Source: Alphaproteobacteria bacterium
Lineage (GTDB): Bacteria > Pseudomonadota > Alphaproteobacteria > GCA-2731375
Direction: 5' to 3'
Length of the DNA stretch: 47,280 nt
NCBI GenBank assembly: GCA_021776235.1
Contig: JAJFGG010000040.1
Coordinates: 1 to 47,280, forward strand
Below, piece by piece: positions 1-47,280 of this stretch; position 1 is the stretch's first letter, and every line of letters starts with the position of its first letter. Position numbers and translations under genes: made by a program. The notes beneath the pieces were generated by a model. It was not told where the DNA came from. It searched no databases and saw only the letters and a program-made list of their open reading frames with translations.

Positions 1-493
1 ACTGCAGGGCATGCTCCGGCCGCAGACCGACCATGCCCAGCAACGTGTCAACACGTTGCCTGATTTCGCCGCGGCTGCCCCATTTGGTCACCACCAGAGC
101 CTCGGCAATGATCTTTCCCACCGGCATGCGAGGGTTAAGCGAGGCCCATGGATCCTGAAAGACAGCCTGAACCTGGGCCCGGTATTCGCGCCGCGCCGCG
201 CCCTGCAGGTCATGGATGGATTGCCCCTGCAACAGGACCCTGCCAGCGCTCGGCCGTTCCAGATTGAGCACCAGCTTGGAGGTTGTGGTTTTGCCACAGC
301 CGGATTCCCCGACCAGGCCCAGGGTTTCGCCCGGCGCAACGGCGAATGAAACGTCGTCAACCGCCTTTACGTCGCCCACTTTCCTGGTGAAAACAATGCC
401 CTGGGTGAAGGGATAGTATTTGCGAAGGTTCTCGACCCGCAACAACGGTTCGATTTGCGGCGCCGTCAGGGATTTGATCTGCGGATTGGTCAT
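1..493 (-). CDS. Peptide-type ABC importer ATPase (OppF/DppF-like), 3' part cut by window edge
   Basis: This ATP-hydrolysing subunit powers family-5 solute uptake at the inner face of the cytoplasmic membrane. The visible 164 codons begin MTNPQIKSL. They contain the Walker A motif [12 protein letters not shown] and the Q-loop region [14 protein letters not shown] typical of OppF/DppF; the signature motif, Walker B and stop lie outside the window. The start ATG at 493 overlaps the stop of the preceding ATPase gene by four bases (ATGA), so the two are probably translationally coupled. It is the last visible gene of a binding protein-permease-permease-ATPase-ATPase operon. The second ATPase of such systems usually carries the same oligopeptide C-terminal domain, which cannot be checked here. 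Confidence 0.9.
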
Positions 494-1467
494 GCCGGCT
501 CGAGCCTCCAGCAACTGGCGGCATGCTCGGCGCCAACGGTGAATGCGCCCGGATAGGCCGCTTGGCAACGGGCCTCGGCGTGGGGACAGCGGGCCGCAAA
601 GCGGCATCCCTCGGGCAGGTCGGACAATGCAGGGGGCTGACCCTCGATGGTATGCAAGCGCGCCGCCGACCGCTGCATTTTGGGCACGGAGGCGATCAGG
701 GCCTGGGTGTAGGGGTGGGACGGATTGTTGAAGACCTCGCGCACCGGGCCGGTTTCGACGATGCGTCCCGCATACATCACGGCCACGCGGTCGCACATCC
801 GCGCGACAACACCGAAGTCATGGGTAATGAACAGGATCGCCATGTCGGTATTTTCCTGCAGGTCCTTTAGCAGGTTCAGATATTGCAGTTGGATCGTCAC
901 GTCCAAGGCCGTCGTGGGTTCGTCGGCGATCAAAACGCTGGGCCCACGGTGCATGGCGATGGCGCCGACCACCCGTTGTTTCATACCACCGCTCAGCTGG
1001 TGCGGATACTGCTGGACCCGCTGCTCCGGCGCCGAGAGTTTCACTTTGCGCAGCACCTCGACGGCCTGCTGCATGACGCTGCCGCCTCGCCCCGCGCCGT
1101 TTTTTGCGATCACCTCGGACAATTGGTTGCCAATGGTGAACACCGGGTTTAGCGAGGTTTGCGGATCCTGCAGGATCATCGAGATCTTGCGCCCGCGTAT
1201 TTGGCGCATCTGCCGGTCGCTTTTGCCAAGTAGATCCTCGCCATCCAACAGCACCCGGCCCTGCACGGTGCGGGCGGCTTCATTGGGCAGCAGGCGCAGC
1301 AGTGACAACGCGGTCACGCTCTTGCCGCAGCCGGACTCGCCGACCAGGCCCAGCACCTCGCCGCGGCGGACTGAAAAGCTGACACCGTCGACGGCCTTTA
1401 CGACGCCGCGGCGCAGAAAGAAATGGGTGTGAAGGTCCTGCACCTCGAGGGCGAAATCCCCGTTCAT
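490..1467 (-). CDS. Peptide-type ABC importer ATPase (OppD/DppD-like)
   Basis: This is the first of two ATPases of the importer, 325 aa, the usual length for OppD/DppD. Visible motifs are Walker [12 protein letters not shown] near residue 40, the Q-loop [12 protein letters not shown], the ABC signature [11 protein letters not shown] and Walker [14 protein letters not shown]. The C-terminal oligo_HPY domain has its cysteine-rich patch ([14 protein letters not shown]), which in related proteins can bind an iron-sulfur cluster. It lies 43 bp after the second permease and overlaps the next ATPase by 4 bp. Substrate specificity is set by the binding protein, so peptide, glutathione or nickel-type transport cannot be distinguished from this subunit. 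Confidence 0.93.
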
Positions 1468-1510
1468 GTGGCGCCCCCTTCCGTTATCCGGTTCTGCACG
1501 GCGCCGCTCC

Positions 1511-2335
1511 TCACAACTGGCGAAGCTTGGGGTCCAGCCGGTCGCGCAGCCAGTCCCCGAACAGATTGAAGGTCAGCACGACCAGGGTAATGGCGATACC
1601 GGGCAGCAGGGAGAGCCACCACGCGGAACTGATCTTGCCGCGCCCCTCCGCCACCATAAGGCCCCATGACGGCGTCGGTGGCGGAATGCCGGCGCCAAGG
1701 AAGCTCAACGACGCCTCGGCGACGATAACCGCGCCGACATTCAGGGTAACCAGAACCATGAATGTATTCATAACATTGGGCAGAATATGGGTGACCATGA
1801 TGCGAAGCTCCGAGCAGCCATGGACCTTGGCGAGAGCCACGAAATCCCGCTGCTTGAGGGCCAGGACTTCGCCGCGAATGATCCGCGCGAAGCCGGCCCA
1901 GAGCAGCAGACCAATGGCAATGACCAGGGTGTCCAGGCCTTGCCCCATGGTTACCGCCAGCAGCAAAGCGAACAGGATGGCGGGAAAGGTGAAGGCGGCG
2001 TCGACCAGCCGCATCAACAGGCTGTCCAAACGGCCGCCGATGTAACCCGACGCGATGCCGATCGCCAGGCCCACGCCGCCGCCAACCAGAAGCGAGAGCC
2101 CGGTCACGATCAAGCTAATCCGGGCGCCATAGAGCAGGCGGGTCAGAACGTCCCGGCCGAAAATATCAGTGCCCAGAATATATTTTGTGCTGCCTTTTGC
2201 TTCCCAGAACGGGGGCAACAGCTTTTCCGGAAGGGACTGCTCGATCGGGGAATAAGGCGTCAGATAGGGCGCGAAGATGGCGGCGAACACCATCCCGCCA
2301 ATTATCAACATCGAGACCCAGGGCAGCTTTCGCAT
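1511..2335 (-). CDS. Peptide-type ABC importer permease (OppC/DppC-like)
   Basis: This is the inner-membrane permease subunit of the family-5 importer, 274 aa, with about six transmembrane segments. The N-terminal part carries the OppC_N segment, with a hydrophobic helix followed by a periplasmic stretch ending in LGTDIFGRDVLTRLLYG, a hallmark of DppC/OppC. The EAA-loop region that contacts the ATPases is at EASLSFLGAGIPPPTPSWG. The start ATG at 2335 is preceded by GGGAAC and lies 12 bp after the stop of the other permease. Order and spacing place it in one transcript with the binding protein and both ATPases. Confidence 0.93.
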   Translation of the reverse strand: MRKLPWVSMLIIGGMVFAAIFAPYLTPYSPIEQSLPEKLLPPFWEAKGSTKYILGTDIFGRDVLTRLLYGARISLIVTGLSLLVGGGVGLAIGIASGYIGGRLDSLLMRLVDAAFTFPAILFALLLAVTMGQGLDTLVIAIGLLLWAGFARIIRGEVLALKQRDFVALAKVHGCSELRIMVTHILPNVMNTFMVLVTLNVGAVIVAEASLSFLGAGIPPPTPSWGLMVAEGRGKISSAWWLSLLPGIAITLVVLTFNLFGDWLRDRLDPKLRQL

Positions 2336-2347
2336 AGGCAGTTCCCG

Positions 2348-3265
2348 TTAGGTGAAGCGGATCCGGGGGTCGACATAGGCGTATAGAATGTCGACAACCA
2401 GATTTATGACCAGGATCAGCACCGCGTCCATGATGACCACTGCCTGCAGCAGCGGATAGTCGCGAAAGATCACGGCTTCGTAGGTAAGCCGGCCGACACC
2501 GGGCCAGGCGAACACCGTCTCGGTTACGATGGTACCGGTCACCAGCCCACCCATGAACACGCCCCAAAGGGTGAGAACGGGGATCAGGGCGTTTCTGAGA
2601 CAGTGCTTCCAGACAACCTTCATCTCGCTGAGACCCTTGATCCGGGCCAGTTTGACGAATTCGCTGTCCAGGATATCCAGCATGCTGGAGCGGATCAGCC
2701 GCATGAAGCCGGCTACCAGAAAGGTGCCAAGGGTTATGGTGGGCAGCACATAGTGCGACCAATCGCCCATTCTGCTCGACGGCAGCCAGCCTAGCTGGAC
2801 ACTGAAAAGATAGATCAACAGAATACCCAGCCAGAAATTTGGCGTGGCGATGCCCAGCACCGCTATGGTGCCGGAAATCCGGTCGGTCAGGCGGCCACGC
2901 CGCAGGGCCGAGAGAATGCCAAGGGGAATGGCCATGAGGATGGCCAGCAGCATCGCAGCCGGCATCAGCATGAGGGTGTTGGGAAGACGGGAAAAGAAGA
3001 CATCGACGGCCGGCTGGCGGTACCGGATAGAGACGCCCAGGTCGCCTTGCACCGCGCCCTTGATAAAAACCACAAACTGTTCAAGGACCGGGCCATCGAG
3101 TCCAAGGGTCTCTATCATCGCCTGGCGCTCTTCTTCGGAGGCCTCTTCGGGCAGCAGCAAATCAACCGGGTTTCCCGTAAGACGGCCCACGGCGAAGACA
3201 ACGGTCGACACGATGATGAGCAGCAGGACACCTTGAAACAGGCGCTTGACAATATAACGCTGCAT
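2348..3265 (-). CDS. Peptide-type ABC importer permease (OppB/DppB-like)
   Basis: This 305-aa inner-membrane permease begins with the standard family start MQRYIVKRLFQGVLLLIIVS, a cytoplasmic basic stretch then the first transmembrane helix. It continues through a periplasmic loop (GLDGPVLEQFVVFIKGAVQGDLG) and five more hydrophobic segments. The coupling loop TVFAWPGVGRLTYEAVIFRDYP is typical of OppB/DppB. It pairs with the OppC/DppC-like protein encoded 12 bp downstream to form the translocation pore. It is separated from the binding-protein gene by about 50 bp. Confidence 0.93.
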   Translation of the reverse strand: MQRYIVKRLFQGVLLLIIVSTVVFAVGRLTGNPVDLLLPEEASEEERQAMIETLGLDGPVLEQFVVFIKGAVQGDLGVSIRYRQPAVDVFFSRLPNTLMLMPAAMLLAILMAIPLGILSALRRGRLTDRISGTIAVLGIATPNFWLGILLIYLFSVQLGWLPSSRMGDWSHYVLPTITLGTFLVAGFMRLIRSSMLDILDSEFVKLARIKGLSEMKVVWKHCLRNALIPVLTLWGVFMGGLVTGTIVTETVFAWPGVGRLTYEAVIFRDYPLLQAVVIMDAVLILVINLVVDILYAYVDPRIRFT

Positions 3266-3316
3266 CCAATCCGATCTTTCGGAAACTAATCTTTCAGAAA
3301 CCGCGGTGTTGCGGAC

Positions 3317-4957
3317 CTACTGCCAGGCCTTTTGCTCCGGTCGCGGAATGCGTTCGAAGACATCGCCGAACTCATGGCGCCCCGGGATCGGCTTGAAGGC
3401 GCCAACCTTTTCAGGATTGATAGCCCAATAACCCATACCTTCCAGGATTGGAACCGCAACCCAGGAATCGGCCACCAGACCCATGATGGCATCGGTCATG
3501 GCGGCCCGTTTGACCGGGTTCTGCTGCGTCACCTGCTTGGCGTACATCTTCTTGTAAGTCTGGCAGATACCCGTGCAGATATCGGCGTTACCATACAAGC
3601 GGTGCGGGCTTTTTGTGCCGAATGCCACGTTGTAGCGGCTCATGGCGACCGGCCGCCCGGCGGTGCGGAACATCGAGGCGCCGCCCGCCAGTTTCTTTTG
3701 CTCGCCCCGGTTAAGGGTGCGAAACGCCCCCCACTCATAGTTCGTGAGTTTGACCTTGACGCCGATCTTGGTCCAGAAATCAGCGACCGCGATGCCGATC
3801 TGCGTCATATAAGGGGTCCCGGGCAGAGCGGTATTGGCAAAGTTCAGCTCGAAGCCGTCGGCATAGCCGGCCTCCGTCAACAATTGCTTGGCCCTGATCG
3901 GGTCATAACGCAGGGCATGCCGGCTCCATTTCGCCCAGCGCTCGGCATCCATGTCCACGCTGTAGCCAAACGAGGCGAAGGGCATGGGCCAACTGGCCTG
4001 CCCGTACATCACATGGTCGATGATCTCCTGGCGGTTGATGGCCAGGGAAAGCGCCTCGCGAACCCGCACGTCGGCCAATGGCGAATCCTTGAACTGCGGC
4101 TGATACAGGCCCCAGAACTGAAAGATCGCCTGCATGGTCGCCGGCACGGACATCACTTTCAAATTGCCGGCCTTGGCTTCCTGGATCGCCTCTGGGCTGA
4201 TCGAGGCGATCGCCGCTTCGCCGGTCCGGACCATGGAAACCCGGGTACTTTCCTCGGGCACCAGCAGGATCAGCAGTTTCTTGTATTTTGGCGTGCCGCG
4301 CCAATGGGGGTAGTCGACCGCCTCGTATTCAATGAGATCACCGGGCACGCTGCGCACGAACTTCCACGGCCCGCTGCCAATGGGCTTCTTGCGGAATTCC
4401 TTTTCGCCAACCTTCTCGATGTATTTCTTGGGCATAAGTTGCCCTTCCTGGAACACAGAACGGCTGAGCCCCGAGGGAAAATGCACCTGCACGCCATTGG
4501 TGAAGATGCGGACGGTATAATCATCGACCACTTCAATCTTCACCACGTTCCGGCGTAGCTGGGCCCGCCGCGACGAGAGCGAATCCTTCGACATGGTGCG
4601 TTCCAGGCTGAACTTCACATCGTGTGCCGTAAGCGGGTCACCATTGTGCCACTTGACATCCTTGCGCAGGTGAAAGGTCCAGCTCAAGCCGTCATCGGAG
4701 AGTACCCAGCGCTCGGCCACGCCGGGGCCGACACCGCCTTTTTCATAGTCGTAGCCGAGCAATGAATCAAACACGGGCGCCTGAATGTGGGCATTCGTCG
4801 GCCGGCCTTCCTGAATTGGATCCATGCTTTGACCGCCCAGAGACTCGAGGGCGACGATAAGTGTGCCCTTCTGATCCGCCGCCGATAGGGGCGTCCAGGC
4901 GAACGCCACGATTAATAGTGAAAGCAGGTAAACGATACTTGATCGGTGATGCTTCAT
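3317..4957 (-). CDS. Periplasmic solute-binding protein, family 5 (peptide/nickel type)
   Basis: This secreted binding protein captures the substrate in the periplasm and delivers it to the two permeases. I place the start at the ATG at 4957, which has AGGAGG seven bases upstream and yields a clean signal peptide (MKHHRSSIVYLLSLLIVAF, probable cleavage after PLSAA). The mature protein of about 520 residues has the SBP_bac_5 layout, including the conserved stretches SWTFHLRKDVKWHNGDP and TAHDVKFSLER. The ligand may be a peptide, an opine or another organic solute; the sequence does not decide. A longer in-frame extension to 5056 lacks signal-peptide character and is not preferred. Confidence 0.93.
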   Translation of the reverse strand: MKHHRSSIVYLLSLLIVAFAWTPLSAADQKGTLIVALESLGGQSMDPIQEGRPTNAHIQAPVFDSLLGYDYEKGGVGPGVAERWVLSDDGLSWTFHLRKDVKWHNGDPLTAHDVKFSLERTMSKDSLSSRRAQLRRNVVKIEVVDDYTVRIFTNGVQVHFPSGLSRSVFQEGQLMPKKYIEKVGEKEFRKKPIGSGPWKFVRSVPGDLIEYEAVDYPHWRGTPKYKKLLILLVPEESTRVSMVRTGEAAIASISPEAIQEAKAGNLKVMSVPATMQAIFQFWGLYQPQFKDSPLADVRVREALSLAINRQEIIDHVMYGQASWPMPFASFGYSVDMDAERWAKWSRHALRYDPIRAKQLLTEAGYADGFELNFANTALPGTPYMTQIGIAVADFWTKIGVKVKLTNYEWGAFRTLNRGEQKKLAGGASMFRTAGRPVAMSRYNVAFGTKSPHRLYGNADICTGICQTYKKMYAKQVTQQNPVKRAAMTDAIMGLVADSWVAVPILEGMGYWAINPEKVGAFKPIPGRHEFGDVFERIPRPEQKAWQ

Positions 4958-5270
4958 TTCTTGCCTCCTCTGCGTCTTTAATGCCCGCGTGCGAAAAACA
5001 AACCACGGGTTCCAAATCAGCTGCCGGCATAGACATCCGCCCAACTCCTGCGCCAATTCGAACGGGCACGGGCCGGTAACGAGATATCAGTGACTCAAGG
5101 AATTTCCAGACGACCGGCAGACACACACCCGCAGTCACACACCCAGGCGGCATGTCGCTGGCTCGAGCCACAATCCACAATGAAGCGTGAAATATTAACT
5201 GCTGCCGGTCAACCTGGAATATCGTCGATGCACAGGCCCGCGCGCCGCCCGCCTTGGCGCGAAGCCTCGG
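4958..5270. other. Intergenic region upstream of the ABC operon
   Basis: I see no supportable gene in these 313 bases. The region separates the crotonase stop from the binding-protein start on the same strand, so it probably carries the promoter of the importer operon. The open frames here lack a Shine-Dalgarno site and coding-type composition. The AGGAGG site that decides the start of the binding protein sits at its left edge. Confidence 0.5.
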
Positions 5271-6074
5271 CTATGTCTTCGGCGTTTCCAGGCTCGGCAG
5301 ACGATAGCGGTCCTCGGGATCGTCCCAGCCCTTGAAGTTTGGCGCGCGTTTCTCCGAAAACGCGGCACGGGATTCCATAAGGTCGCTCTTCGCGCCATGC
5401 TCGTGCAGGGCGCCGGCGAGGCGCTGCAACTCGGGGGCCACGTCAGGGCGCATCTGGCGCATCATATGTACGGTGTTGACCCGCGAGGCCGGGGGCAGGG
5501 TCAATAGATGCTCGGCCATTTCCAGGGCCGCCGGGATCAACGCGTCGGCCTCGACCAAGCGATTAAGGAAGCCGATCTCGTAAAACCGTTGGGCGCTGAA
5601 GCGAAAGCCGAGCGCCATCTCCATCGCCACCGAATACGGCAGGTTGGCAATATGGCCGTGGTTGTAGCCACCCAGCAGCCAGCGCTTTGCCTCGGACACC
5701 TCAAAGACCGCCTCCCGCACGGCGACGCGCAGGTCGGTGCGTTCGACCAGCATGAAACCGCCGCCCATGGCATAGCCGTTGATGGCTGCGATGACGGGCT
5801 TTTCCAAAGCCCCGGACATGAACGGGTCATCCTTGGCCGGCCGCCGTCCGCCCGGCGCACCATCCTGCAGGGATTCCTTCATATCCTCGCCGGCACAGAA
5901 GGCCCGGCCCGCGCCTGTGAAGATGGCGACTTCCAGGTCGCTGCTTTCCCGGAACTCCGTCCAGATTTCAGCAAGCATGCTGCGCAATTCGTGGTTCAAG
6001 GCGTTCAACCGCTCCGGCCGGTTCATCCTGACCACGAAGATTTGTCCATGCCGCTCCGTCTCTACGACAGCCAT
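5271..6074 (-). CDS. Enoyl-CoA hydratase/isomerase (crotonase) family protein
   Basis: This 267-aa protein has the crotonase fold. The oxyanion-hole segments are visible as GRAFCAGEDMKES (around residue 60) and AAINGYAMGGGF (around residue 100), which stabilise the CoA-thioester enolate. The region after the second motif (FEVSEAKRWLLGG) contains a glutamate that may be one of the catalytic acids. Members hydrate, isomerise or dehydrate acyl-CoAs, and the exact reaction cannot be read from sequence. The start has GGGAG seven bases upstream. It stands apart from its neighbours: the importer begins 313 bp downstream, and the ArsR-type gene upstream is about 145 bp away. Confidence 0.88.
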   Translation of the reverse strand: MAVVETERHGQIFVVRMNRPERLNALNHELRSMLAEIWTEFRESSDLEVAIFTGAGRAFCAGEDMKESLQDGAPGGRRPAKDDPFMSGALEKPVIAAINGYAMGGGFMLVERTDLRVAVREAVFEVSEAKRWLLGGYNHGHIANLPYSVAMEMALGFRFSAQRFYEIGFLNRLVEADALIPAALEMAEHLLTLPPASRVNTVHMMRQMRPDVAPELQRLAGALHEHGAKSDLMESRAAFSEKRAPNFKGWDDPEDRYRLPSLETPKT

Positions 6075-6218
6075 TTTCGTCTCCCATCAGCCTCGCTATT
6101 GCCGGGGTGGAATTTCCGCAGCTGCGCCAAGGATAACGGCTGCGGCCGTGATGGCAACCTTGCCGTGGTGCAATGGAGGTGCGTCCATGCAGCCGATTGC
6201 CGATCTTCTTTGGTTGCC

Positions 6219-6527
6219 TCAGTCCGGTTTCGGGCAGTACATGTCGTAAAGAATCTGGATGATCCGACCGACCCCGGGGTTGGCGATTGAGTAAAATACC
6301 GAGTGGCCGTCGCGGCGGCCGCTGACCAGGCCGTCTCGCCGCAACAGGCTCAACTGCTGCGAAACCGTGGTTTGCCGTAGCGTCAGCAGATCCGCCAATC
6401 TACCGACCGAAAGCTCCCCGTTGATTAACTGACAGAGGATCAGCAAACGGGTCTCGTTTGATAGAGCCTTCATTAACTGCGTTGCATTGCCGGCGGCGCC
6501 GTGCATTTCGACTGCGTCTATTTCCAT
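6219..6527 (-). CDS. ArsR-family repressor with BigR/SqrR-type cysteine pair
   Basis: This winged-helix dimeric repressor is about 102 aa. The recognition region LADLLTLRQTTVSQQLSLLRR and the wing GLVSGRRDGHSVFYSI are standard for ArsR proteins. Two cysteines lie 66 residues apart, one in LILCQL and one in the C-terminal MYCPKPD. This is the same spacing as the sulfide/persulfide-sensing pair of BigR and SqrR, where a polysulfide bridge releases DNA (established for those proteins, inferred here). The metal-binding CVC motif of classical ArsR is absent. I prefer the ATG at 6527, which follows GGAAGGTGTGGGA; a TTG at 6551 would add eight residues. It is divergent from the DUF2892/RND genes it probably controls. 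Confidence 0.9.
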   Translation of the reverse strand: MEIDAVEMHGAAGNATQLMKALSNETRLLILCQLINGELSVGRLADLLTLRQTTVSQQLSLLRRDGLVSGRRDGHSVFYSIANPGVGRIIQILYDMYCPKPD

Positions 6528-6589
6528 TCCCACACCTTCCAAACCAGCCAAATTGGCGGTTCTACCTGCGCAAACAGGTCAATTTCAGG

Positions 6590-6690
6590 GCTTTCAACAT
6601 TTTTGCCCAGAAGGGCTTGTCAGGCAATCATATAATGCATACATACAAAACTACAAATATTTAGATAATCAAAACTAAAGGATACCGCCA
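6590..6690. promoter_or_regulatory. AT-rich divergent promoter/operator region for the ArsR gene and RND operon
   Basis: This block is sharply AT-rich within GC-rich surroundings and lies between two divergent genes. It contains TATAAT (6631-6636), the short palindrome AAATATTT (6655-6662) and, on the minus strand, TTGTAG with TATGAT separated by 18 bases, a plausible promoter for the repressor gene. An operator for the ArsR-type protein is expected here, but I could not define a long, convincing inverted repeat by eye. Confidence 0.4.
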
Positions 6691-6757
6691 TCCCGGCGCA
6701 ACCGTTGCGCCACATGGGGCCGGATCTGACCAGCCCCATCACTTGAAGGAGACAACC

Positions 6758-6961
6758 ATGAATATCGATCGCCTTGTTATCAGCATCGCCGGCACATTTA
6801 TTGTCGTCAGCCTGGCCCTGGGTCACTTCGTGCACCCCGCCTTCCTGTTGTTCACCCTCTTTGTCGGCCTTAATCTGCTGCAGGCTGGATTTACCGGTTT
6901 TTGCCCGCTGGCAAAGATTCTGAACCGCATCGGCAAAGTGTCGGGGCCCGCTTTCGACTAG
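6758..6961 (+). CDS. DUF2892 (YgaP-like) small membrane protein
   Basis: This 67-aa protein has two hydrophobic segments (around residues 8-28 and 32-48), then [13 protein letters not shown], the conserved FCP motif of the DUF2892 family. That domain also forms the membrane part of the rhodanese YgaP and is common in operons controlled by persulfide-sensing ArsR proteins. The start ATG at 6758 has AAGGAGA at the right distance, and an upstream TTG is less likely. The single cysteine in FCPL could accept a persulfide, which is an inference. It is the first gene of the operon that continues with the RND adaptor 64 bp downstream. Confidence 0.85.
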
Positions 6962-7025
6962 ACGCAAACGCCCGCTTCGCCGCCCGCTGGGATAGCTGTC
7001 TCAGCCACGATGTTAGGAGGCCGTC

Positions 7026-7997
7026 ATGTTGAAAGCGACCACGCCTTATCTTCTCTCGGCCGTCCTTGCCGGTGCTGCGGCGCCGGCAGGGGCGGATGTG
7101 GTTGCCCAACCTGTCCTGGTAGACGATTTAAAGGCGGTCTTTGGGCAGGTTGCGTCTGTTGATCAGACCCACGCCCGCACCCGTATAGCCGGCACCTTGC
7201 GGGAATTGTCCGTAGACGAAGGCGACTTGGTCACGAAAGGGCAGGTGCTGGCTGTCGTGGTTGACGAAAAACTGCAGCTACAGGCCGTGGCCCTGGACGC
7301 CAGGCTGGAATCCCTCAAGGCCCGCAAGTCACTGGCACGGACCAATCTGGACCGCACGGGCGAATTACGCAAAAAGGGTACGGTTTCCCAGGCCAGGTTT
7401 GATGAATCGCAAACCGAAGTGGATGTCCTGCTGCAGGAAATGGCGGCCCTGCGGGCGGAAAGAAAATTGATTACCCAGCGGACCCGGGAAGGCGCCGTGC
7501 TGGCACCGACCAGCGGGCGCATTCTGCGGATCGGCAAAATTTCCGGCAGCGTCGTCGTGCCGGGCGAGGATGTCGCCCTGATCGCCGCCAATCGCTACAT
7601 CCTGCGTCTGCGCCTGCCCGAGCGGCACGCCAAGTACGTCCATGTGAATGATCCGGTCAAGGTCGGCGCACGGGGCCTCGCCGCCACACCCGCCGGCAAC
7701 CGGGTGGGTCATATTCGCCAGATCTATCCGGAAATCCAGGATGGCCGGGTGGTGGCGGATGTCGATGTGCCGGGGCTGGGTGACTTTTTTGTGGGTGAAC
7801 GGGTCCGGGTCTGGATATCCAGCGGCAAGCGTTGGACCTATCTGGTGCCGAAGGAATACGTTTGGGTGCGTCTGGGCGTGTCCTTTATCCGGCTGGCTGA
7901 TGGCGGCGAAGTGGTGGTGCAGACGGGGGCAAACCGCGACGGTATGGTCGAAGTTCTTTCCGGCCTGCACAGCGGCGACCGACTGGTGCAGCCATGA
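7026..7997 (+). CDS. RND efflux periplasmic adaptor (membrane fusion protein)
   Basis: This 323-aa adaptor links an inner-membrane RND pump to an outer-membrane channel. It has a signal-peptide-like start (MLKATTPYLLSAVLAGAAA) without a lipobox. A lipoyl half-motif (AGTLRELSVDEGDLVTKGQ) leads into a coiled-coil hairpin of about residues 90-165, and the second lipoyl half is at LAPTSGRILRIGKISG. A beta-barrel domain and a C-terminal membrane-proximal domain follow. At 323 residues it is short for the family. The Shine-Dalgarno sequence TAGGAGG precedes the ATG. The stop overlaps the start of the permease gene by four bases, indicating coupled translation. The window holds no gene for the outer-membrane factor. 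Confidence 0.9.
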   Translation: MLKATTPYLLSAVLAGAAAPAGADVVAQPVLVDDLKAVFGQVASVDQTHARTRIAGTLRELSVDEGDLVTKGQVLAVVVDEKLQLQAVALDARLESLKARKSLARTNLDRTGELRKKGTVSQARFDESQTEVDVLLQEMAALRAERKLITQRTREGAVLAPTSGRILRIGKISGSVVVPGEDVALIAANRYILRLRLPERHAKYVHVNDPVKVGARGLAATPAGNRVGHIRQIYPEIQDGRVVADVDVPGLGDFFVGERVRVWISSGKRWTYLVPKEYVWVRLGVSFIRLADGGEVVVQTGANRDGMVEVLSGLHSGDRLVQP

Positions 7998-10900
7998 AAC
8001 TGGGCATCTCAGGGCATATCAGCCGGGTCTTTATATCCTCGCCCTTAACGCCGTTGCTGCTGATTGCCTCGATCGCACTGGGGGCGCTCGCGCTTTACAT
8101 TCTGCCGCGGGAAGAGGAACCGCAGATCAGCGTACCCATGGTAGATGTCCTGGTTCGCGCCGACGGCCTGCAGGCGGAAGATGTGGTCGAGTTGGTCACC
8201 GAACCGCTGGAGGATATTCTCAAAGGCATTGACGGCGTCGAGCATGTTTATTCGCAATCATTCGATGACCGGGTCAGCCTGGCGGTGCGATTCAATGTCG
8301 GTCACGACGCCGATGACGCGATTGTCCGGGTGCATAGTGAAATTCGTGGCAATCTGAACCGTATCCCATTGGGCATTCCAGAGCCGCTGATCGTTGGCCG
8401 GGGCATCGAGGATGTCGCCGTTCTGGTCGTGACCCTTGCCGCCAAGCCCGGAAATCCCGGCCGCGTGAGTGACGTCGCGCTCTATAATCTGGCGGAAGAA
8501 CTGCAGCACGAACTGACCCGGCAGACCGATGTCGGCCTGACTTATATAGTCGGCGGGCGCCCGGCACAGGTCCGTATAGAGCCGGACCCCGAACGACTGG
8601 CGCTCGAAGGCATTACCCTGAACCAGCTGGTGGAAAAGCTGGAGAATGCCAACCGCGCCTTTCTAAGCGGCAGCGTACGGCAAACGGGCCAAACGCTGCC
8701 GGTGGTTGTCGGCGAGACCCTGCGTGGCAGTACGGATGTGGAACTGCTGCTGTTGACCAGCGTCGACGGCCGGCCGGTCTATCTGAAGGATGTGGCGCGC
8801 GTGGTGACGGACGGCCGCCAGGACGAACAGCGGGTCTGGCATCTGGCAACCGACGCAAATGGCGAACTGCGGGGGGAATTGGCGGTTAGCCTGGCCGTCG
8901 GCAAACGCCAGGGCGCCAACGCCGTCGATATTACCGATGGCAGTATCGCGCGCCTGAGCCGTATTGCCAAAAGCAAGCTGCCGGCGGGTGTCAGTTTGAT
9001 CATCACTAGAAACTATGGCGAGACCGCGAAACAAAAAGCTGACGAATTGTTGCTGCACCTGCTTTCCGCGACGGTTTCCATCGTCGTCCTGCTGTCCCTG
9101 TTTCTGGGTTGGCGCGAGGGTATGGTGGTCATGTTCGTGGTGCCGACCACTATTTTGCTGACATTCCTGGCGGCCTGGTTTCTGGGCTACACCATTAACC
9201 GGGTCAGCATGTTCGCCCTGATCTTCGCCATTGGGATCCTGGTTGATGACGCCATCGTTGTCGTCGAGAATATCGTCCGCCACTGGCGCGCCGGCGGAAC
9301 CGATCAGGGCAATGCTGTCGCCCGCGCCATCGGGGCGGTGGCGGAGGTCGGCAATCCAACGATTATCGCCACATTCACCATTATCACGGCACTGCTGCCG
9401 ATGATGTTCGTTTCCGGTCTGATGGGCCCTTACATGAGCCCCATTCCCGCCATCGCCTCCGCCGCCATGTTCCTCAGCCTGCTAATGGCGCTGACCGTGA
9501 CGCCATGGCTGATGATGAAATTTCGCCGGGGAATAGCGCGCGGCTCATCCGCGGGCGTGCCGGATCAGCCTGAACCGGGGCTCGAAGAAAATGGCGGTCT
9601 GCTGGGCCGGCTGTTTCTGATGGTTGGCCGCCCACTGCTAACGGGGCGGCGGCGTTCCGGGCTGTTTTTGACTGCCGTGGGCGTGGCTACCTTGGCCTCT
9701 CTGACGCTGTTCTATTCCCAGGATGTCGTGGTCAAACTGCTGCCCTTTGATGACAAGAGCGAACTGCAGGTGGTCGTCGATCTGACGGAAGGCGCCAGCC
9801 TTGAAGATACCGAGCGGCTGTTGCGTGCCGCCGGAACGGCCATTGCCGACCTGCCGGAACTGTTGCATATGCAAGCCTATGCCGGTACTGCGGCGCCCTT
9901 TAATTTCAACGGACTGGTCCGCCACAGCTATATGCGCGCGGCGCCCAATCTAGGTGAACTGCAAATCAATCTACGGGCCAAGGAAGACCGCGGCCGCGGC
10001 AGTCATGCCATCGCCTTGGATATACGCCAGCGCCTGCACGGGTTGACGTTGCCCAAGGGCGCAAACATCAAGGTGATCGAGGTGCCGCCGGGGCCACCCG
10101 TATTGGCGACCCTGCTGGCCGAAATCTACGGCCCCGACGGCAAGACCCGGCGCGCCGTTGCGACCGAGCTGCGCAGTCTGTTCGAGGCGATCGATTTCAT
10201 TGTCGATGTTGATGACAGTTTTGGCGTGCCGGGGCAACGCCTGCGCCTGGCCGTGGATCGGGAAAGCCTGGAATATCACCGCGTTGAGGAGGTCGAGCTT
10301 TACAATACCATCGCCACCCTGCTGCGCGGCCGCAGCCTGGGCTATTCCCATCGCGGGGCCGGGGTGGAACCCATGGAAATCGCCATAGGCCTGCCAAAAG
10401 CAGAGCGCTATCTGAGCCAGCGGCTGCTGACCACGCCGGTCCCGGCCCGCGACGGCCAACTGGTGGAGTTGGGCGATCTTGTCAAAGTCAGTTGGGATAC
10501 CGCGTCCTTCCCAATCTTCCGCCGCGACGGCAACTATGCCGAGATGGTCACGGCCGAGCTGGCCGGCCGCTTCGAAGCACCCATATACGGCATGCTGGCC
10601 GTGCAAGAGGCCATTGACCGCCACGACTGGGGCGAGCTGACGAAACCCGTTGTCGCTTTGCACGGACAGCCGACCGATGACGCGGCACCGGTGCTGCTGT
10701 GGGACGGCGAGTGGGAGATTACCTATGTCACCTTCCGCGACATGGGCGCCGCCTTCATGGCCGCCATGGTCGGCATCTATCTATTGGTGGTCATCCAGTT
10801 TGGCGGCTTCAAGGTGCCGTTGCTGGTGCTGGTGCCCATACCCCTGACCCTGATCGGCATCGTCGGCGGCCATTGGCTTTTGTCGGCGCCGTTCACGGCC

Positions 10901-11233
10901 ACCTCGATGATTGGTTTCATCGCCCTGGCCGGTATCATCGTGCGCAATTCGATCCTGTTGATTGATTTCATCCGCCAGCGCCAACAGCAGGGCGCGCCTC
11001 TGCGCCAGGCCCTGCTGGCCGCCGGCGCCATTCGTTTCAAGCCGATTTTCCTGACCGCCGTCACTGCCATGATCGGCGCCGCTTTTATTCTCACGGATCC
11101 GATTTTCCAGGGCCTGGCCATTTCACTGCTCTTCGGCCTTCTCTCCTCCACCCTGCTGACGGTCCTGGTGATCCCGGCAATCTACGTGCTATTGCGGGAT
11201 GACGGGGCCGCGCTTGATCCAGGGCAATCCTGA
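7994..11233 (+). CDS. RND-family efflux permease
   Basis: This 1079-aa proton-driven inner-membrane pump has the standard layout: helix 1 near residues 14-36, a large periplasmic loop, helices 2-6, a second periplasmic loop and helices 7-12. The paired aspartates of the proton relay are in GILVDDAIVVVENIV around residue 413, a stretch highly conserved in HAE-type pumps, so it is probably active. The pre-loop segment PREEEPQISVPMVDV is common to the acriflavin-resistance subgroup. Association with a BigR/SqrR-like repressor and DUF2892 suggests induction by reactive sulfur or an electrophilic or oxidative stress rather than a metal; this is inference. There is no heavy-metal relay signature of CusA/CzcA type. 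Confidence 0.93.
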   Translation: MKLGISGHISRVFISSPLTPLLLIASIALGALALYILPREEEPQISVPMVDVLVRADGLQAEDVVELVTEPLEDILKGIDGVEHVYSQSFDDRVSLAVRFNVGHDADDAIVRVHSEIRGNLNRIPLGIPEPLIVGRGIEDVAVLVVTLAAKPGNPGRVSDVALYNLAEELQHELTRQTDVGLTYIVGGRPAQVRIEPDPERLALEGITLNQLVEKLENANRAFLSGSVRQTGQTLPVVVGETLRGSTDVELLLLTSVDGRPVYLKDVARVVTDGRQDEQRVWHLATDANGELRGELAVSLAVGKRQGANAVDITDGSIARLSRIAKSKLPAGVSLIITRNYGETAKQKADELLLHLLSATVSIVVLLSLFLGWREGMVVMFVVPTTILLTFLAAWFLGYTINRVSMFALIFAIGILVDDAIVVVENIVRHWRAGGTDQGNAVARAIGAVAEVGNPTIIATFTIITALLPMMFVSGLMGPYMSPIPAIASAAMFLSLLMALTVTPWLMMKFRRGIARGSSAGVPDQPEPGLEENGGLLGRLFLMVGRPLLTGRRRSGLFLTAVGVATLASLTLFYSQDVVVKLLPFDDKSELQVVVDLTEGASLEDTERLLRAAGTAIADLPELLHMQAYAGTAAPFNFNGLVRHSYMRAAPNLGELQINLRAKEDRGRGSHAIALDIRQRLHGLTLPKGANIKVIEVPPGPPVLATLLAEIYGPDGKTRRAVATELRSLFEAIDFIVDVDDSFGVPGQRLRLAVDRESLEYHRVEEVELYNTIATLLRGRSLGYSHRGAGVEPMEIAIGLPKAERYLSQRLLTTPVPARDGQLVELGDLVKVSWDTASFPIFRRDGNYAEMVTAELAGRFEAPIYGMLAVQEAIDRHDWGELTKPVVALHGQPTDDAAPVLLWDGEWEITYVTFRDMGAAFMAAMVGIYLLVVIQFGGFKVPLLVLVPIPLTLIGIVGGHWLLSAPFTATSMIGFIALAGIIVRNSILLIDFIRQRQQQGAPLRQALLAAGAIRFKPIFLTAVTAMIGAAFILTDPIFQGLAISLLFGLLSSTLLTVLVIPAIYVLLRDDGAALDPGQS

Positions 11234-11263
11234 CCGCCCGCCTTACATCAGCGCGGGTTGGTG

Positions 11264-12325
11264 TTAACCCATCAGGGGCAGGTCGATGGCTTGGCCGGTT
11301 CGGAGCGAGCGTGTAACGGCGTCGGTCCATTCCATGTATTTGACCGCCGTGGTGAAATCCGTGTGGCTCACCGCTTCGACACCCCGAATGGCGTTGATGA
11401 ATTCTTCCTCGACCCGCCAGGCGCCCTTTTTCGCCGGATCGATCGTAACCGGCGCCAGGCCGTCACCGCCGCGTTCGCCGGCATAGAGCGTCAGCGGATC
11501 GGCGCCGGTCTGGCACAGGCGCAGTGTACCATTGGTGCCGAACAGGCAGACATCTATCACTGCCGGCGCATGGCCAAGCACGGTGGAAACGTTAAAGCGA
11601 ATCTGCCCGCCCTGCTCCATCCGGCCGATGATATCCACATGGTCCGGAATTGTCATGGTAACCCGCCGCCCGCTGCCGTCGTCCCTGTGAGAGACGACGG
11701 ACTGACCCGTGGCAAAGACAGACGCCATGGGACCGACCCAGCGCATCATCGCCTCGTACCAGATACCCATGGACATGATGTTGTTGCCGGACAGGTCCCG
11801 GTCGTGGCGCCAATGGGTCGGCGAATTGGGATTGGGAAAGCCGCTGGCCACCGCGATCCTGGCATCCAGGGCTATCAGATCGCCGATGTAACCGGCACCG
11901 ATCATCTCGATTATGGTTTGATCGAAGGCCAGGGTGTGGGGCGCGGGCACAATTTGCGCCACGCAGCGGGGCGCCCGGCGCGAGGCCGCCAGCATGTCAC
12001 GGCCCTGATCGGAATTCAGGGCCATCCGGGCCTCGCACAAGACATGCTTGCCCTGTTCCAGGGCCGCAATGGTCATGGGCGCATGCATATAGGGCCAGGT
12101 GCCGATACAGACCGCATCGATATCAGGGTTCTCGACAATCTCCTGCCAATCGGCGGCAACGCCTGGAATGCCGAATTCGTCGGCCACGCGCTGACCGGAC
12201 GCCATGGTCCGATTGGCCACGCTCTGAATTTCCACGCCGTCCTGGGCTTGCAGGCCGGGTATGTGCAGTTTGGTGGTATTACCGCCGGCGCCGATAACGC
12301 CGACCCGGATTTTTTCATTGGCCAT
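11264..12325 (-). CDS. Gfo/Idh/MocA-family oxidoreductase
   Basis: This 353-aa NAD(P)-dependent dehydrogenase starts with a Rossmann fold (VGVIGAGGNTTKLHIPGLQ) and continues into the alpha/beta Gfo/Idh C-terminal domain. The usual EKP motif after the fourth strand is replaced by LCEARMALN, so the lysine that takes part in catalysis in many members is an arginine or missing here. Members act on sugars, inositols or related cyclic alcohols; the substrate is unknown. The Shine-Dalgarno region is GGAAAGAGAAG. It converges on the RND permease (31 bp apart) and is divergent from a quinone-oxidoreductase-type gene, with 98 bp between starts that must hold both promoters. Confidence 0.88.
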   Translation of the reverse strand: MANEKIRVGVIGAGGNTTKLHIPGLQAQDGVEIQSVANRTMASGQRVADEFGIPGVAADWQEIVENPDIDAVCIGTWPYMHAPMTIAALEQGKHVLCEARMALNSDQGRDMLAASRRAPRCVAQIVPAPHTLAFDQTIIEMIGAGYIGDLIALDARIAVASGFPNPNSPTHWRHDRDLSGNNIMSMGIWYEAMMRWVGPMASVFATGQSVVSHRDDGSGRRVTMTIPDHVDIIGRMEQGGQIRFNVSTVLGHAPAVIDVCLFGTNGTLRLCQTGADPLTLYAGERGGDGLAPVTIDPAKKGAWRVEEEFINAIRGVEAVSHTDFTTAVKYMEWTDAVTRSLRTGQAIDLPLMG

Positions 12326-12423
12326 CAGTCTTCTCTTTCCATCGCATCATTTGACCCTAAGATTATGCGGCCCAGCCGTTTTGACAAACTGTTTTCATTA
12401 ATCAATGTGATAGGAATAGCCTG

Positions 12424-13455
12424 ATGCGTGGTGTTCTGGTCGAGGAATTTACCGAATTTGCGAACCTGCGGATCCGGGATTGTCCTGTTCCGGCCCTGGG
12501 ACCGGGGCAGGTGCGGGTCAGAACCCAGGCCGCCGGCGTCAGTTTCGCCACCTCGCTGATCGTTTCGGGACGCTATCAGCGTAAGCCGCCCTTGCCCTTT
12601 GTTCCCGGTACGGAAGCGGTCGGCATCGTCACCGAGAGCGGTCCGGACGTGCAGCGGGTAAAGGTCGGTGACCGGGTTGCCTGTATCCTGGACTGGGGCG
12701 GTTTGGCCGAGGAAATGGTGGCCCACGAAGTGAATACCTTTGTCCTGCCCCATAGCCTGGAATTTTACCGCGCCATCTGTTTCACCAATTCATATGGCAC
12801 CTCCTGCGCCGCGTTGACCTGGCCCCATCTGTTGAACCTTCAGGCGGGCGAGACCTTGCTGGTCCATGGCGGGGCCGGCGGTGTCGGCATTGCCGCCATC
12901 GAGATCGGTAAGATCCTTGGCGGCACTGTCATTGCCACGGCGGGCTCGGCGGAAAAGCTGGCGGTTGCCAGGGCCCATGGCGCCGACCATGTGATCAACT
13001 ATCGGGACGGGCCGTTCCGCGACCAGGTACTGGAGATGACGGGGGGACGGGGCGCCGACGTTATCTATGACCCGGTGGGCGGCGAGGTGTTTGCGCAATC
13101 CCTGCGCTGCATCGCGCCCGAGGGCCGGATCATGCCGGTAGGTTTTGCCGGCGGGACGATCCAGCAGATCCCCGCCAATCTCTTGCTGGTAAAGAACATC
13201 ACCGTCTGCGGCCTGAACATGGGCTATTACGTTGGCTGGAGCCCGGACGATGTGCGCCACCAATACGGCCCCCGCATGCAGGCGATGCTGGCGCAACTGT
13301 TTACCTGGTTTGAAGAGGGGCGGTTGAACCCAAAGGTTTCGCATATCTTTGCCCTGGACGATTTTCAGGATGCCATGGCCGTCGTGCTGGGCCGCCTGTC
13401 CCAAGGCCGGGTTGCCGTCGTGATGGATGAAGAGGCCCGCCGCCTGGAGAAATAG
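12424..13455 (+). CDS. NADPH:quinone oxidoreductase-type MDR dehydrogenase
   Basis: This 343-aa medium-chain dehydrogenase belongs to the zinc-independent quinone-oxidoreductase branch. The N-terminal GroES-like domain includes FVPGTEAVGIVTESG and VKVGDRVACILDWGGLAEE. The Rossmann domain has the nucleotide motif LLVHGGAGGVGIAAIEIGK near residue 145 and the family stretch GGRGADVIYDPVGGE. The cysteine/histidine set that binds catalytic zinc in alcohol dehydrogenases is absent. Such proteins reduce quinones, enones or enoyl-CoAs with NADPH. The next gene encodes a DddQ-like cupin 155 bp downstream, so a role in removing acrylate-type products is conceivable. It does not look like the AcuI/YhdH branch. 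Confidence 0.88.
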   Translation: MRGVLVEEFTEFANLRIRDCPVPALGPGQVRVRTQAAGVSFATSLIVSGRYQRKPPLPFVPGTEAVGIVTESGPDVQRVKVGDRVACILDWGGLAEEMVAHEVNTFVLPHSLEFYRAICFTNSYGTSCAALTWPHLLNLQAGETLLVHGGAGGVGIAAIEIGKILGGTVIATAGSAEKLAVARAHGADHVINYRDGPFRDQVLEMTGGRGADVIYDPVGGEVFAQSLRCIAPEGRIMPVGFAGGTIQQIPANLLLVKNITVCGLNMGYYVGWSPDDVRHQYGPRMQAMLAQLFTWFEEGRLNPKVSHIFALDDFQDAMAVVLGRLSQGRVAVVMDEEARRLEK

Positions 13456-13610
13456 CTTAATCCGCTCCCGTGCAGCCCTGGCTCATTCTGTTGGCCCGAA
13501 CGCCGCCCGCCGCGGAACAAACCGAACATGGGCCTCTTCGACGTTGCACTTTTTCGGGATCGATGGTTGGATTCCGGTTGGGTTGCAAGCTGAAAACCAG
13601 GGAATGCGCA

Positions 13611-14213
13611 ATGCCGGATCGGAATCACAAGCTGCAACGTCTCATCGATGCCACGGAGGCGGGGATTCAAGCACGGGCGGCAGAATATCCTGATGCAATG
13701 TTGCTGGCGGCGCGAATATTTTTGACCCTGAAAGAAACCAGCGGCAGCAGCGCCAAGAGCAAGCCGAGCCGCCTGGCGGCCTGCAATCATCTCGAAGATG
13801 CCTTTAAGCAGGCACGCAACGGCCCTGAACCCATCCCCGAGCTGACGGATGCATTGGCGGCAATAGAGCCGGAGTTTGCCTGGAGCCGCAGGCCGGAATC
13901 GGCACAGGCCGCGGGCGGCTTTTACAACAGCCACGCCAACGCCATCATTGTCGGCAAAGGTGGCTTGGAGACACGGCAAGACGTGCTGATAGGCATCAGC
14001 CTGGTTGCGCCTGACATTCAATATCCAAGACACCACCATCCGCCCGAGGAGCTTTACCTCGTTCTGTCACCGGGGCAATGGATGCAGAACGATCGATCAC
14101 TGGGGCTCAAGCAATCTGGCGACCTGGTACACAATCCGCCCAACGTGTGGCATGGGATGCAAGCGACGAAAACGCCGCTGCTGGCCATTTGGTGCCTGTG
14201 GCTCGGCAACTGA
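13611..14213 (+). CDS. dddQ: Cupin of the DMSP lyase DddQ type
   Basis: This 200-residue single-domain cupin matches the length of DddQ, which cleaves dimethylsulfoniopropionate to dimethyl sulfide and acrylate. The C-terminal half carries the metal set H143, E147, Y149 and H181, in QYPRHHHPPEELYLVLS and PNVWHGMQ. The spacing (4, 2, 32) equals that of H125, E129, Y131 and H163 in characterised DddQ. The end PLLAIWCLWLG is also typical of that family (PF16867). I chose the ATG at 13611, preceded by AGGGAATG; upstream GTG or ATG starts would add 16-47 residues without cupin character. Function is predicted from these residues; some family members have weak or other activity. No DMSP transporter or acrylate-CoA gene is clearly linked. 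Confidence 0.8.
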   Translation: MPDRNHKLQRLIDATEAGIQARAAEYPDAMLLAARIFLTLKETSGSSAKSKPSRLAACNHLEDAFKQARNGPEPIPELTDALAAIEPEFAWSRRPESAQAAGGFYNSHANAIIVGKGGLETRQDVLIGISLVAPDIQYPRHHHPPEELYLVLSPGQWMQNDRSLGLKQSGDLVHNPPNVWHGMQATKTPLLAIWCLWLGN

Positions 14214-14222
14214 GCCCGGCCT

Positions 14223-15206
14223 TCAGTCGTCCGGAACCCGCTGGGCGGCAATTTTGCTGCGCGCCCTTTCCCGTACGAAAACATAGAGGCCGGCGCCCAT
14301 AATCAAGATGATGCCGCCCATGACCTGGACCGACGGCAGATAGTCCCAAACCAACCAGCCCCAAAGGACGGCCAAGGGCATGCCCACGTATTCAAACGGG
14401 GCCACCGTTGCGGGCTGGGCCAGACGGTATGCCTGGGAAATCGAATAACCTATGACCCCGGTCAATACCCCCAGTCCCAGGAACAGGAGCTCATCGCCCT
14501 GGTCCGGCCAGCGCCAGGCTCTGAACAGAAACTGCAGGCTCGGATTATTCGTTCCGCTTGCCAGGCCACCGTCGCCGGCAAAAATCCAGAAACCACCACT
14601 GACGAAAACAAAAGTGCCATGAACATAGACAGCCATGGCCGAGGCTTTCGTGGCAATACCCAGGCGGCGGGTCAGAATTTGGCAAAGGGCGTAGGTGAAG
14701 GCGGCCAGCACGGGTAAAAGCAAGACCAGTCTTTCGCTGGTGCCGGGCGCCTCGGATGCCCAAGGCTGCTGCATGACGAGCACGCCGGAAAAGCCGACAA
14801 CAACCGCGCCGATCCGGCGCAAGCCGACCTTCTCGCCCAGTAATGGAATTGAAAGAAGTGTAATAAACAACGGCGCCACGAAAAAAAGCGCCGTGGCATC
14901 CGCCAGCGGCAGAACGGCAAGTGCGGCAAAAAATGACATATTGGAGATGACCAGAAGCAATCCGCGCAATAAATGCTGCAACGGTTTGTCCGTACGCAGA
15001 ACCTTGAAACCGCCTTCCATTTGCATCAGCATCAGGCTGAAAACGATTCCGATGGCCGACCGCACGAAAACCATTTCATGCAAGGGATAACCTCCCGACA
15101 GCAGCTTGATCAGCATGTCGTTGATGGTTATGCACGTCATGCCCAGGACGACGCAGAATATGCCGACTGTGGGATTATTATGTTGTGTGAGAGCTGGCGA
15201 GGGCAT
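14223..15206 (-). CDS. DMT-superfamily transporter (EamA domains)
   Basis: This 327-aa inner-membrane protein has about ten hydrophobic segments arranged as two EamA repeats. Features include GMTCITINDMLIKLLSGGYP at the start of repeat one, and GVIGYSISQAYRLAQPATVAPFEYVGMPLAVLWG in repeat two, which is characteristic of RhaT/PecM-like metabolite exporters. The proteins move amino acids, nucleotides or other small metabolites, and the substrate cannot be predicted. It converges on the DddQ-like cupin with 9 bp between stops, so the two are not co-transcribed. The Shine-Dalgarno site is weak. Confidence 0.88.
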   Translation of the reverse strand: MPSPALTQHNNPTVGIFCVVLGMTCITINDMLIKLLSGGYPLHEMVFVRSAIGIVFSLMLMQMEGGFKVLRTDKPLQHLLRGLLLVISNMSFFAALAVLPLADATALFFVAPLFITLLSIPLLGEKVGLRRIGAVVVGFSGVLVMQQPWASEAPGTSERLVLLLPVLAAFTYALCQILTRRLGIATKASAMAVYVHGTFVFVSGGFWIFAGDGGLASGTNNPSLQFLFRAWRWPDQGDELLFLGLGVLTGVIGYSISQAYRLAQPATVAPFEYVGMPLAVLWGWLVWDYLPSVQVMGGIILIMGAGLYVFVRERARSKIAAQRVPDD

Positions 15207-15391
15207 GAGGGATCAGATCACATTCCCCGAACGGCCCGAGGACCACACGTAGCCAGACATCGTAGCGCCCGGGCTTTGCAGGCGATTGATCCGGTCTTCA
15301 GTAACAGCTGCCGTGGATTGGCACTGATCGGCGGCCAATGGCAGCCACCGCGCCTGAGGCGATGGATGCACCCTTTTGTCAGGCCGCTTTG

Positions 15392-15907
15392 TCAGGCTGC
15401 GTCCTCACGCCGGGGCAGCTTCCAATTGGGACGGACAAAATGGCAGGTATATCCGTGCGGGATGCGCTCCAGATAATCCTGGTGCTCAGGTTCCGCGTCC
15501 CAAAAATCGCCGACCGGTTTGACCTCTGTCACAACCTTGCCCGGCCATAGTCCCGAAGCGTCGACATCCGCGATTGTACGCTCAGCCTCTGCCTTCTGTG
15601 CATCATCAACATAATAGATGCCCGAACGATAGGAGGGGCCCATATCGTTGCCTTGCCGGTCGACGGTCGAAGGATCATGGATCTGAAAGAAGAACTCCAG
15701 CAATGCTCTATAACTCGTCTGGTTCGGATCGAAGACGATCTCTATGCCTTCGGCATGGTACCCGTGATTGCGATAGGTGGCATTTGGGACGTCTCCACCG
15801 GTATATCCGACACGGGTTGAAATCACGCCTGGAAGCCTGCGGATCAAATCCTGCATACCCCAGAAACACCCACCTGCCAAAACCGCACGCTCGCTATCCT
15901 TGCTCAT
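15392..15907 (-). CDS. msrA: Peptide-methionine (S)-S-oxide reductase MsrA
   Basis: This 171-aa cytoplasmic repair enzyme reduces methionine-S-sulfoxide in proteins. The catalytic cysteine is C14 in AGGCFWGMQ. The substrate-binding stretch [21 protein letters not shown] and the following [21 protein letters not shown] are fully conserved. A recycling cysteine is present near the C-terminus in GYTCHFVRP. The start has AAAGGGGAA upstream. There is no fused MsrB domain. It stands alone between the transporter and the monooxygenase gene, on the same strand as both, with gaps of about 185 and 50 bp. Confidence 0.95.
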
Positions 15908-15955
15908 ATTCCGATTCCCCTTTCCGTAGAATTAGATTGCTGCCCGTACTGAAGG

Positions 15956-17893
15956 TCAATCAGCGCCGCCTGTCAATTCCGGTGCGGCGGCAAACACGTA
16001 AGCTTCCATCGACGCTTGCGCGGCGGCGCGCAGTTCGTGCCATTTTTGCGGTCCCCCATAGTACGCCAGGCTTCCAGGTTCCGCGGTGCCTTCGCCGTTG
16101 TAGTAGGAAATACAGTCACGCAAGGGACGGGTGTTCAGATCCGCAAGGCGGCAATGCTCTGCGTACTCGTTTTCCGGCTCCCGCTTGACGTCGACGATAC
16201 CGGCACCCCGCTCACGCAGGGTGCTGAGCATCCAGACGACGTAATCCGTATGCGCTTCGATACCGCGGGTGAAATTGAACTGTCCGCCGCCGCCCTGGGG
16301 CCCCGACATGACCAACAGATTGGGAAAGCCGTGACTGTGCAGGCCAAGGAATGTCTTGGTACCTTCGGATTGCCATTTCTGCCGCAAGGTCTGCCCATCT
16401 CGGCCGGTGATCATCTCGAACGTCGATGTCGCCATCCACTGAAACCCGGTGGCATAAATCAGGATGTCCAGGGGATATTCCGTACCGGCGTGAACAACGC
16501 CCCTGGTATTTATTTCCGTCACCCCAAGAGGCGCCGTATCGACCAGGGTGACGTGCGGGAGGTTGAAGGCCGGCAGAAATTCATCGTGAAAGGCGGGTCG
16601 TTTGCAGCCATAGGTGTAGTAGGGCTTCAGCGCGGCCGCGGTTTTCGGGTCCTTGACGGTAGCGTCGACCCGGGCGCGGATTTGTTCCATGATCCGGAAG
16701 TTGGTGTTGAGCTGCTTTTGCATCAATTCTTCCGGCGACAACACCGTTGCGTGCTTCTTGCGCACTTTGAAGTCGGCGACCCTGCCCGACAAAAAGTCAT
16801 CGTTGCCTTTCAGCGCCGTCCTGCCGGACGAAATCGTGGCCAGTCTTTCCCGCCGGGCGCGGGACCAGCCGGGCTCCTTGGACCAGGCTTCGATCTCCTC
16901 CTGCGTCGTTTCGCGCTGGTCGCGCACGTCGATGGAGGATGGGGTGCGTTGGAAGACGTACAGTTCCTTCACGATTTTTGCGAGCTCGGGTATCACCTGC
17001 ACGGCGGTGGCGCCGGTGCCGATGATGCCCACACGTTTGTCTTTTAGGTCGACCTTGTAGTCCCAGCGGGATGTGTGGAAGGCGTCGCCCTGGAAGGTTT
17101 CCATGCCGTCAATTCTGGCTAGCCGCGGAGTCGTCAAAATGCCGTTGGCGAGGACGAGGTAGCGGGCCCGCATCTTGTCGCCGCGGTCTGTCGTCACCGT
17201 CCAGCGGCCCGTGCCCTCGTCCCATGCCGTCTCGCCGACGGTCGTGTGGAACAGGCAGCGCTCGTAGAAGCCGTATTTCTCGGCAATCTTCTGGCAATAT
17301 TCCAGAATTTCGAAACCCGACGCGAATTTCATCGTCGGAAAGTATTCCATCTCCTCAAGCAGCGGCAGATAGCTATATGATTCAACATCGCAGGCGATAC
17401 CGGGATAGCGGTTCCAGTACCAGGTGCCGCCGACGTCCCCGCCTTTCTCGCAAAACCGGACATCGGTGAAGCCCGCCGCGCGCAGCTTGTACCACAACAA
17501 AAGACCGGCGAAGCCGGCGCCGACCACAAGAATTTCACAGCTATCGGTCAGGGCCTCTCTTTCGATGGGCGCCGCCGAGTAGACATCTTCCAGGTATTTG
17601 CTGAACTCGCCTTCCATCGCCATGTAGTCGGCGGCACCGCGTCGCGATTCCTTGAAAGCGCGGTACTTCGCTTGTTCTTCGGCATTGAATGCGGCCCCTG
17701 GCGGCGGCGGCGGAAGCGTCTTCAGAGCCTCGTTATCGATGACCGAGTAACCCTTGCCGGCAATGTTCGCGCTGGCCTTCGAGGCGCGGGTATTGAAGCT
17801 CTTCAGGCCTGTGGTCGAGTCTGTTCGGATCGGCAAAGTCATGTCCATATACTCTTTGTGCGAAGTTGCAGGTATTGATTTGCGGGGCTTCAT
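15956..17893 (-). CDS. Baeyer-Villiger-type flavin monooxygenase
   Basis: This NAD(P)H- and FAD-dependent monooxygenase of 645 aa is likely to insert oxygen next to a ketone or oxidise a heteroatom. Two Rossmann motifs are seen: VVGAGFAG at about residues 123-130 (FAD) and IGTGATA near 291 (NADPH). Between them lies FQGDAFHTSRWD (267-278), matching the Baeyer-Villiger fingerprint FxGxxxHTxxW. GGTWYWNRYPG after the first motif is also typical. An N-terminal extension of about 110 residues resembles the longer cyclododecanone/steroid-type enzymes. The ATG at 17893 overlaps the preceding stop by 4 bp; an internal ATG at 17848 is possible. Coupling to the CMD-like gene suggests one pathway. Confidence 0.9.
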   Translation of the reverse strand: MKPRKSIPATSHKEYMDMTLPIRTDSTTGLKSFNTRASKASANIAGKGYSVIDNEALKTLPPPPPGAAFNAEEQAKYRAFKESRRGAADYMAMEGEFSKYLEDVYSAAPIEREALTDSCEILVVGAGFAGLLLWYKLRAAGFTDVRFCEKGGDVGGTWYWNRYPGIACDVESYSYLPLLEEMEYFPTMKFASGFEILEYCQKIAEKYGFYERCLFHTTVGETAWDEGTGRWTVTTDRGDKMRARYLVLANGILTTPRLARIDGMETFQGDAFHTSRWDYKVDLKDKRVGIIGTGATAVQVIPELAKIVKELYVFQRTPSSIDVRDQRETTQEEIEAWSKEPGWSRARRERLATISSGRTALKGNDDFLSGRVADFKVRKKHATVLSPEELMQKQLNTNFRIMEQIRARVDATVKDPKTAAALKPYYTYGCKRPAFHDEFLPAFNLPHVTLVDTAPLGVTEINTRGVVHAGTEYPLDILIYATGFQWMATSTFEMITGRDGQTLRQKWQSEGTKTFLGLHSHGFPNLLVMSGPQGGGGQFNFTRGIEAHTDYVVWMLSTLRERGAGIVDVKREPENEYAEHCRLADLNTRPLRDCISYYNGEGTAEPGSLAYYGGPQKWHELRAAAQASMEAYVFAAAPELTGGAD

Positions 17894-18651
17894 TCGAAGC
17901 TATCGTTGAATGCCGAGAGCGCGTTGAGGGCCCGTGGGAAACCGGTATAGGGCGCCGTTTGCATGATAACTTCGACGATCTGTTCCCGGCTCAAACCGAT
18001 ATTGAGCGCGGATGGGGCAAATTTGGCCAGTTGGACCAGATGGTGGATCGCGGTAAAGGCGGCAATGGTGCAAACCATGCGTTGCCGGTGATCCAGATCC
18101 GGCCGGTTCCATATATCGCCATAGCCATAGGCGACCGCCGTCTCATACAAAGGCCCCGTCGTCGCGTTGTCCGGTGCCGCATAGCCCCGTTCGGACCGGT
18201 CGCCATGCAGGCTGTGCATGGTTTCACGGCCCAGGGTCATCAGCGCCTCGCCATCCGGCTCGGGCATCTCCGTATCCGGCACCACGATACCTCTTTCGGC
18301 AAAGACCTCATTGGCTAGTGCGAGGGAATTCAATACCGTGGGAAAGCCGGAATAAATGCCGCAATGAATAAAGACTTCCTGGATCGTGCGCGGCGCAATA
18401 TCGATATGCAAAGCCGCGCCAATATAGCGGCGCAACTGCGGCAGGCGTTGCTCTGACGTCAGCGCCGACAGAACCGCCAGCATGCGATCGTCGAGGGGCA
18501 AACCGGGGCGGGCCCAAATAGACCCCCATGCCAATTCCTCCGCCAATCGGTCCAGACCTGGCGCCAGTTCCGTTGCCCGACTATTGGCGGGAAACCCAAG
18601 CTTTTCCCGGATGGCGGCGCCGGAACGCCGCAACATTTCACGTGTGGTCAT
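17890..18651 (-). CDS. Carboxymuconolactone decarboxylase-like protein (two CMD repeats)
   Basis: This protein of about 253 aa is made of two CMD/AhpD-like helical repeats. Each carries the family signature: EVFIHCGIYSGFPTVLNSL in repeat one and EVIMQTAPYTGFPRALNAL in repeat two. The redox CxxC of AhpD is absent, so it is closer to the gamma-carboxymuconolactone decarboxylase branch than to the peroxidase branch. The gene ends in a 4-bp overlap with the Baeyer-Villiger-type monooxygenase gene. The start is uncertain: ATG 18651 with AGGA upstream, or ATG 18678, which adds nine residues. A role in aromatic or lactone ring catabolism is inferred from family and context. Confidence 0.85.
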   Translation of the reverse strand: MTTREMLRRSGAAIREKLGFPANSRATELAPGLDRLAEELAWGSIWARPGLPLDDRMLAVLSALTSEQRLPQLRRYIGAALHIDIAPRTIQEVFIHCGIYSGFPTVLNSLALANEVFAERGIVVPDTEMPEPDGEALMTLGRETMHSLHGDRSERGYAAPDNATTGPLYETAVAYGYGDIWNRPDLDHRQRMVCTIAAFTAIHHLVQLAKFAPSALNIGLSREQIVEVIMQTAPYTGFPRALNALSAFNDSFE

Positions 18652-18742
18652 GACCTGATCATCCTGTCTGGCCGGCATACTACGGGCGATCTTTTGAGAA
18701 ATCCATCAGTGCAATTTTTGGGCCCGCGGCGCTAACCGCTGT

Positions 18743-19954
18743 CTATGCCGTGATCTTGGCGGCCGCGCGCAGGCTGGCGATCATGGAGGTGCGCAGCAGG
18801 TAGTCGTGGGTTTTCCGCCGGTCGGCGGAGACCTCGGCCAGGAAGTTGCGGAAATTTTGCTGGGCCTCGGGCGTCTTCGCCTCCAAATTCTGCTTGTTGC
18901 GAATGGTCTGGCTGTTGACGTAATCCAGGGCGATGGGCCGGCGCTGTTTCTCGTACAGATCAAGCAGGCCGTCGTCCGACTCGCCATGCCAGACGGCGGC
19001 CATCTTCCCGGCCAGATTAAAGGCGTCGTGAATGCCGCCGTTCATGCCCATGCCGCCCAGGGGGTTGTTGATATGGGCCGCGTCGCCGGCAATGAAGGCC
19101 CGGCCCGCGCGATAGCTCTGCGCTACCCGCTGATGCACCCGGTACAGGGTGGTGTGGGTCCGCTCGTATGGTGTGGCCGTGGCATGGGCCCATTGCATGC
19201 GGACTTCGATGCGGTCGGGATCAAAGATCTCCTCCTCGGTCTCCTCCGGCCGGGTCGGGAACATGGCCCGCCACAGGCCAGGCACCTTCAGCAAGAAAAA
19301 CCATTGTTCCGGATCGGCGAAGTAGTTGACCAGGGTCAGATCGGGCAGGACGGTTTCGAACGGGAAAGGCGTGGAGACCACCAGGAAACGTTCGTCCCAG
19401 GTAAAGCCCTCGAACGGAATTTCCAGGGCCTGGCGTACGACGCTGTTGGCGCCCTCGGCCCCGATCAGCCAGCGGCCCTTGAAAGCCTCCTGCCCGCCAT
19501 CAGGGGTTTCGACCAGCGCCGTGACGCCATCGCCGTTTTGCCTGAGCGCAGTGATGGCATGGCCAAAGCGTACATCCGCACCGCCCTGGGCCAGCAGCCA
19601 GTCATGCAGCAGATGGTTCAGCTTGAACTGTTCGCATTGAACCCGGAAAGGGTGCCCGGTGTCGTCGGCCAGAACGGCAAAATCGAATTCCGCCAGACAG
19701 CCATTGGCGCGGTCGCGAAATTGAAACTTCGGCGCCTTTAGGCCCTGTTCAATCAGGGCCTGCGAGGCGCCAAATGGCGCCAGCATATCCAGGGTCGGAG
19801 GATGAAAGGTTGAAGCCCGCAGGTTTTCCGGCAGACGATCCTCGGCCTCGAACACGGTTACCGGTATGCCGCGCCGGGTTAGATAGGCTGCCGCGCTCAA
19901 CCCCACCGGCCCGGCGCCGGCGATCAGAACACGCTCTGTACTCGTTACCACCAC
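18743..19954 (-). CDS. FAD-dependent aromatic-ring-type monooxygenase (PHBH/TfdB fold)
   Basis: This flavoprotein hydroxylase of about 403 aa is of group A. The three diagnostic motifs are present: GxGxxG in VLIAGAGPVGLSAAAYL at the N-terminus, the DG motif variant GAEGANSVVR near residue 155 and the GD motif AFIAGDAAHINNPLGGMGMN near residue 270. Such enzymes hydroxylate phenols or other aromatic substrates using NAD(P)H and O2. I prefer the GTG at 19954, which has AGGGGG six bases upstream and lies 10 bp after the SDR stop; an ATG at 19987 would overlap that gene by 23 bp. It ends the tightly spaced seven-gene catabolic run; the next gene on this strand begins 91 bp further on. Confidence 0.88.
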   Translation of the reverse strand: MVVTSTERVLIAGAGPVGLSAAAYLTRRGIPVTVFEAEDRLPENLRASTFHPPTLDMLAPFGASQALIEQGLKAPKFQFRDRANGCLAEFDFAVLADDTGHPFRVQCEQFKLNHLLHDWLLAQGGADVRFGHAITALRQNGDGVTALVETPDGGQEAFKGRWLIGAEGANSVVRQALEIPFEGFTWDERFLVVSTPFPFETVLPDLTLVNYFADPEQWFFLLKVPGLWRAMFPTRPEETEEEIFDPDRIEVRMQWAHATATPYERTHTTLYRVHQRVAQSYRAGRAFIAGDAAHINNPLGGMGMNGGIHDAFNLAGKMAAVWHGESDDGLLDLYEKQRRPIALDYVNSQTIRNKQNLEAKTPEAQQNFRNFLAEVSADRRKTHDYLLRTSMIASLRAAAKITA

Positions 19955-19964
19955 CGTACACCCC

Positions 19965-20732
19965 CTATGGCGCCGTCCAGCCGCCATCGACCATGATCGT
20001 TGTGCCGGTGATCAGGGCCGCCGCCGGCGAGGCCAGAAAAACCACGGCGCCCAGGACATCCTCGATCTGACCAAGCCGCCCCATGGGTATCTTGCCCCGC
20101 AGGTCAGCCGCCACTGCCGGGTCCTTCAGACGTTCCGTCAGCATGGGTGTTTCAATGGCCGTGGGGCCGACGGCCACGACGCGGATATTCCTGGCAGCCA
20201 GCTCGACGGCGGTGGATTTGGTCAGTCCCTCAATGAAATGCTTGGTGCCGGAATAGATGGAAGCGCCTTGCCGGCCAACCTTGCCGAAGGTCGAGGACAG
20301 GTTGATGATCACGCCGCCGCCCTGGCGGTCCATGATCCGGGCGGCGGCCTGGGCCGCCAGGAAGGCGGCGCGAATGTTCAGGTTCAGCATGATATCCAGG
20401 CTTTCGGGCGTGGCTTCCAGAAACCCGGCCGGAATGTTGGTGCCCGCATTGTTGACCAATATATCCAGGTGCGCCAGGCCATCGAATACCTTGGCCAAGG
20501 CCGCCTGGTCCGTGACGTCACAGACGACGGCGCTGGCGGTGCCACCCTTGGCCTGGATTTCCGCCGCGACCTCGCTGATTTCATCCACCGTCCGGCTCAG
20601 CACGATGACCTCCGCCCCCGCCTCGGCCAGGGCCAGGGCGCAGCCACGGCCAATACCCCGGCCCGCGCCAGTGACCAGGGCGACCTGGCCATCAACACGC
20701 ATGGAGGGCAGAACGGTCTTTGTATCGGTCAT
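19965..20732 (-). CDS. Short-chain dehydrogenase/reductase (classical SDR)
   Basis: This 255-aa NAD(P)-dependent alcohol/ketone oxidoreductase has the cofactor motif TGAGRGIG at residues 21-28, NNAG at 94-97, the catalytic serine in NLSSTFG near 147 and YSGTK with Y160 and K164. It ends ALITGTTIMVDGGW, the usual classical-SDR finish. The Shine-Dalgarno site AAGGAAACAG precedes the ATG. It sits 11 bp after the ThDP enzyme and 10 bp before the FAD monooxygenase gene, so it very likely acts on an alcohol or oxo intermediate of the same pathway. Confidence 0.93.
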   Translation of the reverse strand: MTDTKTVLPSMRVDGQVALVTGAGRGIGRGCALALAEAGAEVIVLSRTVDEISEVAAEIQAKGGTASAVVCDVTDQAALAKVFDGLAHLDILVNNAGTNIPAGFLEATPESLDIMLNLNIRAAFLAAQAAARIMDRQGGGVIINLSSTFGKVGRQGASIYSGTKHFIEGLTKSTAVELAARNIRVVAVGPTAIETPMLTERLKDPAVAADLRGKIPMGRLGQIEDVLGAVVFLASPAAALITGTTIMVDGGWTAP

Positions 20733-20743
20733 TGGCTGTTTCC

Positions 20744-22438
20744 TTATACGACCTCGGAGACGATCACGTTCAACAGCACCTGACGCCGTTCTTCGGTGAC
20801 AATTTTCACGGCCCGGGCCAGGGCGGCCGGCAACGCATCGGGATCGCTGATCCGTTCGCCATAGCCCCCGCAGGCGGCGATGATCTGCTCGTAATCGGGG
20901 GCGGGATCAAGGCGCGAGAGCGGAATGTCATTGCCGCCCAAGGCTTTGCCGTCCGGATACATGGCCTTGGTGGCCCGGCGTACGGCGCCCCAACCGGCGT
21001 TGTTGACGATGATGAACAAGACCGGCAGGTCATAGGCCCGGGCGCAATAATGCGCCGCCATGGGGTTGCCGAAGAAATACGAGCCATCGCCGATTGTCGC
21101 GATGATCAGATCATCGGGCGCGGCCAGCTTGGCGCCCAGCGCCGCGCCCAGGCCCCAGCCCAGGCCGCCCGCCGGACTGGGCCCGAAATAGCGGCCGGGC
21201 CGGTTGATGCCCGCATGCTGAGGCACCACGCCCATTTCATTGACCAGGATGGTATCACCGTCGAGCAATTCGCCGACGCATTGGGCCAGCCAGGCCGGAT
21301 GGATGGGTTCGGCCTGCCGGGCTTTGTCCCGGATCCCTTGCCATCTATCGCGCACGGCCTGGCGGGCCTCGGCGACCCGGTCCCGCCGCGCCTCGATCCG
21401 GGCCGTATCGGCGCCCGCCATGGCCGCGGCCAAAAGCGGCAGGGCGGCGGAAGCATCCGCGGCAATGGACAAATGCGACGGAAAACCGCGCACTGGATAG
21501 CGGCTGAACAGCGGATCGGGGGCCAGATGGATGACCTTGGCGCCGTCGCACACGGGGTCGGTGGCGGGGATCCACGGCACATCGCAGTCCAGCACCAACA
21601 CCGCGTCGGCCTGGGCCAGATGGGGCGAGGCCTCGTAATCCAGATGCATGGGATGATCGTTGCCCAGGCACAAATAACGGGGCACGTGGGTAATCACAGG
21701 AATGGCATAGCGTTCCGCCAGTTCCGCCAGATGCCCCGCTGCCGATGGTGATTTGCCCACATCCGCCGTGATGATCAGTGGGTTCTCCGCCGCCTGCAGG
21801 ATTTCCGCGGCCTGGGCGATCTGATCCGGGTCGGGGTAGGCCGTACCCGTGGGCGCGGCCCGGCGCGGCGCCGATGACGTCATCGCCGGCGCGGCCAGCA
21901 CCTCCCGCGGGATGGACAGATAGACCGGGCCGGGAATATCCGATTGACTGATCGTAATAGCCCGGTCCAGAACCACGTCAACCTCGCCCGGCGCGCGCAG
22001 CTCGTAGTCCCACTTCACCAGTTCGCGCAGCATGCCGGCCTGATCAAACATTTCCTGCGCCCAATGTATATGCCGGCTGCGCGTGCCGGCGGCCAGGCCG
22101 GCCTGTTCGGTCCACGGGGTGCGCCCGGCCATGAGCACGAGGGGGACGTTGGTGCGATAGGCGTTGGTCAGGGCACAGATGGCGTTGGACGTGCCGACGT
22201 TGACGTGTAGCATCACCGCCAGGGGATTGCCCGTGACCATGGCATAGCCATGCGCCATGGAGACCGCGACATTCTCGTGCGGAATGACCAGGGCCTGTGG
22301 GCCATCGTCCTCTCCGGCCTGCGCGATGGCCTCGATAATGGGGGGAAAGTCCGTGCCGGCATTGGCCAGGAAGTATTCGATGCCGGCCGCGCGCAGCCGC
22401 GCCAATACAGCATGGCCAACCGTTGTGTTTTCCGTCAT
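20744..22438 (-). CDS. Thiamine-diphosphate-dependent enzyme (benzoylformate decarboxylase/acetolactate synthase family)
   Basis: This enzyme of 564 aa has the three-domain layout of 2-oxo-acid decarboxylases and synthases. The N-terminal Pyr domain carries the cofactor-activating glutamate E55 in VIPHENVAVSMAHGYA. The C-terminal PP domain has the ThDP/Mg motif GDGSYFFGN followed by an NN pair. Glycine-rich AAGTRSRHIHWAQEMFDQAG replaces segments seen in housekeeping acetolactate synthase. The ATG at 22438 has AGGGGGAACG upstream; an in-frame ATG at 22504 is less likely. Neighbouring genes suggest decarboxylation or carboligation of an aryl- or alkyl-glyoxylate; the substrate is not known. Confidence 0.88.
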   Translation of the reverse strand: MTENTTVGHAVLARLRAAGIEYFLANAGTDFPPIIEAIAQAGEDDGPQALVIPHENVAVSMAHGYAMVTGNPLAVMLHVNVGTSNAICALTNAYRTNVPLVLMAGRTPWTEQAGLAAGTRSRHIHWAQEMFDQAGMLRELVKWDYELRAPGEVDVVLDRAITISQSDIPGPVYLSIPREVLAAPAMTSSAPRRAAPTGTAYPDPDQIAQAAEILQAAENPLIITADVGKSPSAAGHLAELAERYAIPVITHVPRYLCLGNDHPMHLDYEASPHLAQADAVLVLDCDVPWIPATDPVCDGAKVIHLAPDPLFSRYPVRGFPSHLSIAADASAALPLLAAAMAGADTARIEARRDRVAEARQAVRDRWQGIRDKARQAEPIHPAWLAQCVGELLDGDTILVNEMGVVPQHAGINRPGRYFGPSPAGGLGWGLGAALGAKLAAPDDLIIATIGDGSYFFGNPMAAHYCARAYDLPVLFIIVNNAGWGAVRRATKAMYPDGKALGGNDIPLSRLDPAPDYEQIIAACGGYGERISDPDALPAALARAVKIVTEERRQVLLNVIVSEVV

Positions 22439-22454
22439 GGCTCGTTCCCCCTGT

Positions 22455-23882
22455 TTATGATCGTCGCTGGTTGCCGTCGATGATTGCGGCGGCGGCGCCC
22501 GCATCGGTCAAAACCGTATCCAGATCAATGTCGTCGGCGCCTGGCACCTTGATCACCGTGAAGGTGAATTCATCCGCTGCCAGGGGCACCGTCGCGTCGA
22601 GACCCATTTTTGCGCCCACGCCGTCGTCCGTCGTGGTCGGATCCAGCTTGGAGGCCTGGGTATTGCCGACCACCAGCAAATCCTGGTCGGCCTGAAAGCG
22701 CGTTGCAACAGCCCATTCCACCGCTTCTGCGTCGTGAATATTGACATCCTCGTCCACCACGATCACCTGTTTGATGTCGTAGTGGCCGGCGAAGGCGCCC
22801 ATCATGATGTTCTTGGCCTGGCCCTCCTGCTTTTTGCGAATCTTGACCACGAGATGATAGCGGCAGACGCCGCCCCGCGACAGATGCACGTCCAGCACGC
22901 TGGGATCATTGCGCTGCAAGGTTTCCAGCAGGGTCGCCTCGCGGGGCAATCCGCCCAGCAACAGATGTTCCATGCCGCCGCCTACGATGGTATGGAAGAT
23001 CGGCTGTTTGCGGTGCGTTATGGCGTCCACCTGAATGACATGACGATTGGCCCGGCGGCCGTAGTATTGCGGAAACTCGCCGAACGGGCCTTCGGGTTCG
23101 GCCACGTCCGGCAGAACGCGGCCTTCCAGAACGATTTCCGCCCGGGCCGGCACCCGGACATTGTTGGTCTTGCATTTGACCATCTCCACCGGCGCGCCAT
23201 GCAGGGCGCCGACGATCTCCATCTCGTCAAAATCCAGGGGCACGATGGCCTGGCTGGCCAACAGGCTGGCCGGATCGACGCCGATGACGATGGCCACTTC
23301 CAAGGCCTCGCCGGCCTCCTCCGCCATGCGGGCATAGGTCCAGGTATGGCGCGGCAGCAGCAGCACACCGATGCGGTCCTTGCCGCTGATCTGACAGCGA
23401 TGGATCGAAACATTCTGAATGCCATTGCTGGGATTGCGGGAAATCATCAGGCCTGCCGAGATGTAGGGCCCGCTGTCCAGCTCGTTATGGGTCGGCACCG
23501 GCAGTTGTCCGGTGATATCCACGTCCATGTGCACCACGGCCTGCACCGGGCCGTCCGCAACCTCGCGCCAGGGCAGGGGGTGGCGGACCGCGTCCTGATA
23601 GCGGTCCAGCAAATCGTCCTCGCTGACCCCAAGGCAATCGCCGATCCAGTTGCGCCCTGTCAACAGATTGGCGGCGACAGCCACCGCATGGCCATCGGGA
23701 CCCGGGAACAGCACTGCCTTGTCTTTTTCCAGGCGATCCGAGACGGCGGCTATTTCGTGCCGCAGACCCAGGCCGGGTTTGGCCACGGCCAGGCGGTCGG
23801 TCGCAGATAGATGGGTCAGCCATTCCCGCAGATCCCGGCTGCAATGATTGGCCGACGGCGCAGGTGCCTTTTGAATTGTCAT
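22455..23882 (-). CDS. UbiD-family prenylated-FMN decarboxylase
   Basis: This 475-aa (de)carboxylase probably removes or adds a carboxyl group on an aromatic or alpha,beta-unsaturated acid. N157 and R162 in QNVSIHRCQ match the Mn/prFMN-binding Asn and catalytic Arg of fungal Fdc1 (five residues apart, as there). E264 and E269 in PEGPFGEF match its catalytic Glu pair, and E222 is at the position of the metal-binding Glu. The active site therefore looks complete. The cofactor-making UbiX partner is not in the window and must be elsewhere. The gene is 10 bp after the CoA-ligase gene and 16 bp before the ThDP enzyme, on one likely transcript. It is not the housekeeping ubiquinone gene by context. 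Confidence 0.9.
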   Translation of the reverse strand: MTIQKAPAPSANHCSRDLREWLTHLSATDRLAVAKPGLGLRHEIAAVSDRLEKDKAVLFPGPDGHAVAVAANLLTGRNWIGDCLGVSEDDLLDRYQDAVRHPLPWREVADGPVQAVVHMDVDITGQLPVPTHNELDSGPYISAGLMISRNPSNGIQNVSIHRCQISGKDRIGVLLLPRHTWTYARMAEEAGEALEVAIVIGVDPASLLASQAIVPLDFDEMEIVGALHGAPVEMVKCKTNNVRVPARAEIVLEGRVLPDVAEPEGPFGEFPQYYGRRANRHVIQVDAITHRKQPIFHTIVGGGMEHLLLGGLPREATLLETLQRNDPSVLDVHLSRGGVCRYHLVVKIRKKQEGQAKNIMMGAFAGHYDIKQVIVVDEDVNIHDAEAVEWAVATRFQADQDLLVVGNTQASKLDPTTTDDGVGAKMGLDATVPLAADEFTFTVIKVPGADDIDLDTVLTDAGAAAAIIDGNQRRS

Positions 23883-23892
23883 CGGTGCCTCT

Positions 23893-25446
23893 TCATTTGC
23901 CTGTCTTCATGAGCGGCCGCAATGTTTCCGGGGCCAGGCCCGCCAGCTCCCGTTTCAGGGTCTTGCCAACGGCATTGCGCGGCAGGCTATCCAGGAAAAC
24001 AATGTACTTCGGTTTCTTGTAGCTGGCGATCATGGCGCGGCAGTGGTCGATCAATTCCTCTTCCGATGGCCGCGTATCCGCCTCCGCCTCGACAAAGGCG
24101 GCGACGGCTTCGCCATAGATCTCGTCCGCGACGCCGATCACCGCGGCATCGGCGACCCCGGCATGGCTGGTCAAGGCGCCCTCGACTTCCTTGGAATAGA
24201 TGTTGAAGCCGCCCGACAGGATCATGTCTTTCTTGCGGTCGGCGATATAGAGATAGCCGTCCGCGTCCCGATAGCCCAGATCGCCGGTATAAAACCAGCC
24301 ATCCCGCAATGCGGCGGCGGTTTCCTCCGGACGGTTCAAATAGGCCTTCATCACCGTAAAGGCGCCCGGCGGTCCGGCCCGCACCAGCAGTTCGCCGATC
24401 TCGCCCGTGTCGGCCTCGGCGCCGGCATCGTTCACGACCCTGACCTCGATCCCCGGCGTTGGCCGTCCGACAGATGCGGGATGGGTAAACTGTTCCTCGT
24501 GGGACAGGGAGGTAACGCCGCCGGCCTCGGTCATGGCGAAGAACGAGACCAGTTTGACGTCGGGCAGCAGTTCGATGAACTGTTTCTTCAGTGCCACCGG
24601 AAACGCCTCACCCGTGACCAGGACCCGGCGCAGGCTGCGGCACCGGCCCGGGTCCAGGGCGACTTGCGGCAGCAGCATGCGGCACACGGTGGGCACCATG
24701 CCCATCACCGTGACGCCATGCGCCTCGATCAACTCCACCGCCTTTGCCGCATCGAAGTTTTCCATGACCACAATGGTCGCCCCCAGGCACAGGGCATTGG
24801 CCAGGCGGCCCATACCCGTGCGGTGGGCCAGCGGCGTGCTCACCAGAAAACAGTCATCGCTGGTCAAGCGCCATTCTACCGCATGGATGTAGCCGTTCTG
24901 GATCAACACATTGGCATGGGTGATGATCGCCCCTTTGGCCCGCCCCGTGGTGCCGGAGGTATAGTTGATCATGCATTCGTCCTGATCCGAGGGCACGGCT
25001 GGCAGAACGCCGGGCTCGGCCCGTAACAGCGCCTCCATGGGCACCACGCCCGGCACCTCGCCGCCGACCACCACGGACGCCATATTCCGGCGTGCCGCCA
25101 GCAGATCGGCCAGGGCGGGCGCCTGATCCTTGTGAAACGCCAGAACCCTGGCATCGCAATCTTCACAAAAATCAGTCAATTCGCGCACGGTCAGCCGGGT
25201 TGTTACGGGCACCGCCACCGCGCCCAGGGTAAAGGCGGCGTAAATCAATTGAACGACGTCGAGGCTGTTGGGCAGATACAGCACGATTTTGTCATCTGGC
25301 CCCAGCCCCAGATCCGCCAGAGCACCGGCGATCCGCCTGACGGACTGCTGCAAGGCACCATAGCTGATGACCTGCCCACCGCAGATCACCGCCGTCTTTT
25401 CCGGGTGCCGTTCCGCAAGCGCGGCCAGCACGGCCTCGACCCGCAT
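23893..25446 (-). CDS. AMP-forming acyl-CoA synthetase
   Basis: This 517-aa member of the adenylate-forming superfamily activates a carboxylic acid to its CoA thioester. The P-loop is YTSGTTGRAKGA from residue 162. The A8 hinge is YLYIADRKKDMILSGGFNIY, and the A10 catalytic lysine is in LPRNAVGKTLKREL near the C-terminus. Overall features resemble medium- or long-chain and aryl-CoA ligases (FadD/FCS type). It begins 3 bp after the DUF35 gene. Its position makes it the probable entry step of the pathway, but the acid cannot be identified from sequence. Confidence 0.92.
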   Translation of the reverse strand: MRVEAVLAALAERHPEKTAVICGGQVISYGALQQSVRRIAGALADLGLGPDDKIVLYLPNSLDVVQLIYAAFTLGAVAVPVTTRLTVRELTDFCEDCDARVLAFHKDQAPALADLLAARRNMASVVVGGEVPGVVPMEALLRAEPGVLPAVPSDQDECMINYTSGTTGRAKGAIITHANVLIQNGYIHAVEWRLTSDDCFLVSTPLAHRTGMGRLANALCLGATIVVMENFDAAKAVELIEAHGVTVMGMVPTVCRMLLPQVALDPGRCRSLRRVLVTGEAFPVALKKQFIELLPDVKLVSFFAMTEAGGVTSLSHEEQFTHPASVGRPTPGIEVRVVNDAGAEADTGEIGELLVRAGPPGAFTVMKAYLNRPEETAAALRDGWFYTGDLGYRDADGYLYIADRKKDMILSGGFNIYSKEVEGALTSHAGVADAAVIGVADEIYGEAVAAFVEAEADTRPSEEELIDHCRAMIASYKKPKYIVFLDSLPRNAVGKTLKRELAGLAPETLRPLMKTGK

Positions 25447-25449
25447 GGC

Positions 25450-25887
25450 CTAGGCCTCGACGACGTTGAAGGCGGGATAGGACGTCTCGCCATCAATGGC
25501 ATCCCAGGCCAGTTCAACCCGCTGGCCGATGGCCACATTATCCGGCGCCGTATTCAGGATATTGCCCAGGATGCGTACGCCCTCGTCCAGTTCCACGGTC
25601 GCCACGGACAGCGGCAGGCGGCCCTCCAGGCCGGGCCCCGGCACCCGCACGATTGTGCAGGCATAGATCACGCCCCGGCCCGACACCTTGCGCCACTCCA
25701 GATTGCGCCGGCCAGTTTGGATGCTGACCGGCCGCGGATAGTGCTGAAACTGTTTGCTGTCGGGACAATATTGCAGCCACAATTCGCCTTGTCCGGCACC
25801 TTGCCAGAATGCCTCTGTCTCGACAAAGCGGTTGGCTTTGGGCACACGGCGTTGGTTTTTGCTCTCGGGCATTTTGCTCTCCGGCAT
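25450..25887 (-). CDS. DUF35 OB-fold acyl-CoA-associated protein with degenerate zinc ribbon
   Basis: This 145-aa protein has the DUF35 architecture: an N-terminal rubredoxin-like zinc-ribbon segment followed by an OB-fold (GRGVIYACTIVRVPGPGL to RVELAWDAIDG). The usual four ribbon cysteines are nearly gone: only the first remains in LQYCPDSKQF, and the second pair is replaced in PRPVSIQTGRR. DUF35 proteins work as obligate partners of thiolase-like enzymes, for example in the Ltp2/ChsH2 steroid side-chain aldolase and in archaeal thiolase/HMG-CoA synthase complexes. The adjacent thiolase-like gene ends 1 bp upstream. The start ATG has GGAGG six bases upstream and is followed by a short duplicated MPESK. 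Confidence 0.88.
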   Translation of the reverse strand: MPESKMPESKNQRRVPKANRFVETEAFWQGAGQGELWLQYCPDSKQFQHYPRPVSIQTGRRNLEWRKVSGRGVIYACTIVRVPGPGLEGRLPLSVATVELDEGVRILGNILNTAPDNVAIGQRVELAWDAIDGETSYPAFNVVEA

Positions 25888-25888
25888 C

Positions 25889-27055
25889 TCAGGCCTCCAA
25901 TATCATGGCGGCGCTGGCGCCCCAGTTGCGGGCATAGGGGATAACGCCGATACCGGTGACCAGGGCGGTCCCGGTGTTGGCGACCTGCCGCGCGCCGGCC
26001 TCGCCGAACATCTGGCGCACGGCTTCCGCCAGGTTCAGGCCGCCGCTGGCCAGACCCGGCTGTCCGGCGGATAGTTGCCCGCCGCCGGTGTTCACGGGCA
26101 GTTCGCCCTTGTGGGACAAATCCGTCGCCAGCACATAGTCGCTGCCCCGGCCCTTGGGGCAAAAGCCGAAATCCTCCAACTGCATCATCACCGCGATGGT
26201 GAAATCGTCATAGGGGTGAAAGCTGCCGATATCGCCCGGTGTCAAACCCGACTTGCCGAACACCTTGGGCGCCAGCTGGCTGAAACCGGTTTCCGTAATA
26301 TCGGCTGTCGCCTCGTCGCCCTTGAAATTGGTCACTTCCGCATAGGCCGTGGCCCGGACCATTTTTTGCAAACCCAGCTCTTTCGCCCTGCCTTCCGTGG
26401 TGACCAGGAACGCGTTGCCGCCATCACAGAACATCACGCAGTCCAGCAAGCGCAAGGGATCGGCGATCATGCGGGAGTTCATGTAGTCATCCACGCTCAA
26501 TGGCTTTTGCAGTTTGGCGTAGGCGTTATCGTTCAGCAGGGCGCCTTCCCGTTGGGTGATGGCGATCTTTGCCAGGGCCTCATAATTCAGGCCGTATTGA
26601 TGTTCATAGCGGCTCATCAACAGCCCGAACGCCGCCGGCGGCCCCATGATCCCGACCGGATCCTGGAATTCGCCGCGCCAGGCGCCGTAATTGGCGGCCC
26701 AATTGGTGCTGGGCGCATCCGCCGACAACACCACCGCCACCTCCGCCTGGCCGTCGCGAATGGCCGCCGCCGCCCGCGCCACCCCGCCCGTGGCCGAACA
26801 GCCGCCAATGCCGCCATAATTCAGCCAACTGGGCGACAGGCCCAGGGCTTCGGTCATATAGACGGCAAAAAAAGGATTGGCGCATTCGCTCAACGGCACG
26901 GTGACCGACAGGCCATCGACGATCGCCTTTTCCAGGCCCGTGGCTGCCAGCAGCCCGGCAAAAGCTTCGCCCGCGAAGTCATAGGCGCTGCGCCCGCTTT
27001 TGAACGCCACCGGCGTTTCCGAATAGCCGGCAATGACTATACTGTCCTTGGACAA
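25889..27055 (-). CDS. Thiolase-like protein (SCP2/lipid-transfer-type), possible acyl-CoA lyase
   Basis: This 388-aa protein of the thiolase superfamily retains a cysteine in the nucleophile region, C86 in GGCSATGGVARA. The usual GHP histidine near the C-terminus is glutamine (GQPG, 331-334), and the C-terminal CxG motif is missing. The segment HPYDDFTI resembles the YDCFT of SCP2-type thiolases and Ltp2-type retro-aldolases. The DUF35 gene directly downstream supports a heteromeric complex. It may therefore cleave a C-C bond by a retro-aldol or other non-thiolytic route; this is inference. It appears to start with TTG at 27055, supported by AGGAGGAG. It is the first gene of the catabolic operon. 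Confidence 0.85.
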   Translation of the reverse strand: MSKDSIVIAGYSETPVAFKSGRSAYDFAGEAFAGLLAATGLEKAIVDGLSVTVPLSECANPFFAVYMTEALGLSPSWLNYGGIGGCSATGGVARAAAAIRDGQAEVAVVLSADAPSTNWAANYGAWRGEFQDPVGIMGPPAAFGLLMSRYEHQYGLNYEALAKIAITQREGALLNDNAYAKLQKPLSVDDYMNSRMIADPLRLLDCVMFCDGGNAFLVTTEGRAKELGLQKMVRATAYAEVTNFKGDEATADITETGFSQLAPKVFGKSGLTPGDIGSFHPYDDFTIAVMMQLEDFGFCPKGRGSDYVLATDLSHKGELPVNTGGGQLSAGQPGLASGGLNLAEAVRQMFGEAGARQVANTGTALVTGIGVIPYARNWGASAAMILEA

Positions 27056-27190
27056 GGCACTCTCCTCCTGCGAATTTTCTTCTTATGATCAATGCTACAC
27101 GGAATTCCGCGGCTTTGCCTTCATTGAATGCGACGTGATACCGTGGTGTGGACCGGATCGCGGATCGGATTGCGAACAGGGATGCATGGC
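27056..27190. promoter_or_regulatory. Divergent promoter region between catabolic operon and Mo oxidoreductase
   Basis: These 135 bp separate the starts of the thiolase-like and molybdenum-enzyme genes and must contain both promoters. A perfect 10-bp palindrome, CGGAATTCCG, lies at 27100-27109, and TTCATTGAA follows near 27119-27127. Either could be an operator. No regulator gene is adjacent, so the controlling protein is unknown. Confidence 0.4.
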
Positions 27191-29938
27191 ATGACCAGAT
27201 CGAAGCAGGAAAACAAGAAGGTCCCAACCTATTGCTTTCAATGCGTCTCGGGCCCCGACCTGATCAAGGTTGAGGTCGAAGACGGCGTCGCGGTGCGGAT
27301 CGAACCGAACATGAACATCTGCGGCCAGCATCCCGGCAAGGGCACGCCCTGCGTCAAGGCCTATGGCCTGGTGCAAAAGACCTACAATCCCAACCGCGTC
27401 GCCCAGCCCATGAAGCGGACCAACCCGAAAAAGGGCCGGCACGAGGATCCGGGCTTTGTCCCCATCAGCTGGGACGAGGCATTGGACACCGTGGCCGACA
27501 AGCTGCGGGAAATACGCGCCAAGGGCGCGAAGGACAATTCCGGCTATCCGCGCCTGGCGGCCAGCTTTGGCGGCGGCGGCACGCCGACCCGCTTCATGGG
27601 TAGTTTTCCGGCTCTGCTGGCGGCCTGGGGCCCGGCCGATCTGGGCTTTGGCGCCGGCCAGGGGGTTAAATGCTATCATTCGGAGCATCTGTATGGGGAA
27701 TTGTGGCAGCGCGCCTTTACCCTGGCGGTGGATTCCCCCTATTGCGACTATGTCATCAACTGCGGCAACAACGTGGACGCCTCCGGCGGGGCCACCGGGG
27801 TGCGCCGGGGGGCCGAGGCGCGAAGACGCGGCATGAAACGGGTGATGGTGGAACCGCATCTATCGGTGACCGGGGCGATGTCGGCCGAGTGGGTGCCGAT
27901 CAAGCCAAAGACCGATGCCGCGTTTCTGTTTGCCGTGATCCACCGCATCATAAAGGAACGTGACTGGCGGCAAGTCTGTGACGTCCGCTTTCTGGAGCAG
28001 GATACCACGGCGCCCTATCTGGTCGCGCCAAACGGCTATTACCTGCGCCAGGCGGGCACCGAAAAGCCGCTGATCTGGGATCTGGCAGACGGCCGTGCCA
28101 AACCTTTTGATGCCGCCATTGCCCGGCCTGCCTTGGACGGCAGTTATAGCGCTTCCGGCCTGGAACTGGGCGCGGATGAAGAAGCCTGGCGGCATGAAGG
28201 CGTCGAGGTTCGCCCCGCCTTCCAGATGCTGCTGGATCATATTGACGCCTACACCCCGGAATGGGCCCAGGGCGAATGCGACGTGCCGGCGGAAACCATG
28301 CGCCGGATCGGCGACGAGTTCGTGGCCCATGCCCGGGTCGGCGAAACCATCGAGATCGAGGGCGAGACCTTGCCGCTTCGTCCCGTTGCGGTGATGCTGG
28401 GAAAAAGCGTCAACAACGGGCCCGGCGGCTATCACGCGGTCTGGGCGCGAACCCTGTTGAGCGTCCTGGTCGGGGCCATCGAAGTGCCGGGCGCCAACCT
28501 GGGCACCAAGGTGCGCCTGAACCGGCCGGCCAACAACAAGCACCTCAGCGCGGTGTCCAGCCGCGACGGCATTATGGACTTTCCATTCAACGAGACTTCG
28601 AAAGAAGGCTGGGCCAGCCAGCCGCGCATCCGCAACGGCTATAACACCCTGGTGCCCTTGTCCTCCTCCTCGCCCTGGGCCCCGGCCCTGGGCCCGGCCC
28701 ATTTGCCCTGGTTGTTCCAGAAGGAGGCGCCGGACAACTGGCCGCGCCCGACCCTGCCAGATTTGTGGTTCTGTTATCGCACCAATCCGGCGATCTCGTC
28801 CTGGAACGCGCCGGAAGTGGCCGAGCGGATCGCGGAGTTTCCCTTCACCGTCTCGTTTGCCTACACCAGGGACGAGACCAACCACATGGCAGATATCGTA
28901 CTGCCGGAAGCGACCGATCTGGAAAGCCTGCAGTTGAGCCGGATCGGCGGAACCGGATCGGGCGAGCAGTTCTGGAAGCATCAGGGCTGGATGATCCGCC
29001 AGCCGGCGGTGGAGCCGGTGGTGGACGCCATGGATATGACCGACATCGCCACGGAAATCTGCAAACGCGCCGGTTTTCTGGCGGAATACAACATGGCCAT
29101 AAACCGGGGCGCCGCCGGGATGAAGCTGAAAGCCAAGAACTTCGATTACAGCCTGGAACCGGACGTGGCCCATGAGGTCGAAGAGATCTGGGACCGGGTG
29201 GCCAAGGCGGCCAGCCACGACCTGAGCAATGGCGAAGAGGTCCATGGCATCGACTGGTTCAAGGAAAATGGCTATATGCTGCGCGAATTCGCCCAGCGCG
29301 AATGGTATCTGTATCCCTATTTGAAAGAACGGGGCATCCGTTTTGAATTGCCCTATCAGGAACGTATCAAGCGCCACGGTGTCCAGCTTGCCAATCGTTT
29401 GCACGAGGCCGGCGTTGCCTGGTGGGATGGGCAACTGAAGGATTATGATCCTCTGCCCAGGTACGAATCCTTCCCGGACATCTGGACCCGGTTTGTCCGC
29501 GAAAAGGGCCAGGACCCCGACGATTTTCCCTTCTGGGCCCTGACCGCGCGCAGTATGCAATACGCCTGGGGCGCCAACGTGGGCATTCCCCTGATCTATG
29601 AAGTGGCGGAAAATATTTCCGGCCATGCCGGCATCATCATCAACAAAGGGGCAGCCCAACGTCTGGGCATCGGCCAGGGCGACCCGGTGGTGATCCAATC
29701 CGCGACTGGGGTGACCCGGGGCAATGCCGTGCTGCGCCAGGGGATCCGCCCCGACACGGTGCTGATGATCGGCCAGTTCGACCATTGGGCCACACCATTC
29801 GCTAAGGATCTGAACCTGCCCAGCCTGAACACGGTGACCGATATTTCGCTGTCCCTGACTGACGGCACGGGCAGCAGCTCCGACATCGTGCGGGTGAAAA
29901 TTTCCAGGGATACCGAACTGCGGGGTGCGGGATCGTGA
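27191..29938 (+). CDS. Molybdopterin-dependent oxidoreductase catalytic subunit (phenylacetyl-CoA oxidoreductase-like)
   Basis: This 915-aa enzyme is of the DMSO-reductase superfamily and carries bis-MGD and an N-terminal iron-sulfur domain. Cysteines near the N-terminus are C15 and C18 (YCFQC), C44 and C54; the third cysteine expected four residues after C18 is absent, so the cluster ligation is unusual. The Mo domain (PISWDEALDTVADKL) and the C-terminal molydop-binding domain (ENISGHAGIIINKGAAQRLG) are complete. There is no twin-arginine signal, so it acts in the cytoplasm. The gene order with a ferredoxin/anchor subunit and CoA-ligase cluster resembles phenylacetyl-CoA:acceptor oxidoreductase (PadBCD), but other substrates are possible. 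The start ATG at 27191 has AGGGATG upstream. Confidence 0.88.
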   Translation: MTRSKQENKKVPTYCFQCVSGPDLIKVEVEDGVAVRIEPNMNICGQHPGKGTPCVKAYGLVQKTYNPNRVAQPMKRTNPKKGRHEDPGFVPISWDEALDTVADKLREIRAKGAKDNSGYPRLAASFGGGGTPTRFMGSFPALLAAWGPADLGFGAGQGVKCYHSEHLYGELWQRAFTLAVDSPYCDYVINCGNNVDASGGATGVRRGAEARRRGMKRVMVEPHLSVTGAMSAEWVPIKPKTDAAFLFAVIHRIIKERDWRQVCDVRFLEQDTTAPYLVAPNGYYLRQAGTEKPLIWDLADGRAKPFDAAIARPALDGSYSASGLELGADEEAWRHEGVEVRPAFQMLLDHIDAYTPEWAQGECDVPAETMRRIGDEFVAHARVGETIEIEGETLPLRPVAVMLGKSVNNGPGGYHAVWARTLLSVLVGAIEVPGANLGTKVRLNRPANNKHLSAVSSRDGIMDFPFNETSKEGWASQPRIRNGYNTLVPLSSSSPWAPALGPAHLPWLFQKEAPDNWPRPTLPDLWFCYRTNPAISSWNAPEVAERIAEFPFTVSFAYTRDETNHMADIVLPEATDLESLQLSRIGGTGSGEQFWKHQGWMIRQPAVEPVVDAMDMTDIATEICKRAGFLAEYNMAINRGAAGMKLKAKNFDYSLEPDVAHEVEEIWDRVAKAASHDLSNGEEVHGIDWFKENGYMLREFAQREWYLYPYLKERGIRFELPYQERIKRHGVQLANRLHEAGVAWWDGQLKDYDPLPRYESFPDIWTRFVREKGQDPDDFPFWALTARSMQYAWGANVGIPLIYEVAENISGHAGIIINKGAAQRLGIGQGDPVVIQSATGVTRGNAVLRQGIRPDTVLMIGQFDHWATPFAKDLNLPSLNTVTDISLSLTDGTGSSSDIVRVKISRDTELRGAGS

Positions 29939-31572
29939 GCGAGGCCGCGCGCCAGGCTGCCCCGCCGCGCTTTGGCATGGTCATCGACTTGAACAGCTGT
30001 GTCGGCTGCCAGACCTGCACCATCGCCTGCAAACATGAAAATGACACCCCGCCCGGCGTGCAATGGCGCCGGGTCATCGATGTGGAACTGGGTCAGTTTC
30101 CCGATGTGGAACGGCTGTTCCTGGTCACCGGCTGCCAGCATTGCGCCGAGCCGCCCTGTGTGCCCGTCTGCCCCACGGGGGCGACCCGCCAGCGCGCCGA
30201 TGGCTTGGTCACCATGGATTATGACCGTTGTATCGGCTGCGGCTATTGCGCCGTGGCCTGTCCCTATCAGGCCCGGACCATCGCCCACGAACAAAACTGG
30301 TACTACGGTACGCCCACGGCCCAGGAAGAACAGGTCGCCCAGAAGAACCGCATCGGCGTCGCCAACAAATGCACCTTTTGCGTTGACCGCGTCGATCACG
30401 GCCTGGCCCAGGGCCTGACGCCGGGCCTGGACCCCGAGGCGACGCCGGCCTGCGCTAATTCCTGCATCGCCACGGCGATCCATTTCGGTGACTTCGCCGA
30501 TCCCGGCAGCAATGTTTCCCAGTTGGCCGGCGACGGCCGGGCCTTTCAGATGCATGAGGAGCTGGGCACCCAGCCACAGATCAAATATCTCTATGGCCTG
30601 CCCGAAAGCACGCCGGGGCGGGACCGTACGGCCGACGATGTGGATGACGAGGCCTTGCAGGACCCGGACAACCCCCTGGCCGGACAGATACAGACATTCT
30701 GGGATATGCGGGCGGCAATGAATTTCACCCTGGGCGGGATGAGCACGGGCCTGGTGGTAATGGCCTGGCTGGCCCATGTTGCGGGCTTTCTGCCGCAGGA
30801 AGGCTTGTTGGCCATCAACCTGGCCGCCGGGGCGGGTATGGCAGTGGGGCTGTTTTTTGTGTTTCTGGAAATCGCCCGCAAGTTCCGCTTTCTCTACGTC
30901 CTGCTGCGGCCCCAGACATCCTGGATGACCCGGGAAACCTATGCCGTGGCAATATTTTATCCTACGCTGCTGGCGGATGTCCTATGGCCGTCTGAATTGC
31001 TGCATCTGATCCTGGCAGCCGCGGCCGCGGGGTTTCTCTATTGCCAGGCCCGCATCCTGCCCGCCGCCAAAGGCATCCCGGCCTGGCGGGGCCCCTTGAT
31101 GCCCTGGATGTTGCTGGCCACCGGCCTGTTCGAAGGTGCGGGCCTGCTGGCCATCGCCGCCGGCCTGTTTTCCGGTCTGGCCGGCGCCGCACCCCTGGCG
31201 GCAGGGACGGGTGGCGTTCTGGCCGTGATCAACGCCCTTCTGTGGCATACCTACTGCACCGCAGCGCCAACCGGCGGCATCGGCCCCCTGGCCCGGAACA
31301 CCCTGGCTGCCATTACCCTGCCGCTCCGCCTGCTTGGCCATGGCCTGCCGCTGCTGGGTTTCGCGCTGTTCCTCGCCCTATGGCCGGAGCAGCCGGTCGC
31401 GGCCGCTGCGGCCGGGCTTCTGGCCGGCCTCGGCGCCGTCGCGGGCGGCGTCCTGTGGAAATTCACGGTCATCACCAAAGCCTGCCACCAGCAAGGCTTT
31501 GCCTTGCCCAAAGTCCCCCGAAGAGGCTCCGGCACGCGGGCTGCCCCCGCCAGAATGGGTACAGTGGCATAA
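29935..31572 (+). CDS. Fused four-cluster ferredoxin and membrane anchor subunit of the Mo oxidoreductase
   Basis: The first roughly 200 residues form a DmsB-like electron-transfer subunit with 16 cysteines in four sets: C22/25/28/32, C67/70/75/79, C99/102/105/109 and C146/149/173/177. All four [4Fe-4S] clusters should be present. From about residue 260 the protein continues into roughly eight hydrophobic helices of a DmsC/NrfD-like quinone-interacting anchor. These two parts are usually separate proteins. The GTG start overlaps the stop of the catalytic subunit (GTGA), so the pair is translationally coupled. Electrons from the cytoplasmic substrate probably go to the quinone pool. The total of 545 aa has no sign of a frameshift between the parts. 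Confidence 0.9.
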   Translation: MSEAARQAAPPRFGMVIDLNSCVGCQTCTIACKHENDTPPGVQWRRVIDVELGQFPDVERLFLVTGCQHCAEPPCVPVCPTGATRQRADGLVTMDYDRCIGCGYCAVACPYQARTIAHEQNWYYGTPTAQEEQVAQKNRIGVANKCTFCVDRVDHGLAQGLTPGLDPEATPACANSCIATAIHFGDFADPGSNVSQLAGDGRAFQMHEELGTQPQIKYLYGLPESTPGRDRTADDVDDEALQDPDNPLAGQIQTFWDMRAAMNFTLGGMSTGLVVMAWLAHVAGFLPQEGLLAINLAAGAGMAVGLFFVFLEIARKFRFLYVLLRPQTSWMTRETYAVAIFYPTLLADVLWPSELLHLILAAAAAGFLYCQARILPAAKGIPAWRGPLMPWMLLATGLFEGAGLLAIAAGLFSGLAGAAPLAAGTGGVLAVINALLWHTYCTAAPTGGIGPLARNTLAAITLPLRLLGHGLPLLGFALFLALWPEQPVAAAAAGLLAGLGAVAGGVLWKFTVITKACHQQGFALPKVPRRGSGTRAAPARMGTVA

Positions 31573-31667
31573 AGTGGAAGGCCGGATTTATGAAACAACA
31601 GTATCAAAAAGAACCACCGCCGAAGAGACTCGTGCCCTGCCGGACCTGACCATGCAAGGTAATTTCT

Positions 31668-32378
31668 ATGCTTGCCGCCAAACGGCGAACTGCTTTTTCC
31701 ATTCTCGCAGCGATGCTGATAGCCGTCATTCAACCGGCCTCTGCTGACTATTACGACGGGCTGCGGGCATTTGATGCGGGAGACTTTTCCGCTGCTGCCA
31801 CCGAATGGGAGGCCGCGGTGGACGCGCCTTCGGCGCGTCGTCTGGGACAACTCTATGAGGAGGGTCGAGGCGTACCGCAAAATTTTGCCATGGCACATGC
31901 GTATTACAATCTTGCCGCCGCGCGGGGCGATGACCACGCCCGCAAATTGCGCGACGCGATTGTTTCACGAATGACGCCGGAAGACGTTTCACGGGCGCAA
32001 AGAATGGTGGAAGAAGGGGCCATTGGGCAAAACCCCTCCAGTGATGGCAGGAATGGAGAATTGACCTCGATTGCCGCGCTCGATGGAGAGTGGAGATGGG
32101 AAATGAAGCTACCAAATTCCCCTTGTGATGCCATGTCCATAATGCCGATGTGGATACAGAACGGCCGTGTACGGGCTAATTTCAGCCATCCTGCCGCTGG
32201 TAGCTTTGTCCTTTTCGGCACCGTAGCGGCGGACGGCTTTGTGAGCATGTTTGCCGATGGCGAACATCTCCAATTCAACTTCACTGGCAATTTCGGTCCG
32301 AGCCAGGCGAGAGGCGCCACAAGCGGAACCGGTGAAACCACCTGTGAGGGAACCTGGTCGGCGACAAAAGTGCGCTAA
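31668..32378 (+). CDS. Secreted Sel1-repeat protein with C-terminal beta domain
   Basis: This 236-aa protein has a signal peptide (MLAAKRRTAFSILAAMLIAV, cleavage likely after PASA). It is followed by Sel1/TPR-like helices (RRLGQLYEEGRGVPQNFAMAHAYYNLAAARG, residues about 57-87) and a C-terminal region from about residue 140. That region begins GEWRWEMKLP and ends CEGTWSATKVR, and it closely resembles in pattern the small secreted protein at 45506-45910. Sel1 repeats mediate protein contacts; no enzyme motif is seen. The Shine-Dalgarno sequence AAGGTAA precedes the ATG. It lies about 95 bp after the Mo-enzyme operon and may or may not be on the same transcript. Confidence 0.82.
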   Translation: MLAAKRRTAFSILAAMLIAVIQPASADYYDGLRAFDAGDFSAAATEWEAAVDAPSARRLGQLYEEGRGVPQNFAMAHAYYNLAAARGDDHARKLRDAIVSRMTPEDVSRAQRMVEEGAIGQNPSSDGRNGELTSIAALDGEWRWEMKLPNSPCDAMSIMPMWIQNGRVRANFSHPAAGSFVLFGTVAADGFVSMFADGEHLQFNFTGNFGPSQARGATSGTGETTCEGTWSATKVR

Positions 32379-32889
32379 AGGCGAAACGCCGGCGCCGGTG
32401 GCGCGTGATTTGGATGGGCCCGAGCCTTGAAATGATCGGCTATCAGGTGGGGGTTGCCTGATCGGTCGGCAATTCCTTGGTGCCAGCGTTCCTCTCACAA
32501 ATGCCGAGCCAATCGGGCAGCGCTCCATTGTAAGCCGCCCAATCCTTGCCGGGAGCTTTGAATGCTGGCAAGTCGCCTGTCCCGTGGGCTTGGTGGACTG
32601 TGGCGCCGGATCGTCGCATGTATTTTCCGTTTGCCTTGTAGCCGTGATGAAGGCCGCGGGGATTACAATCTGATCCGGTCATTTCGGACCCATGAAGGCA
32701 GTCTACTGCAGTTTTTCATATGCTGCAGATCTGCCGGGATAGTCAAATTTCGTGTATTATTATCGATTATTGATTATATTATAAAACCGATTTACGATAA
32801 TATAGATATGTCACACGAACGCTGATCACAGAATTGCGAGATGGAGTTACGCGCCTTATCTCGGGATTCTTGGGCATCTGAAAATCAAC
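32379..32889. other. AT-rich intergenic region with palindromes
   Basis: This stretch of 511 bp has no confident gene. The right half is far richer in AT than the rest of the window. It contains the perfect palindrome GCAGATCTGC (32725-32734), two CTGCAG hexamers at 32706-32711 and 32723-32728, and an inverted repeat TATTATCG (32758-32765) / CGATAATA (32795-32802). These probably belong to the promoter of the downstream gene. On the minus strand around 32443-32682 an open frame includes KAPGKDWAAYNGAL, which weakly recalls the start of IS5-type transposases; this is not enough to call a remnant. Confidence 0.45.
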
Positions 32890-33603
32890 ATGGAGATTGT
32901 TGTGCAAAATCATAGTGACATAGCGTGTGCAAGACTAAATCAGTTGCAGACAGACCTTGATACGCGTGGTTTCAGCGTGAAGTTCCGCACGGATATGGAT
33001 GCCTGGGTCGATTTCATGTCTGAGCCCGCGGCCTATCCAGGCTACATCAATCACGCCTTTGACCCGGAGGTCTGTCAGCTGCAATGTGCTTTCTGGCTGG
33101 AACTGTTGGGGCCTAACCGCCAGGGCATCGGCTGTATTGCGGGCAAGGTAATCGATTGCGACGATGTGTTGGAAGAGATGGCCAGCTATAGATTATGGTT
33201 CGGCCCCGATCCGGAGCTGGATGGCAAGCGCATGGCCATTAATAGAAGCGCCCTGTCGGAAACGCTGGGCGGACGGATTGCCCACTATGGCGGTCTGTGG
33301 ATCCATCCGGATTACCGCCATCGCCGACTAACGAGGACGCTGCATCCCATTGCCCGCGCCTTCACCGTGCAAATCTGGCGGCCGGAGTGGTTTATCGGTT
33401 TGGTAACACAGAAAATTGCCGATGGCGGCCTTCCGCGCAACCTCTACGGATATGCCGAGGCCGTTCAGATCACCACGGATGACGAATATGCGGTCACGGG
33501 AAAGGTGGAATCACTCACCATGCCATTTGAGGGTCTGTCGGCGTGGCGTGCCGATGCGGACACTGCGCTCGATCGGCCGCAACAAAGTGCCTTCGCGCAC
33601 TAG
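32890..33603 (+). CDS. GNAT-like hypothetical protein
   Basis: This is a cytoplasmic protein of up to 237 aa without signal peptide or membrane segment. The central part, YGGLWIHPDYRHRRLTRTL followed by HPIARAFTV, resembles the acetyl-CoA-binding strand-loop-helix of GNAT acyltransferases (an R/Q-x-x-G/R-x-G/A-like loop, here degenerate as RHRRL). I infer an acyltransferase fold with moderate confidence; substrate unknown. The ATG at 32890 has no ribosome-binding site. A GTG at 32902 has GGAG six bases upstream and may be the true start. Its last 93 bp overlap the 3' end of the convergent PAS-like gene. Neighbours suggest a small regulatory locus. Confidence 0.7.
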   Translation: MEIVVQNHSDIACARLNQLQTDLDTRGFSVKFRTDMDAWVDFMSEPAAYPGYINHAFDPEVCQLQCAFWLELLGPNRQGIGCIAGKVIDCDDVLEEMASYRLWFGPDPELDGKRMAINRSALSETLGGRIAHYGGLWIHPDYRHRRLTRTLHPIARAFTVQIWRPEWFIGLVTQKIADGGLPRNLYGYAEAVQITTDDEYAVTGKVESLTMPFEGLSAWRADADTALDRPQQSAFAH

Positions 33604-34125
33604 CAACTGGATGCGTGGCTGCTCTTTTTCCCAGGCTGAAAGGATCGTGGTGCAGACCCCATCGGGGCGAAGGATTGGTAGTAAGGCGCGAAAGCGGACC
33701 GATAGTTCCGTACCGGTTTGTGTGGAAATGTGCTGTATTATCGGGCGACGCACAACGGCGGCGGCGGCATAGTCGTCGCCGGCCCATTCGGTATAATCCG
33801 GCTTGGGGCAATCTCCGATGGTCAAGCCATAACAACTTTCGCCGGCGAAGATTTGTGATTTCGACCCCCAGGTCAAAAACTTGTAGTCAGCAGGATTGCT
33901 ATGCAACACGTCAACAACGTGGACATTGCCGAGCATACCAAGCTCGCCAAACTTTGTGCGCAACTGGGTCATGTTGGGTGGCGGGTCGATGCGGAAGTGA
34001 TGTTCCCAAGTCTTGCACAGTGTAAGAAGCCGCAACGGCAAATGATTGTTTGTAATGGTGCGATGCCAGGGCAACTGTTCAACATGAACAACTGCGTCGT
34101 CTCTCGGAAATATATACCGCTTCAT
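33511..34125 (-). CDS. PAS-like domain protein
   Basis: This 204-aa protein has no signal peptide. The central part (residues about 35-165) resembles the small alphaproteobacterial PAS-type domain proteins: a W-centred helix (TLCKTWEHHFRID), a strand NVHVVDVLHSNP, the stretch YKFLTWGSKSQIFAGESCYGLTIGD and a closing beta segment LSVRFRALLPILRPDG. Such proteins are stand-alone sensors of unknown ligand. The ATG at 34125 has GGAGG eight bases upstream. The gene is tail-to-tail with the GNAT-like gene and overlaps it by 93 bp. The HTH protein gene lies 73 bp upstream on the same strand and could be in the same transcript. Confidence 0.7.
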   Translation of the reverse strand: MKRYIFPRDDAVVHVEQLPWHRTITNNHLPLRLLTLCKTWEHHFRIDPPPNMTQLRTKFGELGMLGNVHVVDVLHSNPADYKFLTWGSKSQIFAGESCYGLTIGDCPKPDYTEWAGDDYAAAAVVRRPIIQHISTQTGTELSVRFRALLPILRPDGVCTTILSAWEKEQPRIQLLVREGTLLRPIERSVRIGTPRRQTLKWHGE

Positions 34126-34198
34126 CTATTTGGCCTCCGGTGGTTGTATCGCAACCCAGTTTTCGGCATCTGCATTTCTTGCATCGAATTTGTAAGTT

Positions 34199-34654
34199 CT
34201 AGTCTTTGCGGGGATGCAGCACGCGCAAGACTTGACTGGCCTTTTCGCGCGCTTGATCTAGGAACAATTCTCTCTGCCAATCATCGGCATCGCAGAGGAA
34301 GTGAGAAATCACCTGGGCCAGCTGCTCGGGCGTTCGGCTTTCGGGTAGGCTGGCATTCTCCGTCAGCACCATTTCGGTAATCGTCAATACCCGCTCGCGA
34401 TCATGATGTATGCTGGGCTGTTTCGGCGGCTCGGATATGTGCCCCAGCAACAAGTGCAGACAGTCCGTTTCGCTGATTTGCAAATAGGCGGCGAGTGACG
34501 GGATTTCGGAAACCTTCACAAGCCGGGTTCCATCGATAATCTCTTTGATTCGCGAAGAATTCAACCCCATGGCGCTGGCCAGGCCGGCACGGTTTCTGTT
34601 CGCGTGATGATCCAGTGCATCGCCGATCCAGTTGGTGTGGATTCGATTTTCCAT
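34199..34654 (-). CDS. XRE-like helix-turn-helix protein
   Basis: This protein is about 151 aa from the ATG at 34654 and up to 176 aa from a GTG at 34729. Residues about 12-72 form a Cro/CI-type HTH (NRAGLASAMGLNSSRIKEII followed by SEIPSLAAYLQISETDCLHLL). The C-terminal half is helical (LTITEMVLTENASL, ADDWQRELFLDQAREK) and may dimerise. Neither start has a good ribosome-binding site, so the 5' end is uncertain. It probably regulates the neighbouring PAS-like gene or itself. It resembles short phage-repressor-like regulators, with no peptidase domain. Confidence 0.72.
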   Translation of the reverse strand: MENRIHTNWIGDALDHHANRNRAGLASAMGLNSSRIKEIIDGTRLVKVSEIPSLAAYLQISETDCLHLLLGHISEPPKQPSIHHDRERVLTITEMVLTENASLPESRTPEQLAQVISHFLCDADDWQRELFLDQAREKASQVLRVLHPRKD

Positions 34655-34841
34655 CGAACGAAAACTGGCATGATTTTGGGGTACTACATACAACGGAGAA
34701 CGGCCTATTTTTAGATATGTATCTGTCACTATATACCCGATTATCGGAAATTATCTATGTGAATCGACTAAACTTTATTGCAGTGAACTCATATGACCGA
34801 GCGATCGCGCAAATTGAACTGGAAAATGAGGGGCGTATTCC

Positions 34842-35147
34842 ATGTCAACGCCTAATCCGCCGTTCAATTCGCGAGAGCCGAAGATCTACGGTTCGAAAGA
34901 ATGAACGCTCGACGATCGGTTCAACGGTGCGGGCCGGATGCCGAAGGTTTGCCTGTGTTTGGGTAAGGGCAAATCAACCGTCTATGGCGATCCCGACGGC
35001 GACAATCCTGGTCGAAATAGCTACCGCGATGTGGCGCGGCTGGCGGAAATCTGTCGTTCAACCGCCGTTGTGGAGCATTCGGCGGGCCTGATCGGCTGCG
35101 CCATCATGCCGCCCCCAGTGCCCACCGATGGCCCGGAAATGCTCTAG
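34842..35147 (+). pseudogene. Small coding-like frame interrupted by an in-frame TGA
   Basis: The ATG at 34842 has GAGGGG eight bases upstream. It opens MSTPNPPFNSREPKIYGSKE, which stops at TGA (34902-34904). The same frame then runs 80 codons to a TAG at 35145, with codon use like real genes here and readable sequence such as GKGKSTVYGDPDGDNPGRNS and VARLAEICRSTAVVEHSAGL. A downstream ATG at 34938 could restart translation. I interpret it as a small gene of about 101 codons with a nonsense mutation, or a 20-codon leader followed by a second reading frame. UGA recoding is possible but unsupported. I do not recognise the product. It ends just before the convergent patatin gene. Confidence 0.35.
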
Positions 35148-36379
35148 CGGCGGACGGCTGCTTCGGTATTCGGTCTGGACAGATATTCCAGAGCCCAATC
35201 GGGAAGGTCGTCGGATTTCGGCGGAACTTTTTGCCAGGGATCGGGCCGTTGCGCCAGCTCTTGGCCGGCAACAAAGGCGGCGCGCATTTCGCCCTGGTGG
35301 AAGGCCAGGGGATTGCTGCCGATCGCGGCGTCGTTCGGGATCGCGGCAAGACGAAATTGATAGCCGTGGGCACGGGCCGCGGCGAAAGAACGCAGTAGCT
35401 GCGTTTCCATGGACGATGTCATCATCGAGTCCAGCGCCGGACCACCGATACCCAGGACATCATTGCGAATGGCATTGGGTGGCAAGCTCTCCTTGCCATT
35501 GTGGATCACGAAAATGGTACCGGGTCCATGCATCGGCGGCTTGGGCACTACGGTTCCTTGCAGCCCAATCAGCAGCAAATTAATCCTGATGGAGCCATCC
35601 CCAAACAGATATCCATCAATCTCGACTGGCGGGAAAGCCAGCGGCGGTGAGGCGGAAGCCATCAGAATCTTTTTGAAACGTGTAAGGTTTTCCGGCCCGC
35701 CTTCCTTGGCAATCCGGGTCAAATTCCAAACCCAGGTCTGCCGGTAGTCCAAATTGGTCGTACCAACCATGAGGTAGCGGTTGTCATCATAGGCGGCGGC
35801 CACCCGCTTGAACACATCCTCGGTGATGTACTTGTCCAGCAGGGCCCTGAGCGGCGCCGTGTCGTACATGGAATTCCCGGCGAACAGCAGGCTCAGCCAG
35901 AAGCGTTTTTTATAGACCTGCTTGGTGGAAATACTGGTAAAAATCTCTTCCAGGATCGCGTCATCGGCAGCCGTGCCCAGGAAGGCGTGGGTGGACAACA
36001 ATGCGCCGGTGCTTATCCCGGTGACAATATCGAATTGCGGCCGGTCTCCCCGCGCCCGCCAGCCCTTCAGGAAGCCTGCGCCGAAGGAGCCGTTCTGCCC
36101 GCCGCCCGACAGCTGCAATATGTTCAGTGCGTGGCCTCGCACGCGTTCGAAATGGGGAATGACGCCTTCAATAAGCGCGGCGTTGCCGGGTGATGCTCCA
36201 ACCGCCAGTTGTCCTGGTTTCAGGGGATCATGACCGTTCGGCAGCGCGACAAATTTCGGTTGCGTCTGTGACAACGTGCGTTCTGGCGCCGAGGTGCAGC
36301 CGGCAACCACCAGTACGGCGCAGAGCCCCGCCAAAATCACAATTTTCCTGAGTCCGTAAACCGGCAGCCTCACTTGCAT
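35144..36379 (-). CDS. Patatin-like phospholipase, lipoprotein
   Basis: This 411-aa lipid acyl hydrolase is predicted to be membrane-anchored. The N-terminus (MQVRLPVYGLRKIVILAGL) ends in a lipobox VVAGC with Cys28 as lipidation site. The catalytic dyad is visible: Ser123 in GISTG (121-125) and Asp261 in GDGS, with the oxyanion loop SGGGQNGSFGAG at 91-102. The approach to the Asp, ASASPPLAFPPVEIDGYLFG, is also typical of patatins. The ATG at 36379 has AAAGGTG upstream; an in-frame ATG at 36475 would bury the lipobox and is rejected. Target lipids are unknown. It is monocistronic, divergent from the AsmA-like gene. Confidence 0.9.
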   Translation of the reverse strand: MQVRLPVYGLRKIVILAGLCAVLVVAGCTSAPERTLSQTQPKFVALPNGHDPLKPGQLAVGASPGNAALIEGVIPHFERVRGHALNILQLSGGGQNGSFGAGFLKGWRARGDRPQFDIVTGISTGALLSTHAFLGTAADDAILEEIFTSISTKQVYKKRFWLSLLFAGNSMYDTAPLRALLDKYITEDVFKRVAAAYDDNRYLMVGTTNLDYRQTWVWNLTRIAKEGGPENLTRFKKILMASASPPLAFPPVEIDGYLFGDGSIRINLLLIGLQGTVVPKPPMHGPGTIFVIHNGKESLPPNAIRNDVLGIGGPALDSMMTSSMETQLLRSFAAARAHGYQFRLAAIPNDAAIGSNPLAFHQGEMRAAFVAGQELAQRPDPWQKVPPKSDDLPDWALEYLSRPNTEAAVRR

Positions 36380-36619
36380 GGTATGCACCTTTTTGGATTT
36401 TTGGCGGCAAGCCGCAATATTAGCAAGCCTTAGTATAACAGCTTTTGTCCCGCACCTCATCGGCAAACCCGCCAATTGCTGGTGATGCTGAAAAACTGAA
36501 TCCCACGCGCCTGCCCATTGTGCCTTATAGTGGTAACAAAGGCAGTGTCCCGACTGCTAATCTTTTCATACTTGGCAACCGCAAAAGCCTCGCAAAGGTA
36601 AGTAAGGAAGTACCGGGTG

Positions 36620-39268
36620 ATGCGATACAGAGCAAAGCGGCGCCGGAAATATCTTCTGTCGGCGCTGCTGGCCGCTACGGTGATTGCAGCTTGCGCGGCG
36701 GCCTTTGCCGTGCTGGCCTGGGCGCCGCCTTTCAGTGATGCGCGGCGGGATCTGGCGGCCCGTCTGCTTACCGACTTTCTGGAGTGGCCGATCGCGGTCC
36801 GGGGCGATGCTGTTCTGGTTTTCGCGGACCCCATGAAGTTAAAAATTTCCCAGGTTCAGTATGGCGGCGCGTCAGGTGCCAAGCTGCCCGGGGCGCGGCC
36901 GGTGGAACATGTCGAATTGTCATTTCCGCTGTGGTCAATGCTGGCCGGGCGCATTGATGTTTCCGAACTGGTCATGTCGGGCGGGCGCGTGGACCTGACG
37001 GGTGAGGCGGGCGGCAGCATGTCTCCAGGCACCCTGACGCAGCTGCCTTCATGGTTCATCAAGGCGCCGCTCTCCGATCATCTCGAAATCCGTGATGTCG
37101 TCATCGATTACCAGGATGCCAGCGGCTGGGAGTATGCCCTGGAGATCGAAAGCTTTTCCTCGCGGCAGACGGCGGCCGGCGGACAGATCGTGCTCGAGAG
37201 CCGCGGCATCCTGAATGGCCTGCCGTATTCCCTCGCCGCACACTTCGCAAAATTGCCTGGTGATGCCGTTCTGCAAGGCAAGGGACCTTTCGACCTTAGC
37301 ATCGGGTTCTCCGGCCTTACGGCGAAGCTTGCCGGGTCGCTGGACGTCTCCGGCCCTGTCGCCACGATCGAGGCTACGGCCGAGCTGAAGGCCGAGACCC
37401 TGGCGACACTGCTGGAATTGATGCAGTTGACCTACGAGGTGGAAGGTAACGGTACGCTGACAACCAGTTTGACCGGGCCGCTCGATAGCATGCGGGCCGA
37501 GCGCATCGAACTTGGCCTTGGTGACAAACGGGGCCGTGCCTTCGAGCTGACCGGCAGCTTCGCAAATCTGATTGCGGGCGAGGGTATCGATGTTGCCTTT
37601 TCGGCAGACCTGAGCCGGGATGACGCCGAGCCGGGCAAGCCCGCCGCCATTTACGAAGTTGATCTCGCCGGCCTCAAGGGCATTATCGACGGCGATCTGG
37701 ATCGTCTCGTCGTGCGGCAGATTTTTGTTTTCACCAATGTTGCCGCCGCTGAATTGCAGCATATCGGCCCGATCCGGTTGGGCCGGATGGTCAGGGACGC
37801 GGACGGCAAACTTGGTTTTCTTGGCATCCGAATCCGCGAAGGGCCAAAGGACGACCCCGTCTTCGACTTATCCGCGGATATGAAGGATGTCTTGGGCTTT
37901 TCCGGCATAGACCTGACGGGCAGGTTCAATATTTCGCTGGCGGAGATTCTTATGCCGGCCCCGGGACCGCGGGCCCACGAGCTTGGCCGCCTCAAGGGCA
38001 AGCTTTCATTGTCCGATGCTAGCGGGGCCCTGCAACTGACCGAGTTTCAGGGCGACCTGCGCGGTACCAAACTGATTTCCCTCAGTATGCGAAAAGTCGG
38101 CGACCAGGCCGCTCCGGCGGACCCCCTTGTCCTCAAACTGGACCTCGACATTGCTGATTTCGGCACCGTGGCCGAAACGCTGGGGGCCACGGCCGAGGCC
38201 GGCGCCGTCGGCTTCAACGGTGAATTAATCTTCCCAAAGCGCCGTCCGTCAGTGCGAGGCGCGGCAATAATTGGTAAAACCGAAGTCGATGTTGCCGCCA
38301 GCATGAGAATTAAGGACGGCAGGCCCTTCATCTCGGCCAGTATTGCTTCCGATCTGCTTTATCTGGGCGATATAGAGCGCGGCGTCGACGTCTACAATGT
38401 CTTTGCCGACATGGACAACGACGAGATCGAGATCGATTTGGACGATAGTTTTGTCCAGAAGACGCGGGTGGAACTGGACCTACGCATTGCCGAGCTCGAC
38501 GCGAATGGCAAAAAAGTCGGCAACATCCGCGCCCAAGGACACTACCAGGACGGCATTGCCGAGCTTGCACCGCTGCACATGTCCTATTTGCAGGGCAATG
38601 TTGACGGCCGGGTGCGGGCAGACACCAACCACGCACCCACGTCCGTGGCAATCAAGGGCCAAATCGACAAACTTGACATGGGGAGTTTTCTGGAATCGCT
38701 CGCCATGACGCCTTTGGTGACTGGCGCCTTGGATTCGAAATTCGACTTCTCGATCGTGACCGGTGACCGGGCCGCGATCGACAAGTCCTTGAACGGCAAG
38801 TTCACGGCCTCGATCTGGGGCGGCAGCGTGGCCAGCAGAAAGATCGATCTTGGCGGCCAGAACGTTGTGGACTGGGCATTTTCAGACCCATCGGGCAGCG
38901 GTCAGGCAAAGCTGGTTTGCGCCGTCGTGGCATTGGACTTCAGCGACGGCCGGGGTCGTGCGGACTCCATTGTAATCGAGACCGCCAACGTCCAGATCGT
39001 CGGCGCCGGCGATATAGATCTCCCCGCGGACACAATTGCTCTGTCCTTTAATACCAGGCCGAAGCGGCAACAGCTGGTCGATGTGGCGACGCCCTTCTCG
39101 GTCAGCGGTAAACTGTCGGAACCTGTCGTCGAATTGGCCCCTGGTGTGAAGTCCGGACGGGCGGTGACCGAAGCCCTGACGCTGCCCTTCAACGTGCTTG
39201 GCCTGCTGTTGCCGAAAGCGCAGTCGAAGGAACCGCACCGCCCCTGTGTGGTAGAGGATCTGCCCTGA
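36620..39268 (+). CDS. AsmA-like large envelope protein
   Basis: This 882-aa protein has one N-terminal transmembrane helix (about residues 13-35, after a basic MRYRAKRRRKY). A long repetitive beta-rich periplasmic part follows, of the AsmA/TamB type thought to form lipid-transfer channels between membranes. Recurrent AsmA-like elements include VSELVMSGGRVDL near the N-terminus, LTGRFNISLAEILMP in the middle and a final segment with IDLPADTIALSFNTRPK and PFSVSGKLSEPVVEL. The start ATG at 36620 has AAGGAAG upstream; the GTG just before it is an alternative. It is monocistronic. Assignment within the AsmA-like clan is by overall pattern; specific function unknown. Confidence 0.8.
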   Translation: MRYRAKRRRKYLLSALLAATVIAACAAAFAVLAWAPPFSDARRDLAARLLTDFLEWPIAVRGDAVLVFADPMKLKISQVQYGGASGAKLPGARPVEHVELSFPLWSMLAGRIDVSELVMSGGRVDLTGEAGGSMSPGTLTQLPSWFIKAPLSDHLEIRDVVIDYQDASGWEYALEIESFSSRQTAAGGQIVLESRGILNGLPYSLAAHFAKLPGDAVLQGKGPFDLSIGFSGLTAKLAGSLDVSGPVATIEATAELKAETLATLLELMQLTYEVEGNGTLTTSLTGPLDSMRAERIELGLGDKRGRAFELTGSFANLIAGEGIDVAFSADLSRDDAEPGKPAAIYEVDLAGLKGIIDGDLDRLVVRQIFVFTNVAAAELQHIGPIRLGRMVRDADGKLGFLGIRIREGPKDDPVFDLSADMKDVLGFSGIDLTGRFNISLAEILMPAPGPRAHELGRLKGKLSLSDASGALQLTEFQGDLRGTKLISLSMRKVGDQAAPADPLVLKLDLDIADFGTVAETLGATAEAGAVGFNGELIFPKRRPSVRGAAIIGKTEVDVAASMRIKDGRPFISASIASDLLYLGDIERGVDVYNVFADMDNDEIEIDLDDSFVQKTRVELDLRIAELDANGKKVGNIRAQGHYQDGIAELAPLHMSYLQGNVDGRVRADTNHAPTSVAIKGQIDKLDMGSFLESLAMTPLVTGALDSKFDFSIVTGDRAAIDKSLNGKFTASIWGGSVASRKIDLGGQNVVDWAFSDPSGSGQAKLVCAVVALDFSDGRGRADSIVIETANVQIVGAGDIDLPADTIALSFNTRPKRQQLVDVATPFSVSGKLSEPVVELAPGVKSGRAVTEALTLPFNVLGLLLPKAQSKEPHRPCVVEDLP

Positions 39269-39356
39269 CCGTACGCGTCGGGGGCTTCAGGCTGTGCCTC
39301 TCTCTATTGCGAAAACCGAACAGTGGCGCAAGGCACCATATCGTTATGTTCCGGCC

Positions 39357-39731
39357 CTACATACTGTCAAGAATGGCCTTTCGCCGGGTCTGATATTCGT
39401 CCTTGTTGATGTAGCCCTTGCGCGCCAGATCATCCAATTGCGTCAGCCTCTGCTCCACGGACTGGGGCGGCGGTGCTGCCGGTGCCGCAACAGGTGCTGC
39501 CTGCTGCGGCGGCGGTGCACGATAGGTCCGGTCCATCTCGGCCTGGGTGCGCGCTTTGTCACGGCGAACGAAGCCGCCTACAACGTGCCCGGCTACGACA
39601 CCGCCCAGAAATGCACCCGCGTCACCGGCCTTGGCGGGCCGGCTGTCCTGCAGCATGGCCGCCGTGGCGACCAGCAGCACGGCCAGGCCCTTTACCGAAT
39701 GGCGGACCATGTTATTCCTCGGTTTCATCAT
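39357..39731 (-). CDS. Secreted SHOCT-domain protein
   Basis: This 124-aa protein has an N-terminal signal or anchor segment (SVKGLAVLLVATAAML) and a glycine-rich GAFLGGVVAGHVVGGFV stretch that may insert in or associate with membrane. A proline/alanine-rich linker (PPPQQAAPVAAPAAPPP) follows. The C-terminal SHOCT motif is RLTQLDDLARKGYINKDEYQ, completed by TRRKAILDSM. SHOCT is a short oligomerisation domain. The ATG at 39731 follows AAGGAAAGGAC. A longer in-frame start at 39794 lacks support. Function unknown. Confidence 0.78.
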   Translation of the reverse strand: MMKPRNNMVRHSVKGLAVLLVATAAMLQDSRPAKAGDAGAFLGGVVAGHVVGGFVRRDKARTQAEMDRTYRAPPPQQAAPVAAPAAPPPQSVEQRLTQLDDLARKGYINKDEYQTRRKAILDSM

Positions 39732-39840
39732 ATTGTCCTTTCCTTCATTCCGTTCACAAGCTATCTCCGGGCGACGGCGGGTAGAACACGCCATGCCCGC
39801 TTGCTACGTTATGTAACATTCCAGCACGTAAGCTTGCCGA

Positions 39841-40263
39841 TCATTTCCCACACCTGACCATGGTCGCTTTCGTGATCTGCTCTCCAATCAGACCGAAGAC
39901 CCTGAGCTTGTCCTCCGCCACGTCGATTGGCACCACCTGGACCAGGAAGTATTCGAAATGGCCCTGGAACTGTTGCAACCGTTTGTCAAAATGGGCCGGA
40001 GAAGTTACCAGATGCAGCTGTATGACATCGTCTTTTTCACGCCAATAGCCGACCGCATCGGTAATCTTGAAGCGTTCCGATTTGAAGGTGCCGTCGGGCG
40101 CGAACGATAGGTGCTCAATATCGCTGTTGCCGCAATTCTCCTTATTGTCGACGGTCCAGACACCATGCAGATAGCCCGGCTTCAGCTCTCCGGCCGAGGC
40201 GCCGGCAACCAGCGCAAAAGCGGCGATTTGGGTCAGCAGAATCCCTAAAAGCTTGTTTCGCAT
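39841..40263 (-). CDS. Small secreted protein of unknown function
   Basis: This 140-aa protein has a clear signal peptide (MRNKLLGILLTQIAAFALVA, cleavage likely after ASA). The mature part begins with a W-rich strand (LHGVWTVDNKENCGNSDIEH) and reads FAPDGTFKSERF and VGYWREKDDVIQLHLV, consistent with a small lipocalin-like beta-barrel. It has two cysteines, one near the start and one in the C-terminal MVRCGK, that may form a disulfide. The ATG at 40263 has GGGAG upstream. It lies about 110 bp upstream of the SHOCT gene on the same strand. No enzyme motif is seen. Confidence 0.75.
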   Translation of the reverse strand: MRNKLLGILLTQIAAFALVAGASAGELKPGYLHGVWTVDNKENCGNSDIEHLSFAPDGTFKSERFKITDAVGYWREKDDVIQLHLVTSPAHFDKRLQQFQGHFEYFLVQVVPIDVAEDKLRVFGLIGEQITKATMVRCGK

Positions 40264-40616
40264 TCGTTCGTTTCTCCCATTATACCGGATCCCGGGGACT
40301 CCCGGCCCGCGGGTGACGTCGATTGCAATTGTAATGTTGCAAAATATACGACCCGAGGCCGGCCTAAACCAGCCCTTAAACCGCAATGGCCGAAGAAATG
40401 TTCTGGGTTCCCGCCGCTGCCGCCATGGCGCCCTGCAGGCGGCCCGGGGCGTTGCACCGGACAGAGGCGCGTGGCTTCCTATCAATGCGGCTTGCTATTA
40501 ATATGCGCCACCGGCAAAACTGCACGGCGCTCTGAATGGTTCAGGCTGGTCGTGACACAACGATTTTTGGGGGGACATCGGGACATGTCGCATATGCTTA
40601 CGGGGCGGGGCGCGCC
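40264..40616. other. Divergent intergenic region
   Basis: These 353 bp lie between two divergent secreted-protein genes. I find no supportable gene. An AT-rich patch near 40320-40350 includes the palindromes ATTGCAAT and TTGCAA and probably belongs to one of the promoters. A GC-rich self-complementary stretch around 40290-40312 (CCCGGGGACTCCCGG followed by CCCGCGGG) could fold in the leader of the left gene. Confidence 0.4.
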
Positions 40617-41546
40617 ATGAGATGGCGCAGCCGTATCGTGGCGGCGATGATCGTTGCGCTGCCCTTGCTTGCCGGACTGCCTTGCACAGCCGCCGCTGAC
40701 CCATATCAGGACGGCGCGGGCGCCTATGCCGCCGGCGATTATGCCCGGGCGTTGCGAGTGTGGCGGCCGCTTGGCAATCGGGGTCATCCCGGTGCGCAGT
40801 ACAATATGGGCGTGCTTTACGCCAAGGGGCGCGGTGTGGCGCGGGACGAGGCCAGGGCGGCAAATTGGTATAGCAAGTCCGCCATACAGGGCTATGTCAA
40901 TGCCCAGTACAATCTTGGCCTCAGTTACTATCATGGCCGTGGCGTCCCCCGTAGCTACGCCAAGGCCCTGAAATGGTTCCGCGCGGCGGCGGCGCAGGGC
41001 TATGCCGGCGCCGAATACAACCTCGGCGTCATGTATAGCCAGGGGCAGGGTGTGGAGACGGACCAACTGGTGGCCGTGAAATGGTTTCGGAAATCCGCGG
41101 CGCAGGGCTTTGCCAGCGCCCAATTCAATCTCGGCATCAAGTACAAGTATGGCCATGGCGTGCCGCGGGACCCCGTGGAGGCGGTCAACTGGTTTCGCAA
41201 GGCCGCCAGATTGGGCAACCCCTACGCCCAGTATAATCTCGGTTTCATGTACTTCATGGGCCGCGGCGTCGCGCAGGATTATGGCGAGGCGATGGCATGG
41301 TACCGAAAGTCCGCCACCCAAGGCTATTCCAGCGCCCAGTATAATCTTGGCGTCATGTACGATGAGGGCCGGGGTGTGGCGCGGGATCTCGTGAAAGCGT
41401 ATCTATGGTACAGTATTGCCGGCGACAATGGCGTCAGGGCAGGCCGTCAGAACAAGGCGAAAGTTGCCGCCGAAATGCGCCCGGCTCAGATCGCCGAAGC
41501 CGGAAATCTGGCGCGGAGCTGGAAACACCCGCCGGCCCGGGATTGA
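40617..41546 (+). CDS. Secreted Sel1-repeat protein (six repeats)
   Basis: This protein of about 309 aa has a signal peptide (IVAAMIVALPLLAGLPCTAA) followed by six near-perfect 36-residue Sel1 repeats. Each repeat contains the pattern A-x-Y-N-L-G-x-M-Y-x-x-G-x-G-V-x-x-D and A-x-x-W-[FY]-R-x-A/S-A-x-Q-G. The repeats are also visible in DNA as tandem units of 108 bp (about 40780-41430). Proteins of this type act as periplasmic adaptors or in envelope and exopolysaccharide regulation; the partner is unknown. The ATG at 40617 is chosen because it starts the signal peptide; GGGGCGGGG lies upstream. The gene stands alone, 166 bp before the DUF4105 gene. Confidence 0.85.
   Translation: MRWRSRIVAAMIVALPLLAGLPCTAAADPYQDGAGAYAAGDYARALRVWRPLGNRGHPGAQYNMGVLYAKGRGVARDEARAANWYSKSAIQGYVNAQYNLGLSYYHGRGVPRSYAKALKWFRAAAAQGYAGAEYNLGVMYSQGQGVETDQLVAVKWFRKSAAQGFASAQFNLGIKYKYGHGVPRDPVEAVNWFRKAARLGNPYAQYNLGFMYFMGRGVAQDYGEAMAWYRKSATQGYSSAQYNLGVMYDEGRGVARDLVKAYLWYSIAGDNGVRAGRQNKAKVAAEMRPAQIAEAGNLARSWKHPPARD
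40780..41430 (+). repeat. Tandem 108-bp repeats encoding Sel1 units
   Basis: Six successive units repeat elements such as cagtacaat or cagtataat (AQYN), ctcggcgtcatgta (LGVMY) and cgcggcgtc or cggggtgtg (RGV) at 108-base intervals. The units are diverged at the third codon positions, so the array is old rather than a recent expansion. Confidence 0.75.
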
Positions 41547-41712
41547 TGGCAATGACGGCGCGGGCGGGACACAAAGACAAGCGCAATGGGGCAAAACCGT
41601 TGTCCCGATGGACCAAGGTCCGGTCATGCACTAACATCCGGGCCGGGCGTCTCGGTGCGGCCGGCCCGCAGACCCCGCACTGAAGCCGGAACCATTGAGG
41701 AATGCCGGGAAA

Positions 41713-42729
41713 ATGACCAGGGTACTGAAAATACTGTTGCTGATCGTCGCGGGTACGGTTGTCGTCGGGAGCATGGGATGGGTCAGTCTGTTACTATGGT
41801 TCACCCTGCCGGCCAGTGACGATATCCGCACAGTTGTGGCGGCCGCCTACGCCGCCGTTACGGCCGGCGCTCTGTTGTTCAGCCTTGGGCGCCGCAGGTT
41901 CACGGGGATTCTGACCTTCCTTGTGGTCAGCTTTGCGGCCGCGCTCGTCTGGTGGTCGAATATCGAACCCAGCAACGACCGGCAATGGCTGCGTGATGTC
42001 GCAAAACCGGCGACGGCCGAAATTGACGGTGACCTGGTGACCTTGCGCAATATTCGGGATTTCGACTACCGCAGCGAATTCGATTACACACCCCGTTGGT
42101 ACGACAAGACCTTCGACCTGCGGGCGCTCGACTCGCTTGATTTGATCGCGGTCTATTGGATGGGCGACGCGATTGCGCACACGTTCCTGAGTTTTGGCTT
42201 TGCGGACGAACGGGTGGCCATCTCTATCGAAACACGGAAAGAGGAAGGTGAAGACTATTCGACCCTGGCCGGATTTTTCCGCCGTTACGAGCTTTACTAT
42301 GTGGTGGCCGACGAGAAAGATCTGATCGGCCTGCGCACGACCTACCGTGACCCCAACGAAGATGTCTATCTCTACAAGGTCAATGTACCGAAAGAGAAAA
42401 TTCAAGAGTTGTTTCTGCACTACGCCGGCACGCTCAATCGGTTGTCGAAGCAGCCCGAGTTCTACAACACAGCAACAACCAATTGCACAACAAACCTGGT
42501 TACCAATGTCCGGGCCATCGCGGGACAGGTGCCGTTCAGCTGGAAAATGCTTCTCAGCGGCTATTTTGCCGAGCTGGTTTACGAACGCGGTGCCCTTGAC
42601 CAGGACCTTCCCTTCGACGATTTGCGCCAGCTCAGCTATATCAACAAGCGGTCCCAGGCAGCAAACGGCGCTGCGGATTATTCGCAGCGAATTCGTCGTG
42701 GCCTGCCCGGATACTTGAATGGTCATTGA
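41713..42729 (+). CDS. DUF4105 membrane protein
   Basis: This 338-aa protein has three predicted N-terminal transmembrane helices (around residues 5-27, 37-56 and 62-80). A soluble periplasmic domain of the DUF4105 family follows, recognised by the stretches RDFDYRSEFDYTPRWYDKTFDLRAL (in two parts) and the cysteine-containing FYNTATTNCTTNLV. In Lnb-type proteins this domain has a putative papain-like arrangement. The conserved C in NCTTN and H in AHTFLSFGF could be catalytic, which is inference. The ATG at 41713 follows GCCGGGAAA; a TTG at 41695 is possible. It is followed by a small uncertain frame 14 bp downstream. Confidence 0.82.
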   Translation: MTRVLKILLLIVAGTVVVGSMGWVSLLLWFTLPASDDIRTVVAAAYAAVTAGALLFSLGRRRFTGILTFLVVSFAAALVWWSNIEPSNDRQWLRDVAKPATAEIDGDLVTLRNIRDFDYRSEFDYTPRWYDKTFDLRALDSLDLIAVYWMGDAIAHTFLSFGFADERVAISIETRKEEGEDYSTLAGFFRRYELYYVVADEKDLIGLRTTYRDPNEDVYLYKVNVPKEKIQELFLHYAGTLNRLSKQPEFYNTATTNCTTNLVTNVRAIAGQVPFSWKMLLSGYFAELVYERGALDQDLPFDDLRQLSYINKRSQAANGAADYSQRIRRGLPGYLNGH

Positions 42730-42743
42730 ACCGGGAAGCGGCC

Positions 42744-42935
42744 ATGGTGGAAGGGCATTCTTTGCGCCGGGACGGCTCGTTCATCGACGCGCCGTATGAC
42801 AGTGTGCCCGAAGCCTGTTATTTCGGCATTTCGTTCCTGGATGACGTAGGCTTTTTTAGTCCCTCGCGGTGGTTTTGGAGCAGCCTGGATCTGGAAAATG
42901 CCGAGGCCGTGCGAAAGCTGCAAATGAGGGACTGA
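42744..42935 (+). CDS. Possible small hypothetical protein (63 aa)
   Basis: The frame has an ATG at 42744 with GGGAAG eight bases upstream, 14 bp after the DUF4105 stop. It encodes MVEGHSLRRDGSFIDAPYDS and onward through an aromatic-rich segment FFSPSRWFWSSLDLENAEA. I do not recognise a family. It may be a genuine co-transcribed small protein or a chance frame; the ribosome-binding site and spacing favour the former slightly. Confidence 0.35.
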   Translation: MVEGHSLRRDGSFIDAPYDSVPEACYFGISFLDDVGFFSPSRWFWSSLDLENAEAVRKLQMRD

Positions 42936-43043
42936 TCACCTGCTCTCCGCCAGCAATACCTCCAGCCTGTCCACGCGCTGCTTCAATTCCACGATCTCCA
43001 CGGCCGAGGTTTCCGTATCGACCGCCATGGCCGCCGCCATCAT
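42936..43043 (-). CDS. Possible small coiled-coil protein (35 aa)
   Basis: The frame begins ATG ATG at 43043 and reads MMAAAMAVDTETSAVEIVEL, then KQRVDRLEVLLAESR and stop. The heptad spacing of V/L residues suggests a short coiled coil. There is no ribosome-binding site, and an in-frame TAA lies a few codons upstream, so it is not part of a longer gene. It is tail-to-tail with the preceding small frame with no gap. Treat as tentative. Confidence 0.25.
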   Translation of the reverse strand: MMAAAMAVDTETSAVEIVELKQRVDRLEVLLAESR

Positions 43044-43169
43044 GGTAGTGGATTATGACGGCATAGGCGGTGGGCCGCGCCAAATCGCGGCGGCAAACGC
43101 GGCAGCGGCCCCCGAAGGAACCGCTGCATCGGCGTTCTATTCACGGCCTGTTCAGGATTTGGGGCCCGT

Positions 43170-45119
43170 TCAGGATTTAGGGTTATACCAGATGGGCGAC
43201 GTGTAGGCCCGCTCCTGGGTCGAGGTCGGGGTTTCCTTGGGCAGTTTGATGCCGAAACGGAAGGCGTCATAGGTGCTCCAGCGCGGCGTCGGAATTTCGA
43301 TCACCCGGGCGTAATAGAATGCCTTCTGCTTCGGATCGAAAGCCGGGTCGGTCCATACGGCGCCAAGCTCCGGCGCGCCAATGCTGTTGCTCCAGTTGGC
43401 GTTGGCCACGTCGACGGTATTGCCCACGGCGGGCAATTTGCCATTGGCGCCCACCGTGCGCTTGCCCGACCAGGCAACGTCATGCACCTTCTCGTGGGTC
43501 TTGCCGCCGCTGTCCAGCCAGCCTTTGACAATCTGGATGCGGTCCAGATTGGCCCCGATCGGATCGCGCAGGGCATAGACCATGAAGCTCGGCGCCTTGG
43601 CGCCCTTGGGCATGACCCGCAGATCGCTGCCCATGGGGGAACCCTTTTTGTAACCGACCACGGCGGGCATGCGCGAGTTCAGGTCCTGTTTGGTAAAGTT
43701 CCAGCCGCCGAACAGGCGGACCGCCATGCGCGGGCCGGTGGTGCCATAAACCTCCTTGCGCTGCATGGCATCGAAGATCGCCGCGCGGGTATTTTCCTTC
43801 GCCCAGACGGCGGCCAGGCCCGAGGCAACCATTTGCCAGCCCATGATCGAGCCGTTCTCGTTCTTCATGAACGGATGCGACAGCCGGCCTCCGTTGGGTT
43901 CGTAGCCGGAATGTTTACCGAAAAAATTATCCTCCCCGGCGGTGGCCAGCGAGGTATGGCTGTCGGTGGCGCCGATCATGCCGAATTTGTAGGGATTGGT
44001 GCCCAGTTTGGCCTCGATCGCCAGGCCGCGCTTCAGTGCCTCGCGGGCATATTCACCGGCCAGCATGTCGTTGCTTTTCGCCTCCGAGACGTCCAGGTTG
44101 CCGATGGCCCAGGTCTCGTAATCGGCGAACTCGTCGTCGGGCGACAGGAAGGGATGGGTTTCGCCGTCACCCTTGATCTGGGTCGCTTCGTAAAGCGGCT
44201 CCCACTTGTCGCGCTGGGTGACATAGGTGTCATCAAGCTTCGTCCCATTCCACTGGGCCTCCAGGGGGAACATGATGCCGTTCGACAGGTTGCCGTTATG
44301 GGCGATTGCCAGCGCCTCGCCGCCGGTCTTGGCCTCGTAGTCGCTCAGATACTTCCACAAATCGCGCGGGTCCGGGCTGCCCTGCGGCGCCGTCATGGTG
44401 AAGGGCACCACCTGCCGTGCCCTGACCGGGCCATCGCGCATGATCACGACGCGATGCATGTTGTTGCCCTTGATCAACGAGGTCCATTCAAAACCGATGA
44501 AAGCGGTGAAGCGCCCGGGATCGTTGAATGCCTCGGCATCGTCGATGACCTTTTCCCAGAGGTTCTTGTAAAGTTTCGAGCCCGGCGAATACAACGCGAA
44601 CAGATCTGGGTTCACCTTGCCCTGCGAGAAGGTTGTGATCAGATCCAGCGCCGCCTTGACCGAGGCATCGCCGCCCGCCGACAGGCCCTTGTTCCAGCGC
44701 GCGCCCTGTTCGAAGGACAGCAGTTGCGGCCGGCCGGCGGCAATGTCGCCGACCATGCCCATGCCATCGGAATGATCGGCGATCACCAGCCAGTCCAGCG
44801 GGCGCGACAAACGCACCGCCTGTCCGGTGGAAGACACCACTTCCTCGCCGCGGGCAAAGCGATAGGCCTCGCGGGGCGGCAGGCGGTTGCCGAACAGGCC
44901 CGCGTCCATGGATAGCGAGGTATGCAGGTGACTATCGCCCCACAGGGGACGCTCGGGGAAGTTTCGTTTTGCGAAGGGCGAGTAGACCTTGCCGGTATAG
45001 GCGTTGGCGAGCGCTTGTTTCGAGGCGTGGCCCGGCGTGGCGACACCTTCACCCGCCGCGGCAGGCAGGCCAATCAGTGCCGCCATTGCCAATGTTGCAA
45101 TGAAAATAGGTTTGTTCAT
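43170..45119 (-). CDS. Secreted DUF3604 (PHP-like) protein
   Basis: This 649-aa protein has a signal peptide ([20 protein letters not shown], cleavage after AAA). DUF3604 features follow: [21 protein letters not shown] near residue 58, [17 protein letters not shown] near 110, and [12 protein letters not shown] and [19 protein letters not shown] further on. These histidine/aspartate motifs match the metal-binding strands of PHP/amidohydrolase-like phosphoesterases, so a metallohydrolase fold is likely. No substrate is established for the family. It is monocistronic, divergent from the small secreted protein with 386 bp between starts. Confidence 0.9.
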
Positions 45120-45505
45120 GGGCTATTCTTCTTTCAGGTCTGTGCGCGCAGAGCGCGAATTATCAATTGCGGCCGGTGCAGGCGTATTGTTGTAGCAATC
45201 AGCATGCGCCGGCAGCCATGGCCCGTATCCCACCAAAGCCCCGACTGTTTCACTTTACCCGAATAAATTTTTCGTAACAATAATACTTCATTGCAACCCA
45301 AGGGGCGTTTGGCGCAAAATAGCCGCAATTGCCGCCGGGCCGGCCTGCCGTCTCGGTCTGGCGCCGGCCCATGGCCACGAATGTCCCGGTTGCGGGGGGA
45401 CGGGGTCTAATTCCCGGGCGGCTGTAAAATAGGCGGCCCGTTTCATTCGGCAGCAGCGGTACAAGCGGCCCCGGTCAACCAAAGTCAATTGCGAAGGAAA
45501 TTTTG
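45120..45505. other. Divergent promoter region
   Basis: These 386 bp contain no supportable gene. An AT-rich patch around 45250-45295 (aataaatttttcgtaaca and onward) probably carries the DUF3604 promoter. The right part is GC-rich and leads to the ribosome-binding site AAGGAAATTTTG before the next gene. Confidence 0.4.
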
Positions 45506-45910
45506 ATGTCCAAAACAGCTAAAATTCTCACCGTTGCCATGTTCTCCGGCATGTTAGGCGCCGCAGTCTCTTCGGCCGCCGCGGATGGCGCGTTCGAGGG
45601 GAAATGGAAGATGTCCATTGAATATTCCAAGAGATCGTCAAGCGGGCCGCTCTGCCGTGGTTACCTGATGCGGGAACCGATGATCATCAAGGGCAGCAAA
45701 GTGACCGGTCTGTTGCGCCATGACGCGCGCGGCGTTTTCTATATTAACGGTACAATTGGACCGGATGGCACAATTAAGAACGGCAAGGCCGAAGGCACCG
45801 GCAGCGCGGTATTTGACGGCAAATTGCAGGGCAGCACCGGCGGCGGCACCTGGAAGGAAACCGCCACGACACGCTGCGACGGAACCTGGAAAGCCGAAAA
45901 AATGAAGTAG
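45506..45910 (+). CDS. Small secreted protein related to the C-terminal domain of the Sel1 protein
   Basis: This 134-aa protein has a signal peptide (ILTVAMFSGMLGAAVSSAAA). The mature part opens FEGKWKMSIEYSK and ends TRCDGTWKAEKMK, a pattern shared with the C-terminal part of the Sel1-repeat protein at 31668-32378 (GEWRWEMKLP to CEGTWSATKVR). Both have a cysteine after about 10-20 residues, a run of short glycine-punctuated strands and a closing C-x-GTW-x-A-x-K. A small disulfide-stabilised beta-barrel is likely. Function unknown. The ATG at 45506 has AAGGAAA upstream; the preceding TTG is less likely. Confidence 0.78.
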   Translation: MSKTAKILTVAMFSGMLGAAVSSAAADGAFEGKWKMSIEYSKRSSSGPLCRGYLMREPMIIKGSKVTGLLRHDARGVFYINGTIGPDGTIKNGKAEGTGSAVFDGKLQGSTGGGTWKETATTRCDGTWKAEKMK

Positions 45911-45971
45911 CGGGCAACCCGCCATACGGGGCGAGCGCGGTTCGCCGGTTGATATGGTGTTGGCGCTGCCA

Positions 45972-45989
45972 GGCCCGCGCGCGCGGGCC
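45972..45989. repeat. Perfect 18-bp GC palindrome
   Basis: GGCCCGCGCGCGCGGGCC is a perfect palindrome without a loop, followed at once by a second hairpin with arms CCGCCA and TGGCGG (about 45993-46009). No T-tract follows, so this is not a canonical intrinsic terminator. It lies between the small secreted-protein gene and tRNA-Thr. Confidence 0.5.
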
Positions 45990-46085
45990 CAACCGCCAAG
46001 CCATGGCGGTGGCCCGGCGCCACGCCGGCGAGCCAACGCGAAAGACGGTTGAGCCCGCCCCCACAACCGACTACAACGCCCCTAT

Positions 46086-46161
46086 GCCGGCGTAGCTCAG
46101 TTGGTAGAGCAACTGATTTGTAATCAGTAGGTCACGGGTTCGACTCCTGTCGCCGGCACCA
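46086..46161 (+). tRNA. tRNA-Thr (anticodon TGT)
   Basis: This is a 76-nt cloverleaf including an encoded CCA end. The acceptor arms are GCCGGCG and CGCCGGC, and the anticodon stem ACTGA/TCAGT is perfect around the loop TTTGTAA, giving anticodon TGT. The T arm is ACGGG-TTCGACT-CCTGT and the D arm includes GCTCAGTTGGTAGAGC. DNA to the right changes in character, so the 3' end may serve as an integration site. Confidence 0.97.
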
Positions 46162-46301
46162 ATGATTTCAATGAGTTGGCGTCCATTTCGAAATCTGCGA
46201 ATTAGTCATAGCTACCAATTAGCGACCAACTGCGATATAATCTGGCCAGCTGGCGCAATGATGATTGTGCCTAAGATTAATTGTTATCCAGGAATGGAAG
46301 C

Positions 46302-46553
46302 ATGGCCGGAAAACCCAGATCTAGGATCCGCTGCGGTGCCCGACGAAAACGGGATGGCCAGCCGTGCCAGTGCCCTGTCGAGCCCGGCCGGCGCCGCTGT
46401 CGATTCCATGGTGGCTTGTCGACCGGTCCGAAGACGGTCGAGGGGCGGGAACGGATTGCAATGGCGCAACGGGCTCGGTGGGCACGGTGGCGGTCGGCAC
46501 GGAATGACGAACACTCAATGACTGACCAAGCGATCCATCCGGCTGGCGGTTGA
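46302..46553 (+). CDS. HGGxSTG-motif small protein
   Basis: This basic 83-aa protein reads CGARRKRDGQPCQCPV, then GRRRCRFHGGLSTGPKTVEG and RERIAMAQRARWARWR. The cysteine set and the HGG-x-STG-x-KT core are typical of a small family common in alphaproteobacterial chromosomes, prophages and genomic islands, possibly zinc- and nucleic-acid-binding. The ATG at 46302 follows GGAATGGAAG. It is the first gene after tRNA-Thr, in keeping with an integrated element. Function is unknown. Confidence 0.75.
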   Translation: MAGKPRSRIRCGARRKRDGQPCQCPVEPGRRRCRFHGGLSTGPKTVEGRERIAMAQRARWARWRSARNDEHSMTDQAIHPAGG

Positions 46554-47200
46554 TAGCAAACGACACCCCCGGTCCCCTTCGAGGGGGGGGGTGGGGGTGC
46601 CAGAGTGTCTATATCTGTTCACCTATGTCGCACTCAATTGTCGTACTGCCTACCATTTGGGAAAGCATTGACCGACGAATAGATGCTCATCACAAGTGCA
46701 TAGGCGGCAGCGGAAGCCCTAGCGGAGAATATTTTCCGGTTTCGAATTTGCCATTGCCTAACATTTTTGCCCGTCATTCTTCTTATGGCCGGACCAGTGG
46801 GAGAATTTGGCACAGAACGTCGCAGTATACGCCTCAAAAGCTTGCGTCGAAACGGTGATTCTCCCAGAACAAACGTGGCACCTCAGATCATTATGATGCT
46901 GGTCTTGAGCTAGCAAATTATATGCTCATTGCAACTTTGGGCTACTAAAGCGAGGGCAAATCGTTCAAGCTCGGCCTGGTACAAAAACTTAGCTCACGCA
47001 TACGCGCTCGCAGGGGTTCTGACGAGCTCCTCCACGGAGTTTGTCGTGCTTAGAATAGTCAAGCGGCTCAAGGTCTTTGAGATCCCATGTGGGGATACGT
47101 GGCTAAGTATGCCAAAGAATTGGTGTTGCGCCAACGTCTCGCGTAATTCGGGAAAAAGAGACTCGACAATTTATACGGCGTAACCCGGAGAGAAGGAATA
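46554..47200. other. Gene-poor, less GC-rich stretch beyond tRNA-Thr
   Basis: I find no confident gene in these 647 bp. Open frames on the plus strand (about 46550-46858 and 46929-47183) lack ribosome-binding sites and coding-like composition. The left end has a C-rich/G-rich hairpin with arms CACCCCC (46564-46570) and GGGGGTG (46593-46599) enclosing a run of nine G (46583-46591). The right end carries the ribosome-binding site for the partial gene that follows. Confidence 0.45.
46564..46599. repeat. C/G-tract hairpin
   Basis: The arms CACCCCC and GGGGGTG pair, with an inner CCCC-TTCGA-GGGG stem-loop and an unpaired G surplus. The run of nine G, then T, then five G is unlike any other sequence in the window. 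It might form a very stable hairpin ending transcription of the HGGxSTG gene, although no T-tract follows. Confidence 0.5.
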
Positions 47201-47280
47201 ATGCGGCTCGAAGAGATCATACCAGGTAGTAGAATCCGAGGTATTGCAGGCCCCCAAATCGTCGAGGTCGTTGCTGCTCG
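47201..47280 (+). CDS. Start of a probable SNF2/DEAD-type helicase (DISARM-like), cut by window edge
   Basis: Only 26 full codons are visible: MRLEEIIPGSRIRGIAGPQI and VEVVAA. The ATG has GGAGAGAAGGAATA upstream, a strong ribosome-binding site. The pattern MRLE-x-x-x-PG-x-R-x-x-G followed by a V-rich strand recalls the N-terminus of large SNF2-like helicases of the DrmD/defence-island type. This rests on a short stretch from memory of the family and needs the rest of the gene. Position beyond tRNA-Thr supports a defence or genomic island. Confidence 0.5.
   Translation, partial: MRLEEIIPGSRIRGIAGPQIVEVVAA

Follow-up and report, generated by a model that had tools for sequence, protein, structure and literature searches.

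A probable primase-bearing integrative element at a tRNA-Thr(TGT) gene, with a putative hmaA start and an Hhe gene, in an alphaproteobacterial draft genome

The window analysed here is the whole of contig C108 (47,280 nt) of a draft 6.36-Mb alphaproteobacterial genome in 174 contigs (G000), and its right edge is thus an assembly break and not an arbitrary cut. Close to this edge lies the single tRNA gene of the window, a tRNA-Thr(TGT), and a search of the same genome with the end of the window found it to be the sole complete tRNA-Thr(TGT) copy. The tRNA gene and the features associated with it are listed in Table 1. The G+C content is 60.6% at 1-46085 vs 53.1% to the right of the tRNA. Among windows of equal length, 1.9% on the left and 5.8% on the chromosomal side of a second contig of the assembly, C145, are as low in G+C, so the drop taken alone is weak evidence. 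The low-G+C end encodes a small HGGxSTG-domain protein of 83 aa that has phage-protein relatives (phrog_6177, E 4e-8). It is followed by a stretch (46554-47200) in which no recognisable gene was found, and then by an open reading frame (ORF) of which 26 codons precede the contig end. The initial annotation had described the DNA right of the tRNA as less GC-rich and gene-poor and had pointed to an HGGxSTG protein; both descriptions hold. No DNA similarity of 46162-47280 to plasmids was found in a plasmid collection.

Table 1. Coordinates of the features at the tRNA-Thr(TGT) locus on C108 and of the repeat copy on C145
Feature	Position	Strand	Basis
tRNA-Thr(TGT), attachment-site gene, intact at left junction	46086..46161	+	ARAGORN; Rfam tRNA 76 bits
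attL core, 46-bp tRNA 3' part (anticodon loop to CCA)	46116..46161	+	exact copy on C145
Most likely left end of integrative element, 53.1% G+C, contig stops within	46162..47280		repeat + G+C
HGGxSTG-domain small protein, 83 aa, likely start ATG 46302	46302..46553	+	NF041373 59.2 bits (cut-off 29)
5' end (26 codons) of probable hmaA, cut by contig end, AGAAGG RBS directly upstream	47201..47280	+	PADLOC HmaA
Candidate attR, tRNA 3' fragment	G000:C145:31113-31158	-	46/46 bp identity to 46116-46161

A 46-bp segment of the tRNA-Thr gene has one extra copy in the assembly, which is located on C145. The repeat begins at 46116 and ends exactly at CCA, and both flanks diverge immediately. There is no tRNA gene at the C145 copy, where ARAGORN proposes a spurious SeC only. 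On one side of this copy the G+C content is 53.3%, similar to the right end of the window, vs 58.1% on the other side. A tyrosine integrase (Phage_integrase and Arm-DNA-bind_3 domains) starts 148 bp inside the copy on the low-G+C side, followed inward by a protein of 220 aa with no recognised function, a Toprim primase, a P4/D5 primase-helicase and an Hhe gene. The primases match TIGR01613 (325 bits), D5_N and Toprim_3; a Toprim protein together with a P4/D5 primase-helicase is typical of self-replicating integrative elements and phage satellites. Hhe is an intact helicase-nuclease of 1881 aa with DUF4011, an SF1-helicase, a C-terminal MTES_1575 nuclease and the Walker A, DEASQ and ECDG motifs (PADLOC 1339 bits). 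Given the exact 46-bp repeat, with the integrase, primases and Hhe beside its second copy, 46162-47280 most likely forms the left part of an integrative element whose right end lies on C145. In the standard arrangement of a tRNA-integrated tyrosine-integrase element, the whole tRNA stands at one end and the 3' fragment with the integrase at the other. The island edge that had been predicted at the tRNA 3' end, to be sought through a direct repeat and an integrase, is thereby borne out, and we regard such an edge as very probable. Its predicted defence cargo is represented by the Hhe gene, and the cargo would presumably defend against phage.

The integrase belongs to a kind found next to tRNA segments. 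Six related integrases in other genomes share 36-43% identity with it, and at all six loci the best tRNA-segment match ends in CCA and precedes the start of the integrase by 158-372 bp; ARAGORN calls no complete tRNA at that segment in five of them. At the nearest relative (43%) the fragment also resembles the 3' part of a TGT-anticodon tRNA. Viral contigs yielded one distant match only to the integrase, and related D5 primases are common there. These observations also bear on the reading that the locus is ordinary chromosome, in which a tRNA duplicate in decay would account for the repeat, and chance for the start of the ORF at 47201. Such a reading could appeal to the assembly gap and to the relatives, none of which shows an empty site, but a decayed duplicate would not stay exact over 46 bp with abrupt flank divergence, nor would it adjoin an integrase of the tRNA-site kind, and the 26 residues of the ORF score far above shuffled sequences (below). 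We consider it exceedingly improbable.

The tRNA-Thr site has been used more than once in the genus. In genus-mate G003 (C4) a different tyrosine integrase starts within 8 bp of tRNA-Thr(TGT) and is followed by a Prim-Pol/D5 primase; this is another type of element at the site. Segments in two other genus-mates, G002:C141:5034-5078 and G008:C515:8402-8450, match the 3' part of the tRNA-Thr (100% and 92%, respectively); both lie near contig ends, ARAGORN calls no tRNA gene there, and they are likely att remnants of other elements. In G009:C26 a truncated ORF resembling the start of an IS transposase was observed about 0.9 kb past the tRNA-Thr, at the contig end. In the comparison with related genomes that had been suggested, no empty tRNA-Thr site followed by the right flank of C145 was found; the contigs of the relatives end at or near the tRNA-Thr, and the genus shows no conserved arrangement of genes about this site. 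The right flank itself (TTATTCGTCACAATAATCCG), beyond the candidate attR, carries a DM13 gene and then a methyltransferase, and it was seen beside the tRNA-Thr in no relative. The methyltransferase is 84-90% identical to those of genus-mates, so C145 belongs to the genus and is unlikely to be a contaminant. The DM13-domain protein (G000:C145:30489-30971), just outside attR, has no relative in ten genus-mates; its gene may belong to an earlier insertion at this tRNA.

The ORF at the contig end was then compared with known defence helicases. When its 26 residues were searched against 5027 PADLOC models, HmaA was the sole match (model positions 2-26, E 0.048). By tblastn against the plasmid collection the top hit was Niveispirillum NZ_CP025613:465425, exactly where the HmaA match starts, and this was the only match covering most of the peptide (Niveispirillum HmaA N-terminus: RLEEIKNGASVRGIA). 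Of two Streptomyces tblastn hits, the one inspected is a chance match in another gene. Against 13 sequences the summed score is 595, compared with a mean of 254 and a maximum of 453 in 5000 shuffles; the sum includes one sequence in the wrong reading frame (L132) and one that is not HmaA (L140), both of which dilute the signal. HmaA N-termini contain a block RLEEI..G....GI, which is missing from two related helicases that match the HmaA core only. On these residues, the ORF probably begins a helicase gene of the hmaA type. The initial annotation had read it as the start of an SNF2-type helicase of a DISARM-like system. The resemblance to an SNF2-type defence helicase stands, and DISARM is unlikely. 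HmaA has DrmD and BrxH among its relatives, and the kinship with DrmD explains the first impression. A DrmD helicase on a DISARM-carrying island would draw on that same kinship and on the visible residues numbering just 26, yet no DrmD model of PADLOC matches them at E up to 10 and HmaA matches at its own first positions, the N-terminal block speaks for HmaA, and a scan of seven element proteins of C145 brought up no DISARM gene. We judge this alternative to be highly improbable.

Hma is a candidate defence system named for its helicase, methylase and ATPase (Payne et al. 2021, PMC8565338). In the same-class genome that was inspected in full, hmaA stands before hmaB and hmaC. The HmaA body, HmaB (DUF1156 methylase) and HmaC (ATPase) are absent from the draft assembly, in which the contig breaks inside the probable hmaA. 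The sole result of an SNF2 search in the genome, a helicase inside C133 (81.6 kb), is not the continuation of the ORF. Extending the window rightwards, as had been proposed, likewise led nowhere: no contig was found that overlaps the right end of C108 or the end of C145, and nothing links these two contigs physically. The absence of contig partners and of the Hma parts indicates that one or more stretches between them are missing. Of the drmA/B/C or methylase genes that were to be looked for, no drm hit appeared in the seven C145 proteins and no DUF1156 in the assembly, with the gap unsequenced.

We propose that a tyrosine-integrase element entered tRNA-Thr(TGT) at its 3' end by recombination at the 46-bp segment from the anticodon loop to CCA, which would have preserved a complete tRNA on the left and placed a fragment on the right, at C145. 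The element would continue past 47280 and, via the unsequenced gap, reappear at G000:C145:55118 and run down to 31159. C108 and C145 would then carry one end each of a single element, with the HGGxSTG protein and the hmaA-type start at the left. This hmaA-type gene most likely opens an Hma operon, in which the remainder of hmaA, then hmaB and hmaC, would lie past the contig end. From the sequence comparisons we give a probability of roughly 0.75 to a single element that spans both contigs with an Hma-type helicase at its left. The same data could be accommodated by two elements in tandem at the tRNA-Thr, one with the hmaA-like gene and the other with the integrase, primases and Hhe; the repeated use of the site in the genus, the unsequenced gap and the DM13 gene beside attR without a counterpart in relatives would suit such an array, but it would leave another copy of the 46-bp core, possibly within the gap, and the assembly has a single extra one. 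A tandem arrangement is unlikely.

The proposed element is of a familiar type, a tRNA-integrated, primase-bearing defence element. P4-type hotspots of antiviral systems are described in PMC9122126. Like P4-like satellites and other primase-bearing integrative elements, the element on C108 and C145 has a tRNA site, a tyrosine integrase with an arm-binding domain, a Toprim protein, a D5/P4 primase-helicase and defence cargo; it differs from P4-like satellites in that no capsid, terminase or packaging-control genes were recognised in its sequenced part, and in the additional large block of uncharacterised genes on C145. Its Hhe resembles the DUF4011-containing antiphage protein Hhe (NF042953) over the full length with all domains intact, and differs in scoring 1910 bits, narrowly below the NCBIfam equivalog cut-off of 2000, which makes it a somewhat divergent member. 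The similarity to Hma lies in the first 26 residues, which align with HmaA positions 2-26; here the first 80 bases alone are available, and the assembly contains neither hmaB nor hmaC. As to DISARM, DrmD and HmaA have a helicase core in common, and the difference is that the visible residues fit HmaA and not DrmD. "DISARM-like" is therefore better narrowed to "Hma-like", and DISARM is unlikely. The suggestion of a new or variant defence system beyond the window is not upheld: both recognisable systems are known, the assembly lacks the remainder of the helicase, and there is no evidence for a new system. The locus is a clear further example of a primase-bearing element, mobile through its integrase, that sits at tRNA-Thr(TGT) and brings antiphage genes. 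It also illustrates that a reading of 26 codons next to a contig break can be tested and narrowed to one particular defence family. As a speculation with a small chance of being right, the gap could hold a variant Hma operon that, together with Hhe and the adjacent low-G+C block of large unknown proteins at C145:43565-55118, would act as an unrecognised multi-gene defence or competition module of a satellite-like element.

This block (G000:C145:43565-55118, minus strand) is the lowest-G+C part of the element and comprises five large genes, encoding proteins of 570 aa, 831 aa, 1303 aa, 664 aa and 395 aa, the last of which reaches the contig end. Pfam gave no family match in the block besides a weak one to TssR_M (E 1e-5) in the 831-aa protein, which is without a PDB relative. 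The N-terminal parts of the 1303-aa and 664-aa proteins are alike.
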